A DNA stretch of 64,000 nucleotides, taken from Sandaracinaceae bacterium. Lineage in GTDB: Bacteria > Myxococcota_A > Polyangia > Polyangiales > Sandaracinaceae. This document shows, in pieces, positions 1 to 64,000 of this stretch (position 1 is the stretch's first letter; every line of letters starts with the position of its first letter). A model generated the notes under the pieces. That model did not search any database. It had not been told where the DNA came from and was given only the letters and a program-made list of their open reading frames with translations. Made by a program: the position numbers and the translations under genes. The stretch is taken from positions 124,001-188,000 of the forward strand of contig JAVJQK010000063.1 of assembly GCA_040218145.1 (NCBI GenBank), in the 5' to 3' direction.

Positions 1-360
1 CTCGGGCTCCTCCCGGATGAACTCCTCGAGGAGCTGGATCGCCGTCTGGCGGCGCTGCACCAGGAGCTGCTCGCGCTCGCGCAGGAGCGTCTCGAGCTGC
101 TGATCCTGGAACTGGCGCGCCGCGTCGCCGAGCGCGTCGGGGCGCTCGCGCAGGTAGAGCCGGTCCTCGAGCGAGTCGCCCGTGCCGCCGCCCGCCCTCG
201 TCCGGGTGGTGCCGCCGGCCTCGTCGACGTCGCCCGCGTCGAGCTCGATGCGGCGCTCCTCCGCGGGATCCTGGAAGCGCCCCTCGATGTCCGCGCCGCG
301 CGGCTGGGCGTGCGCGGTCGGCGCGAGCAGGAGCGCTCCGGCGACGATCCAGCGCTTCAT
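1..360 (-). CDS. Exported coiled/TPR-like protein, 3' part outside the window
   Basis: Only the first 120 residues are inside the window. They begin with a clear signal peptide (MKRWIVAGALLLAPTAHAQP). After it come an acidic Asp/Gly/Arg linker and then a charged helical stretch rich in Gln, Arg and Leu that looks like the start of a TPR or coiled-coil protein. The ATG overlaps the TGA of the upstream gene (ATGA at 357-360), so the two are translationally coupled. It is the last visible gene of a four-gene minus-strand envelope operon (barrel, proline-rich protein, TPR protein, this one). The function is not recognised; a periplasmic partner of the TPR protein is inferred. Confidence 0.75.
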   Translation of the reverse strand, partial: MKRWIVAGALLLAPTAHAQPRGADIEGRFQDPAEERRIELDAGDVDEAGGTTRTRAGGGTGDSLEDRLYLRERPDALGDAARQFQDQQLETLLREREQLLVQRRQTAIQLLEEFIREEPE

Positions 361-2432
361 TCGTCCTCCGGCGCGTCGAGGTCTTGGTCCTCGATGGGCG
401 CCTCGTCGAGCGCCGCCTCTTCTTCTTCGAGCGCGTCGTCGTCGAGCTCGTCCTCCTCGAACTCGTCCGCCCAGTACTCGCCCTCGAACGGCCAGTACTC
501 CTCGTCGTCCCGGAGCAGGCCCTGCACCGAGAGCGGGTCCTGCAGCTCGGGCGGGAAGCGCCCCGCGGCGAGCGACTCGATCTGGATCTCGATGCGGCGC
601 TTGCTGCCCATCACCGCGTCGATGCGGCCGATGCGCGAGCGGCGCAGGTAGCCGCCGAGCTCTCCGCGCAGGCCCCGCAGGGCGCGCAGCGCCGCGTCGT
701 TCGCCGCGCCCACCATGCGCCCGCGCACCTGCGCCACGCGCGAGTCGAACTGCGCGGCCATCTGCCGGTCGGTGCGCAGCATGCCCTCGAGGTCGCCGCC
801 GCCGGTCGCGGCGGGGGCGGGGGGCTGGGCGCCGAGCTGGTCGATCTGTCGCTCCATCGCGCCGACGCGCGTCCCGAGCTGCGCCAGCTCACTCTCGAGC
901 GGGCTGAGCTGCGCTTCGGTCGCGCCCGCGGCGCGCATCGCCTCGAGCTGCTCGGTGAGCGCCCGCAGCACGGCGCGGGCCTGGGCGAGGTCGCCTCGGA
1001 GCGCGGTCACCTCGTCGAGGCTCTGGACCTCCGCGTCCGCGGCGCGCGGCGCGTCGCTCCCCGCGAGCCGCCCGAGGATGGCCCCGAGCTGCTCGTCGAC
1101 CCGGCCCGCGCGCGCGGCCTCCGCGTCGAGGGTGCGGACCTCGCGGTAGAGCCGGTAGAAGTCGGGGTCGACCCGCATCAGCGACAGCAGCATCGCGTGC
1201 ACGTCGACCGGTGACTCGCCGCCCTCGCCGGGGGCCTCGCCCTCGCTCGGCGCAGGCAGCGCGCGGCCCTCCGACGCGAGCAGCTCCTCGAGGAGCCGCT
1301 CTTGGCGCGCCGGGCTCTGGAGGATGCGGTCGATCTCGTGCACGACGGGCGTGAACTCGGTCTGGAACCCACGGAACAGGCGGTCGGCGTCCTCGAAGTC
1401 GCAGCGCGCGAGGTGGATGTAGCCGCGGAGCAGCGACGCCTCGTGCACGTAGGGCGAGTCCGGGAAGCGGGTCTCGAGCTGGTCGAGGAGATCGATCGCC
1501 GTGTCGTGGTCGTCGCCCTCGTACATCGCCCACGCCGCCTCGAAGAGCGCGGCCGCGACGCGGTCCGAGTCCTGCGGGACCTGGAAGTAGTAGTAGAACG
1601 CGTCCTCCGGCCGGCGCGCCTCGTGGGCCACGCGGCCGAGGGCCAGCCAGGTCAGGTCACGGATCTCGAAGTAGCGACGATCGACGAAGAACGTGTAGCT
1701 GTCGGTGTCTTCGGTGGTCGCGATCGCGCAGAACTGGGCCTCGGCGTCCTCGAGCCGGCCCGCCTGCGCGGCGATCACGCCCTGGAGGTAGCGCGCGTTG
1801 GCGTAGAAGCGGCTGCGGCGGCCGACCTGCTCGAAGAAGCGGGCCGAGCCCTCCCAGTCGTGCGCGTCGTAGCGCTCGCGGCCCTGCAGGTAGAGCAGCT
1901 CGTTCGCCGCGTCGGGCTGGAGGATCTCCTGTGGCGCCACGCCCTGGAGCCGCTCGATGGCCTGGGCGAGGTTCGCGTCCTGCAGCGCCACGTCCACCGC
2001 GCGGCGGTAGGCCGGGCCGAAGTACGGGTCCTCGACCCCGCGCTCGAGGATGCGCTCGAGGTAGCGCCAGGCGCTCCGGAGCGCGCCGAGGCGCTGGAGC
2101 GCGCCGGCCAGCATGAACTCCGCCTCGCGGTACTCGTCGAGGCTGTTGAAGTCGCGGAAGCGCGGGCTCTCCACCGCCTCGTAGAGCACGCGCTGCGCCT
2201 CCTCGAAGCGATCGTCGAGGTAGAGGCGCTCGCCCTCTCGCACGAGGTCGCGGAGCTGCGTGGCCGAGCCGGTCTCGGGCGCGATGAGGCGCCGCTCGGC
2301 CATGGCGTCGTAGTACCGCGTCAGCGCCGTGCCGGCCTCGTCGGTCGCGGTGGCCTCCTGCGCGTGCGCGCTCGAGGCCGCCACGGAGGCGCCCAGTGAG
2401 AGACCCAGAGCGATGCCTTGAAGGGGCCGCAA
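357..2432 (-). CDS. Exported tetratricopeptide-repeat protein
   Basis: A 691-residue protein with a signal peptide (about residues 1-24) and several helical repeats of TPR type across residues 60-370. Examples are runs such as YLDDRFEEAQRVLYEAV and YDAHDWEGSARFFEQV. A coiled-coil region rich in Ala, Arg, Leu and Gln follows (about 430-600), and the C-terminal tail is very acidic. The start is a TTG. It is supported by GGAGGAG 7 bases upstream and lies only 3 bp after the stop of the preceding gene. The neighbours are a barrel and an anchored proline-rich protein, so a periplasmic scaffold is likely. TPR plus beta-barrel sets are known from the Glt/Nfs gliding and spore-coat machines of Myxococcota, but membership in that family is inference only. 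Confidence 0.85.
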   Translation of the reverse strand: MRPLQGIALGLSLGASVAASSAHAQEATATDEAGTALTRYYDAMAERRLIAPETGSATQLRDLVREGERLYLDDRFEEAQRVLYEAVESPRFRDFNSLDEYREAEFMLAGALQRLGALRSAWRYLERILERGVEDPYFGPAYRRAVDVALQDANLAQAIERLQGVAPQEILQPDAANELLYLQGRERYDAHDWEGSARFFEQVGRRSRFYANARYLQGVIAAQAGRLEDAEAQFCAIATTEDTDSYTFFVDRRYFEIRDLTWLALGRVAHEARRPEDAFYYYFQVPQDSDRVAAALFEAAWAMYEGDDHDTAIDLLDQLETRFPDSPYVHEASLLRGYIHLARCDFEDADRLFRGFQTEFTPVVHEIDRILQSPARQERLLEELLASEGRALPAPSEGEAPGEGGESPVDVHAMLLSLMRVDPDFYRLYREVRTLDAEAARAGRVDEQLGAILGRLAGSDAPRAADAEVQSLDEVTALRGDLAQARAVLRALTEQLEAMRAAGATEAQLSPLESELAQLGTRVGAMERQIDQLGAQPPAPAATGGGDLEGMLRTDRQMAAQFDSRVAQVRGRMVGAANDAALRALRGLRGELGGYLRRSRIGRIDAVMGSKRRIEIQIESLAAGRFPPELQDPLSVQGLLRDDEEYWPFEGEYWADEFEEDELDDDALEEEEAALDEAPIEDQDLDAPEDE

Positions 2433-2435
2433 GGG

Positions 2436-3263
2436 CTACTCCTCCGACGCGGGCGCGGGCCCACTCGCGGCCGGGGCGCCGGCCGGCAGCGCGCGCGTGG
2501 CGACGCGCATGCGGGTGCGGACGTCGTAGCGGCCCTCGCCGCCGCTCGGGAAGCTGCGCGCCATGTCCGAGCCGTCCTCGAGGATCAGCGTGACCTCGCT
2601 GAGGCGCTCGCGCGCGACCATGAAGCGGTACGACTCGCGCACCTCGTAGCGGTAGGCGTCGTCCTCCCGCGCGCGCTGCTCGAGCTCGAGCGTCAGCACG
2701 TGCGGACCGGGCGCGAGCGCGCCGCTGAAGAGGTTCTGCCCCTGCGCGCCGTGCTCGAGCGGGCCGTCGCTCCGGAAGATCGGCGCTCCGTCGAGGTGCA
2801 CGGTCAGCCGGGACAGCGTGACGTTGTCCCCGGTGCGGTCCTGCAGCTCGACCGTGATGCGGGTCCGGAACAGCTCCGCGCCGAGCGCGTGCACCCGCAT
2901 GCGGGCCTGGACCAGATCGTCCATCAGCGAGACGTAGTCGGCGCGGATCGGCGTCACGTCGGGCGGCGCGGGGCCGGGGTCGAACGCCTCCGTGGGCTGC
3001 TCGCTCGGCTCGGGCGGTGTCTCTTCGACCGGCGGCGCGTCCGTCTCTTCGCCTTCGATCGGCGTCGCGGGCGGGGCGACCTCCTCGCCGTCCTCGGCCG
3101 GCTCTTCGGTCTCTTCGACCGGCGGCTCCTCGACCTGCGCGGCGGGCGGCGGCTGACGCCGACGACGGCGACGGCGGCGCTGCGCGTCCGCCTCCTCGGC
3201 GAGGAGGATCACCAGCAGGAGGCTCGCGACGAGGACCAGGAGGGTGCGGGCTATCGAGCGCAT
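2436..3263 (-). CDS. Membrane-anchored proline/glutamate-rich protein
   Basis: A 275-residue protein. The N-terminus is a hydrophobic segment (residues 5-22), either an uncleaved signal anchor or a signal peptide with an ADAQ site. Eight consecutive Arg follow, then a long Pro/Glu linker (about 37-105) suited to crossing the periplasm. The C-terminal 170 residues form a folded beta-rich domain without a family I recognise. The ATG has GGAGAGA about 8 bases upstream. It sits between the beta-barrel gene and the TPR gene on the same strand, with 3 bp to the latter, so the products probably work together in the envelope. The C-terminal tail is low-complexity Ala/Pro/Gly. Confidence 0.8.
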   Translation of the reverse strand: MRSIARTLLVLVASLLLVILLAEEADAQRRRRRRRRQPPPAAQVEEPPVEETEEPAEDGEEVAPPATPIEGEETDAPPVEETPPEPSEQPTEAFDPGPAPPDVTPIRADYVSLMDDLVQARMRVHALGAELFRTRITVELQDRTGDNVTLSRLTVHLDGAPIFRSDGPLEHGAQGQNLFSGALAPGPHVLTLELEQRAREDDAYRYEVRESYRFMVARERLSEVTLILEDGSDMARSFPSGGEGRYDVRTRMRVATRALPAGAPAASGPAPASEE

Positions 3264-3321
3264 CGCGTTCTCTCCGCGGGCACGGGCAAGGGCAGGGGCA
3301 GGGGGTGACTCGCTTCGCTCG

Positions 3322-4038
3322 TCATGGGGTGAACGGGATGAACACCGACAGACCCAGGGTCGCGGTGATGTTGTTCACGATCGCCGACTCGCCCAGCAGC
3401 TCCTGCTGGAGCACCTGGTCGCGCACGTCGATCCGCAGCGAGAACCACTCGTCGAAGAAGAACTTGATGCCGATGCCCGCGCTGAAGGTCAGGCCGCGCG
3501 AGGTCTGGTTGTCGGTCAGGCCGCCGCCGATGGCGAGGTTGAAGTCGAAGCGGCTGATTCCGTCGCCGAACCAGCGGAGCTTGCCGTACGCGATCGACCA
3601 GATCAGGTGCGCCTGGTAGACGTAGACCGGCGCCTCGATCCGGATCAGCGAGATGCCGCGGTCGTTCTCGATGATGCGCACCAGCTCCGAGTCCGACTGG
3701 CTGTAGGCGAAGCTCGCCTCGAGCCCCAGGTCCTCGGTGACGTGGAAGGTGTAGGCGCCCTGGATCAGATAGGAGGCGCTGAGCAGGTCGGCCGCGTAGA
3801 CGCCGCCCATCACGCTCAGCTCGTGCCGGAGCGCCTTCTGGAAGAGCCGCTCGCGCACGCCCCGGTATCGACGGCGCGCGTTCAGCTCGTCGCGGATGGC
3901 CTCGTCGATGCACTGCGCACCCGCCCGAGCCGGAGAGATCGCGGCCTGCGCGATCGGAGCGGCCGTGGCCAGGATGATCAGAAGTGCGAGCCGAGCGCTC
4001 GACCCCATCCCGCCCTGGAAGGGCAAACGAGATCCCAT
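3322..4038 (-). CDS. Outer-membrane beta-barrel protein of the myxobacterial type
   Basis: A 238-residue protein with an N-terminal signal peptide. The mature part alternates polar and hydrophobic residues, as in barrel strands, with turns rich in Gly, Asn and Asp, and it ends in an aromatic strand (LGLSVFIPFTP) typical of outer-membrane barrels. Size and composition match the small outer-membrane barrel domain that recurs in Myxococcota (the OMP_myx_plus type). The ATG at 4038 lies 8 bases after a -10 box. A second ATG at 4008 would give a more standard signal peptide, so the exact start is uncertain. It is the first gene of the minus-strand envelope operon. Confidence 0.8.
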   Translation of the reverse strand: MGSRLPFQGGMGSSARLALLIILATAAPIAQAAISPARAGAQCIDEAIRDELNARRRYRGVRERLFQKALRHELSVMGGVYAADLLSASYLIQGAYTFHVTEDLGLEASFAYSQSDSELVRIIENDRGISLIRIEAPVYVYQAHLIWSIAYGKLRWFGDGISRFDFNLAIGGGLTDNQTSRGLTFSAGIGIKFFFDEWFSLRIDVRDQVLQQELLGESAIVNNITATLGLSVFIPFTP

Positions 4039-4046
4039 CGCCGACT

Positions 4047-4076
4047 GTGGTACCTGGGCCTGCCATTCGGTGTCAA
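4047..4076 (-). promoter_or_regulatory. Promoter of the beta-barrel operon
   Basis: On the minus strand a consensus TTGACA (4071-4076) is followed 18 bp later by TACCAC (4047-4052). The predicted transcript starts at or just before the ATG at 4038. It lies in the 83-bp divergent gap shared with the acetyltransferase gene. Confidence 0.5.
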
Positions 4077-4108
4077 CGAGCGCGCGTCGCAGATGGCCAC
4101 GGATCGCG

Positions 4109-4114
4109 TACCCT
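4109..4114 (+). promoter_or_regulatory. -10 box (TACCCT) of the GNAT gene
   Basis: TACCCT ends 7 bases before the GTG at 4122 and no ribosome-binding site precedes that GTG. This fits a leaderless transcript. No convincing -35 box is visible. Confidence 0.4.
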
Positions 4115-4121
4115 TCGGGGC

Positions 4122-4655
4122 GTGCTGGGCCCCTTCGTGCTGCGCTCCTGCGTCCTGAGGGCGTGGCGTCACGACGACCTCGAGTCGCTGGTCAGGCACG
4201 CGAACGACCCGCGCGTGGCCGCGACGGTCCGGGATCTGTTCCCGCACCCGTACACCCGCGAGGAGGGGAGGCGCTGGATCGAGCACGCGTCGGGGGCCGG
4301 GCGCCAGTTCAACCTGGCCATCGACGTGGGCGGCGAGGCGGTCGGCGGCATCGGCATGGAGCCCGGCCTCGACGTGCACGCCATCCGCGCGGAGATCGGC
4401 TACTGGCTCGGCCACGCCTTCTGGAACGCCGGCATCATGACCGAGGCCGTCGGCGCCTTCTCGAGACACATGCTCGAGGAGCGCGGCTTCCTCCGCCTCG
4501 AGGCGCCGGTCTTCGAGACGAACCCGGCGTCCGCCCGCGTGCTCGAGAAGAACGGCTATCTCCTCGAGTCGACGCAGCGCCGCGCCGCCCTCAAGAGCGG
4601 GCGCGTCCTCGACGTCTGGATGTACGTCCGGTTCGCGCCTCAGAGCAGCGGGTAG
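4122..4655 (+). CDS. GNAT acetyltransferase, RimJ/RimL type
   Basis: A 177-residue protein when started at the GTG at 4122; the reading frame is open further upstream, but that part has no homology-like character. It has the RimJ/RimL order: an N-terminal LRAW segment, then DLFPHPYTREEGRRWIE, a strand GEAVGGIGM, the acetyl-CoA loop region (LGHAFWNAGIMTEAV) and the closing NPASARVLEKNGY. Members transfer acetyl from acetyl-CoA to N-terminal or other amines; the substrate here cannot be told. It is divergent from the barrel operon and its 3' end overlaps the hemerythrin-like gene by 16 bp tail to tail. Confidence 0.82.
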   Translation: MLGPFVLRSCVLRAWRHDDLESLVRHANDPRVAATVRDLFPHPYTREEGRRWIEHASGAGRQFNLAIDVGGEAVGGIGMEPGLDVHAIRAEIGYWLGHAFWNAGIMTEAVGAFSRHMLEERGFLRLEAPVFETNPASARVLEKNGYLLESTQRRAALKSGRVLDVWMYVRFAPQSSG

Positions 4656-5035
4656 AGCTCTCGCTCTTCGCGCCGGATGCGCTCGTCGAGCGCGCGCACG
4701 ATGGCCCTCGTCTCGCTCCGGAACCCGGCCCAGTCCCCCGCGATCGCGGTCGACGTCCAGCGCTGGCTGTAGTCCTGGAGCGCGTCGGAGAGGCCGCCCA
4801 TCTCCTTCTGGAAGCGCGTCGCGGTCCCGCGGATCGTCGCGTCCGTGTGCTTCGCGAGCGCCGGGTAGAGGGAGCGATCCTCCATCGCGAGGTGCACCCG
4901 GAGCGCCCCCGCCAGCTCCGACAGGATGCGCCGCGTCGCCTTCGCGTCTTCTGCCGCGTCGCTCGCGGCCACGAGCCGCTCGGCGATCTCGAGCGCCTTG
5001 CGGTGCTGCTCTCGATAGGTCTGGATCACGCTCAC
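4640..5035 (-). CDS. Hemerythrin HHE-domain protein
   Basis: A 131-residue four-helix protein. Helix one carries YREQHRKAL, helix two VHLAMEDRSLYPAL and the last helix RIRREERELYPLL, the layout of bacterial HHE domains that bind a di-iron centre for O2, NO or redox sensing. The last helix has Arg where the family normally has a His ligand (LxxHxxxEE), so the iron site may be incomplete. The start is GTG, placed 6 bases after TATCCT with no Shine-Dalgarno sequence. The gene stands alone. A role in oxygen or nitrosative stress is inferred from the family. Confidence 0.8.
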   Translation of the reverse strand: MSVIQTYREQHRKALEIAERLVAASDAAEDAKATRRILSELAGALRVHLAMEDRSLYPALAKHTDATIRGTATRFQKEMGGLSDALQDYSQRWTSTAIAGDWAGFRSETRAIVRALDERIRREERELYPLL

Positions 5036-5041
5036 CTCGTC

Positions 5042-5047
5042 AGGATA
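5042..5047 (-). promoter_or_regulatory. -10 box (TATCCT) of the hemerythrin-like gene
   Basis: On the minus strand TATCCT is followed by GACGAG and then the GTG start. The 6-base gap places the transcript start at the start codon, so leaderless expression is likely. Confidence 0.45.
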
Positions 5048-5080
5048 CGACCGGGTGAGCGTCCGCTGAAGGCAAACGCC

Positions 5081-6652
5081 TCAGGCCGCGGCACGCTCGG
5101 ACGGCTTGGGCACGCTCAGCACGAAGCAGGTGCCGCGCGGGCTGGTCTGCACGTCGATGAACCCGCCCGAGGCCCGCACCGCGGCCCGGACCGCGCTCAT
5201 GCCGACCCCGCGCCCGCTGATGTCGGTGGCGACGTCCGCGCTCGACACGCCGTCCTCGAAGATGAGGGCGATCTTCTGCTGGCGGTCCATCTTGGCCACC
5301 GTCTCGGCGTCCACGCGGCCCAGCTTCACCGCCTTCGCGGTCAAGCGGTCCACCGGGATGCCGCGCCCGTCGTCCTCGACGCGGATCTCCCACGCCCTGC
5401 CCGCGTCGATGATGTGCACCGACACGCGGCCGCGCGCGGGCTTCTCTCCGCGCTCCCAGCTCGGCTCGAGCCCGTGGTCGACCGAGTTCCGCACGAGGTG
5501 CGAGAGGTTCCGCAGCACCGGGCGCATCACCTCGGAGTCCACCTGCACGTCCTCGCCGGAGAGCTCGAACTCCACCTCCTTCTCGAGGCGCTGGCCGAGC
5601 TTCTCCACGAAGCTGTTCATCGGGCCGATGAGCTCGTGGGCCGGTCGCTGCACGACCTGACGGATCCACCCGGAGACCTCGTTCATGTTGGCCGGGTCGG
5701 CGGCCAGGGTGCGCAGGCGCTTCAGGTTCTCCGCCGTGATCTCGAACGCCGGCTCGACGTCGTCGTAGTCGAAGCCGAGCACCGCGACGTTGTCCTTGAG
5801 GAACGCGCGCATGGCGGCGTGCACGGCCGCGATGCCGTCGCCGCCGATCTCCGCGTCCATCTCGACCTCGTGCGTGACGCTCACGACGTCGTCCAGGCCC
5901 CAGGAGGCGGCGTTGCCCTTCACCGTGTGCACGACGCGCCGGACGGTGACCTGGTCGTCGACGGCCTCGAGGGCCATCTCCAGGCTCGTCCGCGTGTCCA
6001 TCACGAACTGCTCGAAGGCGGTCTTCTGCTGGAGGATGCCGATGAGCACCTCGCGGTGGCGGGACTCTCGCTCCGCCGCCTCGAGCGCGGTGATGTCGCT
6101 GACCGTGAAGAGCACGCCGTCGACCGTCTCGTCTTCGGCGCGCACCGCGCGGGCCTCCAGGCGCAGCACGCGGGCCTCGATCTCGAAGCGCTTCGGGAGC
6201 TGATCGACCGTGACCTCCTCGGGCATGAAGTCCTCGAAGATCTGGTCGAGCCCGAGCGCCATCTCGGCCGACTGACGCGCGTCGCAGCGGAGCAGCTCGG
6301 TCAGCGCGCCGCCCACCTCCGGCTCGCGCGCGAAGAGCGCCTCACACGAGCGCGTGAAGCCCTCTCGCACGCGACCGTCCGGGCCGACCACCAGGAACCC
6401 GAAGGTGACGTGGTCGAGGATGGTGCGGATCGCGCGGGTGCGCTCGGCGACCTGGTCCTCCAGGTTCGCGGCGCGGACCTCGGCCAGCTCGCGGCGCTGG
6501 CGGTTCTGCTCCTCGCGCTGCCGCGCCTTCTCCAGCGCGCGGTGGATCGGGCTCTGCGCGCCGCCGTCGTGCAGCTTGCGGACCTCGTGCTTGAGGACCC
6601 GGACCGTCTTCTCGGCCGCCTCGGCCCTGCGCTCCCAGCTCATCTCGGTCAT
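5081..6652 (-). CDS. CheA-like histidine kinase with PAS, Hpt and ATPase domains
   Basis: A 523-residue cytoplasmic protein. The order is an N-terminal coiled coil (about 5-75), a PAS-like domain (about 75-185), a linker helix, an Hpt domain with the phospho-accepting His in HTVKGNAASW (about residue 242), then a CheA-type ATPase with N box (LSHLVRNSVDHG, about 387), G1 (DDGRGIP, about 429) and G2 (GRGVGMSAV, about 483). The protein stops right after the ATPase, so the CheW-like coupling domain of true CheA is missing, and it has no receiver. It follows the FIST gene by 11 bp, so FIST may be its sensory input. The separate CheY-like protein encoded upstream is the likely phosphate acceptor. 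Confidence 0.85.
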   Translation of the reverse strand: MTEMSWERRAEAAEKTVRVLKHEVRKLHDGGAQSPIHRALEKARQREEQNRQRRELAEVRAANLEDQVAERTRAIRTILDHVTFGFLVVGPDGRVREGFTRSCEALFAREPEVGGALTELLRCDARQSAEMALGLDQIFEDFMPEEVTVDQLPKRFEIEARVLRLEARAVRAEDETVDGVLFTVSDITALEAAERESRHREVLIGILQQKTAFEQFVMDTRTSLEMALEAVDDQVTVRRVVHTVKGNAASWGLDDVVSVTHEVEMDAEIGGDGIAAVHAAMRAFLKDNVAVLGFDYDDVEPAFEITAENLKRLRTLAADPANMNEVSGWIRQVVQRPAHELIGPMNSFVEKLGQRLEKEVEFELSGEDVQVDSEVMRPVLRNLSHLVRNSVDHGLEPSWERGEKPARGRVSVHIIDAGRAWEIRVEDDGRGIPVDRLTAKAVKLGRVDAETVAKMDRQQKIALIFEDGVSSADVATDISGRGVGMSAVRAAVRASGGFIDVQTSPRGTCFVLSVPKPSERAAA

Positions 6653-6663
6653 CGCTCCGCCCC

Positions 6664-7800
6664 TCACGCCGCCGCCTTGATCGCCACCGCGACCAGGGTC
6701 TGGTTGATGTGCAGCCCGTTCAGCTGCTCCCCATACGTGTCGAACCCGATCATCGCGCCGGCCGTCTCGCCGACGACCTCGCCGAGCGCGTCGAAGGCCT
6801 CGGCCTGCTTCGCCTCGAGGGCGCGGAGGATGCAGTTGAAGCCGACGATGAAGTCGGCCTTGCCGAGCTCCTCCCGGAGCGCGCCGAGATCCGACGACAG
6901 CGAAGCGTGCATGTCTCCGTGGCCGCCCACGTCGAGCACCATGCCCTCCTCGATGGCGCAGTAGAAGGTGATCGAGCCGTCCTCGTTCACCTTCTGGATG
7001 CTGCGCACGTAGAGCTCGCCGTTGCAGGCGAAGGTCACCGGGTTGAGGAAGGTGACGTCGCCCGTGACCTCGTCGACGGTCTTGCCGAGGGCCCGCGCGT
7101 ACGCCTCGATCGCCGGGTAGCCGTCCATCTCGAAGACGGTCCGCGAGGCGGGGTCCGCCTTGGTGATGCAGAGCATCTCCGGCGTGCGCGTGAAGTGCTG
7201 GTGCTTGACGATCCGCACGTCGCTGTCGCCCTTGTCGGCGAGCACCACGACGGCGGCGTTGGTCAGCGCGCCCGCGCTGGTGAGCACGCGCGTCTCGGTG
7301 AACGCCAGGTCGTCGCCGGCGGAGCCGCCCGCGAGCGGCACCCCCTCGAGCGCCTCGGCGAGCTGCGCGCTGACGCGCTCCTCGGCCATGGAGAGCCCGT
7401 CGATCATGAGCAGGCTGAAGTACTTCGACGCGTCGAGGGTCTCCCGCTCGACCCCGAGGCTCGCGAAGAGCGCGTCGGTCACGCCGCGCGCGTCCTCCTC
7501 GCCGAAGCTCTTCAGGTCGGTGATGACCTCGGTCGTCCACCGCATCGACGAGTCGTACACCGCGGCCGCGACGAGCGACTCGTTCGAGTGCGCCCCCGCG
7601 AGGTGCTCCCCCGCGGTCGTGCAGCCCGCGATGGGCACCTCGCCGAAGCGCGCGCGGAGGGCGTCGACCACCGCCTGCCCGTCCTGCTTCATCGATGCGA
7701 ACACGAAGATGATCTCCGGCTCGTCCGCCCAGCCCTGCGTCGCCTCCGCGACGGCCTGGTGCCCGTCCGTCGCGAACGACTTCCCCTGCTCAACTTTCAT
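6664..7800 (-). CDS. FIST-domain sensory protein
   Basis: A 378-residue soluble protein with a FIST N domain (about 20-215, with IIFVFASMKQDGQAVVDAL, PIAGCTTAGE and VPLAGGSAGDDL) followed by a FIST C domain (about 220-360, with GYPAIEAYARALG and GFNCILR). FIST proteins are thought to bind small ligands, perhaps amino acids, and are usually linked to signal-transduction proteins. The ATG is preceded by GGGGTGA. Together with the kinase gene 11 bp downstream it forms a two-protein sensor unit. A strong hairpin separates it from the upstream cheX-like gene, so it may have its own promoter within 7801-7893. Confidence 0.85.
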   Translation of the reverse strand: MKVEQGKSFATDGHQAVAEATQGWADEPEIIFVFASMKQDGQAVVDALRARFGEVPIAGCTTAGEHLAGAHSNESLVAAAVYDSSMRWTTEVITDLKSFGEEDARGVTDALFASLGVERETLDASKYFSLLMIDGLSMAEERVSAQLAEALEGVPLAGGSAGDDLAFTETRVLTSAGALTNAAVVVLADKGDSDVRIVKHQHFTRTPEMLCITKADPASRTVFEMDGYPAIEAYARALGKTVDEVTGDVTFLNPVTFACNGELYVRSIQKVNEDGSITFYCAIEEGMVLDVGGHGDMHASLSSDLGALREELGKADFIVGFNCILRALEAKQAEAFDALGEVVGETAGAMIGFDTYGEQLNGLHINQTLVAVAIKAAA

Positions 7801-7893
7801 CGATCACCCCACTGCCCACCACTCGGGCTTCATCCACCACGAGGGATCCGACGGACCCCGTTCCGTCGAGCGCCGCGCGCCCGCAGTCACCCC

Positions 7894-7927
7894 GCGTCTT
7901 CCGAGCCCAACCCGGCTCGGAGGACGC
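7894..7927 (-). terminator. Strong hairpin after the CheX-like gene
   Basis: Two 14-base arms (7894-7907 and 7914-7927) pair with only one G-T wobble around a 6-base loop. The hairpin begins 2 bases after the stop of the CheX-like gene. No T run follows, so it may act as a Rho-dependent or pausing terminator, or protect the 3' end of the upstream mRNA. Confidence 0.55.
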
Positions 7928-7929
7928 GC

Positions 7930-8418
7930 TCAGAAGAGGAGCATCTCGCCCGCGCCCATGGCGTCGCCCTCTTCCTGGGGCGTCTCCATGTGCTCGGCCG
8001 CGTCCTCGGTGCCCCGCAGCTCCACCCACACGCGGAGCGTGCCGTTGGGCCCGGTGAGCGCGAAGTCACGCATCTCGGGGATGCGCCTCGGCTCCACGAT
8101 CGCGCCGCGCATGACCACGGGCGTCGTCTGCTTGATGGTCCAGCGCCGGCCCGAGAAGAGCCCGTACTTCACGCGGCCCGCGGCCAGGTTGGCCAGCTCC
8201 GCCGCCCAGTCCATCACGTCGACCCCGAGGAAGGGGGCGCTGTCCATGAAGGCGCCCTTGTTCCCGCGGATCACGACGCACCCGCCGAGGCCGCCGTCGC
8301 CGGTGAAGCCCACCAGCGCGGTGATCTCGTCGCCCGCCTGGTCCTCGTCGTCCGCCGTGCGGAAGCCGGAGAAGAGCGGACGGAGGTGCTCCTCCATGAG
8401 AGTGTCGAGGCACGCCAT
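7930..8418 (-). CDS. CheX-type chemotaxis phosphatase
   Basis: A 162-residue protein that resembles CheC/CheX phosphatases, which dephosphorylate CheY-P. The diagnostic helix reads DWAAELANLAAGR and holds the E-x2-N catalytic pair once, as in CheX (CheC has two). The strand pattern around GLGGCVVIRG and TTPVVMRG also fits. It starts 1 bp after the stop of the CheY-like gene, so the two are co-translated. The simplest reading is that it resets that receiver. The last 25 residues are a variable acidic tail. Confidence 0.75.
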   Translation of the reverse strand: MACLDTLMEEHLRPLFSGFRTADDEDQAGDEITALVGFTGDGGLGGCVVIRGNKGAFMDSAPFLGVDVMDWAAELANLAAGRVKYGLFSGRRWTIKQTTPVVMRGAIVEPRRIPEMRDFALTGPNGTLRVWVELRGTEDAAEHMETPQEEGDAMGAGEMLLF

Positions 8419-8419
8419 C

Positions 8420-8779
8420 TCAGGCCGCCTTCCCGAGCTTGGTCACCGCCCCCACGAGGAGGTCCGGCTTGAACGGCTTGACGATCCAGCCCTTGGCGCC
8501 CGCCGCGCGTGCGCGCTGGATGAGCTCGGGCTGGCCCTCGGTGGTCAGCATCACGATGGGCACCGCTCGCCCGCTCGCCTTGATCTTCTCGACCATCTCG
8601 ATGCCGTTCATGCGGGGCATGTTGACGTCACAGATCACCACGGCGGGCGAAGCGCTCTCCACCTTCTGGAAGCCTTCCTCGCCGTCGCAGGCTTCGATCA
8701 CGTCGAAGCCTGCGCCCGTGAGCGCCATGCGCACCTGCTGCCGGACGGTGCTCGAATCGTCCACGATGAGAACTTTCAC
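8420..8779 (-). CDS. CheY-like single-domain response regulator
   Basis: A 119-residue receiver domain with no output domain. All the active-site residues are present: Asp7 and Asp8 (VDDSS), the phospho-acceptor Asp51 (VICDVNMP), Thr79 (MLTTEG) and Lys101 (VKPFKP). The start is a GTG with AGGAGG about 8 bases upstream. It is first in the minus-strand cassette CheY, CheX, FIST and Hpt-kinase. Its phospho-donor is likely the kinase at 5081-6652 and its phosphatase the CheX-like protein just downstream. No methyl-accepting receptor or flagellar gene is in the window, so the output is unknown. Confidence 0.88.
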   Translation of the reverse strand: MKVLIVDDSSTVRQQVRMALTGAGFDVIEACDGEEGFQKVESASPAVVICDVNMPRMNGIEMVEKIKASGRAVPIVMLTTEGQPELIQRARAAGAKGWIVKPFKPDLLVGAVTKLGKAA

Positions 8780-8858
8780 GCGTCTCCTCCTGTCGGGGCG
8801 AATCGCCCTCGGAGCACCTCAACGGAGGGTCACGTCTTCCTTTGAGGGGATCGTGGGA

Positions 8859-9818
8859 TCAACCGTGCGATCGGATGAAGGCGGCCACCTCGCGCCGCCA
8901 GAGCGCGGGCGCCACCTTCGCGCTCTGGACGTGCCCGTGCCCGGGCAAGAGCAGCAGCCGCCCGCCCGCCGCCGCGGCCACCGCGCGCGCCTCTTCGGGC
9001 CGCGCCCGCGTGTCCTCGGACCCCGCCACCACGAGCGTCGGCGCGCGCACCCCCGCCGCCCAGCGAACCGGCTCGTTGTCGAACCCGTCGTAGCCGTGCA
9101 GCACGCCGCCCCAGAACACGAGCAGCTCCGCGCTCGGGAACGCCGGCAGCCCCATCAACTCGAAGCGGTGCTGCACGGTGGACAGCAGGCGGTCGTAGGG
9201 CGCCTCGACCACGATCGCGGCCGGCTCCGCGCCCAGCTCACCCACCGCGCGCAGGATGGCCGCCGCCCCCATGGAGAAGCCGTAGAGGATCGGCCGCTCG
9301 ATCCCGCGCCCACGCGCCCACTCGAGCGTGGCCATCACGTCCAGCGCCTCGCGGTGCCCGATCGTGACCGTGTCTCCGCTCGAGCCGCCCGAGCCCTCGA
9401 AGTCGACCATGACGACCGACCAGCGCTCCTCGTGCAGCAGCCTCGCCGTCTCGAGCAGCTGGTCCTTGCTGGCCGCGTACCCATGGAACACCAGCACCGC
9501 GCCGCGCGGGCTCGGCGCCGGGATGTCCCACGCCTCCAGCGTGCCGCCGCGCCCGTTCGACCAGGTCACGGTCTCGTAGACGAGCCCCACGTCGGCTGGC
9601 GACCGCGCGTTGATGGGCCTCGGCACCGTCACCCCGAAGAGCGTCGCGCTCAGCTTGGCGCCGATCCCGAGCTGCTCCGGCTGCCCCGTGCGCTCACCTC
9701 CGTCGACGAAGGTCGTCATCGCGCGTGCATGCATCAAGCACACCCCGTTGTAGGCCAGCAGGAGCGCCAGCGTCGCGCCGCCCGCCCACCACGTCGTCCG
9801 TCGCCACGCTCGGCTCAT
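8859..9818 (-). CDS. Membrane-anchored alpha/beta hydrolase
   Basis: A 319-residue protein with one N-terminal transmembrane helix (about 8-28) and an alpha/beta hydrolase domain outside. Visible elements are the oxyanion segment VLVFHGYAASKDQ, a strand VVMVDFEGSGGS, the nucleophile elbow GFSMG, an acid in the VVAGSEDTR loop and the final His in LLPGHGHV. The family hydrolyses esters, lipids or peptides; the substrate is unknown. The frame is open up to 9992, but the ATG at 9818 begins the hydrophobic anchor and avoids overlap with the divergent lipoprotein gene, so it was chosen. Confidence 0.82.
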   Translation of the reverse strand: MSRAWRRTTWWAGGATLALLLAYNGVCLMHARAMTTFVDGGERTGQPEQLGIGAKLSATLFGVTVPRPINARSPADVGLVYETVTWSNGRGGTLEAWDIPAPSPRGAVLVFHGYAASKDQLLETARLLHEERWSVVMVDFEGSGGSSGDTVTIGHREALDVMATLEWARGRGIERPILYGFSMGAAAILRAVGELGAEPAAIVVEAPYDRLLSTVQHRFELMGLPAFPSAELLVFWGGVLHGYDGFDNEPVRWAAGVRAPTLVVAGSEDTRARPEEARAVAAAAGGRLLLLPGHGHVQSAKVAPALWRREVAAFIRSHG

Positions 9819-9923
9819 GCCCACTGCGTGTCTCGCGGCGCGCGCGTCGACCACACTTCTCCGGCGAGCGGCAGGAGGGCGAGCCGAACGGTCGCGCGGG
9901 TGCCTCGGACCGGCCGGGAGGCG

Positions 9924-9929
9924 TAGACT
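9924..9929 (+). promoter_or_regulatory. -10 box (TAGACT) of the lipoprotein gene at 9936
   Basis: TAGACT is followed by 6 bases and then the ATG, with no ribosome-binding site. The arrangement indicates a leaderless start. Confidence 0.45.
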
Positions 9930-9935
9930 CCAGCG

Positions 9936-10310
9936 ATGGGCCGGTTCGTGATCTGGGGGCTCCTCGCGCTCGGAGGTTGCGCACAGCACCACTACGCCGA
10001 AGCGCGGCTCGATGCCGGAGTCGAGCTGCCCGCCCTCCCGCAGCCGTGTCCGTTCGAGCTCGATGAGCCCGCGTGCAGCGCGAGGGAGGGCTGCGCGTAC
10101 GCCTTCCCCGGCGGCGCGCCCACGCTCGCGCGCGAGGGGTGCGTCGAGCTGCGAGCCTGCGGTGTCCGTGCCGAGTGCCTCACGCCGTATGTCTGCCGTG
10201 ACGTGGGGCTCGACCCCTGCCGTTCGACCGGTCGTCCCCGCGGGGGCTGCTTGGACGCGGTCCTGCGCCTGCCGCTCTGCGTGCCGCCCGACGCCTACCG
10301 CGTCGACTGA
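9936..10310 (+). CDS. Small Cys-rich lipoprotein
   Basis: A 124-residue protein with a short hydrophobic leader ending in the lipobox LGGC (Cys15). Ten more cysteines are spread through the mature chain (for example PACSAREGCAYAF and GVRAECLTPYVC), which suggests a compact disulphide-bonded extracellular domain. No family is recognised. It is convergent with the larger Cys-rich lipoprotein gene at 10381-11244, and the two lie in a stretch of secreted lipoproteins. Confidence 0.65.
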   Translation: MGRFVIWGLLALGGCAQHHYAEARLDAGVELPALPQPCPFELDEPACSAREGCAYAFPGGAPTLAREGCVELRACGVRAECLTPYVCRDVGLDPCRSTGRPRGGCLDAVLRLPLCVPPDAYRVD

Positions 10311-10315
10311 GCAGA

Positions 10316-10454
10316 CCGGGGACGATCCTACTCATTCGTCAAACTCGTTGGCCCATCTCGATACGTGTCATCGAGGGGGCTCAGAGCTCGTTCCACTCGC
10401 CATCGAGGCAGCTCACCTGGTCGGGATAGATCTCGCGGTAGGCGAGGCAGCTCT
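10316..10454. repeat. Direct repeat copy A (about 140 bp)
   Basis: It covers the 3' end and downstream region of the lipoprotein gene at 10381-11244. It matches copy B at 11291-11431 with about seven substitutions and one 2-base length difference, and it includes a long central stretch of identity. The offset between the copies is 975 bp. Confidence 0.9.
10357..10375. terminator. Hairpin between two convergent lipoprotein genes
   Basis: CTCGAT and ATCGAG pair around a 7-base loop, 5 bases after the stop of the minus-strand gene and 46 bases after that of the plus-strand gene. The same hairpin occurs in repeat copy B at 11332-11350. There is no T run, so terminator function is tentative. Confidence 0.35.
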
Positions 10455-11244
10455 GCAGCGCGACTGGTTCGCCTCGGTCGGGCAGCGCGCCACCGGGCTC
10501 CTGCGCGAGGCGCATGCACGCGCAGCTGGGCATCCAGACGCCGGACAGGAGGCTTAGATCGAGCGCGCACTCCGCCAGGAGCCGGTCTGCGTTGCGCTCT
10601 TCGCAGGGCGGGTTGGGATTCGGCGAGCAGACCCCGAACGCGCGGTGCTCGCTCAACCCGAAGCACCCGGGCCCCCACGCCGACACGCTCGAGCTGACCG
10701 CGGGGCACGTGTCCCCGCACGCGCCCCCGCAGAAGGGCAAGTCGGGGTCGGCTCCGTCTCCGCACTCGCCCTCCAGCGGCCCATCCACGAAGGTTGTCCC
10801 ATCCGAGTAGCGGCAAACCGCGGAGGTGTACTCGGGCTCGTCGCGCTCGCGGATCCAGCGGCAGAACTCGGGGTCTACGCACGCGCTCCTGACGCCATTC
10901 ATGAGGCAGACGTTTCCGCCCAGGCAAAACCGCACGAAGTAGCTGTCCTCTTCCCCACGAACGCATCGGTTGCCGCCGCGGTGGTCGTCGCCGACGCAGG
11001 TGCCGTAATGAGCGTCGCAGAGCCCGCCCCCACACGCCGGCGTGTCGCAGTATCGCCCACACAGGATGGTCGCGCCGACCCGCGGACACTCGGACGCAGC
11101 TCCCGCGTCCAGCCCGCGGCCCCCATCCGCTCCGGGCTCGACCCCCGAGTCGCCGCCGTCGCCCCCCTCATGAAGGCTGAAGCAGCCGCCGAGCACGAGG
11201 GCCCAGAGCAGCAAGAGCACATGCGCTGCATGGTCGTGCATCAT
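10381..11244 (-). CDS. Cys-rich lipoprotein with Asp/Gly linker
   Basis: A 287-residue predicted lipoprotein. The leader ends in LGGC (Cys21). A low-complexity linker of Gly, Asp and Ala (about 25-50) follows, then a domain with more than twenty cysteines and no recognised fold. Local motifs such as CGRYCDTPACGGGLC and CGGACGDTC look like disulphide-knotted extracellular modules. The start is at two adjacent ATG codons, 12 bases after TAGACT. The gene is bracketed by the two copies of a 140-bp direct repeat, so recombination between them would delete it. Function unknown. Confidence 0.7.
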   Translation of the reverse strand: MMHDHAAHVLLLLWALVLGGCFSLHEGGDGGDSGVEPGADGGRGLDAGAASECPRVGATILCGRYCDTPACGGGLCDAHYGTCVGDDHRGGNRCVRGEEDSYFVRFCLGGNVCLMNGVRSACVDPEFCRWIRERDEPEYTSAVCRYSDGTTFVDGPLEGECGDGADPDLPFCGGACGDTCPAVSSSVSAWGPGCFGLSEHRAFGVCSPNPNPPCEERNADRLLAECALDLSLLSGVWMPSCACMRLAQEPGGALPDRGEPVALQSCLAYREIYPDQVSCLDGEWNEL

Positions 11245-11290
11245 GGCGCGTGCGGCAGTCTACATCGGAAGCGTTGCCCCGGCAGCGACG

Positions 11291-11431
11291 CCGGGGACGA
11301 TCCTATTCATTCGTCAAACTCGGTGGCTCATCTCGATACGTGTCATCGAGGGGGCTCAGAGCTCGTTCCACTCGCCATCGAGGCAGCTCACCTGGTCGGG
11401 ATGGATGGCGCGGTGTGGGCGAGGCAGCTCT
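11291..11431. repeat. Direct repeat copy B (about 140 bp)
   Basis: This copy lies upstream of the lipoprotein gene it resembles and directly after the stop of the propeller lipoprotein gene. It holds a degenerate version of the gene tail and the same downstream sequence as copy A. Confidence 0.9.
11356..11431 (-). pseudogene. Remnant of the 3' end of a Cys-rich lipoprotein gene
   Basis: On the minus strand this matches the last 24 or so codons of the gene at 10381-11244 (SCLAY onward in the intact copy). Here two extra bases shift the frame, so that it reads SCLAH and then stops early. Nothing upstream of it matches the rest of that gene. It is best explained as the leftover of a tandem duplicate whose body was deleted. 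Confidence 0.7.
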
Positions 11432-11441
11432 TCGGGCCGGC

Positions 11442-12704
11442 TCAGGGCTGCACGCCGATGGAGCCGGTGATGTTCTCGGTGCCCGAGCCGAGCTCGAGCG
11501 GGCCGAGGTCGGTGATGACGCCGCCGCCGTCGAAGCGGACCCGGCGCACGGCGACGTTCTCGCTGATCAGGACGAGCCCCTCGAGCGCGCCGCGGCGGAT
11601 CATCACCGCGCTGCCCGGGAGCGCGGGGCCGCGGTCCTGGTAGGTCAGCTCGCCCATCACCGTCAGCGGCATCGCGGCGTCGGGCTCGTAGCGCATGCCG
11701 TAGATCGCGTCGCCGAAGCCGCTGACCACGATGACCGCGTCGTCGAAGGGCGAGGCCACGATCGCGACCGGGTCCTCGACGTCGGCGATCTGCTGCACGA
11801 AGGAGACGCCGTCGTCGATCGCGGCGACGCCGATGCGGTTGCCGGTCGCGCTGAACGACGCGTTGTCGCCCAGGATCGCGTGGCGCTCGTTGGCGGTGAC
11901 GGTGAAGCCGGCCACGATCCAGTCCGACTCGGGGAAGACCTCACCCGCGGCCAGCGTGGCCGGCGCGCCGAGATCGACCACGCGCACGTCCGGGCCGAGC
12001 CCTTCGCCGTCCACCGTCTCGTCGAGGAGATCCTTGCTCGCGATCACCGCGGTGCCGTCGGAGAGGATCTCCATGCCGTAGGGGAGGCGGCCGGGGGCGA
12101 CCCACTCCGCCGGGCCGATCGCGCCGTCGCAGCCGATGGGCGCGCGGTAGACGCCGCCGCCGGACTCGCGCCACTGCGCGTCGCGGATCCAGATCGCGTC
12201 GCCCGCCGGGTCCATCACCACGCCCGCGGCGTAGAAGTCGCCCATGTGCTGGCGGTGCACGACCGTCGGGCGGCCCTCCGCGTCGAGGGTGAAGACGCCG
12301 AGCGAGCCGTCGTCCTGCGCCGCGATGCCCACCTCGCCGTCCGGGGTGAAGACGATGGGCGCGTCGTTGGCCTTCCCCATCACGAAGGAATTCCCCGTCC
12401 GCGACAGCGTGCCGTCGGCGGCGAGCGCGAGCACCTCGTAGCTGGGGTCACCGAAGGGGTGCGCGAGCGCGACGTAGCGGACGCGGTCGGCCGCGGCGGG
12501 GAGGCGAGGGCACTCGGCGCCGCCACCGTCGTGGCCCGAGTCCCGGCCCGAGTCTTGTATGACGCCGCCGTCGGTGTCCACGCCGGAGTCGGCCGGGGCG
12601 CCGCCGTCGCCGGGCACGAACGCGTCGTCGGGCACGCCGGAGTCGGTGGGGGCCGCGCCGTCGCAGGCGGTCAACAGGAGGAGCGAGAAGAGAAGGCGTC
12701 GCAT
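11442..12704 (-). CDS. Lipoprotein with a beta-propeller-like body
   Basis: A 420-residue predicted lipoprotein: leader ending in LTAC (Cys14), then a long Asp/Ala/Gly/Pro linker (about 16-60), then a repetitive beta body. The repeats have the form of propeller blades that alternate a value strand with a time or position strand (for example YEVLALAADGTLSRTGN, LGVFTLDAEGRPTVVH, DGTAVIASKDLL). They resemble the lactonase/YVTN type of seven-bladed propeller. The ATG at 12704 was chosen over an upstream one because it begins the signal sequence. The product probably sits on the outer surface; its ligand is unknown. Confidence 0.7.
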   Translation of the reverse strand: MRRLLFSLLLLTACDGAAPTDSGVPDDAFVPGDGGAPADSGVDTDGGVIQDSGRDSGHDGGGAECPRLPAAADRVRYVALAHPFGDPSYEVLALAADGTLSRTGNSFVMGKANDAPIVFTPDGEVGIAAQDDGSLGVFTLDAEGRPTVVHRQHMGDFYAAGVVMDPAGDAIWIRDAQWRESGGGVYRAPIGCDGAIGPAEWVAPGRLPYGMEILSDGTAVIASKDLLDETVDGEGLGPDVRVVDLGAPATLAAGEVFPESDWIVAGFTVTANERHAILGDNASFSATGNRIGVAAIDDGVSFVQQIADVEDPVAIVASPFDDAVIVVSGFGDAIYGMRYEPDAAMPLTVMGELTYQDRGPALPGSAVMIRRGALEGLVLISENVAVRRVRFDGGGVITDLGPLELGSGTENITGSIGVQP

Positions 12705-12745
12705 CGGCCGAGCATGCCACCCGTGAAAGCCGCGCGCCCATCGCA

Positions 12746-12751
12746 TACCCT
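12746..12751 (+). promoter_or_regulatory. -10 box (TACCCT) of the molybdopterin oxidoreductase gene
   Basis: TACCCT lies 9 bases before the ATG at 12761, without a clear ribosome-binding site between them. Confidence 0.35.
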
Positions 12752-12760
12752 GCGGTCGAG

Positions 12761-14845
12761 ATGGACCACGCGAAGACCTTCTGCCGCATCTGCGAGGCCG
12801 CCTGCGGGCTCGAGGTCCAGACCGAGGGGGACCGGGTCGTCTCCATCAAGCCGGACCGCGCCCACCCGGTGAGCGGTGGCTTCGTCTGCGCCAAGGGCAC
12901 GCGCTTCGCCGAGGTGGCCGCGCACCCTTCCCGCGTCACCCACCCGAGCGTGCGGCGCGGCGGGGAGCTGGAGCGCACGAGCTGGCCGCGCGCGATCGAG
13001 GCGGCGGCGAGCCGGCTGCGCCCGATCCTGGAGCGCCACGGGCCGCACGCGGTCGCGCTCTACATCGGCAACCCGCTCGCCTTTCACGCCCTCGGGCAGA
13101 TCGCGGCCGTCTTCTTCGGGCGCGCGCTCGGCACGCGCAACGTGTTCACCGCGGGCAGCCAGGACTGCAACAACAAGTTCGCGGCCGCGCAGCTGATGCA
13201 CGGCACGCCGGTCATCCACCCCATCCCCGACTTCGAGCACGCGGAGATGGCTGTGATGCTCGGCACCAACCCCGCCGTGAGCCAGGCGAGCTTCGTGCAC
13301 CTCGAGGGCGGCGCGCTCACCTTCGACCGCTTCCAGAAGCGCGGCGGGCGCCTCGTCTGGGTCGACGTGCGCGAGACCGAGAGCGCCAAGCGCTGGGGCG
13401 AGCTGATCACCATCCGGCCTGGCACCGACGTCTTCCTCGTGCTCGCCCTGCTCGGGCTCTTCGCCGACCGCGGGATCGAAGACGCGCGCGTGGCCGGCCT
13501 CGAGACCCTGCTCGAGCTCGCGCGGGAGATCACGCCCCAGCGCGCCGAGGCCGCGTGCGGCGTCTCGGCGCAGCAGATCCGCGCGCTGGCCGCCGACATC
13601 GACCGCGCGAACGGCGTCGCCTTCCACCAGTCGGTCGGGGTCAACCAGGGCCCCTTCGGCACCCTCGCCTACGTCGCGCTCCAGGCCCTCGCCTACGTCA
13701 CGGGCAACTACGACGCGCGCGGCGGCTCGCTCTTCTCGCCGCTGGGTGTACACGGCGCGCGCCTCGCGCGGCAGGTCGGCCTCTTCACCTCGCAGGCCCG
13801 CAGCCGCATCGGCGACTTCCCCACCGTCTTCGACAGCCTGCCCGGCGGGGTGATGGCGGACGAGATCCTCACCGAGGGGCCCGAGCGGGTCCGCGCGCTG
13901 GTGGTCATCGCGGGCGACCCCATCCGCTCGATCCCGGGCTCGCGCCGGCTCGAGCGGGCCATCGCTTCGCTCGACGCCGTCGTCGCGCTCGACTTCTTCG
14001 AGTCCCGGACCGGCCAGCACGCCGACGTGATCTTGCCGGCCACGACCTTCCTCGAGCGCGCGGATCTCGCGCTGCCCGGCCTGCCGCTCCAGACGGTCGA
14101 CCTCGCGCAGACCACCCCGGCCATGATCCCGCGGGTGGGCGAGGCCCGCCCCGAGCACGAGGTCCTCGCGCAGCTCAGCCTCGCGATCGACCGGCCCCTC
14201 TTCGGCAGCCGCCTCGCGTCGCGCGTCCTGAGCAAGCCGGGCCTCGCCGACCGCGCGATCCCCGCCCTGACCGAGCTCGCCTGGAAGCTCTTCGACCGCG
14301 ACCCGGCGCGCCGCGGCCACGGCGTCCCGATCCCGACCCCGAAGCCCGAGACGTACCTGGGGCGCGGGCCGATGACCGAGGACGGCCGGGTGCACTTCTG
14401 GCGGCCCGCGCTCGACGCCGAGCGTGCGCGCCTGCTCGCGTGGGAGAAGCGCGCGCGTCCGGACGGCTTCGTGCTGCTCGGGCGCAGGCGGCGCATCGGC
14501 CACAACTCGTGGCTGCACGGCGGCACGCGCGAGGGCGCGCTCGAGGGCGAGGCGTGGATGGCGCCGTCGGACCTCGCGCGGCTCGGCCTCGAGGACGGCG
14601 CGGACGTGACCCTGCGCACCGAGACCGGGGAGCTGACGATGCCGGTCCGCGCGCGAGACGGCGTGGCGCCGGGCACGGTGGTGGTCCCGCACGGGGAGCT
14701 CGAGGTGAACGTCAACGAGCTGCTCCCGTCGGGCGCCGCGCACATCGAGCCGCTCAGCGGGATGCTGCACATGACCGGCGTGCCGGTCGAGGTGCGCCCC
14801 GGGGTGCGGGTCCGCCCGACCTCGCCGGAGGGAGCGCGGGCATGA
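12761..14845 (+). CDS. Molybdopterin-dependent oxidoreductase, DMSO-reductase family
   Basis: A 694-residue catalytic subunit. The N-terminus binds a 4Fe-4S cluster through Cys8, Cys11, Cys15 and Cys43 (CRICEAACG and GGFVCAKG). The molybdopterin-binding domains follow, with a candidate Mo ligand Cys136 in GSQDCNNK, the VMLGTNPAVS and LVWVDVRETES nucleotide-binding segments, and a C-terminal dinucleotide-binding beta barrel (about 570-690). There is no Tat signal, so it should be cytoplasmic. The substrate is not evident; related proteins include formate dehydrogenase-like and nitrate reductase-like enzymes. No electron-transfer subunit is adjacent. Its stop overlaps the start of an SGNH hydrolase gene (ATGA). 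Confidence 0.85.
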   Translation: MDHAKTFCRICEAACGLEVQTEGDRVVSIKPDRAHPVSGGFVCAKGTRFAEVAAHPSRVTHPSVRRGGELERTSWPRAIEAAASRLRPILERHGPHAVALYIGNPLAFHALGQIAAVFFGRALGTRNVFTAGSQDCNNKFAAAQLMHGTPVIHPIPDFEHAEMAVMLGTNPAVSQASFVHLEGGALTFDRFQKRGGRLVWVDVRETESAKRWGELITIRPGTDVFLVLALLGLFADRGIEDARVAGLETLLELAREITPQRAEAACGVSAQQIRALAADIDRANGVAFHQSVGVNQGPFGTLAYVALQALAYVTGNYDARGGSLFSPLGVHGARLARQVGLFTSQARSRIGDFPTVFDSLPGGVMADEILTEGPERVRALVVIAGDPIRSIPGSRRLERAIASLDAVVALDFFESRTGQHADVILPATTFLERADLALPGLPLQTVDLAQTTPAMIPRVGEARPEHEVLAQLSLAIDRPLFGSRLASRVLSKPGLADRAIPALTELAWKLFDRDPARRGHGVPIPTPKPETYLGRGPMTEDGRVHFWRPALDAERARLLAWEKRARPDGFVLLGRRRRIGHNSWLHGGTREGALEGEAWMAPSDLARLGLEDGADVTLRTETGELTMPVRARDGVAPGTVVVPHGELEVNVNELLPSGAAHIEPLSGMLHMTGVPVEVRPGVRVRPTSPEGARA

Positions 14846-15522
14846 CCCTCCGCGTCCTCTTCGTCGGCAACAGCTACACCTTCTACAACGACATGCCCGA
14901 GCAGGTCGCGGCGCTCTCCCGGAGCGACCCGGGCGCGCCGGAGATCGAGACCGAGCGCGTCGTCGAGGGCGGCGCGACGCTGAAGCTGCACTTCGAGGAG
15001 ACCGGCGCGCGGCAGCGCATCGACGAGGGCGGCTTCACCCACGTGGTGCTGCAGGAGAAGAGCACCGGGCCGCTGCACGACGGCGACGAGTTCCACGTCT
15101 ACGTCGGCTGCCTCGGCGAGCTGGCCAAGTCCCGCAAGGCTAAGCTGCTCCTCTACCAGACCTGGGCCCGCAAGGAGGGCCACGAGATCTATCGCTGGAA
15201 GTGGTCGGGAAAGGGGCCGGCCAAGATGACCAAGAAGGTGCGCAAGGAGGTCGACCGCGCCGCCACCCGCCTCGAGGCGGAGGTCGTGCCCGTGGGCGAC
15301 GTCTGGGAGCAGGTCCGCCTGAAGCACCCGGAGCTGAACCTGCACGACGAGGATCTCCACCACGCGTCGCCCCTCGGCAGCCACCTCGCGGCCAGCGTGT
15401 TCTTCGCGTTCCTCGCCCAGCGCGACCCGACCCCGGTGCCGTTCATGCCCGAGGGCCTCGACCGCGACCAGGCCCTGCTCGTGCGCGCGATGGCGTGGGA
15501 TCACCTGCATCCGGCCGGCTGA
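14842..15522 (+). CDS. SGNH/GDSL-type hydrolase
   Basis: A 226-residue protein with no signal peptide. The N-terminal strand and turn LFVGNSYTFYNDMP carries the block I Ser (GNS in place of GDS). HVVLQEKS resembles block III, and the closing LHHASPLGSHLAA supplies the D/E-x2-H-type block V. The arrangement matches the family of small hydrolases often annotated as DUF4886. Members remove acyl groups from sugars or lipids. It is translationally coupled to the molybdopterin enzyme by an ATGA overlap, an unusual pairing that may mean a shared pathway. Confidence 0.75.
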   Translation: MTLRVLFVGNSYTFYNDMPEQVAALSRSDPGAPEIETERVVEGGATLKLHFEETGARQRIDEGGFTHVVLQEKSTGPLHDGDEFHVYVGCLGELAKSRKAKLLLYQTWARKEGHEIYRWKWSGKGPAKMTKKVRKEVDRAATRLEAEVVPVGDVWEQVRLKHPELNLHDEDLHHASPLGSHLAASVFFAFLAQRDPTPVPFMPEGLDRDQALLVRAMAWDHLHPAG

Positions 15523-15552
15523 TCGGGGGGAAGCTATCGGGGCGGCCGGGCA

Positions 15553-15558
15553 TATCAT
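15553..15558 (+). promoter_or_regulatory. -10 box (TATCAT) of the triple-repeat lipoprotein gene
   Basis: TATCAT is followed by 6 bases and the ATG at 15565, with no ribosome-binding site, so a leaderless transcript is likely. Confidence 0.45.
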
Positions 15559-15564
15559 CGGGCG

Positions 15565-16323
15565 ATGCGAACTCTCCTCGTCTTCGGTGCGTGCCTCCTC
15601 TGTGCGTGCGGCGGCGACAGCCGCCCGGGCGGGGACGGCGCGGCGGCCTCGATGGACTCCGGCGTCGGCCGTGACGGCGCCCCGCCGCCGCTCCCCGACG
15701 GCGCGCCCGCCCCCGACGGATCCCGGCCCGGGGACGACGCCGGCCCGCCTCCACCGGAGCTGCGCTTCTGTCAGCTCGGCTGCGCGTCGGTCGCGGACTG
15801 CGCCACCGCGAGCCCCGCGTTCGACGCCGACAACTACGCCTGCGAAGGCGGCGCGTGCCGCTACACCGGCTGCGTCGACGACGGCGAGTGCCGCGCGACT
15901 TTCATGGACGACCGCTACGTATGCCGTGACCCGGGCACGGGCACGCGCTCGTGTGTGCAGGGCTGCGCGAGCGCGGCCGACTGCGGCACCGGCACGCCGG
16001 CGTTCGACGCGGACAACTACGCCTGCGAGGGCGGCCTCTGCTTCTACACGGGCTGCCGCACCGACGCGGAGTGCGAGGCGACGTTCATGTCGAGCGCGTA
16101 CGGCTGCTTCGCCGTCGAGCCCCCCGCCACGCCGCTCCCCGTGCCCACCGCCGAGCGCAACTGCGTGCGGCGCTGCGCGAGCCCGCCCGACTGCGACAGC
16201 GGCTCGCCCGCCTTCGACGCGGACAACTACGCGTGCGAAGGCGGCTCGTGCCGCTACCTCGGCTGCAACGGCGACGGCGAGTGCGCCGCCTCGCTGATGC
16301 GCAGCGACGCCGTCTGCCGCTGA
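15565..16323 (+). CDS. Lipoprotein with three Cys-rich repeats
   Basis: A 252-residue predicted lipoprotein. The leader ends in LCAC (Cys15), and an Asp/Gly/Pro/Ala linker (about 18-66) follows. Three tandem repeats of about 60 residues then occur, each with a core PAFDADNYACEGG, an aromatic-Gly-Cys step and an acidic D-x-EC segment. The repeats are nearly identical at the core, which points to recent duplication. They look like extracellular disulphide modules with a possible Ca-binding acidic loop, but no family is recognised. It sits just before another lipoprotein gene on the same strand. Confidence 0.72.
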   Translation: MRTLLVFGACLLCACGGDSRPGGDGAAASMDSGVGRDGAPPPLPDGAPAPDGSRPGDDAGPPPPELRFCQLGCASVADCATASPAFDADNYACEGGACRYTGCVDDGECRATFMDDRYVCRDPGTGTRSCVQGCASAADCGTGTPAFDADNYACEGGLCFYTGCRTDAECEATFMSSAYGCFAVEPPATPLPVPTAERNCVRRCASPPDCDSGSPAFDADNYACEGGSCRYLGCNGDGECAASLMRSDAVCR

Positions 16324-16376
16324 CCCGCGCAGGCGACGAAATTGGTGCGGACCGCGTGCGAGGGGAGAGTCCGCGC

Positions 16377-18077
16377 ATGTCACGCATGCTGTGGGTCGCG
16401 CTCCTCCTCGCCTCCGCCTGTGAGTCACCCGACGCGCCCTTGGACGCGAGCGCTCCGACCGACGCATCCGCGCCGGTAGACGGATCGACGAGCGCCGACG
16501 CGGGGCCGGCGCCGCTGCTCGCCGCGATGGACGACCTCACCCTCGACGAGCGGGAGGTGGCCACCGTGGTGATCCCCGCCCGCGCGGGAGCGCGCGTGTT
16601 CGTCGAGGGCGCGCCGCCCGGCACCGTGTTCGACGAGCCGTCCCGCACCCTCGCGCTCTTCCCCGACTTCACCCAGAGCGGGACGTACCCGATCACCGTG
16701 GACGTGCTCGACGAGCGGGGCGAAGGCGCGGACACGGCGAGCGCCACCTTCACCCTCACGGTGCGCGACACCATCACGCCGCCGGATCCGGTCATCGTCG
16801 GCGAGGAGGCGCTCTGGGGCGCGACCCTCTACTCCCTCGAGCTCACCACGGACGACTTCCTCGACCCACCCGGCCTGGCGGGTCGGACCTTCGAGGCGCG
16901 CGTGGTGGTTCCGGACGCGGCGACCGCCGAGGCGCCGCTGCCGCTGAGCATCGGCCTGCATGGCTCCGGCGGCTCCGCGGGCACGGGAGGAGGGAGCCGA
17001 GAGCGCTTCGGCATCGGCCCGTCGGAGCCCTACGTCAGCTGGTGGACCGGCCAGCACTCCGACCTGCCCGACGAGCCGGGCGCGGACGCCACGGTCGCCA
17101 ACACCTCGCAGCGCCGCATCCTGCATCTGCTCGACTGGGTGACGCGCACCTTCGAGGGCGTCGACCGCGAGCGCGTGAGCGTCTCCGGCTCCTCCATGGG
17201 GGGCTCGGGCGCGATCTACTTCGCGATCCGTTACGGCTACCACCTCTCTCAGGTCACCTCGAACATCGGCATGACCGCGATCGGGCTCGCCGGCGAGGGG
17301 GCCCAGACCGCGCTCGAGAGGCACTGGGGTGCGCGCTCGAGCGCGCTGCTCGACGACCGCGGGGTGCCCGTCTGGCAGCGCTACGACCTGTCCCGCGCCC
17401 TCGCCGAGGACTCCGGCCTGCGCGACGTCTTCTTCACCACCGACAGCGGCGTCACGGACCGCATCATCGCGTTCCACCACATCAGCAGCCCGAGCCCGGT
17501 CACGGGAGAGGCCTTCGTCGACATCGCGCAGCGGGTGCACGTCGGCCACCGGATCACCTGGGATCAGCGCGGGCACCAGACGGGCGAGGGGGGATTCACC
17601 TCGCGCTGGTCGGGCTCGCTCCCCGAGGCGTCAGCGCTGCGGCGTGACCGGCCGTTCCCGGCGTTCACCGGCTCCTCGCTCGACCAGGATCCTCCCCGCT
17701 GGGACGAGGCGGCCGAGGCGTTCGTCGGCGGCGATCCACGCGGCATGCGCAACCGCTACCTCGCGTGGGTGACGGCTGACATCGTCGACGAGCGAGAGCG
17801 CCTGGAGCTGCCGCTGTTCGTGCGCACCGATCCGCCGGCCGAGCCCTTCGCCGACGGATACCCCGAGGTCGGTCACGGCTACACGGGCGCGCTCCCCGTC
17901 ACGGCGGACGTCACGCCGCGGCGCGTCCGACGCTTCCGGTGCCTCCCGGGAGAGCGCGTCCGCTGGAGCTTCGGTACGGGGAGCGGCGTCGTCACAGCAG
18001 ACGACGAAGGCGCGGTGACGGTGCCGGACCTCGCGCTCGGCGCCGAGCCCGTGACGCTCGTGCTCACGCGCTCGTGA
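16377..18077 (+). CDS. Lipoprotein esterase, alpha/beta hydrolase fold
   Basis: A 566-residue predicted lipoprotein. The leader ends in ASAC (Cys15), followed by an Asp/Ala linker (about 16-45), an Ig- or cadherin-like beta domain (about 48-135) and an alpha/beta hydrolase-type domain. The nucleophile elbow is SGSSMGGSG and an oxyanion-type segment is IGLHGSGGSAG, the pattern seen in secreted esterases and polyhydroxybutyrate depolymerase-like enzymes. A C-terminal beta domain follows (about 470-566). AGGGGAG lies about 9 bases before the ATG. Its substrate is unknown; a surface-bound polymer or ester hydrolase is inferred. Confidence 0.72.
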   Translation: MSRMLWVALLLASACESPDAPLDASAPTDASAPVDGSTSADAGPAPLLAAMDDLTLDEREVATVVIPARAGARVFVEGAPPGTVFDEPSRTLALFPDFTQSGTYPITVDVLDERGEGADTASATFTLTVRDTITPPDPVIVGEEALWGATLYSLELTTDDFLDPPGLAGRTFEARVVVPDAATAEAPLPLSIGLHGSGGSAGTGGGSRERFGIGPSEPYVSWWTGQHSDLPDEPGADATVANTSQRRILHLLDWVTRTFEGVDRERVSVSGSSMGGSGAIYFAIRYGYHLSQVTSNIGMTAIGLAGEGAQTALERHWGARSSALLDDRGVPVWQRYDLSRALAEDSGLRDVFFTTDSGVTDRIIAFHHISSPSPVTGEAFVDIAQRVHVGHRITWDQRGHQTGEGGFTSRWSGSLPEASALRRDRPFPAFTGSSLDQDPPRWDEAAEAFVGGDPRGMRNRYLAWVTADIVDERERLELPLFVRTDPPAEPFADGYPEVGHGYTGALPVTADVTPRRVRRFRCLPGERVRWSFGTGSGVVTADDEGAVTVPDLALGAEPVTLVLTRS

Positions 18078-18131
18078 GTTTCGCGCAGCCGGCGTAATCG
18101 ACGCGCGACGCCGGCTGACGATGATGGGCTC

Positions 18132-21100
18132 ATGTCGAACTCGCGCGCCTGGGCCCTCGCGACCTGCCTCCTGACGCTCTCGATCGGCGGAGAGGCGTCG
18201 GCGCAGGCCTATCCAGTCGTCTCTCTCGATTACCCCATCGTCTACGTGCGCTGCCCGCGCTCTCAGGAGTGGACCGCCACGGCCGAGGTCACCGTGGGCG
18301 GCGAGCGGGTCATGCGGAGCCGCACCTTCGACGTCACCGACGGCCCCGACCGCATGCCGGAGGTCACGCGCTTCTACGGCGGCTTCCAGGCCGGCTGCGA
18401 TCTGATGCTCCGCCACCCCGGGGGCGACGAGGAGGTGATCTACGACTGCGGCAGCCGGCCCGAAGAGGACGCCTGCTCGGCGATGGATCCGGCGGTGAGC
18501 TTCGATGGCGCGCGCATCGCGTTCGCGGTCTTCCACGGGCGCGTGACCCGCGCGAGGCAGAACGCCGACTCGACCCTCTTCGACCCCGACGCCGACCCCG
18601 AGCCCGTCCCGGTCACCTGGCCCAACCCGCTCCTGCGCGCGAGCGGCGCGCACATGCTCGTCTACGACGTGGAGAGCCGGGAGACGGCCGAGATCACGCC
18701 GTACACCGAAGGGATCTGGGACAGCGGCCCCGCGTGGCTCTCGACGGGGCGCATCGCCTTCACCTCCAATCGCCAGCACGTCTTTCGAACGCTCATCCAC
18801 GGATCCGACCCGGCGTCGCAGATCTACACCGTCGACCCGGACGGGGAGAACATCGAGGTCGCGAGCCACCACTCGCTCGGCGCCGAGCAGCACCCCTACC
18901 AGCTCCGCGATGGCCGCGTGGCCTACTCCAGCTGGCAGCTCTTCGGCATGCTGCCCTACCGCACGAGCAACGGCGGCACCCGCAACGCGGGCTCCACCCC
19001 GAACAAGTTCCACCTGTACGTCCAGAGCCCCGACGGAGCCGAGCCCTTCGCGCTCTATGGTCAGCACGGCACCAACCCGAACATGGCGTCCGTCGCCGCG
19101 CACTTCCTCACCCAGGACGGAACGGGGCGAGTGTGGGGAGGCGTGTACTACCGCGCCAACAACAACGGCCTCGCGAACATCCACGGCTTGATGCCTCCGC
19201 CCGAGGGTCAGGAGGGCTACGGACCGCACGAGCTGGAGGCCCTGCCCGTGCCCTACTGGGAGCGCAGCCGCTACCTCTACTACCCGCGCGACGCGATGAT
19301 CATCGCGCCCTGGTCGGCCGGCGGCTCGGATCTGAACGCGCCCGTCGCGGAGCCACCGTTCGAGCACCCGAACTACGCCGACCCGCTCCGCAACGTGGGC
19401 AAGCTCGGTTTCCCCGCCTCGGTGCCCGAGGGGATGCTGCTCTCGTGGGGGCTCGGCCGCTGCCACATCCGCACCCTCGCGCGCGCGGCCATCCCCGCCG
19501 ACTCGGCGTCCGGCGTCGACAACCCCGCGTGCGATCTCGGGATCTACCGCACGCGCGCGGTCCCCTCCACTTCGCCCGCCGACCTCGAGCGCGTCGTCGA
19601 CTCCCGCGAGTACCACGAGGTCTTCGCCAAGCCGGTGATCCCCTACTCGGATCTCTTCGGCGTGGAGCAGCCCGACGTGATCGAGCGGGCCGAGATCCGC
19701 TATCGCGGCACCCCGGGGCTCGAGCCGGGCACGCCCTTCGGCATGCTCGGCGCGTCCAGCCTGATCTACCGCGAGACCGGCCATCACTCGATCGGGAGAG
19801 ACGGTGTCGTGCCCATCCCCTTCGCCTTCCAGAGCCACAGCCAGCTCGCCCGCGTCGGCGGTGATCTCATCCGCTACGACGACGACGAGATCTGCGGCGT
19901 GCGCATCCTGGGCGTGATGCCCAACCGCGAGGAGGACGAGCGCGAGGGCAACGGCAGCCGCCTCGGCGAGCGCGTCGTGATCCTCGGCGAGGTGCCCGCC
20001 CGGCACCGCGAGGGCGGCGCCCCGATCATCGACTCGATGGGCAACCCCGACACCTCGTTCCTCCTCCGCATGCCCGCCAACATGCCGTACCTCATGCAGT
20101 CCGTGGACTGCGACGGCCGCGCGCTGTCCACCGACCAGGTGTGGCAGTCGGTGCGCCCGGGCGAGAAGAAGGTGTGCGGCGGCTGCCACGTGCACAGCCA
20201 GGAGTCGATGCCGTTCGAGGGCACCGTCGCGAGCCGCGACGACTTCGTCCCCGCGCGCCTCGGCGAGGGCTACGTGCCGCTCATGGACGGCCTCGACGCG
20301 GACGGCGACGTGGTGGTGCGCGAGGTCGAGGGGCAGGGCCTCGCGGTCCAGCTCGAGCGTGACGTCATGCCCATCCTCGAGCGCCGCTGCGCGAGCTGCC
20401 ACGGCGAGACCGACCCCGCGGGGGGCCTGCGCCTCGACGACGCCGAAGAGGTGGTTCGCTGCGTGTTCCGCGACGCGGACCAGAGCTGCGTCCCCGAGGC
20501 GCGCCGCGTGCCGGGCGCGCGTGAGGGCCGCTCCACCCTCGACTGGCCGAACTACTCCTACTACGCGCGCTTCATGAACGCGCGCGGCTCGCTCCTCTAC
20601 TGGAAGGCCACGAACCGACGCACCGACGGCATCGCCGACGACGAGCGCGAGAGCGACATCGACTTCGGCGCCGACCACCCCACCGAGATCACACCCGAGG
20701 AGCTCGACACCCTCGCGATGTGGCTCGAGCTCGGCGGCCCGGCCGGACCGCGCTATCTGCACGACACGCAGCCGCCCACCCTCAACGTCTTCGGCCAGGT
20801 CGAGGGCGCCGCGCTCGTCTCGTTCCGGCTCGGCACCACCGACCTCGGGACCGGCGTCGACGTCTCGAGCCTCTCCGTCTGTCAGCTCGAGGGCGACGGC
20901 TGCGCGTGGACGGAGACCCCCGAGGCCTCTCCGCACGGCATCGTGGACCTGAGCCTGCCGGCGCCGGTCACCGAGCCGTCCACCCGCTTCCGCTTCACCG
21001 TGCTCGACGCGGCGGGCAACGAGCGCACCTTCGTGCGCAACGCGCGCTGGTTCTTCGCGCTCGCGATCGGCTGGGAGGACGGCACGGTGCCGCCGCTCCC

Positions 21101-21305
21101 GGGCCCCGACGGCGGCGCTCCGGTCCCCCGCACCGACGGCAGCCTCCCCGGCGCCGACGGGGGCGCGGGCGAGGAGACCGTCATGGGCGACTGCGCCTGT
21201 CGCGCCGCGCCCGGCAAGCCGAGCCGCTGGCCCGTGGGCCTCGCCCTCGGCTCGGTCCTGCTCGCGCTCCGGACCCGGCGGCGCCGGTCTCGGCGCGCGC
21301 CCTGA
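18132..21305 (+). CDS. Surface dihaem protein, hydrazine-synthase-alpha-like, MYXO-CTERM
   Basis: A 1057-residue exported protein with a signal peptide (1-24), a TolB-like propeller region (about 85-420), a middle domain and two c-type haem motifs: CGGCH near residue 681 and CASCH near residue 753. An Ig-like beta domain follows (about 880-980), then an Asp/Gly linker and a MYXO-CTERM tail: CAC, a hydrophobic helix and an Arg cluster. Propeller plus haem layout resembles proteins annotated as related to the hydrazine synthase alpha subunit. No anammox gene is nearby, so that name describes the fold only. The tail should anchor it on the cell surface. Outer-surface electron transfer is a reasonable guess. 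Confidence 0.78.
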   Translation: MSNSRAWALATCLLTLSIGGEASAQAYPVVSLDYPIVYVRCPRSQEWTATAEVTVGGERVMRSRTFDVTDGPDRMPEVTRFYGGFQAGCDLMLRHPGGDEEVIYDCGSRPEEDACSAMDPAVSFDGARIAFAVFHGRVTRARQNADSTLFDPDADPEPVPVTWPNPLLRASGAHMLVYDVESRETAEITPYTEGIWDSGPAWLSTGRIAFTSNRQHVFRTLIHGSDPASQIYTVDPDGENIEVASHHSLGAEQHPYQLRDGRVAYSSWQLFGMLPYRTSNGGTRNAGSTPNKFHLYVQSPDGAEPFALYGQHGTNPNMASVAAHFLTQDGTGRVWGGVYYRANNNGLANIHGLMPPPEGQEGYGPHELEALPVPYWERSRYLYYPRDAMIIAPWSAGGSDLNAPVAEPPFEHPNYADPLRNVGKLGFPASVPEGMLLSWGLGRCHIRTLARAAIPADSASGVDNPACDLGIYRTRAVPSTSPADLERVVDSREYHEVFAKPVIPYSDLFGVEQPDVIERAEIRYRGTPGLEPGTPFGMLGASSLIYRETGHHSIGRDGVVPIPFAFQSHSQLARVGGDLIRYDDDEICGVRILGVMPNREEDEREGNGSRLGERVVILGEVPARHREGGAPIIDSMGNPDTSFLLRMPANMPYLMQSVDCDGRALSTDQVWQSVRPGEKKVCGGCHVHSQESMPFEGTVASRDDFVPARLGEGYVPLMDGLDADGDVVVREVEGQGLAVQLERDVMPILERRCASCHGETDPAGGLRLDDAEEVVRCVFRDADQSCVPEARRVPGAREGRSTLDWPNYSYYARFMNARGSLLYWKATNRRTDGIADDERESDIDFGADHPTEITPEELDTLAMWLELGGPAGPRYLHDTQPPTLNVFGQVEGAALVSFRLGTTDLGTGVDVSSLSVCQLEGDGCAWTETPEASPHGIVDLSLPAPVTEPSTRFRFTVLDAAGNERTFVRNARWFFALAIGWEDGTVPPLPGPDGGAPVPRTDGSLPGADGGAGEETVMGDCACRAAPGKPSRWPVGLALGSVLLALRTRRRRSRRAP

Positions 21306-21318
21306 CGCGGCCGGCCCG

Positions 21319-22851
21319 CTACGCCGTTCGTATCCCGATCGTCTCGCCGCCGGTGACGAAGGCGCCGATGTTGACCGGGCCGTCGACCGGGCCGAAGAGC
21401 CCGAGCAGGTCGCGCCCCGCGCCGACGCAGGGGCTGTCGGGCTGAAGTCGATATGCGTCGTCGACCCGTGGGTCGCCCACGAGCGAGCTCCGGTCTTGGC
21501 CGTGGGTGCGCTGCCACTCGGAGAGCGCCATGTCTTGCAGCGCGCGGCTGCCGCCGAAGGCCGAGCGCGCGAACGAGAGCGCGTTGTGGTCGTAGGCGGC
21601 GAAGCCCGCGATGGCGGCCGCGGACGCGGAGTAGCTGCCGAGGTAGGCGTCGACGTCGAAGAACAGGTTGTTGAAGACGCGGCAGTCTCCGCCGTCGGGC
21701 GGGGCGGCCCACCAGATGCAGCCGGGGTCGGCGCCGTCCCGCCCGTGCGCGATCGTGTTGTTGAAGACGTCGAGGTCGGCCACGCGCATCACGCCGCTGC
21801 TCGTGGTGAGCTCGATGAAGTAGCGGCAGTCCTCGACCAGGTTCTGCTGAACGCGAGAGCGCGAGCCGCCGGGGTTCGCGACCGGGCGATGGAGGCGCAG
21901 CGCCGAGACGCAGCCCTCGAAGTGGTTCAGGCGCACCGTGAGCGCCTGCATCTCGAGCCCGTAGCCCGCGCCCTTGGGCTGCACGCCGTGCGCGCAGCGG
22001 AGGAAGTGGTTGTGCTCCACGCGCAGCCGATCGACGCCGTAGAGGATGACGCCGCTGTTGTTGGTGCCGCCGCCGCCCCAGAACCCCTCCAGCCGGTTGT
22101 CGTGGATCGCGGTGTCCTCGACGCCCTCGAGCCGGATGGCCGAGTAGTTGTCGCCGGCCGAGACGTCGGGATCTCCGACGATGTGGCACTCCGCGATCGT
22201 GATGTGGTCGGCGTTCCAGCACGTGACGACGCCGCAGTCCTGGAAGATGTGCCCCTCGGGGTCGCCCTCGTCTGCGTACAGGCCGATCCACTTCACGTGG
22301 CTCGTGCGCGTGCGCATGCGCGTGCCGAAGCAAGGCCAGCCGGTTCGCGATCCCGCGCCGTGGCTCGCGCCGCTGTGGAGCTCGCTCCGGTCGGTGTCGT
22401 GGTGGGCGGCGGAGAACTGCGCCACGAACACGATCGGCGCGTCCGCGGTCCCGTCGTTGGCGGGCGCCCAGGCGGGGAGGTTGTTGGTCAGGCTCGGGTC
22501 GTCGATGGAGGCCTGCGGCTGCCGGCCCACGTAGCGCCCGGGCCGGATCCCCACGACGTCGCCCGCCACCGCGAGCTCCATCGCCTGGGTCAAGGTCCAC
22601 GGGCGCGCGTCGGAGCCGTCCCCCGTGCCGTCGGCGTCGGGGGAGACGGTCTTCGTGCGGCGCGCGAACAGGCCCTCGCGCGGCGCCGCGGCGTCCGCGC
22701 GGGCGTCCGTCTCGGCCCCTGCGTCCGAGGCGTCCGGCGGGACCTGCGCGTCGCGAGCGGGCGCGGCGTCGAGCGGATCCATCCCCGGCGTGCAGGCGGC
22801 GAGGCCCGTCGAGCCGAGCAGGAAGTTGAAGTCGCGGCGGCTGATCTTCAT
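21319..22851 (-). CDS. Tat-exported right-handed beta-helix lipoprotein
   Basis: A 510-residue protein. The N-terminus combines a twin-arginine motif (SRRDFNFLLG, residues 4-13) with a lipobox LAAC (Cys20), so it is a Tat-exported lipoprotein. After an Asp/Ala linker come repeated short strands with Asn and Asp turns (for example IRLEGVEDTAIHDNRLEG, LRVEHNHFLRCAHG and VRLNHFEGCV), the pattern of right-handed parallel beta helices such as polysaccharide lyases. A glycan-binding or lyase role is inferred; no catalytic residues can be named. It converges on the dihaem protein gene with 13 bp between the ends. Confidence 0.78.
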   Translation of the reverse strand: MKISRRDFNFLLGSTGLAACTPGMDPLDAAPARDAQVPPDASDAGAETDARADAAAPREGLFARRTKTVSPDADGTGDGSDARPWTLTQAMELAVAGDVVGIRPGRYVGRQPQASIDDPSLTNNLPAWAPANDGTADAPIVFVAQFSAAHHDTDRSELHSGASHGAGSRTGWPCFGTRMRTRTSHVKWIGLYADEGDPEGHIFQDCGVVTCWNADHITIAECHIVGDPDVSAGDNYSAIRLEGVEDTAIHDNRLEGFWGGGGTNNSGVILYGVDRLRVEHNHFLRCAHGVQPKGAGYGLEMQALTVRLNHFEGCVSALRLHRPVANPGGSRSRVQQNLVEDCRYFIELTTSSGVMRVADLDVFNNTIAHGRDGADPGCIWWAAPPDGGDCRVFNNLFFDVDAYLGSYSASAAAIAGFAAYDHNALSFARSAFGGSRALQDMALSEWQRTHGQDRSSLVGDPRVDDAYRLQPDSPCVGAGRDLLGLFGPVDGPVNIGAFVTGGETIGIRTA

Positions 22852-22920
22852 CGCGGGAAGAGCGTCCCACCCGGCCGCCGCGCGGTCGAAGCCTCTCCGC
22901 TGACTTCGGCTGACCTGCCC

Positions 22921-24210
22921 TCAGCGGCCGAGGCGGCGGCGGGCCTCGGCGTCTTCCGGATCGAGCTCGAGCGCGCGCTCGTAGGCGCGCCGCGCGCCGC
23001 CGATGTCTCCGGCCATGCGGCGGGCGTCGCCGAGCAACACGCGATAGCTCGCGCGCCGCCGCCGGAGCTGCACCGCGCGCTCTGCGTGCTCGAGCGCGCC
23101 CTCGGCGTCGCCCGCGGTCAGCCGCTCGCGCGCGAGGCCCGCCACCGCGTGCGGGTTCGCCTCGTGCACCTCGAACGCCTGCTGGTAGGCGACGCGCGCG
23201 GCCTCCCAGCGTCCCTCGCGCTCGGCGAGCTGTCCGTCGCGCACCAGCGCGTCCGAGCGCTCGCGCGCCGACGCCTCGTCCTCGGCCCCGGGCTCGCTCT
23301 CGGGAGCCTGGGCGCTCTCGGGAGACTCGGCCTCGGACTCGCTCGCGGGAGCTTCGCGCTCGGGAGCCTCGACCGGCGGCGCGGCGGCGGGCGCAGCCGT
23401 CGGCGGCGCGGCCCCTCGCGTGACCTCGCCGGGCTGCTCCGTGAGCGACGAGGCGCCGAACACCAGCGCGGCCGCGATCGCCACCGCCACGACGAGCAAG
23501 ATCACCGCGAGGCCCACGAAGGGCGCGAGCCGGCGCCGGGGCGCGTCGACCTCGGGCGGCGACTCGGGGAGCTGCGCCAGGCGCGGCGCCTCCGTCACGC
23601 GCGGCGGGCGCGCGGGCACCGTCGCGCGCTCCTCTCTCGCCAGCGCCTGAGAGAGCGCGTCGTGCTCCGCCGTCGCGTCCGCGTCGGGCGTCTCGAGCGC
23701 CTCGTCCGCGTCGTCTTCGCTCACCGCGTCGCGGGGCGCGGTCTCGGCCATGTCGGCGAGGGAGAGCGGCGCGGCGCGCGGCACGGTGATGCCCATGGGG
23801 TCCGCGCCCTCGATGTGCACCGCCTCTCGGATCCCCGAGCTGCGATCATCGGGCTTGACCCAGCCCTGCTTGGGCGCGGTCTTGCGCAGCGCGCCGAGCA
23901 CCGGGGCGTTGGTGAGCGAGCCCCGCGGCGGCTGGCTCATCGCGGCGATCTGCCGGAAGCGCTGCATCTGCTCGAGCGGCTGCTGGACGGTCTGCTTCTC
24001 GTCGTCCCAGCCGAGGTCCTCGATGGGCGCGCCCTCGGTGACCGCGCGGGCCACCTTCTCAGCCACCTTGTCGGCCAGCCGATCCACCTCGTCCGCGAGG
24101 GCCGCGTCCACCGCGCGAGACGCGTGCGGGCCGAGCTTGGCCTCCAGCCGCTCGGCCAGCGCCTCGATCAGACGCGGAGCGTCTTCGCGCTTCTTCTCGG
24201 CCGACGACAC
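22921..24210 (-). CDS. Single-pass membrane protein with TPR repeats
   Basis: A 429-residue protein. The N-terminal 225 residues are soluble, charged and without a recognised domain. A transmembrane helix follows (about 230-255, FVGLAVILLVVAVAIAAALV), then an Ala/Pro/Glu linker and three TPR motifs at the C-terminus (about 320-428, for example RAYERALELDPEDAEARRR). The topology is that of an inner-membrane protein with periplasmic TPRs. The start is GTG with GGAGGG about 6 bases upstream. It lies downstream of cysK in the same direction with an 80-bp gap. A scaffold role is inferred. Confidence 0.75.
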   Translation of the reverse strand: MSSAEKKREDAPRLIEALAERLEAKLGPHASRAVDAALADEVDRLADKVAEKVARAVTEGAPIEDLGWDDEKQTVQQPLEQMQRFRQIAAMSQPPRGSLTNAPVLGALRKTAPKQGWVKPDDRSSGIREAVHIEGADPMGITVPRAAPLSLADMAETAPRDAVSEDDADEALETPDADATAEHDALSQALAREERATVPARPPRVTEAPRLAQLPESPPEVDAPRRRLAPFVGLAVILLVVAVAIAAALVFGASSLTEQPGEVTRGAAPPTAAPAAAPPVEAPEREAPASESEAESPESAQAPESEPGAEDEASARERSDALVRDGQLAEREGRWEAARVAYQQAFEVHEANPHAVAGLARERLTAGDAEGALEHAERAVQLRRRRASYRVLLGDARRMAGDIGGARRAYERALELDPEDAEARRRLGR

Positions 24211-24290
24211 AGACCCTCCGCTGCCTCCCCACCACCCGCCGAGGGAGACGCGACTCTGTTACACGCCCTCCGGGTCGATTCAAGCCGCGG

Positions 24291-25199
24291 TCAGCACAGA
24301 TACCGCTCGCCGCCGTCGCACAGGATCGTGACGACGCGCTGCCCCGGCTTCATGCGCTTGGCCAGCTCCTGCGCCGCGTGCACGTTGGCCCCGGCCGACG
24401 GCCCCACGAGGAGCCCCTCTTCCTTGGCCAGCCTGCGCGTCATCCGGTCCGCGGCCAGATCCGTCACCGTGAGGATCTCGTCGATCAGCGCGCGGTCGAG
24501 CACGCCCGGCACGAAGCCCGCGCCGAGCCCCTGGATGCCGTGCAGCCCCGGCTTGCCGCCGCTGAGCACCGCGCTCGCGCGCGGCTCCACCGCGACGACC
24601 TTCACCTCGGGGTTCCGCTCCTTCAGCACCTTGCCCACGCCGGTGACCGTGCCGCCCGTGCCCACGCCCGCGACGAAGGCGTCGACCTCGCCGCCGCACG
24701 CCTTCCAGATCTCCTCCGCCGTCGTCGCCTCGTGGCTGCGCGGGTTGGCGGGGTTGTCGAACTGGCTCGGCATGAACGCGCCGTCGGTCTCCTCGAGCAG
24801 CCGGTTGGCGCGCTCGACCGCCCCGGCCATGCCCTCCATCGAGGGCGTGAGGATCACCTCGGCCCCGTAGCTCTTGAGGATCTGCCGGCGCGAGACGCTC
24901 ATGTCCTCGGGCATCACGAGCACGCAGCGGTAGCCCTTGACCGCGCTCATCGCCGCGAGGCTGATCCCCGTGTTGCCGCTCGTCGCCTCGATCAGCGTCG
25001 AGCCCTCGCGCAGCTGCCCCGCGTCCTCGGCCGCCTCGATCATGAACAGGGCCGGGCGGTCCTTGACCGAGCCGGCGGGGTTGTTCCGCTCGAGCTTCCC
25101 GCAGATCTCGGCCCCGCGCTTCGGCGAGAGCTTCTTCAACCGGATCAGCGGCGTCCGGCCGACGAGATCCAGCACTCCGTCATAGATGCGATCGTCCAA
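24291..25199 (-). CDS. cysK: Cysteine synthase A
   Basis: A 302-residue PLP enzyme that makes L-cysteine from O-acetylserine and sulphide. Lys46 in NPAGSVKDRP is the PLP-binding residue. TSGNTG binds the substrate carboxylate and GTGGTVTG the cofactor phosphate. The length is typical of CysK. The start is a TTG (DDRIYDGVLDLVGRTPLIRL follows) with AGGAG 5 bases upstream; no in-frame ATG or GTG gives the full N-terminal strand. It could also be a CysM- or cystathionine beta-synthase-like enzyme, but it has no CBS extension. No other sulphur-assimilation gene is adjacent. Confidence 0.9.
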   Translation of the reverse strand: MDDRIYDGVLDLVGRTPLIRLKKLSPKRGAEICGKLERNNPAGSVKDRPALFMIEAAEDAGQLREGSTLIEATSGNTGISLAAMSAVKGYRCVLVMPEDMSVSRRQILKSYGAEVILTPSMEGMAGAVERANRLLEETDGAFMPSQFDNPANPRSHEATTAEEIWKACGGEVDAFVAGVGTGGTVTGVGKVLKERNPEVKVVAVEPRASAVLSGGKPGLHGIQGLGAGFVPGVLDRALIDEILTVTDLAADRMTRRLAKEEGLLVGPSAGANVHAAQELAKRMKPGQRVVTILCDGGERYLC

Positions 25200-25240
25200 G
25201 GTGGCTCCTGCTGCCCCGAGGAGTAGCACGACTGGCGCGG

Positions 25241-25627
25241 CTAAGGCGCCGACGGTGGCGGCTGGGTCAGGAGCCCTCGGACGAGCCCGATCGCGCCGAG
25301 CAGCAGGGGCAAGAACGACGCCGCGGCGCCGAACCAGATGTTGGTCATCGCCTCCTCGCGGCCGCGCTCGTAGAGCTGCGCGCGCATCGCCGCGTCGGCG
25401 AACGCCAGCGCGCCCTCCATGACGTTCATCCAGTAGAAGTACGCCGCGATGCCAGCCAGCAGCGTCGCGCCGCCGACCAGCAACGACGCGGCGCCCAGCC
25501 CGATCCGCGCCCCCTTGGACTTGGCGACGAACGCCGCCACCACCGCCGCGAGCGCGAGCGGGTTGCCGATCAGCCCGCAGCACAAGAGGCCGTACATCGA
25601 GGCCCCGCCCTCCTGGAACATCATCAT
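25241..25627 (-). CDS. Small membrane protein with three to four helices
   Basis: A 128-residue hydrophobic protein with helices at about 12-35, 42-65 and 95-118. The loop between the last two is charged. It contains MYGLLCCGLIGNPLAL near the start, a pattern seen in small unassigned membrane proteins of Myxococcota. Three ATG codons in a row start the gene, 6 bases after TATCCT. Function not recognised. Confidence 0.65.
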   Translation of the reverse strand: MMMFQEGGASMYGLLCCGLIGNPLALAAVVAAFVAKSKGARIGLGAASLLVGGATLLAGIAAYFYWMNVMEGALAFADAAMRAQLYERGREEAMTNIWFGAAASFLPLLLGAIGLVRGLLTQPPPSAP

Positions 25628-25633
25628 CGCCCG

Positions 25634-25639
25634 AGGATA
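25634..25639 (-). promoter_or_regulatory. -10 box (TATCCT) of the small membrane protein gene
   Basis: On the minus strand TATCCT is followed by CGGGCG and the first ATG at 25627. There is no ribosome-binding site, so expression is probably leaderless. A similar segment recurs at 30369-30410. Confidence 0.45.
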
Positions 25640-25642
25640 GCC

Positions 25643-26320
25643 TCAGTTGAGCTCGAACCCCGGGACGAGCGGGTGGCCCGCTCGGCACAGCGCGCAGTCG
25701 CTCGGCGCGTAGCGTGTCCACCGCGCGTCGAAGAGGCTCTCGACGGCCACGCCATCCACCTGGTCGAGGTTCGCGCCGAGCCGCGCGAAGGCGACGACGC
25801 GCACGTCCTCGGTCGCGGCGCGGGCGACGTCGAGCAGCGCGCGCGCCGACGCGCCCGTGGTCACGACGTCCAGCGCGACGATCACGGTGGCGGCCCCCTC
25901 GAGTGTGCCCCGAGCGACCTCACGGGTGGGGCGCCGCCCCTGGTCGATGGCCACGCTCGCCTCCCCGGACCCGACCACGCGGGCGAGGGCGGACGCGAAG
26001 AAGCGCCCCGCGTTGTCCGCCGAGAGCACGACGGCGTCCGAGCCCGGCGCGAGCCCGAGCGCGTCCACGGCGACCCGCGCGATCAGCGCGGCGTTCTCGG
26101 CGCGGTAGGCGAGCTGCCCGAACCGGAGGAAGTACTCGGTGTGGGGTCCGCTCTGCAGCCGGAAGTGTCCCCGGAGGAGCGCCCCGGTCGACGCGATCAG
26201 CTCGACGAGCGGCGCCGCCGCCTCCTCCTCGATGCGAGGGGAGAGCTGCCGTCGCGCCTCGATCGGATCACGCAGACGCAAGGGTCGATCCCACGAATGG
26301 CTGCACGGCGATGCCGTCAT
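25643..26320 (-). CDS. Orotate phosphoribosyltransferase-like protein (PyrE-like)
   Basis: Up to 225 residues. It has the type I phosphoribosyltransferase pattern: an SGPHTEYFLRF segment like the OMP-binding strand of PyrE, a core Rossmann-like region and the PRPP motif VIVALDVVTTGAS. The canonical Glu-Asp of that motif is replaced by Leu-Asp. The tail CALCRAGHPLVPGF matches the CPLC-x-G-x-PL tail of some orotate phosphoribosyltransferases. The start is uncertain: the only ATG (26320) overlaps the upstream gene by 53 bp, and a TTG at 26281 would cut that to 14 bp. Location behind a winged-helix gene suggests a regulated or specialised enzyme, not housekeeping PyrE. Confidence 0.7.
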   Translation of the reverse strand: MTASPCSHSWDRPLRLRDPIEARRQLSPRIEEEAAAPLVELIASTGALLRGHFRLQSGPHTEYFLRFGQLAYRAENAALIARVAVDALGLAPGSDAVVLSADNAGRFFASALARVVGSGEASVAIDQGRRPTREVARGTLEGAATVIVALDVVTTGASARALLDVARAATEDVRVVAFARLGANLDQVDGVAVESLFDARWTRYAPSDCALCRAGHPLVPGFELN

Positions 26321-27326
26321 CTCCGAGGGGGAACGCGACGTAGAGCTTCTCGTGCGGGATGCTCTCGCCGAGCGCGCGGGCCACGGTGCGGTCCGTGACC
26401 ACGCACGCGGCGAAGCCGCGGCTCAGTTGCTCGGCCAGCCGGAACGGCACGACATCGACCACCTGACGGACCGCTCCCGCGCTCAACGCTTCTTGCCACG
26501 ATCCGATCTCGTCCGTGGTCAACACGGCGTCCGGAGGCACGCCTACGAAGGCCTCCGCGAGCTGGTCCGGGCGTGCGAGCACCGCGTCCCATCGCTCGCC
26601 GTCCCGCCCCCAGCGAACGCGGCCATCCATCTTCAGATCGAGCAGCGTGCACATCTCGGCCGCCTCGAGGAAGGACCGCACCAGACGCGCGCGCTCATCG
26701 CTCTCGACCGTCACGCAGGCGCAGAGCTCCTCCTCCGTCACCTCGCGCGCGCAACGGAGGAGGCTCGTCATCGCGACCACGTCCGCGATGAGCTGGTCGT
26801 CTCGCGACGGTCTCTCCGCCTCGAGCTCGAGCGCGAGCCGGTGTCCGCGCGCGCTGAGCTGCCGCGGCCGCCGGCGCTTGTCACCCGCAGGGGCCGGCTC
26901 CACCAGACCCAGCTGCTCGAGCTTCTGGAGCTTGCGCGTCCAGCCGCCGTTGTTCGGCGCGTCGCCGATGGCCTCGGCCAGCTCCGTCGGCGTCATCGCG
27001 CGCTCCCCCAACGCCACAATGATGGCGTCCAGATCCGCCGCCGCCTCGATCGCCTGGCGTGCCGCGGCCCGCTCCGACGCGTCGGACATGGCTGACGACG
27101 TGGCCGCGAGCAGATCGGAGAGCGCCGAGAGATACCCCCTGTCGAACGCGTCGCGTCCGCGTCGCGCCCGCCCGAAAGCACGGGAGAGCTTCCGCGCCTC
27201 GTCGGCCACGAGGTGCGAGGACGCCACGGCGTGGCCCAGCTCGGACGCGAGTTGCGCCAGCCCAGACCGCTCCTTCGCGCGGGCGACGCGTCGCTTCAAC
27301 GCTGCGAACACCGTCTCGTCGGCCAT
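26268..27326 (-). CDS. Winged-helix DNA-binding protein
   Basis: A 352-residue protein. Residues 112-145 form a MarR/ArsR-like winged helix (MTPTELAEAIGDAPNNGG, then RKLQKLEQLGLVE). The N-terminal 110 residues are helical and basic. The C-terminal 150 residues form a mixed alpha/beta domain of unknown type (with VVDVVPFRLAEQLSRGFAAC). The ATG at 27326 is preceded by GGGAGG, which decides it over the upstream frame start. It lies between a C-N hydrolase gene (58 bp upstream) and the PyrE-like gene (overlapping). A regulator of this set is the simplest reading; the inverted repeat at 28762-28791 is a candidate target. Confidence 0.7.
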   Translation of the reverse strand: MADETVFAALKRRVARAKERSGLAQLASELGHAVASSHLVADEARKLSRAFGRARRGRDAFDRGYLSALSDLLAATSSAMSDASERAAARQAIEAAADLDAIIVALGERAMTPTELAEAIGDAPNNGGWTRKLQKLEQLGLVEPAPAGDKRRRPRQLSARGHRLALELEAERPSRDDQLIADVVAMTSLLRCAREVTEEELCACVTVESDERARLVRSFLEAAEMCTLLDLKMDGRVRWGRDGERWDAVLARPDQLAEAFVGVPPDAVLTTDEIGSWQEALSAGAVRQVVDVVPFRLAEQLSRGFAACVVTDRTVARALGESIPHEKLYVAFPLGDDGIAVQPFVGSTLASA

Positions 27327-27384
27327 GCCTGCCTCCCTACGGCCCTCGATGATAGTGATGAACCCTTGATACGTCAAACACTCG

Positions 27385-28746
27385 TCAAGTATCTGGTTCC
27401 CACGGGCCGTCGCACAAGGTGATCCAGCGCAGGCCGGGGGCGGGAGAAGCGGCCGTGTGGAGGATCGCTGCGGCCTCGCGGCGAGGCCGCGCCAGGATCG
27501 CGGACACGCCTTCCCCCCGGCCCGGTCGCTGGTTCACCACCACCACGTGCGCCTGCCGACGCTGCGCGAGGTTGCTCGCGCCGCTCGCGAACACGCCCGT
27601 GGTCTCGCTGCACGCGGGGACTAGGACCAGGCTCGCCCGAAGATCCGCGGCGAAGCGCGCGAGGGCCTCGTCGATGAAGTCCTTGCAGATCAACACCAGG
27701 AGCGATTGCCAGCGCCCGGTCAGGAGCCTGAGCGTGTGTCCGGAGCGCCGGATGTCCTCCTCGAGGTCCACCTCGCCGACGCGGAGCACGAAGGGCGTGA
27801 TCTTGGGTTGCTGCGTCCGCAGGGGCTCGTCTTCGCGCGGCGCGGCGATCACGGCCAGGTTCGCGAGGCCCTCGCCGTCCCTGTGGTGCGCGCTCCCACA
27901 GACCGCGACGCGGAGGTTCTCGGCGCTGTCTTCGACCCAGCTGGCGACGGCGGCGAGCCCCTCTGCGTCCAGGCACAGCTCGGGCAGCATGGCGAGATGT
28001 GCGCCGCGGGCGTCGGCCTCGGCGAGCAGCGCCAGCGCCTCGTCTCTTCGCACCTCGGGTTGCCTCGGTCGGACATCGAAGAAGACCCGTCGGTCCTGAT
28101 CCAGGTCCCACGCGAGCTCCGTCCCGAGGACGAGCGCCGCGACCCCGGACCGGGGCTCGAGGTCGTCCAGCACATGCCAGCCGGGCACCCACTCGAGCTT
28201 CGCGCCGTGCGGGACCTCTGGCCGTAACCCTCCGCGGGAGGCCAGCGTGCCCGGGCGGGTTGCGCCCAGACGGTCGGGCCGCGGAGCCATGTCCCCCCGG
28301 TACACGACACGAAATTGCCCGTCGGTTTGCGCGAAGGGCGAGCAGAAAGGGAGCAGGTCGTCTGCGTCGAGTGTCCGGGCGCCCCCGGCCGCGAGGTGGT
28401 CGTGAAATCGAGCGCCGAGCGCCTCCTCCAGCGCGAGCGCCAGCTGCTGCGCGACGAGCCCCTCGACTCCGCCCTTCACGGCCGCGTCGACGGACGCGAC
28501 TTGCTCCTCCGCCACCGCCCGGAGCCGCGCCCGGACCTGGGCTGGGAGGTCCAGGGTGAGGGGCCCCGAGAGCCCCTCCACGAACGCGCGCGTCGCGGCA
28601 TGCCCGACCTCGATCCCGACTCGCTCGTTGCGCGCCAGCTCGACCTGGCTCCCCCGCGATCGCGCGAGCACGAGCGCGCGTCGCGTCAGCTCCACCGCAT
28701 CCACGTGGCGGTCCGCCAAGGCGTCCATCAGCGCCGCGAACGTCAT
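27385..28746 (-). CDS. C-N hydrolase (nitrilase-fold) protein with novel N-terminal region
   Basis: A 453-residue protein. The C-terminal half (about 200-450) has the nitrilase fold with the expected Glu-Lys-Cys order: Glu in LPELCLDAEG (about 254), Lys in QPKITPF (about 314) and Cys in LLVLICKDF (about 353). The first 190 residues are helical and resemble no family I know. Nitrilase-fold enzymes cleave C-N bonds in amides and nitriles, and the domain also occurs in several phage-defence proteins. The ATG follows GGAGAG at about 9 bases. It is first in a minus-strand group with a winged-helix protein, a PyrE-like enzyme and a membrane protein. Substrate unknown. Confidence 0.75.
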   Translation of the reverse strand: MTFAALMDALADRHVDAVELTRRALVLARSRGSQVELARNERVGIEVGHAATRAFVEGLSGPLTLDLPAQVRARLRAVAEEQVASVDAAVKGGVEGLVAQQLALALEEALGARFHDHLAAGGARTLDADDLLPFCSPFAQTDGQFRVVYRGDMAPRPDRLGATRPGTLASRGGLRPEVPHGAKLEWVPGWHVLDDLEPRSGVAALVLGTELAWDLDQDRRVFFDVRPRQPEVRRDEALALLAEADARGAHLAMLPELCLDAEGLAAVASWVEDSAENLRVAVCGSAHHRDGEGLANLAVIAAPREDEPLRTQQPKITPFVLRVGEVDLEEDIRRSGHTLRLLTGRWQSLLVLICKDFIDEALARFAADLRASLVLVPACSETTGVFASGASNLAQRRQAHVVVVNQRPGRGEGVSAILARPRREAAAILHTAASPAPGLRWITLCDGPWEPDT

Positions 28747-28761
28747 CGCGATTCGCTCTCC

Positions 28762-28791
28762 GTGAGCCCCCACAACCCCCTCCCGGCTCAC
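28762..28791. promoter_or_regulatory. Inverted repeat, candidate operator of the C-N hydrolase gene
   Basis: GTGAGCC and GGCTCAC face each other with 16 bases between them, just downstream of the predicted -10 box and 15 bases before the start codon. A protein bound here would block transcription. The adjacent winged-helix protein is the obvious candidate, but this is inference. Confidence 0.4.
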
Positions 28792-28792
28792 G

Positions 28793-28821
28793 AGCCTATC
28801 CGCGTGGGCTCCGCATGACAA
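28793..28821 (-). promoter_or_regulatory. Promoter of the C-N hydrolase group
   Basis: On the minus strand TTGTCA (28816-28821) and TAGGCT (28793-28798) are 17 bp apart, an ideal spacing. The predicted transcript start falls inside the inverted repeat at 28762-28791. Confidence 0.5.
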
Positions 28822-28881
28822 CGTGAGCGATGGTGACTCATCGGTTGTCGGAGAGTTGGCCGCGTGGTGGCCGAGGCGCCC

Positions 28882-29355
28882 ATGGCCAACGCCAAGATGG
28901 TTGCGGGGACCGCCGTCCTCGTCTCGCTCCTCCTCACGAGCTGCGGTCCCACGCCGCCTGAGGGATACGAGCGCTCCTTCTTCGTGCGCGCCAACTACAC
29001 TCTCAACTTCGACGATCCCTCCATCCCGCTCTCGACGTTCACCGACTCGTACGAGCTGTTCGTCGGCGACCACGGCGACGCCGACTACGTGGCGACGATG
29101 GGCCCCTGTCGCATCGTCATGGAGCAGCGGGGGCTGCCGCCCTCCGGCGCGATCCAGCTCTCTCCCATCCCGTTCCCGGTCGAGTGCAGCTACGAGTCCG
29201 CTGACGGGTCCGTCTATGACCTCGAGTTCACCATGGCGGACATCAACTGGAGCGTGGACCGCTTCGACGCGTATCTCGACGGCAGCTTCGTCAGCCGCGC
29301 GCAGGGCCGCGAAGACCGGACGGGCAGCTACAGGGTCTTCGTCGATGGTTTCTGA
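28882..29355 (+). CDS. Small lipoprotein
   Basis: A 157-residue predicted lipoprotein with leader ending in LTSC (Cys21). The mature chain is beta-rich with few cysteines (for example FFVRANYTLNFDDPS and DRFDAYLDGSFVSR), which sets it apart from the Cys-rich lipoproteins nearby. No family recognised. The ATG at 28882 was preferred over 28864 because it starts the signal sequence at the usual distance and is preceded by a GAGG-like site. It is divergent from the C-N hydrolase group. Confidence 0.65.
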   Translation: MANAKMVAGTAVLVSLLLTSCGPTPPEGYERSFFVRANYTLNFDDPSIPLSTFTDSYELFVGDHGDADYVATMGPCRIVMEQRGLPPSGAIQLSPIPFPVECSYESADGSVYDLEFTMADINWSVDRFDAYLDGSFVSRAQGREDRTGSYRVFVDGF

Positions 29356-29498
29356 CGGTCGCTCCGCCCTGAACTGCCGAGCCTCTTGGCCGAGGTGAGG
29401 GAGCGGTGGCCCTCTGGGTCGGCTCGCTCACCCGCATCCCCCTGGCCCTGCTGCTGATCACTCGCCGTCTTCCGGCCGAGCGGGGCCGCGGAGATCAT

Positions 29499-29512
29499 CC
29501 CCCACGTGGGGG
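29499..29512. terminator. 14-bp palindrome between convergent lipoprotein genes
   Basis: CCCCCACGTGGGGG is perfectly self-complementary. It lies in the 201-bp gap between the ends of the genes at 28882-29355 and 29557-30150. It may serve as a bidirectional terminator or a protein-binding site; no T run follows on either strand. Nothing else was seen in the gap. Confidence 0.3.
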
Positions 29513-29556
29513 CGCGTGCGGGTGTCGCGACCGACGATCGGTTTCCCGTGGAGGAG

Positions 29557-30150
29557 CTACGGTGCGGTCTCGCCCTCCGGGGCACAAGTGCCCCCGTCCA
29601 CGCACACCAGCCCTTGGTTGCACGTCTGGTTCCCGTAGCAGGTCCCGCCCTCTTCCCCGGTCAGAGGGCCGTCCGGGGGCGTGTCGCAGACGCCGCGTTG
29701 CGTGCACACGAGACCCTGGTTGCAGGTGCCGTTGCCGTAGCACGGGCCGCCGTCGGTGCCGTCCGCGGCTACGAGAGCGGACGCCTCGCATCGCTGCTGT
29801 GGGGTGCACGAGAGACCCTCGTTGCAGGTGCCGTTGCCGTAGCAAGGTCCGCCGCTCGTGCCGGCGTCGGCTCCCGACTCGGTCGTCGCCTCCTGCGTGA
29901 TGTCCGTGTTGAGGACCCAATCGTCCCGTGTGTCGACGTAGCGCCCCCGGCGGCCACAGCCGCTCGCTTCCGCTTGGGTGCCGCCCCAGCCCCAGTCGCC
30001 GCTGATGGTTCGGACCTCCACCTCGGCAGCGTCACAAGCCAAGTCGCCCGACGCGATCGTGCGGAGGCGGGTCTGCGCCGCTCCAGCACAGCCGCTGGCG
30101 CCGAGGGCTACGCTCAGCAGAGTCATCGCGAGGTGGGCAACGCGGACCAT
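29557..30150 (-). CDS. Lipoprotein with three CYGN Cys-rich repeats
   Basis: A 197-residue predicted lipoprotein. The leader ends in ASGC (Cys21). A spacer of about 80 residues follows, then three tandem repeats of about 30 residues, each with the core CYGNxTCNxGL and a following Cys. The repeat looks like a small disulphide module of EGF- or DUF-type spacing found in myxobacterial surface proteins. The ATG is preceded by GGAGAGG, which decides it over earlier in-frame starts. Function unknown. Confidence 0.7.
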   Translation of the reverse strand: MVRVAHLAMTLLSVALGASGCAGAAQTRLRTIASGDLACDAAEVEVRTISGDWGWGGTQAEASGCGRRGRYVDTRDDWVLNTDITQEATTESGADAGTSGGPCYGNGTCNEGLSCTPQQRCEASALVAADGTDGGPCYGNGTCNQGLVCTQRGVCDTPPDGPLTGEEGGTCYGNQTCNQGLVCVDGGTCAPEGETAP

Positions 30151-30498
30151 CGATCCTCTCCTGTTCTCTCCGGTCGGGCGCCGACCTCTCGTCGGTGCTC
30201 CAAGCCCCTCGGGCGGGGGGACGCTCTTCGTCATCTCATACCGCCATTGGCGACAAGACGGAAGGCGTGTCTGTTCCTCGCGTGAGAGACCGGCGAAGTG
30301 GGCCCGAGCGTCGCAGGTGTGGATCAACAGCGATCTAGCGTCCCCATGTCACCACGCGGCGACCGGCGCGAGGATAGCTCAGCTGAGCTCGAAACCGGGG
30401 AAGAGTGCAGAGGCCACGCCCGGGGGAAATCCGGCGTGGCGTCTTCCTGTCTACGAGGCGCTCGCGTGTCAGTGTTGGTTGAGGTAGGTTGAGCGCCG
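30151..30498. other. 348-bp gap without a gene, with remnant and hairpin
   Basis: This divergent gap between two Cys-rich lipoprotein genes has no convincing coding frame. Bases 30369-30410 resemble 25632-25672, the end of the PyrE-like gene plus the -10 box behind it; the minus strand here can be read as LFPGFELS and stop. Bases 30413-30440 form a hairpin with 8-bp arms (GCCACGCC/GGCGTGGC). The right end holds the promoter of the next gene. Confidence 0.5.
30485..30490 (+). promoter_or_regulatory. -10 box (TAGGTT) of the lipoprotein gene at 30499
   Basis: TAGGTT lies 8 bases before the ATG with no ribosome-binding site, consistent with leaderless transcription. Confidence 0.4.
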
Positions 30499-31626
30499 AT
30501 GAACACTCAGTTGATGCCCGCGTGGTCCGTGAAGCTCGCCCTGGTTTCCAGCTTCGTCGCCGCCGTCGCGGGCTGCGATGGCGGGCCCGCCTCGGCGGGC
30601 GACGCGGGGCGGCTCGTCGTGATGGATTCCGGCTACGACGCCGGCGTACCCGTCTGTGAAGGGACGCCGCAGGCCTGCTCGGAGTACGCCGTGGACGCAT
30701 GTAGCGCCGTCGCCGGCTGCGGGGTGATGGGCACCTGCGCCGGATTTCGCCCCTCGTGCGCGGCGGGGACACGCAGCGAGTGCGTCGCCATCCGTGGGTG
30801 TCGTTGGGAGATGGACCTCTACTGCGGCGGTTCTGCCGCCGAGTGCTCTACCTATGGGTCCGACTTCGAGTGTCGGGGGGTGGGCTGTGAGTGGCGCGCC
30901 GGGACCATGTGTCAGGGGACGCCGCGACCGTGCGCGCGCCTGAGCAGGGCGCAATGTGCGGGAACCCCGGGTTGTCGTCTGATCGGAGCGGCGGACGCGG
31001 GGCCGCAGGACGCGGGTGACGCCTCCACGCCCGACGGAGGTGGCGACTGCGACCCCCTGCCCGGCGATTGCCATCCGTACTACGACGCGGACTGCGGCTG
31101 CGAGTACTCCACGAGCGACGCGCGCTACGCTTGCGACCGCGCCGGCAGCGTCGCGGAGGGCGGAAGCTGCGACGGCCGGGGACAGTGCGCGGCGGGTCTG
31201 ATCTGCCTGCGCGGGATCAACAGCGACCCTGGCGAGTGTCGCCGACGCTGCGAGGCAGACGGCGAGTGTGGCGCCGGGGAGCGCTGCGCCTTCATCGACG
31301 ACGACCGCTCGGCGGCTTGCACCGGCTTCTGTCTCCCGGTCTCCGAGTGCTCCATGGAGCGGCAGGACTGCCCGGCCGGAGAGGGCTGCTATCTCTTCCC
31401 GGACGACGACGTCGCGCACTTCTTCTGCCATCCCGAGGGGCGGGGGACCGAGGAGGACATCTGTCCGCGACGTCGCTCCATGGCCTGCGAGCCTGGCCTG
31501 CTCTGCGCGCCCCACTACTTTCGGCCCTCCTCACATCGGTGTCAGCCCCTGTGCACCACCGACGCGGACTGCGGCGTCCTCAGCCGCTGCACCGGCGAGA
31601 CGGCGGGCCTCATGCACTGTCGCTGA
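30499..31626 (+). CDS. Large Cys-rich lipoprotein
   Basis: A 375-residue predicted lipoprotein: leader ending in VAGC (Cys26), a first Cys-rich part (about 50-165), an Asp/Ala/Gly linker (about 170-185) and a second Cys-rich part (about 188-375). The second part has runs of the form C-x3-GECGAGERC and DADCGVLSRC, typical of the disulphide modules of myxobacterial secreted proteins. It holds more than forty cysteines. No enzyme motif is visible. It converges with the HD-GYP gene, separated by a strong inverted repeat. Confidence 0.7.
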   Translation: MNTQLMPAWSVKLALVSSFVAAVAGCDGGPASAGDAGRLVVMDSGYDAGVPVCEGTPQACSEYAVDACSAVAGCGVMGTCAGFRPSCAAGTRSECVAIRGCRWEMDLYCGGSAAECSTYGSDFECRGVGCEWRAGTMCQGTPRPCARLSRAQCAGTPGCRLIGAADAGPQDAGDASTPDGGGDCDPLPGDCHPYYDADCGCEYSTSDARYACDRAGSVAEGGSCDGRGQCAAGLICLRGINSDPGECRRRCEADGECGAGERCAFIDDDRSAACTGFCLPVSECSMERQDCPAGEGCYLFPDDDVAHFFCHPEGRGTEEDICPRRRSMACEPGLLCAPHYFRPSSHRCQPLCTTDADCGVLSRCTGETAGLMHCR

Positions 31627-31647
31627 CGGGCCTTGCCGCTGATCTCG

Positions 31648-31696
31648 GCTGGCCCCCAGAGGGCCGAGACCGAGCTGTCGAGTCTGGGGGCCCAGC
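31648..31696. terminator. Bidirectional terminator-like inverted repeat
   Basis: A 13-base arm (31648-31660) pairs with 31683-31696 with one bulged C around a 22-base loop. A shorter alternative hairpin (TCTCGG/CCGAGA) is nested at 31643-31669. It fills the 75-bp gap between the convergent lipoprotein and HD-GYP genes. Confidence 0.5.
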
Positions 31697-31701
31697 GGCG
31701 C

Positions 31702-33636
31702 TCAGTACTCCAGGTCCTTCTCGACCTCGAGGTAGACCTCGGCGTCGACGAAGGTCTGGACGAGGTCGCCGTCGATGTTGCCGTCCTTGACCTCGAAGCC
31801 GAGGATGGCGAGCGCGCGCTCGCGGGGGACGGCCTTCTTGTACGGGCGGTCGCGGGCGGTGAGCGCGTCGTAGATGTCGGCGATCGTCATGATCTTCGAC
31901 TGCAAGGGGATGTGCACGTCGGTCAGCCCCTTGGGGTAGCCGCTGCCGTTGAGCTTCTCGTGGTGCGCGCCCGCGATCTCCGGGACGCGGAGGAAGTTCT
32001 TGCCCCACGGGATGCGCGAGAGGAAGTCGTAGGTGTGCACGACGTGGGAGCGGATCTCGTCGATCTCGTCGAGGTTCAGCGAGCCGCGCGTGATCTGCAG
32101 GGACTCGACCTCGCGCGGGCTCAGGAGCGCGCGCGCGTCGCCCTCGGGCATGGGGTAGGCGGTCTGGCCCAGCTCCGCGATGCGGCCGAAGTCACCCTCG
32201 CTCATCACGGTCGGCTCGTTCGCCTCGGCGATGACGCCCCAGGCCTCGTCCAGCTCGGCGTGGCGGCGGGCGAGCTCCTCGTCGAGCCGCGCCAGGTCGC
32301 TCGCGCCCGCGCCCTCGACCATCGCGCTGACCTTGCGGGCGAGCACGTCGGCCTCGGTGGCCTTGCGCACGTAGGCGATGCGCGCGTGGATCTCGCGCAG
32401 CTCGTGCGGGTAGAGCTTCTTCGCCTTCACGAGCACCTGCTCGCGCACGCCGATCTTGCCGAAGTCGTGCAGCAGGGCGGCGTACTCGAGCTCCTGCAGA
32501 TCGCGGCGGGTGAAGCGCACGTCCTTGAAGCGGCCGTCCGGCGCGCGGTCGCAGACCTCGGCCAGGCGCGTGCTCAGGACGCTGACGCGCAGGCTGTGGC
32601 CGCTCGTGGTCGGGTCGCGCGCCTCGATGGCCTGCACGCTCGCGCGCACGAAGCCCTCGAAGATGGAGCGGATCTCGTCGTAGAGGAGCGCGTTCTCGAG
32701 CGCGATGCCCGCCTGCGAGGCGAGGGTGGCGAGGAGATCGACGCTCCGCGGGTCGAAGGGGATCACCTCCTCGACCACGCTCTGCTTGGAGGAGAGGCGC
32801 TTCTCCGGGCTGCGCTTCTTGTTGATCAGCTGGATGACGCCGATGACCTCGTCCTCGGCGCTGATCATCGGCATCGTCACCATCGACTTGGTGCGGTAGC
32901 CGACGCGCTCGTCGAAGCTGCGGTCGAAGCCGAAGGGCTGGTCGTCGCCGATCTCGTAGACGTCCGGGATGTTGATCGGGCGGCGCGTCACCACCGCCGC
33001 GCCCGCGATGGAGCGGGTGGAGATGGGGATGGTGAACTCGCTCGACTCGAAGTCGCAGGACTCGTTCTGGCTGAGCTTGAAGCGCAGCTTCGGCTCGCCC
33101 TCTTCTTGCGGGTCGATGACGTAGATGCTGCCCGCGTCGGCGCCCGTGATGAACCGGCTCTTCTCGAGGATGAGGTGGAGCAGGCGATCGATGTTGCGCT
33201 CCTGGGTGATCGCGCGGGCGATCTCGACCAGCTCGCTCAGCTCGTAGCGGTAGCGACGGATGGAGCGGCTGCGGCGCTCGGCCTTGAGGCGCAGCTCCAC
33301 TCGCTCGAGGGTGCCCTGGAGCGCGAGGTGCAAGGCGTGTGGCGCGTCGAGGGCGTGCAGGGTGGCGAGCACGACCCGCTCGGGGAGGCGCGCGAGCACG
33401 TCCTCGGGCGGCGGGCCGACGAGGATGACGCCGACGTGACCGACGCTGAAGCGCTCGGTGTAGGGGCTCAGCGCGCCGGTGCCGAGGCCCTCGACGGGCA
33501 CGACGACCACGAGGGCGTCGTCGCGCTGGACCTCGACGACGGGGCCGGCGACGCGCACGTCGAGGCGACCGAGCTTGGCGTCGGACGCGATCTGCGCGAC
33601 CCGCTCCGGGTCGAACGTGCCCCCCTCAGTCGTCAT
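31702..33636 (-). CDS. GAF plus HD-GYP cyclic-di-GMP phosphodiesterase
   Basis: A 644-residue soluble protein. The N-terminal 120 residues are unassigned, a GAF domain follows (about 140-320), and then an HD-GYP domain with the metal motif HDFGKIG (about 390) and the signature HHEKLNGSGYP (about 559). HD-GYP enzymes degrade cyclic di-GMP. Between the HD motif and the helix LNLDEIDEIRSH (about 519) there are about 110 extra residues not found in the usual compact domain. The start overlaps the end of phoH by 11 bp, so the two are coupled. The GAF ligand is unknown. Confidence 0.86.
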   Translation of the reverse strand: MTTEGGTFDPERVAQIASDAKLGRLDVRVAGPVVEVQRDDALVVVVPVEGLGTGALSPYTERFSVGHVGVILVGPPPEDVLARLPERVVLATLHALDAPHALHLALQGTLERVELRLKAERRSRSIRRYRYELSELVEIARAITQERNIDRLLHLILEKSRFITGADAGSIYVIDPQEEGEPKLRFKLSQNESCDFESSEFTIPISTRSIAGAAVVTRRPINIPDVYEIGDDQPFGFDRSFDERVGYRTKSMVTMPMISAEDEVIGVIQLINKKRSPEKRLSSKQSVVEEVIPFDPRSVDLLATLASQAGIALENALLYDEIRSIFEGFVRASVQAIEARDPTTSGHSLRVSVLSTRLAEVCDRAPDGRFKDVRFTRRDLQELEYAALLHDFGKIGVREQVLVKAKKLYPHELREIHARIAYVRKATEADVLARKVSAMVEGAGASDLARLDEELARRHAELDEAWGVIAEANEPTVMSEGDFGRIAELGQTAYPMPEGDARALLSPREVESLQITRGSLNLDEIDEIRSHVVHTYDFLSRIPWGKNFLRVPEIAGAHHEKLNGSGYPKGLTDVHIPLQSKIMTIADIYDALTARDRPYKKAVPRERALAILGFEVKDGNIDGDLVQTFVDAEVYLEVEKDLEY

Positions 33637-34708
33637 CCTCCTCTAGCTCCCCCGCCTCCGCCGCCGCCTTCGCGGCCTTCGCGTCCTTCGCGGCCTGTCG
33701 TTCGGCCTGGCGATGTTCCTCGCGGACATCGTACGCCCTGACGATGCGCGCCACGAGAGGATGCCGCACCACGTCGGCGTCGGTGAAGCGGCAGAGCGCG
33801 ATTCCGTCCACGTCCTTCAGGAGGGTGACCGCGTCGGCGAGGCCGCTCTTGCGATTGGTGGGCAGATCGGTCTGGGTGACGTCGCCGGTCACGACCGCCT
33901 TGGAGCCGAAGCCCAGGCGGGTGAGGAACATCTTCATCTGCTCGCTGGTGCTGTTCTGCGCCTCGTCCAGGATGACGAAGCTGTCGTTCAGCGTGCGGCC
34001 GCGCATGAAGGCGAGGGGCGCGACCTCGACCACGCCGCGCGCCATCAGCATGCCCGCGCGCTCGAGGTCCATCATGTCGTGCAGGGCGTCGTAGAGCGGG
34101 CGCAGGTACGGGTTGACCTTCTCGGCCAGATCGCCCGGGAGGAAGCCCAGCTTCTCGCCCGCCTCGACCGCGGGGCGCGTCAGGATGATGCGCTTGACCT
34201 TGTTCTCGCTCAGCGCGCGCACCGCCATCGCCATCGCGAGGTAGGTCTTGCCCGTGCCGGCGGGGCCGACGCCGAAGACGACGTCGTGCTCGTGGATCGC
34301 CCGCACGTAGTGATGCTGCGCGAGGCCCTTGGGCACGATGGTCTTGCGCGGCGCGACCAGGATGGGCTCGTCCATGTAGTCGGTGAGCTTCACGCCGGGG
34401 TTGGTCTGCAGCGTCTTGAGCGCGCGCATGACGTCCCGCTCGGTGAGCTTCTTGCCCCGCTCGAGCATGCCCAGCACCTCGGCGAGGCCGCGCTGGGCGC
34501 TCTCGACGTCCTGCGGCGCGCCGCGGAGCAAGATGGTGTTGCCCCGGATGCCGGTGGAGATGCCCAGCTCTTTCTCCAGCGCGCGCAGGTGCGCGCCGTT
34601 GGGCCCCGTCAAGCGGAGCAAGAGCCGCGGGTCCTCGACTTCGAGATCGGCCGTGACGAGCGCGGGCTCGCCGGTCGGCCGCGTACCAGAGGGTGCGGTA
34701 GGCGCCAT
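33626..34708 (-). CDS. phoH: PhoH-family ATPase
   Basis: A 360-residue protein. An N-terminal KH-like part (about 20-95) is followed by the PhoH ATPase core with Walker A GPAGTGKT (about 149) and Walker B VILDEAQN (about 246). Residues such as LTRPAVEAGEKLGFLPGD and VTGDVTQTDLP are hallmarks of the PhoH/YbeZ family. The family is linked to RNA metabolism and ribosome maturation and is often found next to ybeY; here the neighbour is an HD-GYP gene. The C-terminus ends in a Lys/Ala/Glu coiled tail. It is divergent from the HEAT-repeat gene with 66 bp between. Confidence 0.9.
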   Translation of the reverse strand: MAPTAPSGTRPTGEPALVTADLEVEDPRLLLRLTGPNGAHLRALEKELGISTGIRGNTILLRGAPQDVESAQRGLAEVLGMLERGKKLTERDVMRALKTLQTNPGVKLTDYMDEPILVAPRKTIVPKGLAQHHYVRAIHEHDVVFGVGPAGTGKTYLAMAMAVRALSENKVKRIILTRPAVEAGEKLGFLPGDLAEKVNPYLRPLYDALHDMMDLERAGMLMARGVVEVAPLAFMRGRTLNDSFVILDEAQNSTSEQMKMFLTRLGFGSKAVVTGDVTQTDLPTNRKSGLADAVTLLKDVDGIALCRFTDADVVRHPLVARIVRAYDVREEHRQAERQAAKDAKAAKAAAEAGELEEDDD

Positions 34709-34774
34709 GAGTTCAGTTGCCTGCACGCTAACACGCCCGGGGGGCCCCCTCCACGGCCGCGAACATGCGTCGGC

Positions 34775-36019
34775 ATGACACATGTGGTACCCCGCGGGCT
34801 GGTGGACGGCTGGCAGCGCGATGACGCCGAGGGCGAGCCTGAGAGCGAGGCGCCGGGGAGACCGGAGCCGGACGAGCCGCGACCCCGTGCGCCCGCCACG
34901 CCTACCCGAGACACCCTGCGTCCGCCGGCGCCGGGTCAGGTCGAGCACGTCTCCATCCCGCCGCCCGCGGGGCTGAAGGCGGTGCGCGCCCGCCGGCCGA
35001 GCAGCGTGCCGCCCCCGCCCAGGCCGAGCTCGGTGCCGCCGCCCCGCCCGGTCAGCTCTCAGCCGCCGCGCGCGGATCGCCGGAGCGAGGGGCCGGGGGT
35101 GAAGGCGGAGCGGGCGGTGGCCAAGATCGACGCGCTCGGCTCCTCCGTGCCCGAGCCGCTGCCGCCCGACCGCGACCAGCAGCTCGAGAAGCTCGTCCGG
35201 GAGATCGCGAAGGCCGGTCCCGAGAGCGCCGAGCCGCTGCGGCGGCGGCTCAATCGCTTCGCGGGCGAAGGCGCGGCGGCCCTCGCGCGGGTGTTCCCGG
35301 GCATGCTCTGGGTGGATCTGTCCCGGCCGCATCGGCCGCTCCGGAGCGCGGCCCACCTGTCGGCGGCGGCGGGCGCGATGGTGGCGCTCGGAGACCACGC
35401 GGTGCCGCACGTGGCGGGGCTGCTGCGGGCCTCGCGCACGGAGACCCGGGTGGCGGCGGCGCTCGTGGCGGGGGACCTGGTCGACGGCGCGCTGGTCGAG
35501 CCGCTCGCGGCGCGCCTGCACGACGATCACCCCGCGGTGCGCAACGCGGCGATGCTCGCCCTGCGCGCGTCGGCGCTCTTGCCGGAGGCGCGCCAGCTCC
35601 ACGCGGAGCTGGTGTTCACGCTGCAAGACGAGCAGAAGAAGCTCGAGTGGCGCCAGCGCGCGGCCTGGACGCTGGGGCAGCTCCGCGACGCCGAGAGCGT
35701 GCCGCACCTGATCGAGGCGCTCGGCGGAGAGTCCGCGCTGGCGGAGTCCGCGCGCGACGCGCTGCGCCGGATCACCGGCCGCGACGTGGGCCGCTATCGC
35801 TTCCGCTGGCGGAGCTGGTGGAAACGAAACGGCGAGGCGGGCCGCGTGCGCTGGCTGGCCGACGCGCTCGACCAGAGCGACGCGAAGCTCCGCCAGCGCG
35901 CGGCGGAGGAGCTGGTCCTGCTCACCGGCCGCGGCTTCGACCGCCGACACGCCGCGACGACGCGCGAGGGCGCGAAGGAGCTGGCCGCGTTCTTTCTCAC
36001 GCCGCCCGCTCAGCCGTAG
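34775..36019 (+). CDS. HEAT-repeat protein
   Basis: A 414-residue soluble protein. The first 110 residues are a disordered Pro/Arg/Ser-rich region. The rest is helical with HEAT-type pairs (for example AAAGAMVALGDHAVPHVAGL, VAAALVAGDLVDGALVEPL and ESVPHLIEALGGESALAES). A basic segment WRSWWKRNGE and one more repeat follow. HEAT repeats serve as protein-binding scaffolds. The upstream frame is open for over 1 kb opposite phoH, but that part is a shadow; the ATG at 34775 is the first after the phoH start. Partner unknown. Confidence 0.78.
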   Translation: MTHVVPRGLVDGWQRDDAEGEPESEAPGRPEPDEPRPRAPATPTRDTLRPPAPGQVEHVSIPPPAGLKAVRARRPSSVPPPPRPSSVPPPRPVSSQPPRADRRSEGPGVKAERAVAKIDALGSSVPEPLPPDRDQQLEKLVREIAKAGPESAEPLRRRLNRFAGEGAAALARVFPGMLWVDLSRPHRPLRSAAHLSAAAGAMVALGDHAVPHVAGLLRASRTETRVAAALVAGDLVDGALVEPLAARLHDDHPAVRNAAMLALRASALLPEARQLHAELVFTLQDEQKKLEWRQRAAWTLGQLRDAESVPHLIEALGGESALAESARDALRRITGRDVGRYRFRWRSWWKRNGEAGRVRWLADALDQSDAKLRQRAAEELVLLTGRGFDRRHAATTREGAKELAAFFLTPPAQP

Positions 36020-36049
36020 CCGCCCGTCGCGCGCACTCCCCCGCGTGCA

Positions 36050-36385
36050 TCAGGGCCAGCCGAAGATCGCCGCGAGCTGGGCCTCATCGATCGACGCCTC
36101 CTCGCCCCCGTCCGCGGGATACGAGAGCGACTGGCCCTTCGCGAGCTGGTCTTCGAGGCGGTCACGCACGAGGCGGAGCGCGAGGCAGAGGGCCTGTAGC
36201 GAAGTCTCTCCTGCGATGTCCGCGTAGCGTGGCTCGAGCCCCTCGATCTGCACCGGGCAGCGGAACCCACCGTCAGCGGCGTAGGGGCGCCCGACCCTCA
36301 CGGAGATGGGCGTTCGTCCATCCGCTCCGATGAGGACCAGGCGCTCGGTCGCGATGGGATCGTCGATGTCGGCGGGGTTGGACAC
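36050..36385 (-). CDS. Small conserved-type protein (DUF6968-like)
   Basis: A 111-residue protein with an N-terminal beta part (ERLVLIGADGRTPISVRVGRP), a strand GFRCPVQIEGLEP and a helix TSLQALCLALRLVRDRLE. The pattern resembles small proteins of the DUF6968 kind, which have no known function. The GTG start lies 9 bases after TAGGCT with no ribosome-binding site. It is convergent with the HEAT-repeat gene, with 30 bp between the ends. Confidence 0.6.
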   Translation of the reverse strand: MSNPADIDDPIATERLVLIGADGRTPISVRVGRPYAADGGFRCPVQIEGLEPRYADIAGETSLQALCLALRLVRDRLEDQLAKGQSLSYPADGGEEASIDEAQLAAIFGWP

Positions 36386-36394
36386 GGCGGGCTC

Positions 36395-36400
36395 AGCCTA
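36395..36400 (-). promoter_or_regulatory. -10 box (TAGGCT) of the small protein gene at 36050-36385
   Basis: On the minus strand TAGGCT is 9 bases before the GTG start, again without a ribosome-binding site. Confidence 0.35.
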
Positions 36401-36547
36401 CTCGACGCAAGGCTCGTCGGGGCGATCTGGAGGGACATCGCGCGGCCACCGGCAGCCCGGTGCTCCCTCTCGCATTTCGGACGCGCGATGTCGGGGGCAG
36501 CGCTCCCCGCGGCACGTCTACGGCGGCGTGGTATGAATGACGGTCGG

Positions 36548-37576
36548 ATGTCTGCGCCGCGCCCGGAGCTGATCGTCGTCGTGGTCGCGTGCCGCCGCGT
36601 GGCCCTGCTCGCGCGCTGCCTGGAGAGCGTGCTCGCGCAGCGGGGGGTGGCGTTCGGGGTGCACGTGGTGCTCAACGGGGCCCTCCCCGAGGTCGCGGCG
36701 GTCGCGGCGGGCGCGGCGAAGGATCCGCGGGTGACGGTCAGCGCGATCGACGCGGTGACGCCGGCCGAGGCGCGCAACGTCGCGGTCCGACGCGCCCAGG
36801 CGGAGCTGGTCTACTTCCTCGACGACGACGCATGGCTCCCCGACGACGGGGCGCTCGCGCGCGTGGTCGCGGCGTTCCGGGCCGACCCGGAGCTGGCGGT
36901 GCTCGGAGGGCCGAACCTCACGCCGCCCGATGACCCCGAGATCGCGCACCTGACCGGGACGCTCCTCGGGAGCTGGGTGGCGACGGGGCCCACCGCGGCT
37001 CGCTATCGGCCGCGACGCGCGGGCCCGGCGTCCGAGCGGGAGCTCATCCTCTGCAACCTGGCCGCGCGCCGCGAGGCCCTGGAGGCGCACGAGCTGCCCG
37101 CGTTCTTCCCCGGAGAGGAGAACGCGCTGCTCGCGCTGCTGCGAAACGAGGGCAAGCGGCTCGCCTACGATCCGGACATCTTCGTCTATCACCACCGCCG
37201 CGCGAGCCTCGGGGCCTACCTCGGACACGTGCAGTTCTATGGACGCGGGAGGGCCTACGCCCTCTTGCACACGCGGCGGGCCTTCCACGCGTTGCACGCC
37301 GCGCCCCTCGCGCTGCTGGTGTACCTCCTGCTCGCGCCCGTGCTCACGTGGCTCGAGCCGCTCCTCGCGGCGCCTCTGCTCGTCTATCTGGTTTGCTGTG
37401 TATTCGCTGCGTCCGGGATCGCGCTCCGGGCGCGGCGTCCCGGCTGGCTGCCCACGCTCGTGTGGCTCCTGCCCGCCACGCATCTGGCGTACGCGATCGG
37501 CTTCGTGTCGGGGCTCGCCGAGCGCGCGCGGAGGAGGGCCGCGCTCGAGGTGGAGTCCGTGGAGCCGGGGCGGTGA
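36548..37576 (+). CDS. Family 2 glycosyltransferase with C-terminal membrane helices
   Basis: A 342-residue GT-A enzyme. The N-terminal strand ELIVVVVACRRVALLARCL and the motif VYFLDDDAWLP (about 90-100, with the metal-binding Asp cluster) mark a family 2 glycosyltransferase. FFPGEENALLALL is a likely acceptor or base region. Three hydrophobic helices close the protein (about 245-320), so it is membrane-bound. The sugar donor and acceptor are unknown. An ATG at 36533 is also possible; 36548 was chosen because a TATGAA box lies 10 bases before it. Its stop overlaps the GTG of the HprK-like kinase gene, so it begins a coupled series. Confidence 0.85.
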   Translation: MSAPRPELIVVVVACRRVALLARCLESVLAQRGVAFGVHVVLNGALPEVAAVAAGAAKDPRVTVSAIDAVTPAEARNVAVRRAQAELVYFLDDDAWLPDDGALARVVAAFRADPELAVLGGPNLTPPDDPEIAHLTGTLLGSWVATGPTAARYRPRRAGPASERELILCNLAARREALEAHELPAFFPGEENALLALLRNEGKRLAYDPDIFVYHHRRASLGAYLGHVQFYGRGRAYALLHTRRAFHALHAAPLALLVYLLLAPVLTWLEPLLAAPLLVYLVCCVFAASGIALRARRPGWLPTLVWLLPATHLAYAIGFVSGLAERARRRAALEVESVEPGR

Positions 37577-38577
37577 GCGCCGAGCGTCGCCGCATGTCGG
37601 TGACGCTCCGGGGCGTGTCGGTCGTCATCGAGGGTCCACCGGAGGCGATCGCGCGGCTGGAGGTGCTCTTCGGGCTCGCGGCCGAGGGCCCGGCGGGAGA
37701 GGCGCGCGCGCACCTGGAGCTGGTCCGGGCCGAGCCTCGGCTCGCGCTGCCGCGCCGGGCCGTCGCCGATCAGGTCGTGCAGCGCGGCGTCGTCTACAAC
37801 CTCGACGGGACCACCTGGGTGCGACACCACGGCTGGGCGGTGACGGAGTACGACTTCGCGGCCGAGCGCGGACGGATCACGGGCCTGGAGATCGACGACC
37901 TGGTGGAGCTCGCCTACCTCGCGGCGCTGTCGCGGCTGGGGGCGTTCCTGGAGCGGGCGGGCTACGTGCGGATCCACGCGGCCGCGTTTCGGTGCGGGGA
38001 GCGCGGCGCCCTCTTCCTCGCCCCGAGCGGCGGCGGCAAGTCCTCTCTCGTGCACCGCCTCTTGCGCGCGGACGACGTGCACGTCCTGGGCGACGACGTG
38101 GCGCTCCTCGACCGTCGCGGTCGGCTGCACCCCTTCCCGACCTCGGTCGGGGTCCGCGATCCGGACGCGGCCGAGGGGCTCGGCGCGGTGCACCCCTTCC
38201 CGCGCCGCTTCCACGGGCTCAAGTGGGTGGTCGACAGCCGCGCGCTCGCCGACCGCTTCGCCGACGCGCCGGCCAGGCTCGAGCGGGTCTACCTCGGGCG
38301 CTGGGTGAGCGCGCCGCCGAGCCGCGCGCGCGCCGCCTCCATGCGGGAGCGACTCGGCGCGGTGAGCCGCGAGCTCGTGGTCGGGGCCGGGCTCCCTCAG
38401 GTGGTCGAGCTGGTGATCCCGCGCGGGGCGCGCGACGCGCCGACTCAGCTGCCGTCCCTGCTGCGACGGCTCGGAGCGGCGGCGCAGGTGCTGGCCAGCG
38501 CGCGCGCGCTCACCCTGGAGGTCCACGACCCGGCCGCGCTCGGCGCGCTGGTGATGGAAGACCTCGGCCATGACTGA
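37573..38577 (+). CDS. HprK-related P-loop kinase
   Basis: A 334-residue protein. An N-terminal domain (about 1-130) is followed by a P-loop APSGGGKSS (about 151-159) and a VHVLGDDVALLDRRG segment (about 172-186), the arrangement of the HPr-kinase-like fold. True HprK phosphorylates HPr serine; this protein lacks the HprK N-terminal domain and no HPr gene is nearby. Related kinases occur in exopolysaccharide loci beside putative nucleotidyltransferases. The GTG start overlaps the glycosyltransferase stop and has GGAG 8 bases upstream. Its end overlaps the next gene by 8 bp. The substrate may be a sugar or lipid carrier. Confidence 0.78.
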   Translation: MSAERRRMSVTLRGVSVVIEGPPEAIARLEVLFGLAAEGPAGEARAHLELVRAEPRLALPRRAVADQVVQRGVVYNLDGTTWVRHHGWAVTEYDFAAERGRITGLEIDDLVELAYLAALSRLGAFLERAGYVRIHAAAFRCGERGALFLAPSGGGKSSLVHRLLRADDVHVLGDDVALLDRRGRLHPFPTSVGVRDPDAAEGLGAVHPFPRRFHGLKWVVDSRALADRFADAPARLERVYLGRWVSAPPSRARAASMRERLGAVSRELVVGAGLPQVVELVIPRGARDAPTQLPSLLRRLGAAAQVLASARALTLEVHDPAALGALVMEDLGHD

Positions 38578-39850
38578 CCCGGCGACCTTCCCCGGCCCGT
38601 GGCGCGCCCTGCGCCGACACCTGCGGCCCTGGGTGGTCAAGAGCGCCGACTGGCCGCTGGTGGGCGATGTGCAGCGCGGTGTGTACGGGGTCCAGCGCGC
38701 GCGCATGGCCCGGGCTCTGCATCGGATAGCGCCGCAACGAACCGTGCTTTTGCGCGGGTCCGTGCGGCGCGCGCCGCGGCCGGGGCTCAGCGATCTGGAT
38801 CTGGTGGTGCTCCTCGACGAGGGGAGCGCGGCGGGGGAGCGCCGCGCCATCCGCGAGACGCTCGCCTGCGTGCGCCGCGTGAACCGGCTCGCGCCGCTGG
38901 TGCGCGACGTGACCTTCCTGACGCGCGACGACGTCGCCATCCTCTCGGCGCTGGACCATCAGCTGCTGGCGCTCGTTCGCGCCGATCACGAGCCGCTCGT
39001 GGAGGGCGACGCCGAGCCGTGGCTGGGTGACGGGCCGCCGGCCACCGAGGAGGCGTCGGCGATCGCCCGTCGGCACCACGTCGGCTACTGGACGCACAAG
39101 GGGATCGCGCAGCTCCTCCGCGAGGACGCGCCGGTGGGCCCGCTGCTGGCCGCGCGGTCGTTCGCGAAGGCCGCGGGCTACGCCGAACCCGACGCGGGTG
39201 GACCGGTGATCGACGTGGCGTCGAGCGGGCCGGCCGGCTGGCAGGACGCGGCCCGCGCGCTGGCGCGGCTCGACCGGGTGCTCGGCGCGGCGCCACCGCA
39301 TGACTCGCGGGAGACACCCGCCCCGGTTCGCGGCGCGATCGAGCTCGGCCCGCTCGCGCGGCTCGACGCCACGTTCGCGGTCGACGACGAGGGAGGGCTC
39401 TGGGTGGCGCTCGCGCCGGAAGCGCTCGACGCGGCGAGCTGGTCGGCCCTCCGCGCGGGCCCGCCGGCGCGCCTGATCACACCCCGTCAGCTCGCGCGCC
39501 GCGCGATGCTGCCGCGCCGGGGCTGGGACGCGCTCGCGCCGCTCGCCCCCACCGAGGCGCTCGGCCCGTCCGAGATCGCGCCCGGCGAGCTGGCCTGGGT
39601 GGCGCGCTGGACGCTGGTGGAGGGGATGTTCGCGCTCCGCGAGCGCCTCGCCGAGCCGTGGTCCGCGCGCGAGCGGCGGCGGCACGAGCGCTTCGTGCTC
39701 GAGCGCGTCCCGCGCTGCTGGCGCCTGACGGGAGGCCAGGGCGAGCCGCCGACGGGCGGGGTCGGGGAGGGCGCCTCGCCGGACGCGCTCCACGACGCGG
39801 CGCGGTCGGTGATCGCGGCGTCGAGGGGGAACATCGCCCCGAGCGCGTAG
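38570..39850 (+). CDS. Nucleotidyltransferase-fold protein 1
   Basis: A 426-residue protein. Residues 60-80 carry the pol-beta-type nucleotidyltransferase motif: RGSVRRAPRPGLSDLDLVV, that is G-S followed by the metal-binding D-x-D. A helical region then holds ARRHHVGYWTHKGI. The C-terminal 220 residues are unassigned. The length is far more than that of MNT-type antitoxins (about 100 residues). It overlaps the kinase gene by 8 bp, so both are co-translated. Together with three related domains nearby it suggests nucleotidyl or phospho-group transfer to a glycan or carrier. Confidence 0.75.
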   Translation: MTDPATFPGPWRALRRHLRPWVVKSADWPLVGDVQRGVYGVQRARMARALHRIAPQRTVLLRGSVRRAPRPGLSDLDLVVLLDEGSAAGERRAIRETLACVRRVNRLAPLVRDVTFLTRDDVAILSALDHQLLALVRADHEPLVEGDAEPWLGDGPPATEEASAIARRHHVGYWTHKGIAQLLREDAPVGPLLAARSFAKAAGYAEPDAGGPVIDVASSGPAGWQDAARALARLDRVLGAAPPHDSRETPAPVRGAIELGPLARLDATFAVDDEGGLWVALAPEALDAASWSALRAGPPARLITPRQLARRAMLPRRGWDALAPLAPTEALGPSEIAPGELAWVARWTLVEGMFALRERLAEPWSARERRRHERFVLERVPRCWRLTGGQGEPPTGGVGEGASPDALHDAARSVIAASRGNIAPSA

Positions 39851-39862
39851 TTGAACCCGGGC

Positions 39863-40831
39863 ATGAGGGATCCCTGCGCCGTCCACCCGGATGCGCCGTC
39901 GACGGCGGCTTGTGCCAGCTGCGACCGAGGGATGTGCGGCGCGTGCTGGACGCACCGGGTCGACGAGGAGCCCTGGTGCGCGTCGTGCGTCGCGGTGCTC
40001 GAGCAGCCGGTGTCCTGGCTGGCGTACGCCGCGGGCGCCGTCCTCGCGATCGGGCTGTCGTGGATCGGTCTGGCGCGCCTGCCGTCACCCGCTCGATGGA
40101 TCGCGCTGGGGATCGGGGTGTCGCTCGTGTCGCTGACCGCGTGGCGCCTGCGGAGGCGCGCCGCGTCCCGACGCGCCGGCTTCGTGGCGCATGTGCGCGC
40201 TCCCGACTCCGAGCCTCCGCGCGGGCCGCCGATGGGCTACCGGCAAGGGAGAGCGCCGCTGCGGGCGCGCCGCCTCGCCCCGCCGGTCTCCGGATCGCTG
40301 ACGGCGCTGATCGTCGGCAGCACGATGGCGCTGACCGCGTTCGCGTTCCCGAGCCTGTTGCAGCTCCCACGCTGGCTCGAGCTGGAGCTCGTCATCGCGC
40401 TCTGGTGGGGCGTGTGGACGCTGACGTTCGTGATCCTGCTCTACCGCGGCTGGCGCGTGGCGCGGGATCTCGCGCCGACCGGGGCGATCAGGGCGCCCGC
40501 GCGTGTCGCCCCGGGTTCGCGCTCGGGCTCCTCGAGGTGGACGTGGGCCGACGTGTTCGCCGGCGCCCTCGACCTCGACGGCTGCCTGGTCGTGCTCGCT
40601 GTCGCCGCGGCCTTCGGCGTCGCGTTCGTGATCGCCGAGCTGATCTTGCCGATGCTCCTGACGGGCGCCTACTGGCTGATCGTACGCGGGCTGACGTCGG
40701 TGGCGAACGACGACCACGGCTGCGAGCGGAGCTGGCCGCGCGCGCTGGCGTGGGGCGCCCTCTGGTCGACCGCCTACACCGCTCCGCTCGCCGCGCTGGT
40801 GTGGCTCGGTCACTGGCTGCTGCGCGCTTGA
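39863..40831 (+). CDS. B-box zinc finger membrane protein
   Basis: A 322-residue protein. The N-terminus has a B-box-like zinc-binding site (C-x-VHPDAPSTAACASC, then CGACW and CASC). Several transmembrane helices follow, about five (near 50-70, 75-92, 150-175, 185-205 and 240-285). Such B-box plus membrane proteins are common in Myxococcota and have no defined function. A TTG at 39851 could start it 12 bases earlier. Its 3' end overlaps the end of the flippase gene on the other strand by 22 bp. It lies inside the glycan-type gene block. Confidence 0.7.
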   Translation: MRDPCAVHPDAPSTAACASCDRGMCGACWTHRVDEEPWCASCVAVLEQPVSWLAYAAGAVLAIGLSWIGLARLPSPARWIALGIGVSLVSLTAWRLRRRAASRRAGFVAHVRAPDSEPPRGPPMGYRQGRAPLRARRLAPPVSGSLTALIVGSTMALTAFAFPSLLQLPRWLELELVIALWWGVWTLTFVILLYRGWRVARDLAPTGAIRAPARVAPGSRSGSSRWTWADVFAGALDLDGCLVVLAVAAAFGVAFVIAELILPMLLTGAYWLIVRGLTSVANDDHGCERSWPRALAWGALWSTAYTAPLAALVWLGHWLLRA

Positions 40832-43509
40832 GCCGACGGGTCGTCGAGCGGCGGCGCGTCATCGAGCTGCGCGGTGCGCTCCTCACGCCACGCGCGGAGG
40901 GCGCGGCGCGCGCTCGCCGGGTCGGCCTCGCCCGACGCGAGCAGCGCGGCCAGCGGGTCGTCGCGCAGGCGTGTGTAGCGCGCGATCACCTCGGCGCGCG
41001 TCGCGCCCGGATCCACCCCGTCCATCCAGAGGCTCAGCGCGGGCAGGCGCGCGAAGAGGAGCGCGCGCGCTCTGCGGTCCAGGTCGCCGCGCGCGAGGCG
41101 GGCGAGATCGCGATCGAGCCACACCAGCGCGTGCACGATCGAGCGCAGCGCGGCCCGGGACAGCGCGGCGTCGGGAGGGCGCGGCGCGCGCGGGGTCAGG
41201 CCCTCGAGGTCGCGCCCGTGCGCGGCGCGCGCGGTGTGGAAGAGGGGGGCGTGCTCGATGAGCGGGTCCCGCTCGAGCGCCGCATGCGGCAGCAGGTGCA
41301 CGCACGGGTAGGCGCGAAAGGGGGGCGGGAGAGGGGCCTGCGCCAGCTCGGCCCGCATGAACGCGAGCACCGCCTCGAGCGGAGGGTCCTCGGCCAGGCC
41401 GACCGCGAGGAGCGGGTCGTCGTCGGTCGGGCCGGTGGGGCTCAGCAGCAGGCTGCTCGACGGGGCGAAGAGCGAGTGCGCGGCCCGGCCCCTCGCGGCG
41501 CCGCGCGCCTCCGCGTCGTCGAGCCAGCCGAGCGGCTCCGAAGCGGGCTCACGGATCACGACCTCGGCGGGGGCCGGCTCGGCGGCGTACGCGCGTCGCA
41601 GCTCCCAGAGGCTGGCCGTCAGCGCGGCCGCGGTCTGCTCCGGGGTCAGCCAGCCGCGCACCCGGGCGCGTCCCGCGGCCTCGGGCGGCAGGGGCAAGCC
41701 GCGCGCGCGGGCGTCGGCGACGATCTCCTCGAGGCTGCGCGGCACGTAGCGGGCGAACCAGCGGAAGGACTCGAGCGTGGCGTCGGCGCGCGCGCTGCCG
41801 TCCGCGCGGGCCTGCGCGAGGGTGTTGCGCTGGAGGCGGAGCGCGCGAGAGACCGCGTGCCCGAGCGCGCTCGCTCGTCGGTCCGCCTCCGACACCTCGG
41901 GGTCGACGCGCGTCCCGTAGGTGGGCCGCGCCACGTCGATCGAGAGCAGCGGGTGGCCCAGCCGGCGAGCCGCGTGGAAGAGCGCGGCGTCGAGGCAGAG
42001 CGCGTGGGTGGGGAAGAGCCGATCCGCGAGCGGCGCGCGCGGGACCAGACGCGGCGGGGGCGCGCCCACGGTGGCCACGATCAGATCGACGTCGCTCTTG
42101 CCCATGACGAAGCGGCGCGGCTCGCCCGCGCTCCCGGAGATCTCCACCGCCCGCACGTCCGGTCGCGCCGCGAGCCCCTCGGTCAGACGGCGGACCCGGC
42201 GCGCGAGGAGGCGCTCGAGGAGGGCTCGGCCGAAGGGGAGCTTCGCGATCGCGAACGCGAGGGGCGCGCGCGGCGCCTGCACGGCCACGTACGCGAGCGC
42301 GGCCGCGCCGAGGAGCTGCACCGCCGCGCGCAGGACCCGAGCCCACGCCGCGCCGTTCGCGCCGTACGCGGGCACCCACAGCGCGAACGACACGGCCGAG
42401 GTCACGCCGACCGCCAGCGCGAGGAACACGAGCGACGCCTCGCGATCCTTCGCCTGCAGCCAGACCTCGAGCGGCCGCGCGACCGCGGCCAGCGCGATGA
42501 CCGGGCACATGAAGCGGATCGTCTCGACCAGCTCGGCGCGGATCTCACCCACCAGGATCAGCGACGCGAGGGGCGCGGCGAGCGCCACGCCGCCGCCGAG
42601 CGTGATCGCCAGGCCGGCCACCCCGAGCGCCTGGCGGCGCGTGATGAAGCGGTCTCGCTGGCGCGCGAGGCGAGGGAACGCCGCGAGGGTCAGGGCGCCG
42701 ACGATCGAGAGCGACCCGCCGACGATCTTCGTCGCGATGCCGAGCTCCGCCGTCTGTGACAGCCCACCGGTCGCGCCGAGGATCAGCACGTCGAGCTGCG
42801 CGCTCCCGGAGGCCAGCAGGGTGGCCAGCCAGAAGGCGCCGCCCTCGCGGACCAGCCCGCGGAGTGAGCCCGAAGGCGCGTCCGCGGGGATCTTCGCGCG
42901 CGCCAGTCGCGCGGTGGCCACGAGCATCGTGAGCTGCGAGGCGCCGCGCCCGAGGGCCCAGCCCCAGACGCCTGCCCCGAGCGCGGCCGCGGGGCCCGTC
43001 ACGGCCAGCTCGAGCGCCTTCGTGCCCAGGGCGATCTTGGCGAGGGAGGTGAAGCCGCCCGCGCCCGCGAGGGTGGCCCGCGGGACCTCGTGCACGGCGC
43101 GCACCCCGGCGAGCGCGAAGAAGACGATCGCCAGCCCCGCGTGCTCGGGCGCCTGCGTCACGGCGACGGCCGCGTAGCCCGCGGTGAGCCCGGCCGCGGT
43201 CACCGCTCGGAGCAGCTGCCCCCGCGCGAGCAGGCGCGCCCCCACCCGCCCGCGGGCCGCGCGGCGCAGGAGCACGGGGTAGAGGCCGAGGTCGAGCACG
43301 CGGAAGGCCACCGCGCCTGCGGCCTCCGAGACGAAGACCACCCCGACGAGCTCCATCGAGACGAGCCGCGTGACGACCGCGAGCACGACGAAGTCGAGCC
43401 CCTTGGAGCCGTAGCGGCTCACCAGGTTGGCGCCGAAGTCGCGCAGGAGGCCGCCCGTACTCTTGGAGGCGCTGCTCTGCGGGGCCGTGCTCTTCGACGC
43501 TGCGTTCAT
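40810..43509 (-). CDS. Oligosaccharide flippase fused to a nucleotidyltransferase domain
   Basis: An 899-residue protein with two parts. Residues 20-435 form about twelve to fourteen transmembrane helices with the pattern of Wzx-type polysaccharide flippases of the MOP superfamily (LLRDFGANLVSRYGSKGLDF at the start is typical). Residues 440-899 are soluble and begin with a nucleotidyltransferase motif (ISGSAGEPRRFVMGKSDVDL, about 458-477). The rest resembles the C-terminal parts of the neighbouring nucleotidyltransferases. One continuous frame covers both, so the fusion is not an assembly artefact that can be seen here. Flippases move lipid-linked glycans across the inner membrane; the extra domain may modify the cargo. 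The gene faces away from the next nucleotidyltransferase gene. Confidence 0.82.
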   Translation of the reverse strand: MNAASKSTAPQSSASKSTGGLLRDFGANLVSRYGSKGLDFVVLAVVTRLVSMELVGVVFVSEAAGAVAFRVLDLGLYPVLLRRAARGRVGARLLARGQLLRAVTAAGLTAGYAAVAVTQAPEHAGLAIVFFALAGVRAVHEVPRATLAGAGGFTSLAKIALGTKALELAVTGPAAALGAGVWGWALGRGASQLTMLVATARLARAKIPADAPSGSLRGLVREGGAFWLATLLASGSAQLDVLILGATGGLSQTAELGIATKIVGGSLSIVGALTLAAFPRLARQRDRFITRRQALGVAGLAITLGGGVALAAPLASLILVGEIRAELVETIRFMCPVIALAAVARPLEVWLQAKDREASLVFLALAVGVTSAVSFALWVPAYGANGAAWARVLRAAVQLLGAAALAYVAVQAPRAPLAFAIAKLPFGRALLERLLARRVRRLTEGLAARPDVRAVEISGSAGEPRRFVMGKSDVDLIVATVGAPPPRLVPRAPLADRLFPTHALCLDAALFHAARRLGHPLLSIDVARPTYGTRVDPEVSEADRRASALGHAVSRALRLQRNTLAQARADGSARADATLESFRWFARYVPRSLEEIVADARARGLPLPPEAAGRARVRGWLTPEQTAAALTASLWELRRAYAAEPAPAEVVIREPASEPLGWLDDAEARGAARGRAAHSLFAPSSSLLLSPTGPTDDDPLLAVGLAEDPPLEAVLAFMRAELAQAPLPPPFRAYPCVHLLPHAALERDPLIEHAPLFHTARAAHGRDLEGLTPRAPRPPDAALSRAALRSIVHALVWLDRDLARLARGDLDRRARALLFARLPALSLWMDGVDPGATRAEVIARYTRLRDDPLAALLASGEADPASARRALRAWREERTAQLDDAPPLDDPSAQARSSQ

Positions 43510-43603
43510 CTCGCCCGGCGCGGCCGCAGTCTTCTACACTGCGCAGCCCAGTGGCAAGCAGCGGCAAGCGGGCGACGGACGCGGCGCGCGGTCGGAGCGG
43601 AGG

Positions 43604-44866
43604 GTGAGCGGGCGCTCGACCCGCTGGCTCCCGCGCGCGGCTCGCGTCGTCTCTCGCGCTCCGTGGGGCCGCGCGGCCGGGCGAGGCGCGTATCGGCTCG
43701 CGGCCGAGCTCGCGGGGCGGGACCTGGCGCGGATCCGCGGCGTGGACGCCGTGTATCTCACGGGCTCGGTGGCCGCGGACGAGGCGGCGCCGGGCTGGTC
43801 GGACATCGATCTGTTCCTGGCCGTCACGCTGCCGTCTCTCGAGGCGGAGATCGACTTGCGGCGTCGACTCGCGCGCTGGCAGCGTCGCGCCAACCGACTC
43901 GGGCCGCTCTTCGCCGGGATCGACTACGCGGAGCGCCGCGATCTCGAGGCGATGCGCCGCTTCGGCGACGCCTGGACGCTCGGGATGGAGCGGCGCTTTC
44001 GCCTGGTCGGCGGGCGAGGTGAGCTCCTCGACGCGGTGCCACGCGCGCCCCGCGAGGAGCGCCTGCTCCGGCTGAGCAAGGCGCTGCGGCGGCTCTGCAA
44101 GGTCGGCGCGGTGACGCTGCGCGAGGGCGATGGAGAGCGCACGCGGCGCATGACCGCGCGGCTGGACGGCGAGGGCGCCGACGCGTTCGAGCGGCTCGCG
44201 TCGGCGGGCGCGCGGCTGGGTGAGCTGGCCCGATCGGTGAGCGCGGACTGGACCGAATCGCCTGCGCCTCGACCGCCCGCGCCCGAGTCCCCAGCGCTCG
44301 CGCGCGCCTGCGACGCGGTGCGCGTGTGCAGTCGGGACACGTCGTGGGTGCAGCGCTTCACGGTCTGCGTCACCGAGGGCTGCGACGCGGCGCGCCTGCG
44401 ACGGCTGTCCGAGGCGGTCCGGTCCACGCCTCGCATGAGCGGCTGGCTGCCCGGGCCCGCGTGGCTGCCGGCGGCGGTCTGGGCCGCGCTCGCGGCGCTC
44501 GAGCCGGCGCCGATCGCGGGCCTCTCGGCGCCGGGGTCGACGGGGCGGGATGAGCTCGCGCCGCCCCGCTGGCCTTCGCCGTCGGACCTGCGGGTGCTGC
44601 TCCGCGCGGAGCGCGTGCATCTGGCCGTGCGCGCGAGAGGTCGCGCGTTGCGCGCGCGTCGGGATCCCGGCGCGGCGCTCGCCCGCATGGCCTGTGACGT
44701 CCGCCTCCACGCGCCCGCGCTCGATCAGCTCGCGGAGGGACGGACGGTGCGCTTCGAGCCGCGTTCGCCGCCCGGCGGCTCCGAGCGCGCGCTGCTCGGG
44801 GAGCTCCGCGGCTGGCTGGATCGCGCCCGCGTGGACTGGGCGGGCTGGGACGCGGCCGATGCGTGA
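43604..44866 (+). CDS. Nucleotidyltransferase-fold protein 2
   Basis: A 420-residue protein homologous over its length to the next gene. It has RGAYRLAAELAG near the start, then the motif LTGSVAADEAAPGWSDIDL (about 52-70) and ERRDLEAMRRFGDAWTLGME (about 110-128). The GTG at 43604 has GGAGCGGAGG directly upstream; an ATG at 43427 would run into the divergent flippase gene and adds a segment without likeness to the sister protein. The catalytic D-x-D is intact (SDIDL). It overlaps the start of the sister gene (ATG at 44859). Substrate unknown. Confidence 0.75.
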   Translation: MSGRSTRWLPRAARVVSRAPWGRAAGRGAYRLAAELAGRDLARIRGVDAVYLTGSVAADEAAPGWSDIDLFLAVTLPSLEAEIDLRRRLARWQRRANRLGPLFAGIDYAERRDLEAMRRFGDAWTLGMERRFRLVGGRGELLDAVPRAPREERLLRLSKALRRLCKVGAVTLREGDGERTRRMTARLDGEGADAFERLASAGARLGELARSVSADWTESPAPRPPAPESPALARACDAVRVCSRDTSWVQRFTVCVTEGCDAARLRRLSEAVRSTPRMSGWLPGPAWLPAAVWAALAALEPAPIAGLSAPGSTGRDELAPPRWPSPSDLRVLLRAERVHLAVRARGRALRARRDPGAALARMACDVRLHAPALDQLAEGRTVRFEPRSPPGGSERALLGELRGWLDRARVDWAGWDAADA

Positions 44867-46211
44867 TCCCCACGCCCTCGCCACCCGCGCCGTGCGGCTC
44901 GTCGCCTCGCATCCCCTCGGTCGCTGGGTGGGGCAGCGGGCGTACCGCGCGGTCGCGCGCGCGGCGGGGGCGGCGCTGGCGCCCATCCCCGGCGTGACGG
45001 CCGTCTATCTGGCCGGCTCCGCCACGCGCCCGTCGCGCATCGATCCCGGCCACTCCGACCTCGATCTGGTGCTGGTCACGGAGCTCGGCGGCGTCGAGGA
45101 AGAACTCCGCATGCGCGAGGCGCTGCGTCGGCGGCTCCGCGCGGGGCGGGCGCTCGTGCCGGCGCTGCACCAGGCGGACTACGTCGACGCGGTGGATCTC
45201 TCGCTCCTCCGCCGCTTCCCGAACGCCTGGAGCATGGGCTTCGACGAGCGGTGGGAGCGGCTCGCGGGGCGGGACGTGCGCCTCTCCGTGGCGCCCGCGA
45301 TCGACGCGCGGCAGCGTCGGCTCGAGCTCCTCCGCCGCTCGCTCCGCCGCTGGACCAAGGCCACCGTCGTGCTGCGCGATCCGAAGAGGCCCGACGCGCT
45401 GCGCAACGCGCGCCGCCTCTACGCCGACGTCGCCGCCGCGTGGCTCGAGGCGGACCGGCTCGCTCCCCTCGACGTGCTGTCGACGCGCGCCGGTCACCCC
45501 GACGCGTCGCGCCGTGGCCCGGTGGCGCTGCTCGGCGCCGCGCTGACCCTGCTCGAGCGGTTCGCCCTCGAGGTGGCCCCCGTCGGCGCCGCGCCCTTCG
45601 CGGTCGAGGGGACGCCGCCGTCGGCGCCCGATCTCGAGGCGCTCGACCGGGCCGCGGGCCAGGCGGGCCTCGGGCCGGTCGTCGTGGGCAGCCGCGATCC
45701 TTGCTCGACCGATCGCGTCGTGTTCGTGCGCGCGCCCGTCGGCTGCGACGCGGAGGACGCCGTGGCGCGCATGACGCGGGTCGCCGCCGCGAGCGCGCCG
45801 GGCGGCTGGATCGATCACCCCGTCTTGCTCACCGCCCCCCTCTGGCGCGCGGGCTGGCTCCTCGACGTGCCGCCCTTCGCGGGGGCGAGCCTCGCGCTCG
45901 CGTCGCCCGACGATCCGCCTCCCGCGCCGACCCGAGAGGACCTCGAGGCGATCCTCCCCGTCCTGCTCGTCGAGCGCCTCCTCCGCGCTCGCGGGCGCGG
46001 CTTCCGGCTGCGCGCGGCCTCCGATCCCCTGCGCGCGGCGTGGCGTGAGGTGCGGAGCCTCGCCCCTGCGCTCGAGGCGCTGCTCGACGGGGGCCCGGTC
46101 GTGTTCCGAGACGCTCCGTCGCGGCTCCCGGGCGAGGCCGAGCTGCTCGAGGCCACGCGCGCGCTGTCGGACCGCTTGCACGCGCGCTACCCGGCCGGAG
46201 GCGCCGCGTAG
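44859..46211 (+). CDS. Nucleotidyltransferase-fold protein 3
   Basis: A 450-residue protein, paralogue of the gene just upstream: QRAYRAVARAAG, then the motif LAGSATRPSRIDPGHSDLDL (about 52-70), then DLSLLRRFPNAWSMGFDERW (about 110-130). The G-S and D-x-D metal site is complete. The long C-terminal region is mostly helical with a beta segment. The ATG overlaps the previous stop by 8 bases, so the pair is co-translated and may form a heterodimer. It ends 48 bp before the giant GT-C-like gene on the same strand. Transfer of a nucleotidyl or similar phospho group to a glycan precursor is inferred. Confidence 0.75.
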   Translation: MRDPHALATRAVRLVASHPLGRWVGQRAYRAVARAAGAALAPIPGVTAVYLAGSATRPSRIDPGHSDLDLVLVTELGGVEEELRMREALRRRLRAGRALVPALHQADYVDAVDLSLLRRFPNAWSMGFDERWERLAGRDVRLSVAPAIDARQRRLELLRRSLRRWTKATVVLRDPKRPDALRNARRLYADVAAAWLEADRLAPLDVLSTRAGHPDASRRGPVALLGAALTLLERFALEVAPVGAAPFAVEGTPPSAPDLEALDRAAGQAGLGPVVVGSRDPCSTDRVVFVRAPVGCDAEDAVARMTRVAAASAPGGWIDHPVLLTAPLWRAGWLLDVPPFAGASLALASPDDPPPAPTREDLEAILPVLLVERLLRARGRGFRLRAASDPLRAAWREVRSLAPALEALLDGGPVVFRDAPSRLPGEAELLEATRALSDRLHARYPAGGAA

Positions 46212-46259
46212 CGTGGACGGTGAGCGGTTGCTATCTCGCTCCCGTGACCGGCGCAGGAG

Positions 46260-49200
46260 ATGACACACTGGGGTGACTTCAGCCGGGCGCTCTTCGTGTG
46301 GACGGCGTTCCTGGTCGTCACCCACGCGGTGGCGACGTTCGCGTTGGACAAGGCGGGCCGGTACGCGCTCTGGGACGAGCGGGCGCTCGAGCAGCACCGC
46401 ATCGACTACTCGTGGGAGCTCGACCTGATCCTGATGGCGGAGGACGGCGAGTGGTCGGCCGTCGACTTCCAGTATCCGCGCGGGCCGCTCTTCCAGCTCC
46501 TGGCGTGGCTCCCCACCGCCGCGCGGCCGAGCGCGGCGCATCCCCCGCCCGGTGAGCCGGGTGACGTGGGCTGGATGCTGCTCGGCGCGGAGGCCCTGGT
46601 GCAGCTCGTCTGCCTGGCCCTCGCGCTCGGGGTCGCCTTCTGCGCGGTGCGCGGGAGGTGGCGGCGTCTGGCGGTCGCGATCGCGCTCGGGAGCCTCGCC
46701 TTCGGCGCCGGGATCGAGACCCTCCGCGCGCTCATGTCGGCGCTCGTCGTGTTGACCTACGGCGCGCTCGAGCTGCGCTGGCGCCGTCACCCCTGGCGCG
46801 GCGCGTTCCTCGTCGCGGGGCTGGTGGCGCTCGCGGGCATGCTCTCGTTCGAGCGCTGGGCACTGTGCTGGATCGCGCTGCTCGTGATGCACGGCGTGGA
46901 GCTGCTCGGTCGACTCCGGCGCGGCGCTGCGCTCCGGCCCGCGTGGCGGCGCCTCGGCCGGGTCGCGGCCGCGCAGACGCTCATCTGCCTCGCACTCGCG
47001 ATCGCCCTCCACGCGCTGGGCGGATCGAGCTGGGACTACCTCTCGGGCTCGTTCCGCACCGGCGTGTCCTACGCCTCCACGCGCAGCATCCCGTGGCTGT
47101 CTCATGGCGTCAGCCCCGTCTGGGTCGGCGCGTTCCTCGCCGCCGCGCTGACGATCGCCGTCGGCTGGGTGGCGGGCGCGCCGCGCCGACGTCGCTACGC
47201 GCAGTGGATCTTCGGCGCGTCGGCCTTCTCGGTCTTCGCGCTCTTCCGCCCCTACCCGGGCCAGATCTTCCTCGGGCTGGCGCCGGCCGCCGTCGTGCTC
47301 GCGGTCATCGCCGGGCGCACGGTGCGCCTCGATCGGTTGGCCTCGCGGGCTGGCTGGCGCCTCGTCCGCGCCGCAGGCCACGGCCGGGTGCTCGGTGTCC
47401 CGGCCGGCGGCGCCCTCTGCGCCGCGCTCCTGGTCGCGTCCGCGGTCGCGTGGTTCGGCGCGTATCCCGAGACGCTGTGGTGGCGGCCGACCAACCTGCG
47501 CCGCGGCGTCGCGATGCTCGAGGGGGAGCTGGAGCGCGACAGCGACCATGTCACGGAGATCGGCCAGGCGGCGCGGTGGTTGCTGTCGAACGCGCCCGAC
47601 GACGCCTGCTTCGGGGTCTACCCGGGCGCCACCGCGCTCTACGCCTTGACCGGCGGCGACGGACCGACGCGCGGTCGCATGCGCTGGACCGACGGCGGGC
47701 CCGAGGCCCTCGCGGCGTCGATCCGAAGCGCCGACTGTCCGCACCACGTGCAGGTGCTCTACAGCTTCGACCGCGGACCCGCCGCGGGCATGGCGTTCGG
47801 TGAGGACTTCCTCGCCGTCTCCGAGCTCTACCGGCCGCGCGCGCGCGTCGGTCCGAGCACCTACGTGCTCGAGCGCCGCGAGGAGCCGGCGCCGGCGCAA
47901 GCGCGCCCCCTGCCGCTGCGCTCCGAACGCCGCACGCACACGCTCCGGGTGGGGGAGCGCCTTCACGTCGGCTTCGACGGGGAGGTCGCTGGCCACGAGC
48001 TGGTGGCGCTCGACTACCGGCTGTCCCTCGTAGGGCTGCTCCCTCCCCCGCTCGTCAACGTGCCGCGCTTGAAGGTGCGATTCACGCTCGGGGGACAGCC
48101 CGTGGGCGAGTGGCAGCCGATCAACGAGCGCGCGGTCGACGCGCCGGCCCGGCTGCACGCCGCCCCGGACCCCGAGGCCGCGGAGCGACGCTTCCTGGTC
48201 GAGCGTGAGGTGTACCGAGAGGTGATCGCCGACGGGCTGGAGCTGTCGGTCGAGGGCGTGGGGTGGCGCACCGCGCGCGAGGTGCGCCTGACCATCGAGG
48301 GCGCGCAGGCGCTGACGCATCCGCTCGCGTCGGAGCCGCCCCCCGCGCGCGGCTGCGATCGTCGGGTGTCGCTGCTCCCGCTCACCGAGGACGGGCGCGC
48401 GCTCGTCCGCAACGTGGGCCTCGGCGACGAGGAGGGCGGCTTCGACCTCGACGCCAACCCCCCGCTCGCGGATCCCCCCGAGGTCTTCCTCCCGACGCGG
48501 CCCTGTCCAGGAACGTGCGTGCACGCGGAGCTGTCGGTCGACGCCCCCGAGGACGCTCCTCCCAGCGACGGCGTGGGATGGGAGGTGCACGTGATCGACC
48601 GGGAGAACCGCTCGCTTCTCCACTCCGCCCCCATGGAGCCGGGAGAGAGCGAGGCGGTGTCGCTCCCGCTCGAGGCGTTCGCGGGCCGTGACGTGTGGGT
48701 GCGCTTCTCGGTCACGAGCGGCGACGACCCGGACGGGGACTACGCGCGGGTCGACGCGCCGAGGGTCGCGCCCTGCGAGGAGGCGGGCGATCCCCACCTG
48801 GACCCGCTCGTGTTCGGCGAGGCGGCGAGCGAGCTCGCGCGCGGGAGACAGACCGAGATGAGCCGGGCGCTCGACTGGGCGCGCGATCGCTTCGAGCAGG
48901 CGCCGGGAGCGTGCGTCGCGCTGCGCCCGAGCGGGGCGGGGCTCACGGCGCTGCGCGGGTTGACGGCGGGGCCCGGGCTCGTCACCTGGACCGCGGACGG
49001 GCTCGCGCGGCTCGGCGGCGAGGAGGCCCTGGCGTGCGAGCACCTCATCTACGACGCGGGCTCGTTCGACCAGGAGTGGGTCGCCGGGAGACAGCTCGCC
49101 CCTGGCTGGCCCGTGCTGTTCGAGCGCTTCGCGCCCGAGGCGCGCCTCTCGCCTCGCCTCTGGCTCCTCCGCCGCCGTGAGGCGCCGCGGGTCGCGCCGA

Positions 49201-50003
49201 CGCGGCCGATCGAGGTCGCGCGTGAGCCGAACGGGACCCATGGACTCGACCCCGCGGTGGCGGCCGATCACTTCCTCTCGCTCCGGTACTCGCTCCGCTG
49301 TGAAGGAGACGCGGCCACCGACGCCAGCGTCGAGGTGCGCTTCTTCGCGGGCGAGCGCCAGCTCGGACCGTACGTGCGGATCCCTCTCTGGCCTGACGCG
49401 GAGGGGCGCGGAGAGCTCTCTCTCAGCCCCCGCGCGGGCGCGCTCGAGCGGCGCTGGGCCGCCGGCGAGGCGTCCCTCGAGCCGCCCGTGGATCATCTCT
49501 CGCTCGCGGTCTCCGACGGGTGTCGGCTCGAGGTCGGCGAGCTGACCGCTCACGCTCCGCCCACGCCGCCCATCGAGCGTCCGACCGAGCGCTGCGACGC
49601 GATCGTCGACCTCGTGCGCGCCGTCGAGCGCGGCGAGGCGTGGGTGCGCTCCGCCGCGCCGATCGTGCGGGGGGGCGCGCTCGAGCTGTCCGAGAACCCT
49701 CGCGGCGATCCCTTGCCCGAGGTCTTCGTGCCCTTCGTCCCCTGCGCGGCGTCGTGCCTGACGGTGAGCGTCGAGCCCCTCGAGGGACCCGTCAGCGTCG
49801 AGGCGCACCTGATCGACGATCCGGATCGAGCGCGCGTGGTCCACGAGCGGCTCGAGGCGGGGACCGGGCTGGTCACGCGCACGGTCGGGCTCACGTCGTG
49901 GGCGCTGCGGCCCGCGCTCCTCCGCCTCGGGCTCGGCAGCGGCCAGGGTCGCGCGCGCGTTCACCTGGCGCGCGTCGAGCCGTGTCACGAGGTCGCACCA
50001 TGA
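46260..50003 (+). CDS. Giant membrane protein, GT-C-like, with duplicated extracytoplasmic modules
   Basis: A 1247-residue protein. The first 410 residues contain about ten transmembrane helices. An acidic loop after helix one (WDERALEQHRIDYSWELD) is the usual place of the catalytic acidic pair in GT-C glycosyltransferases. The rest is extracytoplasmic and contains two related Cys-bearing beta modules: one with PPEVFLPTRPCPGTC (about 740) and VDAPRVAPC (about 838), the other with LPEVFVPFVPCAASC (about 1160) and LARVEPC (about 1244). A GT-C transferase using a lipid-linked sugar is plausible but not proven. The ATG follows AGGAG with no spacer. Its stop overlaps the TrmH gene start (ATGA). 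Confidence 0.75.
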   Translation: MTHWGDFSRALFVWTAFLVVTHAVATFALDKAGRYALWDERALEQHRIDYSWELDLILMAEDGEWSAVDFQYPRGPLFQLLAWLPTAARPSAAHPPPGEPGDVGWMLLGAEALVQLVCLALALGVAFCAVRGRWRRLAVAIALGSLAFGAGIETLRALMSALVVLTYGALELRWRRHPWRGAFLVAGLVALAGMLSFERWALCWIALLVMHGVELLGRLRRGAALRPAWRRLGRVAAAQTLICLALAIALHALGGSSWDYLSGSFRTGVSYASTRSIPWLSHGVSPVWVGAFLAAALTIAVGWVAGAPRRRRYAQWIFGASAFSVFALFRPYPGQIFLGLAPAAVVLAVIAGRTVRLDRLASRAGWRLVRAAGHGRVLGVPAGGALCAALLVASAVAWFGAYPETLWWRPTNLRRGVAMLEGELERDSDHVTEIGQAARWLLSNAPDDACFGVYPGATALYALTGGDGPTRGRMRWTDGGPEALAASIRSADCPHHVQVLYSFDRGPAAGMAFGEDFLAVSELYRPRARVGPSTYVLERREEPAPAQARPLPLRSERRTHTLRVGERLHVGFDGEVAGHELVALDYRLSLVGLLPPPLVNVPRLKVRFTLGGQPVGEWQPINERAVDAPARLHAAPDPEAAERRFLVEREVYREVIADGLELSVEGVGWRTAREVRLTIEGAQALTHPLASEPPPARGCDRRVSLLPLTEDGRALVRNVGLGDEEGGFDLDANPPLADPPEVFLPTRPCPGTCVHAELSVDAPEDAPPSDGVGWEVHVIDRENRSLLHSAPMEPGESEAVSLPLEAFAGRDVWVRFSVTSGDDPDGDYARVDAPRVAPCEEAGDPHLDPLVFGEAASELARGRQTEMSRALDWARDRFEQAPGACVALRPSGAGLTALRGLTAGPGLVTWTADGLARLGGEEALACEHLIYDAGSFDQEWVAGRQLAPGWPVLFERFAPEARLSPRLWLLRRREAPRVAPTRPIEVAREPNGTHGLDPAVAADHFLSLRYSLRCEGDAATDASVEVRFFAGERQLGPYVRIPLWPDAEGRGELSLSPRAGALERRWAAGEASLEPPVDHLSLAVSDGCRLEVGELTAHAPPTPPIERPTERCDAIVDLVRAVERGEAWVRSAAPIVRGGALELSENPRGDPLPEVFVPFVPCAASCLTVSVEPLEGPVSVEAHLIDDPDRARVVHERLEAGTGLVTRTVGLTSWALRPALLRLGLGSGQGRARVHLARVEPCHEVAP

Positions 50004-50617
50004 AGAAGGACGAGCGCCCCGGAGGCATCGGCGGCTGGGTCCGGCGCCTCGAGCGCCGCCTCGCGGACGCCTCCATCCGCTGGCGGCATGGGCACGCCAT
50101 GAAGCGCCCGCACGCGCCAGCCGCGCCGGGCGTCCATCCCCTCGTGATGGTCTGCGACCACCTCCACCCGCGCGAGAACATCGGCCGCATCATCCGGGCC
50201 GCGGAGTCGTTCGGGGCCCGCGAGGTCCACCTCATCGGCACGACCGTGTTCGACCCCGCGACCGCGACCACCGCGCTCCATCGGATCCCGCTGCGCTACT
50301 ACTCCAGCGTCGACGCGTGCTTCACCGCGCTCCGCCGCGAGGGCTACGAGATCGTCGTCATCGAGACCCCGGACGAGGCCGAGGACGCATCGGTCCTGCA
50401 GCGGGTCAGCCTCCCCGAGCGCTGCGCGCTGGTGGTCGGCAACGAGAAGCGCGGCGTCAGCTTCACGCCTGCAGACCATGCAGATACCCGCTGGGTCAGC
50501 ATCGAGCGCTACGGCGCGACCGAGTGCCTGGACGTCGGCAGCGCGGCCGCGATCGCGCTCTACGAGTGGACCCGGCAGTGGGGCGGGGCAGCGGCGCGCG
50601 CGCCTCGAGCGAGGTAG
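50000..50617 (+). CDS. TrmH/SpoU-family RNA methyltransferase
   Basis: A 205-residue SPOUT enzyme that would 2'-O-methylate ribose in tRNA or rRNA. The three family motifs are clear: NIGRIIRAAESFGA (about 60), LVVGNEKRGVS (about 145) and LDVGSAAAIALYEW (about 176). The last two form the trefoil knot that binds S-adenosylmethionine. The ATG overlaps the stop of the membrane protein gene, so it is translated from that mRNA, although a functional tie is not obvious. The exact RNA target cannot be told. Confidence 0.88.
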   Translation: MKKDERPGGIGGWVRRLERRLADASIRWRHGHAMKRPHAPAAPGVHPLVMVCDHLHPRENIGRIIRAAESFGAREVHLIGTTVFDPATATTALHRIPLRYYSSVDACFTALRREGYEIVVIETPDEAEDASVLQRVSLPERCALVVGNEKRGVSFTPADHADTRWVSIERYGATECLDVGSAAAIALYEWTRQWGGAAARAPRAR

Positions 50618-50627
50618 TACGTCGCCC

Positions 50628-51545
50628 ATGCCCTATCCGATCGGGACCCCCGGCCAGCCCTGGACCGACGCCGAGCGCGCCTCGTGGCGAGCCCGTCAGC
50701 GGATCCAGCGCAGCTACACCGACGACGTGCTCGCGCCCATCGAGCGCCTCCGCGAGACCTGCGAGGTCGTCGACTACGGCGCGCTCGATCACGGCCCCGA
50801 CGGCGTGTTTCCGCTCTTCGCGCTGCGCAGCCGGGGCCGGCGCGAGGGGACGCCGCGCGCGCTGATCACCGGCGGCGTGCACGGCTACGAGACGAGCGGG
50901 GTGCACGGCGCGCTGCGCTTCGCCGAGCGGCACCTCGCCGACTACGACGGCCGCCTGGACGTGCTGGTGGTCCCCTGCGTCAGCCCCTGGGCGTACGAGC
51001 GCGTCCAGCGCTGGAACCCGCTCGCGCTCGACCCGAACCGCTCGTTCGTCGCCGACAGCCCCTGCGCGGAGTCGGCCGCCCTGATGCGATTGGCGGCGCC
51101 GCTCCAGGGCGACTTCGTGCTGCACATCGACTTGCACGAGACCACCGACACGGACGAGTCGGAGTTTCGCCCCGCGAAGGCCGCGCGCGACGGAGAGCCG
51201 TTCGAGCCCGGGAGCATCCCCGACGGCTTCTACCTGGTGGGAGACACCGAGGATCCGCAGCCGGCGTTCCAGCAGGCCGTCCTCGCCGCGGTCGCGGAGG
51301 TGACCCACATCGCGCCCGCCGACGCGAACGGGCAGATCATCGGCTCCGACGTCGTCGCGCCCGGGCTCATCCTGTATCCGTGCAACGACCTCGGGCTCTG
51401 CGCCGGTCTCACCCGCGCCCGCTACCGCACGACGACCGAGGTCTACCCGGACAGCCCGCGCGCCACGCCCGAGCAGTGCGACGCGGCCCAGGTCGCGGCC
51501 GCCCGCGCGGCGCTCGACTTCGCGCTCGCGGCGACTCGCGACTGA
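50628..51545 (+). CDS. M14-type zinc carboxypeptidase or deacylase
   Basis: A 305-residue enzyme with the M14/succinylglutamate desuccinylase pattern: zinc ligands His and Glu in GGVHGYETSG (about 81-90), a third His in VLHIDLHETTD (about 163-172) and the general base Glu in TTTEVYP (about 268). There is no signal peptide. The DLHE and WNPLALDPNRSF segments resemble the DUF2817/M14 group that trims peptides or amidated amino acids. It begins 10 bp after the TrmH gene. Its end is 9 bp from the convergent serine hydrolase gene. Confidence 0.82.
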   Translation: MPYPIGTPGQPWTDAERASWRARQRIQRSYTDDVLAPIERLRETCEVVDYGALDHGPDGVFPLFALRSRGRREGTPRALITGGVHGYETSGVHGALRFAERHLADYDGRLDVLVVPCVSPWAYERVQRWNPLALDPNRSFVADSPCAESAALMRLAAPLQGDFVLHIDLHETTDTDESEFRPAKAARDGEPFEPGSIPDGFYLVGDTEDPQPAFQQAVLAAVAEVTHIAPADANGQIIGSDVVAPGLILYPCNDLGLCAGLTRARYRTTTEVYPDSPRATPEQCDAAQVAAARAALDFALAATRD

Positions 51546-51554
51546 AGCGCGGCT

Positions 51555-52817
51555 TCACGGCGCCAATCGCGTCGGCCCGCGGTCCAGCGGCTCGCACTCG
51601 TAGAGGGCGCGGCAGAGCGCGACGCAGCGGGGGGAGCGCACTCGCCAGTCCATCCGGTTCATCACGTAGCCGATGGCGAGGCCCTCGACCGGGTCGGCCC
51701 AGCCGAGCGCGCCGCCCATGCCCGCGTGGCCGAAGGACTGCGGCGTCGGGCTGAAGAGGTGGCGCTCCTCCTTGAGGAAGCCCTGCGACCAGCCCATCGG
51801 CTTCTGTACGACCAGGTCCCGCGCCCAGCCCTGCCGCGCGTAGACGGGCGCGATCGTCTCTTCCCGCAGGTAGCGTCGGCCTCCGTGCGCGCCGCCGCCG
51901 GCGAAGGGCAGGTAGGCCCGCGCGACTCCGTCCGCGCTCGCGGTGGCGGACGCCCAGGCGAGCGCCGCGCGGCGCACGGGGACGTCGTTGTACGCGAGCA
52001 CGCCACGTGGGCCCGTCTTGGGATTCAAAAAGGCGCGCCGGGCGATGGAGCTGCGGGCGATCGAGGCGCGCAGGACGTGGGCCTCGGTCGAGCGAGGCTG
52101 CAGGAGCGAGGCGCCCAGCATGCGCGCCACGCGGTCGCCGATCGCCGGCGGGTAGAGCGTGGCCACGCGCGCGTCCTCTTCGGCCGGCGTGCCGAGGTAC
52201 GCGTCCGACCCGAGCGGCTCGAAGAGCTCGCGGCGCAGGAAGGGCCCGACCGGCTCGCCCGCGATTCGCTCGAAGAGCTCGCGCGCGTAGAGGCCCCAGG
52301 TGATCGCGTGGTAGCCCTGGCGCTCTCCGGGCGTCCACGCCGGCGCCTGCGCCTCGAGCGCGCTCCGCACCGCGTCTGCCTGAGCGGGGTCCACGCACTG
52401 CGCGAGCGTGAGCGGGGCGTCCAGATAGGGCAGCCCGGCCTGGTGGTTCACGAGCATGCGCGCGGTGATGGCCGCCTTGCCGTTCGCCGCGAAGCCCGGC
52501 CAGTGCTCGGCCACGGGCGCGTCCCAGTCGAGCTGTCCGCGGTCGGCCAGCAGGTGCAGCCCCATGGCCATGAGGCCCTTGGTGACGCTGAAGAGCGCGA
52601 CGCGCGTGTCGCGCTGCCAGGGCGCGCGGCGGGACGCGTCCGCCTGCCCACCCCAGAGATCCACGACCTGCTCGCCGCGCCGGTACACGCTCAGCGCGGC
52701 GCCGACCTCCATGCCTCTCTCGAGCTGGTCGGCGAACGTCCGGGCGACGAGCGCGTATCCGTCGGCATAGCGACCACGCGCGGGGCCCGGGGCGGGGTTG
52801 GACAGCTCGGTGAGCAA
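51555..52817 (-). CDS. Beta-lactamase-fold serine hydrolase
   Basis: A 420-residue protein of the class C beta-lactamase/EstB type. The SxxK motif is SVTK (about 79-82), the Tyr of the YxN-like position is in YHAITWGLY and the HxG-like motif is HAGMGG near the C-terminus. It has no signal peptide, which favours an intracellular esterase or carboxypeptidase over a lactamase. The start is a TTG, 9 bases after TAGGCT, which itself overlaps the stop of the CoA-transferase gene upstream. Relatives hydrolyse small esters; the substrate is unknown. Confidence 0.83.
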   Translation of the reverse strand: MLTELSNPAPGPARGRYADGYALVARTFADQLERGMEVGAALSVYRRGEQVVDLWGGQADASRRAPWQRDTRVALFSVTKGLMAMGLHLLADRGQLDWDAPVAEHWPGFAANGKAAITARMLVNHQAGLPYLDAPLTLAQCVDPAQADAVRSALEAQAPAWTPGERQGYHAITWGLYARELFERIAGEPVGPFLRRELFEPLGSDAYLGTPAEEDARVATLYPPAIGDRVARMLGASLLQPRSTEAHVLRASIARSSIARRAFLNPKTGPRGVLAYNDVPVRRAALAWASATASADGVARAYLPFAGGGAHGGRRYLREETIAPVYARQGWARDLVVQKPMGWSQGFLKEERHLFSPTPQSFGHAGMGGALGWADPVEGLAIGYVMNRMDWRVRSPRCVALCRALYECEPLDRGPTRLAP

Positions 52818-52829
52818 AGCGCCCGCAGC

Positions 52830-54101
52830 CTACAAGATCTGCCGCTCGGCCGCTGCGTGACGCAGCGCGCGTCGGTGCTCGGGGTGCGCGATGGAGATCA
52901 GCATCTCGGCCCGCTGCCTCAGCGAGCGGCCCCGTAGGTTCACGACGCCGTGCTCGGTCACGACGTATTGCACATGCCCGCGCGTGGTCACGACGCCCGC
53001 GCCCGGCTTCAGGCGCGGCACGATCCGGCTGACGGTGCCCCCGGCCGCGGTGCTGGGGAGCGCGATGAACGCCTTGCCGCCTTCGCTCCGCACCGCGCCG
53101 CGCATGAAGTCCATCTGTCCGCCGATGCCGCTGTAGATGCGGTCGCCGATCGAGTCGGCGCAGACCTGCCCGGTCAGATCGATCTCGATGGCCGAGTTGA
53201 TCGCGATCATGCGGTGCTGCTTGGCGATCTCCTCTGCGTCGTTGACGAGATCGCTGGGGTGGAACTCCACGAATGGGTTCGTGTCCACGAAGTCCGTGAC
53301 GCGCCTGGTGCCCATCACGAAGCTGGTCACGACGCGGTTCTGCCAGCGCGTCTTCTCGCGCCCGGTCACCACCCCGCGTTCGACCAGCTCGACCAGGCCA
53401 TCGCTGAACATCTCGGTGTGCACCCCGAGGTGCTCGTGCCCGCGCAGCGCCTCGAGGGTCGCGTCCGGGATCTTGCCGATGCCCATCTGGAGCGTGGCCC
53501 CGTTCGGGATCTGGAGCGCGATGTGCTGCCCGATCTCTCGCTCCGACGCGCTCGGCGCGGGGAAGGCGATCTCGGGCAGGGCGCGATCGACCTCGACCGC
53601 GAAGTCGATGCGGCTGACGTGCACCGAGGAGAAGCCGAGGGTGCGCGGCACCTGCGGGTTGATCTCCGCGATCACGACGTCCGCGTGGTCCACCGCGGCG
53701 CGCGCGGTGGCCACCGACGTGCCCAGCCGGCAGAACCCGTGCGCGTCCGGCGGCGAGACCTGCACCAGCGCGACGTCCAGCGGCAGGGTGCCGTCCCGGA
53801 AGAGGCTGGGGATCTCGCTGAGGAAGACGGGCGTGAAGTCGGCGCGGCCCGCCTGCACCGCGTCACGCACGTTCGGCCCGGTGAAGAGCGCGTTGTGGCG
53901 CGCGTGCCCCGCGAGATCGGGCGCCACGTAGGGGGCGGGCGCGTTCGTGTGCAGGTGCACGATCTCCACGCACTTCAACGCCCGGCATCGCTCCGTCAGG
54001 GCCTCGATGAGCGAGAGCGGGGCCATCATCGCCTCGTGCACGTACACCCGCATGTGCGAGCGCAGGGCCATCAGCGCGGTCTCGGCGTCGACGAGCTTCA
54101 T
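52830..54101 (-). CDS. Acetyl-CoA hydrolase / 4-hydroxybutyrate CoA-transferase family
   Basis: A 423-residue family I CoA-transferase. Typical elements are HLHTNAPAPYV, VSPPDAHGFCRLG, INPQVPRTLG, the catalytic Glu region GVHTEMFSDGLVELVE and GIGGQMDFMRGA, which binds CoA. These enzymes move CoA between acetate and another acyl acid, or hydrolyse acetyl-CoA. The ATG at 54101 starts the usual N-terminus. It is divergent from the Gly-rich remnant with only 11 bp between, and the serine hydrolase gene follows 12 bp downstream. The acyl substrate cannot be deduced. Confidence 0.88.
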   Translation of the reverse strand: MKLVDAETALMALRSHMRVYVHEAMMAPLSLIEALTERCRALKCVEIVHLHTNAPAPYVAPDLAGHARHNALFTGPNVRDAVQAGRADFTPVFLSEIPSLFRDGTLPLDVALVQVSPPDAHGFCRLGTSVATARAAVDHADVVIAEINPQVPRTLGFSSVHVSRIDFAVEVDRALPEIAFPAPSASEREIGQHIALQIPNGATLQMGIGKIPDATLEALRGHEHLGVHTEMFSDGLVELVERGVVTGREKTRWQNRVVTSFVMGTRRVTDFVDTNPFVEFHPSDLVNDAEEIAKQHRMIAINSAIEIDLTGQVCADSIGDRIYSGIGGQMDFMRGAVRSEGGKAFIALPSTAAGGTVSRIVPRLKPGAGVVTTRGHVQYVVTEHGVVNLRGRSLRQRAEMLISIAHPEHRRALRHAAAERQIL

Positions 54102-54130
54102 CGCGCGCACAGGTGCGCACGCCCGACCCG

Positions 54131-54562
54131 ATGGCCAATCGGGCCCCGCTGCGGATCCGCGCGAGCGCGGAGAGCCTCATCGACGTTCGTGGCAGCGGGG
54201 GTCAGAGCGGTGGAGGCGGAGGCGGGGCAGGCGGCGCCGTCTTGCTCGAGGCGCCCGAGGTCGAGCTCGCCGGTCGCATCGTGGCCAACGGAGGCGGCGG
54301 CGGCAGCTGCTCCGCGCGCGGCTCGCTCGGCTCCTCCGAGGTGGCGCGCGCGCCCGGCGCCGAGGGGTGCGGCGGCCGAGGAGGCGCGGGCGGAGGCGCC
54401 GACGCGGTCGACGGGGGCGACGCCATCGGAGGCACGGAGGGCGCAGGCGGCGGCGGCGCGGCCGGGCGAATCCGCATCAACGCGACGTCGGGCGTCTTCG
54501 ACTCCCTCCGCACGAGCCCACTGCGGACGAGCGCCGGCGTGTCGTTCGGGCGCCTGCCCTGA
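54131..54562 (+). pseudogene. C-terminal remnant of a Gly-rich surface protein gene
   Basis: The frame encodes a Gly-rich beta sequence (SGGGGGGAGGAVLLEAP, IVANGGGGG, GGGGAAGRIRIN) that matches the last part of the large Gly-rich surface proteins common in myxobacteria. In those, the same strand pattern is preceded by several hundred residues and a signal peptide. Here no signal peptide or upstream body exists, because the CoA-transferase gene begins 30 bp away on the other strand. The frame starts as early as 54113. It is probably a truncated, non-functional gene. Confidence 0.55.
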
Positions 54563-54584
54563 TCTCGGGGACATGGTCCGGGCG

Positions 54585-54613
54585 GGCGAGGACTGCGGCT
54601 CGCAGCCCTCGCC
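54585..54613. terminator. Hairpin between the Gly-rich remnant and the MYXO-CTERM gene
   Basis: GGCGAGG pairs with CCTCGCC, and CTGCG with CGCAG inside it, with one A-C mismatch and a 3-base loop. It lies in the gap between two converging genes, 7 bases from the stop of the minus-strand gene, so a bidirectional terminator is likely. Confidence 0.5.
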
Positions 54614-54620
54614 AACCCAC

Positions 54621-56867
54621 TCACCGGCGGCGGCGGACGGCGAGCAGCGCGAGCAGCCCGAGGAGCGCGAGGCCGGAGGCGCCACCTCGGCCGGGCGCCG
54701 CGGCGCAGTCGCACGAGCCGCCCGAGCCTCCCGTGCCGCCGTCGGCGCTCACGCTCGCGTCGTCATGTCCGCCGTCCGTCGAGACGCCGGCGTCCGCGTC
54801 GGAGCCTGCGTCGCAGTCGCCCGCGTCGCAGCTCGCCATGGTGCCTGCGGTGATGTCGTGCGTGTCGCTGTCGTTCTCCGCACGGGGATCGGAGTCGGCG
54901 CCGGAGACGGTGCCGGTCAAGGTGAGCGTCCCGGAGGCCGAGTCGAGGGCCATCGCCTCGAGCTCGATCAACCGCGTCTCTCCCGCGGGGAGAGCGCCGA
55001 GCGTGCAGCTGGGGAAGCCGCTCGGGTCCTCGAGGCAGCCCACGCTCGACGCGACGGTGAGGCCCGCGGAGACGTCGATGGTCACCGTCACGTCGACCGC
55101 GTCGGTCGGTCCGTCGTTCGTGATCGAGAGCTCGTAGGCCACCGCGCCGCCCGGAGCGACCGGTCCTGCGTCGCCGTCCACCACGATCCCGAGGTCGGCC
55201 ACGGGGGAGACGGGCACGCTGTGCATGTCTTCGTTGTCGGCGGGCGTCGGCTCCACGGCGGGGGACGCGACCGTGGCCGAGGCGAGGAGCGGATCGACGG
55301 CGCCCTGCGGGACGGGGCAGACGACGGCGTACGTCACCGAGCCGCCGGCCGTCAGGGTCACGATCTCGTCGAGGGAGTCGCCGCTCCCCGCGGTGCCGCC
55401 CGACGCGCCGCCCGCGGCCGCGCTCGTCCAGGTGCAGTCCGTCGAGGGGAACGAGGCGACGACGCGCGCGTGCTCGTCGGTGTCGGCGCCCCCGTTGCGA
55501 ACCTCCACTTCGAAGGTGACGTCCTCGCCGGGGGCGACCGTGGTCAGCGCCGAGGACACGTCCACCGTGAGGTCGGAGTCGGGAAAGGCCGGGTCCACCA
55601 CCACCACCCGCAGCTCGGGATCCACGGTCGGGCTCGTGCAGCCCACGTAGGCCACGGCGATCAGCCCCGACGGCATCTCGACCAGCTGGAGGAAGTTGTT
55701 GTTGCGATGCCAGGTGCTGTCCGTCTCGAAGGTCGTGGGCGTGGGCCCACAGAACGTCACGTCGACCTCGGTCGGCGGGCCGAGGATGGGCGAGCCCGCC
55801 ACGAAGTCCCGGGAGAACCTGCGGATCATCAGCCGGCTGGTCGCGGGATCGCGGTTCGCCACGAGCCAGTCGGCGCCGCGGTAAGGGATCGCGTCCATGA
55901 CCGGCGCGAACTCGGCGCCCATCGGGGGCGTCACTCCGCCCCCCGTCACGAGGTCCACGTCGCCCGCCGTGGGCTCCCACGCGCGCAGCTGATGATCGCT
56001 CCCGAACGGATGCCAGCCCCCGAGCGCGTAGAGGCTCGTCTCGCCGGTGGTGGCGTTGAGCGTGGGCGGGGAGATGGCGCGCATCGAGCCGCTCTCGCTC
56101 GTGGCCAGGGACCGCGGCGCACCCACGACGCGGGCCGCCGGAACCATCACCCCCGCGGCGTCGATCGTGTCGGAGTAGAGCTCCCACGAAGGGCTGCTGT
56201 TGCCGACGCGGCCCAGGACGACGCGCTCGGTTCCGCCGACGCGTTCGACGTAGATCTCGTTGGCGAGAGGCACCTCCCGGAAGCCGGCCGTCATGTCCGA
56301 TGGGTGCACGATCACGGGCTCCGTCCCGCTCGTGGGATCAGGAAGGCTCGCGAAGTAGGCGAAGACCATCCTCGGCGCGATGTTGACGTATGCGATCACG
56401 AACGCGTCCTCCACTCGCCGGATGCGGAGGACCGTGCCGACCTGTCGCGTGGTCCCGAAGGCGCGCTCGGTGAAGCTGAGATCGGCGGGGTCGAGCACCG
56501 CGACGAACACCCGGTTGCTCGAGATGACGTGGCCCGAGTACGCGACGACGATCGCGCCGAGGTCGAGCGCGGGCGCGACGCTGCACGCCGGCACGGCGGG
56601 GACACCGCTCGAGCCGCTGCGGCGCGTCAGCGCGGTGGACCGCAGCAGCGCGCCCGACGGCAAGTCGAACTCGTGCACCTGCACGATGGCGGAGTCGTCC
56701 GAGGCGACCTCCACCGAGCACCCGTAGGCCCGCGTCGCCGAGGCCACCGCGAAGTCCAGCATGTGCCGCTCGAGGGCGATCGTCTGCGCCGAAGAGGGCG
56801 CGGGGACGAAGACGAGAGCTCCGATCCCGACCAAGGGGCCGAGCAAAGCCAGCAGCGAGCGACGCAT
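54621..56867 (-). CDS. Surface protein with DUF11 repeats and MYXO-CTERM tail
   Basis: A 748-residue exported protein: signal peptide (about 1-28), a propeller-like region (about 35-420), two Ig-like DUF11 domains (about 435-545 and 555-660, each with VTFEVEVRNGG or VAYELSITNDG), an Asp/Ala/Gly linker and a MYXO-CTERM tail (CDC, hydrophobic helix, four Arg). The tail should anchor it to the cell surface through a rhombosortase-like or unknown sorting system. The ATG at 56867 starts the signal peptide and has AAGGA about 8 bases upstream. A role in adhesion or matrix is inferred. Confidence 0.8.
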   Translation of the reverse strand: MRRSLLALLGPLVGIGALVFVPAPSSAQTIALERHMLDFAVASATRAYGCSVEVASDDSAIVQVHEFDLPSGALLRSTALTRRSGSSGVPAVPACSVAPALDLGAIVVAYSGHVISSNRVFVAVLDPADLSFTERAFGTTRQVGTVLRIRRVEDAFVIAYVNIAPRMVFAYFASLPDPTSGTEPVIVHPSDMTAGFREVPLANEIYVERVGGTERVVLGRVGNSSPSWELYSDTIDAAGVMVPAARVVGAPRSLATSESGSMRAISPPTLNATTGETSLYALGGWHPFGSDHQLRAWEPTAGDVDLVTGGGVTPPMGAEFAPVMDAIPYRGADWLVANRDPATSRLMIRRFSRDFVAGSPILGPPTEVDVTFCGPTPTTFETDSTWHRNNNFLQLVEMPSGLIAVAYVGCTSPTVDPELRVVVVDPAFPDSDLTVDVSSALTTVAPGEDVTFEVEVRNGGADTDEHARVVASFPSTDCTWTSAAAGGASGGTAGSGDSLDEIVTLTAGGSVTYAVVCPVPQGAVDPLLASATVASPAVEPTPADNEDMHSVPVSPVADLGIVVDGDAGPVAPGGAVAYELSITNDGPTDAVDVTVTIDVSAGLTVASSVGCLEDPSGFPSCTLGALPAGETRLIELEAMALDSASGTLTLTGTVSGADSDPRAENDSDTHDITAGTMASCDAGDCDAGSDADAGVSTDGGHDDASVSADGGTGGSGGSCDCAAAPGRGGASGLALLGLLALLAVRRRR

Positions 56868-56974
56868 GACAGGTCCTTCCGTGGCCACACGTAGCTTGCA
56901 TGCTCCGGGGGCTGGACGTCATACCACGGTGTGTCGCGTCACCGCAGAGTTTTTCTGGAATACTGGAATCTGCC

Positions 56975-56988
56975 TCGCCCGCGGGCGA
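56975..56988. terminator. Palindrome directly after the tandem-repeat protein gene
   Basis: TCGCCCGCGGGCGA is perfectly self-complementary and touches the stop codon of the minus-strand gene at 56989. A short AT-rich stretch with a direct repeat of TGGAAT follows at 56955-56970, unusual in this genome. It may mark the end of one transcript and the promoter of the next. Confidence 0.3.
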
Positions 56989-58386
56989 TCAGCGCGACCA
57001 GCGGGGGCCGCGCTGCACGGCGGTGCCGCTCCAGCGCTCCGCGATGGTCGGGCGTCCCGCCCAGCGCACGAGCAGCAGCATCTGCTCGCCGCGATCACCG
57101 CGGCCCATCGGGGGCTGCTCGGCCCGCACCAGCAGGGTGCCGTTGGGGCGCTGCATGACGGTCACGACCGGGTCGCGCATCGACGGCGGGACGCTGCCGA
57201 GCGTCACGCCGCCCACCGAGATGGAGCGGCCGCTGAGGCTGATCTGCGTGGCGGGACCTCCGCGCGGGTTCCACACCGCGACGGTGTTGCCCGTCATGCC
57301 GGGCCCGATGAGCGTCACCGGGATGCTGACCTGCATCGGCACGAGGTCGGCCGGGACCTGGGGCTGCACGACCACGGGCGGGCGCTGGGGCGCGACGACG
57401 ACGCCGCCGCCAGGGGCCGGGATGTTGGCCGTGCCGACGTGGCCCAGCTCGCTGATGCCGAGGTTGTAGGGAGACATCGTGCCCTGGCGGTAGGTGCCGA
57501 CCCAGATGCGGATCGGGCCCGGGGGCGACGAGCCGGCGACGAGCGGGTTCATGCCGCTCCCGCCGTCGTCGTTGCAGAGCACCTGCCCGTTGGGGAGCAT
57601 CACGACCAGCGTCGTGTCCGCGGACGAGTTGACGATGAAGCGGATCTGCTGGAAGCCCGAGCGGCTCATCACCACGTGGCTGGGCTGAGGCGTGACGTAG
57701 CCGCGGCAGCTGGAGTTGAACTGCTGCGCGTGCACCGGGCCGCCCGCCGTGCCGCTGACGACGTGCGGGTCGGGCATGAAGCCCGCCGTCAGGCTCACCT
57801 GCCCGAACGCGGGCGGCATGCTGGGCTGAAGCGGGCCCTGCACGACCTGGGGGCGGCCGGGGCGGACGGGCGGCGCCGCGTTGCCGCCGAGGCTGTCGGC
57901 GGTGACGTGCGACAGCTCCGAGAAGCCGATGGAGTAGGGCGTGCCCGCGTTGGACTGGGAGTACGCGCCGACCCAGACGCGGATGTCACCCGGGGGGGAG
58001 CTGGTCTCGATGAGCGGGTTCATGCGGACCCCGCCGTCGTCGTCGCAGAGGATCTGGCCCGAGGGGAGCATGACCATCAGCGTCGCGTCGCGCTGCGCGT
58101 TCACGACGAACCGGATGTTCCGGAAGCCGGTGCGCGAGCGGACCACGTGGCTGGGCTGCGCGGTGATGTGTCCCCGGCACGCGGAGTTGATCTGGTTGGC
58201 GGACACGTTGCCGCCCAGGCTCCCCCGCATCACGTGCGGGTCCGGCACGAAGCCGGCGCGGAGGTTCGCGTAGCCGTAGGCCGGACGGGCCTGGGGAGCG
58301 AACTGTGCCTCTGCTCGACCCGCCCAGAGCGAGCCCACCGCCAACGCCGCCGTGAGCGTCAGTACCTTCGCGTTTCCGACCTTCAT
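56989..58386 (-). CDS. Exported protein with two tandem 140-residue repeats
   Basis: A 465-residue protein with a signal peptide (about 1-28). Residues 40-155 and 195-310 are duplicates: each has F-x-PDPHV, then CRGxxTxQPSHVV, then GQxLCxDDGG and MNPL, and ends in SSPPGxIRxWVG. The two paired cysteines and the DDGG loop suggest a Ca-binding beta domain of the type found in bacterial pre-peptidase or subtilase-associated domains. The C-terminal 110 residues form another beta domain. The ATG has GGAG 4 bases upstream. It is divergent from a subtilisin-type gene, which may be a partner. Confidence 0.75.
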   Translation of the reverse strand: MKVGNAKVLTLTAALAVGSLWAGRAEAQFAPQARPAYGYANLRAGFVPDPHVMRGSLGGNVSANQINSACRGHITAQPSHVVRSRTGFRNIRFVVNAQRDATLMVMLPSGQILCDDDGGVRMNPLIETSSPPGDIRVWVGAYSQSNAGTPYSIGFSELSHVTADSLGGNAAPPVRPGRPQVVQGPLQPSMPPAFGQVSLTAGFMPDPHVVSGTAGGPVHAQQFNSSCRGYVTPQPSHVVMSRSGFQQIRFIVNSSADTTLVVMLPNGQVLCNDDGGSGMNPLVAGSSPPGPIRIWVGTYRQGTMSPYNLGISELGHVGTANIPAPGGGVVVAPQRPPVVVQPQVPADLVPMQVSIPVTLIGPGMTGNTVAVWNPRGGPATQISLSGRSISVGGVTLGSVPPSMRDPVVTVMQRPNGTLLVRAEQPPMGRGDRGEQMLLLVRWAGRPTIAERWSGTAVQRGPRWSR

Positions 58387-58432
58387 CGCGCTCCGTCCCC
58401 CTGATCCACTGCCTGACATCGCCCTCTCGGGC

Positions 58433-58463
58433 GTGGTGGGCTTGCGACGCGCGAGCCCACCAC
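58433..58463. promoter_or_regulatory. Perfect 10-bp inverted repeat in the divergent promoter region
   Basis: GTGGTGGGCT and AGCCCACCAC are separated by 11 bases, 47 bases upstream of the tandem-repeat protein gene and 169 bases before the subtilisin gene. It may be an operator or a 5' mRNA hairpin. Nothing else stands out in the 245-bp gap 58387-58631. Confidence 0.4.
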
Positions 58464-58631
58464 TCGATTCAATTGCTCGCTTCCACCACGAAGTACCCAC
58501 ATACGCCCATCGGAGGCAAGGCCCGCCATCCGAGGATACGGACCCGCCCGGCGCACCTTCCCTTGGCGCCCCCTCGGCCGACGGCCCTCGCCCGCTTGCG
58601 AGCCTCACGGCCTTGGGGGAAGGTCCGCCGC

Positions 58632-60527
58632 ATGAGCGCCCGAACCGCGATCACGAGCCTGTCCCTCCTCCTCCTCCTGATGGCCTGCGGCGGAGAGACT
58701 CCGACCGAGGACTTCACCCCCCCGCCCGACGAGTCTCAGAGCGGCTCCGAGGACACGGAGGCGGCCTCTCCCTGGGCGTCGCTCGACACCGCGGCGCTCG
58801 TCGCGCTGTCGCGGGACCGCGTCGCCGCGCGAATCGCCGAGATCGACCCGGACTTCGACCTCGCGCAGCTCCCGGCCTGGATCGCCGACCCGGAGTCCGC
58901 GCCCGCGCTCGGCGACCGCGTGTCGGAGCAGCTCATGAACCTCGCGATCGTCGAGACGGCGGCGGGAGAAGACGCGCGCGCCACCGGGCTCATCCGGCTC
59001 GTCCGCGCCAAGGCGCGCAACCGGAACAACGCCTACACGGGGACCACGCTCCTCTCGGAGCTCGCCCGCCGTGGGGCGGGAGAGGAGGATCCCGAGGCGG
59101 CCGTGCGCGCCGTGCTCGAGGAGCTGCCCCGCAACCGCTTCGGCAGCGCGACCGTGGTCTTCCAGCTCTTCCAGAACCCGGGTCAGGTCGACGCCCGGCT
59201 CGAGCAGCTCCACACGCAGCTCGTCAGCCTCGACACCGCGGTGGCCGCGCTCTTCTACGACGCGATCCTGCGCCCCATCATCGCGCACCGCGACGTCTTC
59301 ATGAGCGCCATCGCGTCGGTCCGCGCGACGCACGCCGAGCAGCCCGAGGGCGAGGCCTACGCCTTCAGCACCGTCGACCTGACGCGGGCGCGCGACGCTC
59401 AGCCGGTGGTCATCGCGGTCTGGGACACCGGCGTGGCCGGCGCGCTCTTCGAGGAGCAGCTCTTCACCAACGAGGCCGAGACGCTCGACGGTGAAGACGA
59501 CGATCAGAACGGCCTCGTCGACGACCGCCACGGCGTGATCTCCGACCCGACCGAGGGGCAGGACGCCCTGACCTTCGAGCCGGGTGACGACGTGATCACG
59601 GAGTACGCGCCCTTCCTGCGCGGCATCATGGATCTGCGCGCCGGGCTCGCCTCGACCGAGGCGGCGCAGCGCGTGCTCGGCCTCATGGGCGCGGTGCAGG
59701 ACGCCGAGGCGCTCGAGGCGCTCGAGGTGAACCTGGACGCGATCGGCGAGTGGGCCCACGGGACCCACGTGGCCGGCATCATGACCGCGGGGCTCCCGCA
59801 GGCGCGCGTGGCGGTCTTCCGCTCCGCGTGGGCGGGCGAGGCGCGCCTCTACCACCACCGCGGACCGACCGACGAGGAGCTCGCCGCGGAGCGCCAGAAC
59901 GTCGAGGACATCGCGCGCTTCATCGATCTCCACGACGTGCGCGTGGTCAACGCCAGCCTCGGCTTCGCCCGGGACTACGTCGAGGCGCAGCTCCGCCACG
60001 AGGCCGACGCCTACCCCACCGAGGAGGCGGTCCGCGCGCGGGCCGAGGAGATCCATCGGCATCGTCGGGACAACTGGCGCCACGTGTTCGAGCAGAACCC
60101 CGACACGCTCTTCGTGGTCGCGGCGGGCAACAGCAACCGCGACATCGTCGAGTACGAGGACGTGCCCTCGAGCCTGGAGGGCCTCCCGAACCTGCTCGTG
60201 GTGGGCGCGGTGGATCGCTTCGGCGACTGGGCGACCTTCACCAACAGCAACCCGGACCGCGTCCAGGTCTTCGACCACGGCGTCGAGGTCGACAGCGTCA
60301 TCCCCAACGGTGAGCGCGTCCCGCTGAGCGGGACCTCCATGGCGTCGCCCAACGTGGCCAACCTGGCCGCGAAGATCCTCGCGGTGAACCCGCAGCTGTC
60401 GCCGGCGGAGGTCATCACGATCATTCGCGAGACCGGCACGCCCATCCCCGCGCCGTTCTACGGCGTCATCGCGCACGAAGAGCAGGCGCTGGCGCGGGCG
60501 CGCCGTGAGCGTCGCCGCCGTCGGTGA
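58632..60527 (+). CDS. Subtilisin-family serine protease lipoprotein
   Basis: A 631-residue predicted lipoprotein: leader ending in LMAC (Cys19), a helical prodomain-like region (about 40-255) and an S8 peptidase domain with Asp in AVWDTGV (about 265), His in HGTHVAGI (about 378) and Ser in LSGTSMASPNVA (about 568). The catalytic triad is complete. Long acidic insertions occur between Asp and His. The tail is a cluster of Arg. It should act at the envelope surface. GGGGGAAGG lies about 8 bases before the ATG. The frame is open upstream, but the lipobox fixes this start. Confidence 0.88.
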   Translation: MSARTAITSLSLLLLLMACGGETPTEDFTPPPDESQSGSEDTEAASPWASLDTAALVALSRDRVAARIAEIDPDFDLAQLPAWIADPESAPALGDRVSEQLMNLAIVETAAGEDARATGLIRLVRAKARNRNNAYTGTTLLSELARRGAGEEDPEAAVRAVLEELPRNRFGSATVVFQLFQNPGQVDARLEQLHTQLVSLDTAVAALFYDAILRPIIAHRDVFMSAIASVRATHAEQPEGEAYAFSTVDLTRARDAQPVVIAVWDTGVAGALFEEQLFTNEAETLDGEDDDQNGLVDDRHGVISDPTEGQDALTFEPGDDVITEYAPFLRGIMDLRAGLASTEAAQRVLGLMGAVQDAEALEALEVNLDAIGEWAHGTHVAGIMTAGLPQARVAVFRSAWAGEARLYHHRGPTDEELAAERQNVEDIARFIDLHDVRVVNASLGFARDYVEAQLRHEADAYPTEEAVRARAEEIHRHRRDNWRHVFEQNPDTLFVVAAGNSNRDIVEYEDVPSSLEGLPNLLVVGAVDRFGDWATFTNSNPDRVQVFDHGVEVDSVIPNGERVPLSGTSMASPNVANLAAKILAVNPQLSPAEVITIIRETGTPIPAPFYGVIAHEEQALARARRERRRRR

Positions 60528-60545
60528 AGCGAGGCCGGTGAGAGC

Positions 60546-61049
60546 TTGCCGAAGACGCCCCAGACCTATCGCTTCGCGCTGACCGACGCCGAGTACCGCC
60601 GCGCCTGGATCCGCGAGTACTACCGCCGCCCGGGCGCGCGCGTGATGCGGCTGCTCGCGGGCCCGCTCATCGCGCTCCTCGGCGTGGGCATGCTCGCCCG
60701 CGCGCCGGGCCTCTTCGAGCGCGGCATGGGCGTGGTCGCCCTCTTCTTCGGCCTCTACCTCCTCTTCAAGCCGCTCCTGCTTGCGAACGCCCTCGTGCGC
60801 CGCCGTCAGCGGACGGGCATGGCCGAGCGAGAGCTCGAGGTCACCCTGCGCGCGGAGGGCATCCGCATCGACGATGGGAAGATCCGCACCAACCTCCCCT
60901 GGGACGAGGTGCGCGCCGCCGGCCGCGGGCCCGACTACGTCTGGTACGAGATGAAGGGCGGATCCCGCGCGACCATCCCGCTGCGCGCGGTCGACGACCT
61001 CGAAGCGCTCGAGGCGCTGCTACGCGACAAGACGAGCTGGAGTTCGTGA
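60546..61049 (+). CDS. YcxB-like membrane protein
   Basis: A 167-residue protein with two central transmembrane helices (about 34-52 and 58-78) and a C-terminal soluble beta domain with LRAEGIRIDDGKIRTNLPWD, the pattern of YcxB-like proteins. Function unknown in the family. The start is a TTG, 18 bp after the subtilisin stop, with a weak GGTGAGA site. It is probably co-transcribed with the protease gene. Confidence 0.72.
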   Translation: MPKTPQTYRFALTDAEYRRAWIREYYRRPGARVMRLLAGPLIALLGVGMLARAPGLFERGMGVVALFFGLYLLFKPLLLANALVRRRQRTGMAERELEVTLRAEGIRIDDGKIRTNLPWDEVRAAGRGPDYVWYEMKGGSRATIPLRAVDDLEALEALLRDKTSWSS

Positions 61050-61072
61050 GGGAGGACGCCTCCCGAGCGCGG

Positions 61073-61078
61073 TAGGAT
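61073..61078 (+). promoter_or_regulatory. -10 box (TAGGAT) of the Dabb-family gene
   Basis: TAGGAT is followed by 6 bases and the ATG at 61085. No ribosome-binding site lies between, so leaderless expression is likely. Confidence 0.45.
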
Positions 61079-61084
61079 GGCGCC

Positions 61085-61372
61085 ATGATCACGCACGTCG
61101 TCCTCTTCCGAATGCAGGAGCCCGTGGCCGAGAACGCCGCCGCCGTCGCGGCCCAGCTGCGGAGCATGGAAGGAGAGGTCGCGGGGCTGGCCTCGATCGA
61201 GGTCGGCGTCGACATCAACCGCGGCGAGCGCGCGTGGGATCTCTGCCTGATCACCCGGCATGAAGACGCGGCGGCGCTCGAGGCGTACCAGGCCGACCCG
61301 CGCCACGGCGAGGTGAAGGCGTTCATCGGGGAGCGCTCGAGCGGCGCGGCGGTCGTCGACTTCTCGGGCTGA
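61085..61372 (+). CDS. Stress-responsive A/B barrel (Dabb) protein
   Basis: A 95-residue single-domain protein with the ferredoxin-like dimeric barrel pattern: MITHVVLFRMQEPV at the start, a helix VAAQLRSMEGEV and a strand WDLCLITRHEDAAALEAYQ, then HGEVKAFIG at the end. Members act as small stress proteins or as polyketide cyclase-like enzymes. It is convergent with the TetR gene with 2 bp between the ends. Confidence 0.82.
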   Translation: MITHVVLFRMQEPVAENAAAVAAQLRSMEGEVAGLASIEVGVDINRGERAWDLCLITRHEDAAALEAYQADPRHGEVKAFIGERSSGAAVVDFSG

Positions 61373-61374
61373 GC

Positions 61375-61974
61375 TCAAGCGCGCAGGTGCGCGAAGACGC
61401 TCTCCGCGAGCGCCTCGATCGCCTCGGGGGTCTCGATGTGCTCGGGCGGGATGCGGCCGTCGATGAGCAACATCGAGAGGCCGTGGGCCAGGCTCCAGAA
61501 CGCGAGCGTGGCCGGCATCTCTTCGCCCCCCGACAGGCCCGTCGCTTCCGCGGCGGTGGCGCGCAGCAGCTCGAACGCGTCGTTGCCGGCCAGCTCGTCC
61601 TCGGGCGGGACCGCGCCGTGGTCGAACTCCGCGCCGAACATGACCCGGTGGTGCTGGGGGTGCTCGAAGGCGAAGCGCACGTAGGCGACGCCATACGCGC
61701 GCAGACGGTCGTGAGGGTCGGCCACGCCGGCCATGGCTTCTCGCCCTGACTCCGCGAGCCGTCGGAAGCCCTCTCCGGCCAGCGCCACCAGCAGCGCGGA
61801 CTTGTCCGCGAAGTGCCGGTAGGGCGCCGCGTGGGAGACGCCGAGACGTCGCGCGCACTCCCGGAGGCTCAGGCCGTGAAGGCCTCGCTCGGCGATCACG
61901 GTCACCGCGACCTCCAGGAGCGCGGCCCGGAGGTCACCGTGATGATAGCGGTCGCGGGGTTTCTTCGACGCCAC
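61375..61974 (-). CDS. TetR-family repressor
   Basis: A 199-residue regulator. Residues 10-60 form the TetR DNA-binding domain (LLEVAVTVIAERGLHGLSLR, then ECARRLGVSHAAPYRHFADK). The C-terminal domain is helical with EFDHGAVPPEDELAG and is similar to the WHG class. The start is GTG, 5 bases after TATGGT, with no ribosome-binding site. It is divergent from the DUF4188 gene. The 41-bp palindrome between them is the likely operator for control of the DUF4188 gene and perhaps of itself. The inducer is unknown. Confidence 0.88.
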   Translation of the reverse strand: MASKKPRDRYHHGDLRAALLEVAVTVIAERGLHGLSLRECARRLGVSHAAPYRHFADKSALLVALAGEGFRRLAESGREAMAGVADPHDRLRAYGVAYVRFAFEHPQHHRVMFGAEFDHGAVPPEDELAGNDAFELLRATAAEATGLSGGEEMPATLAFWSLAHGLSMLLIDGRIPPEHIETPEAIEALAESVFAHLRA

Positions 61975-61979
61975 GGCGC

Positions 61980-61985
61980 ACCATA
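61980..61985 (-). promoter_or_regulatory. -10 box (TATGGT) of the TetR gene
   Basis: On the minus strand TATGGT lies 5 bases before the GTG start of the repressor gene, consistent with a leaderless transcript. Confidence 0.4.
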
Positions 61986-61999
61986 CCGACGGACGCGTG

Positions 62000-62027
62000 T
62001 TGACACCAGCAACACAGCCTCTATGTT
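62000..62027 (+). promoter_or_regulatory. Promoter of the DUF4188 gene
   Basis: TTGACA (62000-62005) and TATGTT (62022-62027) are 16 bp apart, close to consensus. The -10 box lies inside the left arm of the palindrome at 62021-62061, so a bound repressor would block polymerase. Confidence 0.6.
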
Positions 62028-62061
62028 TCGCCTGTCATCATTGATGACAGCCGAAACATAG
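62021..62061. promoter_or_regulatory. 41-bp palindromic operator of the TetR-family repressor
   Basis: Twenty-base arms flank one central base and pair at 19 of 20 positions (left arm begins CTATGTTTCG, right arm ends CGAAACATAG). It covers the -10 box and transcript start of the DUF4188 gene and lies about 47 bp upstream of the divergent repressor gene. The length is suited to two repressor dimers. Confidence 0.75.
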
Positions 62062-62071
62062 GGAGGGCGAG

Positions 62072-62554
62072 ATGGTGAAATCGGAGCGGCTCACGGTCGA
62101 TCGGGCGGAGGGTTTCGTGGTGTTCCTGATCGGAGCGCGCATCAACAAATGGTGGCTCGTGCCCGTGCTCTGGGCGGTCGGCCGGGCGTTCAACGCGATG
62201 ATGCGGGAGCTGGTGGACGACCCGGACTCGGGGCTGCTCTCGCACGAGAGCTTCGGCGGTCGCACGACGCTGGCGGTGCAGTACTGGCGCTCCCTCGAGG
62301 ATCTGCACCGCTACGCCCGCGCGAGAGAGAAGCGTCACGCGCCCGCGTGGGCGGAGTGGATCCGACGCTGGGGGCTCACCGGGGCCGTCGGCATCTGGCA
62401 CGAGACCTATCTGGTCGAGCCGGACACCTACGAGTGCATCTACCACCACATGCCTCCGTTCGGGCTGGGCAAGATCGGGCCCCTCGTCCCCGCCGACGGA
62501 CACCTGAAGACGGCCGCCCAGCGGCTCCAGCCGCGCACCGTCCGCGCCGCCTGA
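62072..62554 (+). CDS. DUF4188-type monooxygenase-like protein
   Basis: A 160-residue protein with the DUF4188 pattern: FVVFLIGARINKWW near the start, SHESFGGRTTLAVQYWRS in the middle and HRYARAREKRHAPAW and IWHETYLVEPDTYECIY later. The family is of the dimeric alpha/beta barrel type and is often placed beside TetR or MarR regulators, with suspected monooxygenase function. GGGAGG lies 6 bases before the ATG. It is controlled by the palindrome upstream. Substrate unknown. Confidence 0.8.
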   Translation: MVKSERLTVDRAEGFVVFLIGARINKWWLVPVLWAVGRAFNAMMRELVDDPDSGLLSHESFGGRTTLAVQYWRSLEDLHRYARAREKRHAPAWAEWIRRWGLTGAVGIWHETYLVEPDTYECIYHHMPPFGLGKIGPLVPADGHLKTAAQRLQPRTVRAA

Positions 62555-62639
62555 GCATTTTCTCGCGCGTTCCGTCAGTCCCCCTACGCGCCCGGCGTCC
62601 TGGTCCGGGAAGGGCCGGGCCTCGAAGGGCTTGATTCCC

Positions 62640-62676
62640 TTGCACGGCAGCATCACACTGAACGTACAGTCAGTGT
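62640..62676 (+). promoter_or_regulatory. Promoter and inverted repeat of the gene at 62691
   Basis: TTGCAC (62640-62645) and TACAGT (62665-62670) are 19 bp apart, a little long. The inverted repeat ACACTGA-N8-TCAGTGT (62655-62676) overlaps the -10 box and resembles TetR-type operators. A regulator may bind here, possibly encoded elsewhere. Confidence 0.45.
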
Positions 62677-62690
62677 CAGGAGGGCGAGAC

Positions 62691-63107
62691 ATGGGCGCGT
62701 TGGCGATCGAGGAGCTGAGTCAGGAGATCCGCGCGGAGCTGCTCGGGGGGCTGCCCCGGGTTCCGGATCACGGCGCGTTGGCCTGCCCGGCGCGTCTCTG
62801 GCTCGAGATGCCGCGCCCCGCGGTCCTGCGGCTCCACGTCCCGGGCGTGCCCGGCGTGGTCTCCATCGACGGCACGGATGGGCTCGTGTTCGACGCCGAC
62901 GAGTGGGCCGCTCTCGTCGAGGGGGTCGCCGCGGATCGCGTCTGGCCCACTGATTTCAGGGGGTTCTGCGCCCGCAAGGCGGCGGAGCCGGCGTGGCGGC
63001 TGGAGTTGGACGAGGCGCTGGCGGGGGCGCAGCCGGACCGGGAGCGAGCCCTGTCCGTGGGTGAGCTGCTCGAGCGCGTGGGCGCGCAGCTGCTGTCGAT
63101 CGACTGA
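62691..63107 (+). CDS. Small soluble protein of unknown function
   Basis: A 138-residue protein without membrane segments. It has a beta strand region AVLRLHVPGVPGVVSIDGTD and helices ELSQEIRAELLGGLP and ALSVGELLERVGAQLLS. No family is recognised. AGGAGG lies 8 bases before the ATG, a strong site that decides the start over the earlier frame. An inverted repeat and candidate promoter lie just upstream, so it is likely regulated. It stands between the DUF4188 gene and citrate synthase. Confidence 0.65.
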   Translation: MGALAIEELSQEIRAELLGGLPRVPDHGALACPARLWLEMPRPAVLRLHVPGVPGVVSIDGTDGLVFDADEWAALVEGVAADRVWPTDFRGFCARKAAEPAWRLELDEALAGAQPDRERALSVGELLERVGAQLLSID

Positions 63108-63110
63108 GCT

Positions 63111-63193
63111 AGCGCAGACCGGGCCGCGTTCGAGCGCGCGAAGCCTCCCGACCCCGCGCCGTCCGCGCCGTCTGCGCTGGCGGCTCTTCTTTT
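63111..63193 (+). terminator. Candidate terminator after the gene at 62691-63107
   Basis: AGCGCAGAC (63111-63119) pairs perfectly with GTCTGCGCT (63170-63178) across a GC-rich 50-base interior, and a T-rich stretch (CTTCTTTT, 63186-63193) follows a few bases later. The long interior makes this tentative. Confidence 0.4.
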
Positions 63194-63441
63194 GCCCTCG
63201 ACAGACCGCCTGTTCCTGCCCACAATCCGCGCGCGCGCTGCCGTAATGAGGGCAGGTGCCAGCCGGCCGCGAGGCGTGTAGACTCCGGCCCCCCGCTCGC
63301 CCCGGTTCCCCGGTCGGCGAGTGGCTCGAGACACGAACGGGCCCGCCCCGATCTCCTGGTACCCGCCCCAGCACGCACCGGACTCATGTCCGGCGACGAC
63401 CCCAGCGACCGACGATTCTTTCGACGAGGAGTTCCGCAGCC
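63194..63441 (+). promoter_or_regulatory. Leader region of citrate synthase
   Basis: No gene is seen here. A TAGACT box at 63279-63284 predicts a transcript start near 63291, giving a 5' leader of about 150 bases. A hairpin with 9-base arms (63293-63301 and 63316-63324, one G-T pair) sits at the very start of that leader. It may stabilise the mRNA or be regulatory. Confidence 0.4.
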
Positions 63442-64000
63442 ATGGCCGACACGCTCACCGTGACCGACAACCGTACCGGCAAGACCTACGAGCTACCGGT
63501 GAAGAACGGCACGATCTCCGCCATGGATCTCCGGCAGATCAAGGTCTCGGAAGACGACTTCGGCATGATGTCGTACGACCCGGCGTACAAGAACACCGCG
63601 TCTTGCACCAGCAACATCACCTTCATCGACGGTGACACGGGGATCCTCCGCTACCGCGGCTACCCGATCGAGCAGCTGGCCGAGCAGAGCTCCTTCCTGG
63701 AGGTGGCCCAGCTCCTCCTCGACGGTGAGCTCCCGACCAAGGAGTCGCACGCGCGGTTCAAGCACGAGATCACGCACCACACGATGGTGCACGAGAACAT
63801 CCGCGAGCTGATGGACGGCTTCCGGTACGACGCCCACCCGATGGGCATCCTCATCAGCACCGTCGGCGCGCTCTCCACCTTCTACCCGGAGGCCAAGAAC
63901 GTCGACGACGCCGACAACCGGCGCCTCCAGGTCACGCGCCTCATCGGCAAGGTGCCGACGCTCGCCGCCTACGCCTACCGTCACCGCCGCGGCCTGCCCT
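63442..64000 (+). CDS. gltA: Citrate synthase, 5' part
   Basis: The first 186 residues of type II citrate synthase, which condenses acetyl-CoA and oxaloacetate in the TCA cycle. Recognisable parts are VKNGTISAMDLRQI, SYDPAYKNTASCTSNITFID, GDTGILRYRGYPIEQLAEQS and HTMVHENIRELMDGF. The catalytic His and Asp lie beyond the window edge. GAGGAG lies about 10 bases before the ATG. The N-terminal beta domain that distinguishes type II from shorter type I enzymes is present. Confidence 0.93.
   Translation, partial: MADTLTVTDNRTGKTYELPVKNGTISAMDLRQIKVSEDDFGMMSYDPAYKNTASCTSNITFIDGDTGILRYRGYPIEQLAEQSSFLEVAQLLLDGELPTKESHARFKHEITHHTMVHENIRELMDGFRYDAHPMGILISTVGALSTFYPEAKNVDDADNRRLQVTRLIGKVPTLAAYAYRHRRGLP

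Follow-up and report, generated by a model that had tools for sequence, protein, structure and literature searches.

Four nucleotidyltransferase (NTase)-fold domains, one of them fused to a flippase, lie within 7.6 kb (38.6-46.2 kb) of a 64,000-nucleotide stretch of DNA from a marine myxobacterium of the Sandaracinaceae, referred to here as the window, in the company of a glycosyltransferase and an HprK-like kinase. Do these genes form one pathway, and if so, what would it modify? The genome carrying the block measures 11.06 Mb, and the nearest named record found for NT3 is Sandaracinaceae bacterium MED-G138 (SHBB01000188.1; 99% identity). All ORFs named in the original prediction were confirmed at their coordinates, and the features are as follows.

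36548..37576, plus strand: GT2, family 2 glycosyltransferase with C-terminal TM segments (PF00535, E = 7e-16; TM scan)
37573..38577, plus strand: HprK-like kinase (TIGR04352, E = 4e-4; H-K-D-D residues aligned)
38570..39850, plus strand: NT1, NTase-fold protein, 426 aa (reference NTase profile; alignment)
39851..40831, plus strand: B-box-like zinc-finger protein with several TM helices (PF00643, E = 0.0096, below cut-off; TM scan)
42235..43509, minus strand: flippase half, residues 1-425 of an 899-aa fusion (PF13440, E = 1e-6; nine hydrophobic segments)
40810..42234, minus strand: NTase half, residues 426-899 of the same fusion (reference NTase profile, E = 6.8e-8)
43604..44866, plus strand: NT2, NTase-fold protein, 420 aa (PF01909, 22.2 bits against a cut-off of 21)
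44859..46211, plus strand: NT3, NTase-fold protein, 450 aa, tandem paralog of NT2 (reference NTase profile; BLASTP)
46260..50003, plus strand: GT-C-like giant (TM scan; homologs; no Pfam or NCBIfam family above cut-off)

Gene layout and the four NTase domains

The genes form two tight plus-strand strings on either side of the minus-strand fusion. Junctions in the first string, all on the plus strand, are -4 bp (GT2/HprK), -8 bp (HprK/NT1) and 0 bp (NT1/B-box); the first of these depends on a revised HprK start, GTG at 37573, which is probably correct and overlaps the GT2 stop by 4 bp. The B-box gene and the fusion converge (-22), the fusion and NT2 diverge (+94), and the second string contains an 8-bp NT2/NT3 overlap (-8) and an NT3/GT-C-like junction of +48. 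Two of the names given to these genes in the original prediction hold only in part. The predicted B-box membrane protein does have TM helices, but its B-box match is weak and lies below the Pfam cut-off; the giant is a real gene, but its GT-C label derives from the TM pattern, with zero Pfam models matching.

The number of NTase domains was assessed with a reference profile built from 12 Myxococcota NTase domains, which was run against all six frames of 34.0-57.0 kb (23 kb). Exactly the four predicted domains, three stand-alone and one fused to the flippase, were recovered (NT2, 2.8e-12; NT3, 9.9e-12; fused copy, 4.4e-7; NT1, 1.1e-6), and the next-best match had E = 1.2. As a protein, NT1 matched the same profile at 2.6e-7. 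The 12 references were chosen with the window's own profile and the test is to that extent circular, although nine of them were scanned independently and all nine score above the PF01909 gathering threshold. Within the block, NT2 itself exceeds the PF01909 cut-off, and NT1 and NT3 have no Pfam match over cut-off. In a whole-genome scan (11 Mb) NT2 was the sole PF01909 match over cut-off, which argues that the clustering of NTases does not reflect genomic background. When the four-domain alignment was compared profile to profile, it matched the reference set with 97% probability and PF14907 members with 0.6%; at the level of sequence profiles the four are PF01909-type, not PF14907.

The alignment agrees with the prediction that all four domains keep G-S and D-x-D: G-S and S-D-x-D are invariant in all of them, with GS and SDLD in NT1 and GS and SDVD in the fused copy. 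A third acidic residue (I/A-D) lines up in three of the domains (NT2, NT3 and the fused copy) and is unaligned in NT1. NT2 and NT3 share 33% identity over 449-460 aa (BLASTP E = 1.8e-19 and 2.5e-21) and, as judged by this full-length similarity, are tandem paralogs. For the other two copies, BLASTP similarity covers the core only (NT1 to NT2, 0.002; fused copy to NT3, 5e-4), and a profile of the NT2/NT3 C-terminal halves matched neither the C-terminal half of NT1 nor that of the fused copy. That all four are full-length paralogs was rejected, since these halves resemble those of NT2/NT3 no more than expected by chance. The core-only likeness places NT1 and the fused copy in one superfamily with NT2 and NT3, while a single family of four is unproven. 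At the level of sequence profiles, which support the domain assignments, the concern that the four domains might belong to unrelated folds is rejected.

Structure prediction did not yield usable models (AlphaFold2 pLDDT of 41 for NT2 from a two-row alignment and 36 for the fused NTase half alone). The low-confidence NT2 model has a helix-strand(GS)-strand(DID)-helix-strand core, and Foldseek and VIA-align returned zero significant matches to it; the top non-significant rows were generic alpha/beta sandwiches, ribosomal and MamM-like chains, and weaker rows included AadA, HEPN-MNT and the 1ylq nucleotidyltransferase. A PDB sequence search gave no relevant match, and PADLOC and PHROGs searches gave no significant match. 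These comparisons bear on the idea that the NTases modify small molecules or RNA (as drug-modifying, MNT-type antitoxin or defence enzymes) beside a polysaccharide transporter-like efflux protein. The weak resemblance of NT2 to MntA and to PADLOC PDC-S09 NTases (E = 0.011 and 0.016), together with the weak fold matches of the low-confidence model to AadA and the HEPN-MNT chain, would point this way. However, all of these matches are of a kind common across the superfamily, the block genes include neither a HEPN protein nor another toxin partner, and such a role fits poorly with GT2, HprK and GT-C neighbours. We consider it very unlikely.

Selection on the block and its restriction to one lineage

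A second assembly counted as the same species (G036) carries the same stretch, and over 14.25 kb G000 and G036 differ by 172 substitutions and zero internal indels. The pN/pS ratios are 0.09 for HprK, 0.39 for NT1, 0.22 for the B-box gene, 0.03 and 0.15 for the flippase and NTase halves of the fusion, 0.37 for NT2, 0.18 for NT3 and 0.15 for the GT-C-like gene. GT2 is identical in both, leaving zero changes from which to gauge selection; every other block gene is under purifying selection. Both assemblies carry the fusion without a break, so it is not the error of one of them. An antisense ORF at 44370-49988 was ruled out as a gene by its pN/pS of 1.13.

At the corresponding position in a sister genus (G045), a PhoH gene is directly followed by relatives of the window genes at 56989-58608 and 58473-60527. 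In the window these flanks are separated by about 22 kb (34.8-56.9 kb) that is absent at the G045 position, and that also holds unrelated genes for HEAT repeats, DUF6968, AstE/AspA-like, beta-lactamase family, acetyl-CoA hydrolase family and DUF11 proteins. The G+C content of the block is 75-77%, compared with 70-75% in the rest of the window. The sister-genus comparison and the base composition are consistent with a lineage-specific insertion or local gain. A tRNA scan of the window found none, and promoter and terminator scans found nothing.

Relatives were sought in 145 genomes of the order and about 370-380 genomes of the phylum, in scans that score the best 2 to 15 candidates per genome and may miss distant relatives. 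Among the 145 order genomes, searches with an NT2/NT3 profile, with the kinase and with the fusion recovered full relatives only from the block's own genome and G036. The full-length kinase and the fused NTase half have no confident relative elsewhere in the phylum sample (379 genomes for the flippase-fused half), NT1 has none in 38 related genomes, and an NTase-core profile retrieved generic NTases only. The gene set is real and restricted to its lineage in the sampled genomes. Because no confident relatives were found outside the species in this sample, the gene-neighbourhood survey in Myxococcota proposed as a check for a conserved system (NTases, HprK and fusion) neither supports nor refutes one.

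This distribution raises the question of whether there is a single system at all. Chance could instead have brought together two rapidly evolving operons and a flippase gene convergent to them in a lineage-specific insertion, with unrelated jobs for the NTases. That the block genes lack orthologs in other sampled genomes, that the region is absent at the G045 position, that the fusion is transcribed opposite to the other block genes and that GT-C-like relatives elsewhere have other partners would all be expected in that case. However, four NTases fall within 7.6 kb of a genome with no other PF01909 match over cut-off, the genes overlap, and every variable block gene is under selection. A chance assembly thus appears somewhat unlikely.

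The HprK-like kinase and a possible peptide target

The kinase resembles NCBIfam HprK_rel_A (TIGR04352) at 19.7 bits, missing the cut-off of 200, and has no Pfam match over cut-off. Its H (RIHAAA), P-loop K (SGGGKSS) and DD (LGDD) align with those of 11 Myxococcota HprK-like proteins, so that by alignment the catalytic residues are intact. The H-K-D-D motif is common to PsmK-type tailoring kinases, and in the lasso-peptide pair of PsmK kinase and PsmN nucleotidyltransferase a peptide Ser is phosphorylated and then hexosylated (PMC9266682). The HprK-related kinase A module (TIGR04352 with PqqD and PF14907, including PsmK/PsmN) is among the known systems closest to the block; both pair an H-K-D-D kinase with a nucleotidyltransferase. 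The two also differ. The block kinase scores far below the family cut-off; neither PqqD (best E = 3.5) nor PF14907 (best E = 0.77; none of the four NTases) is found in six frames of 34-57 kb; the block has four NTases on the PF01909 side; and where the module has peptide genes, the block has genes of glycan type and the fusion to a flippase. The six-frame scan rules out the block as a diverged HprK/PqqD/PF14907 module.

Weak relatives of the kinase in Myxococcota have nameable neighbours that are mostly PqqD (L030, L104, L105, L106, L108 and L110) or PF14907 (L104, L111 and L112), and lasso-B-like or radical-SAM genes were seen by inspection near some of them. These observations allow a different target, a peptide or protein: the HprK-like kinase would phosphorylate Ser, the NTases would attach a nucleotidyl group or a sugar to the phosphate as in PsmK/PsmN, and the flippase and glycosyltransferases would handle the product. 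Although the distant relatives mostly keep such company and the PsmK/PsmN chemistry provides a precedent (PMC9266682), the block has no PqqD, its NTases are not PF14907, and its overlapping genes leave no space for a precursor gene. We regard a peptide or protein target as unlikely.

The original prediction had invoked exopolysaccharide loci in which HprK-like kinases lie next to nucleotidyltransferases. The analogy is looser than it was put there: the kinase does stand beside NTases, but the Myxococcota loci combine HprK with PqqD and PF14907, both absent here, and a search of a limited set of papers for HprK in exopolysaccharide loci found nothing on point. The nearest, if looser, parallel to a glycan setting is one locus (L106, genome G167) in which an HprK-like kinase, PqqD and two GT2 genes form a single run.

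A putative surface-glycan pathway

A lipid-linked glycan setting is plausible from the combination of GT2, a PF13440 flippase and a GT-C-like protein with eight TM segments. GT2 passes the PF00535 cut-off and weakly resembles MftF and EPS glycosyltransferases, far under their cut-offs. The N-terminal half of the fusion passes the PF13440 cut-off (28.7 bits against 23) and in this resembles Wzx-type flippases (PF13440/PF01943), but the block protein continues into an NTase domain of about 470 aa at its C-terminus; a search of a limited set of papers for flippase-nucleotidyltransferase fusions found nothing on point. We tentatively propose that the block is specific to its lineage and serves a surface glycan: its NTase-fold enzymes would introduce phospho-linked modifications close to a flippase, with the fused domain acting at the flippase on a lipid-linked glycan. 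The probability of this joint reading, which builds on analogy to LicD and PsmN chemistry, is roughly 0.4.

In the proposed pathway, GT2 would work at the inner membrane and elongate a lipid-linked glycan. Either this glycan or a site first phosphorylated by the HprK-like kinase would receive a nucleotidyl or phospho-X group from the NTase-fold enzymes, in the way that LicD enzymes use CDP-conjugates. The fused NTase would carry out this step on the flippase itself and so couple modification to flipping, and the GT-C-like protein would act next, on the periplasmic side. One tandem duplication (NT2/NT3) together with older divergence would account for the four NTase copies, which may differ in donors or acceptors. 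The CpsC/LicD family, a group within the NTase superfamily that acts in surface-polymer pathways and uses CDP conjugates (PMC11666461), is comparable in its superfamily and in the phosphate-linked group proposed for the block. However, NT1, NT2, NT3 and the whole 899-aa fusion have no match to PF04991 (LicD) up to E = 1, and their motif context is different.

Domain content, conserved residues, selection, the presence of the fusion in a second assembly and the tight gene strings favour the glycan reading, as do the looser parallel in G167 and the CpsC/LicD and PsmK/PsmN precedents for NTase-fold proteins that act on glycans or on phosphorylated residues. Against it are the absence of a conserved neighbourhood outside the species, the lack of any PqqD, PF14907 or LicD match, and the occurrence of GT-C-like relatives in loci without NTases or kinase. 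The original prediction of a pathway adding nucleotidyl or phospho groups to a lipid-linked glycan is plausible from domain content, but none of the block genes scanned was recognised as a priming transferase, a polymerase or an exporter. As NT1 and the fused copy have C-terminal halves with no detectable relation to those of NT2/NT3, a chemistry common to all four is not established.

A more specific version, in which the flippase-tethered NTase tags the lipid-linked glycan during flipping and the three companion transferases and the kinase supply alternative tags, is quite improbable. If true, it would represent a flipping step coupled to modification, of a kind that has so far not been described. 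A fusion that couples NTase chemistry to flipping would give a direct handle on the timing of glycan modification relative to export, and the HprK-plus-nucleotidyltransferase theme would be extended from peptides to glycans.

The GT-C-like giant begins with its eight hydrophobic segments, followed by a soluble region in which a unit of about 380 aa is present twice (internal duplication, E = 1e-23). Homologs (E down to 6e-108) are found elsewhere in its own genome (C11) and in G018, G057, G063 and G078, and a conserved WDxRALExHxIDY...DFxxPxGP stretch is shared with L133. NTase and kinase profiles gave zero matches in the loci of these relatives. A weak AMP-binding-like neighbour is seen in three of the loci, and the relatives often occur as tandem pairs.

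Composition and divergence of the block

The sister genus (G045) lacks a stretch of ~22 kb (window 34800-56900) between the same flanks, PhoH and the gene at 56989-58608. Within the block, G+C content is 75-77%, compared with 70-75% in the rest of the window. The family 2 glycosyltransferase (GT2) gene (window 36488-37576) exhibits zero differences between the two conspecific assemblies, whereas the remaining block genes have diverged by ~1-2.5% at the nucleotide level between the same assemblies.

An HprK-like kinase among glycosyltransferase genes

In another Myxococcota genome (G167, contig C28), a single run of genes at locus L106 (7667-10921) comprises PqqD, an HprK-like kinase and two GT2 genes. 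This run places an HprK-like kinase in a glycan-type setting.

Recurrent protein families

Nucleotidyltransferase-like proteins of ~300 aa with the motif GGLSKQS...GDxD form one family recurring in five genomes (loci L055, L058, L061, L064 and L065), all of which, within the survey, belong to a single bacterial family (f41).

GT-C-like proteins were observed as a Polyangiales family, as yet unnamed and frequently in tandem pairs, for which neither Pfam nor NCBIfam holds a model. Its members and loci are:

Window 46260-50003 (+), the GT-C-like giant
G000:C11:25100-27433, same genome as the window, another contig
Loci L129, L130, L131, L133, L134, L135 and L136

At three loci, family members are adjoined by a weakly AMP-binding-like gene.
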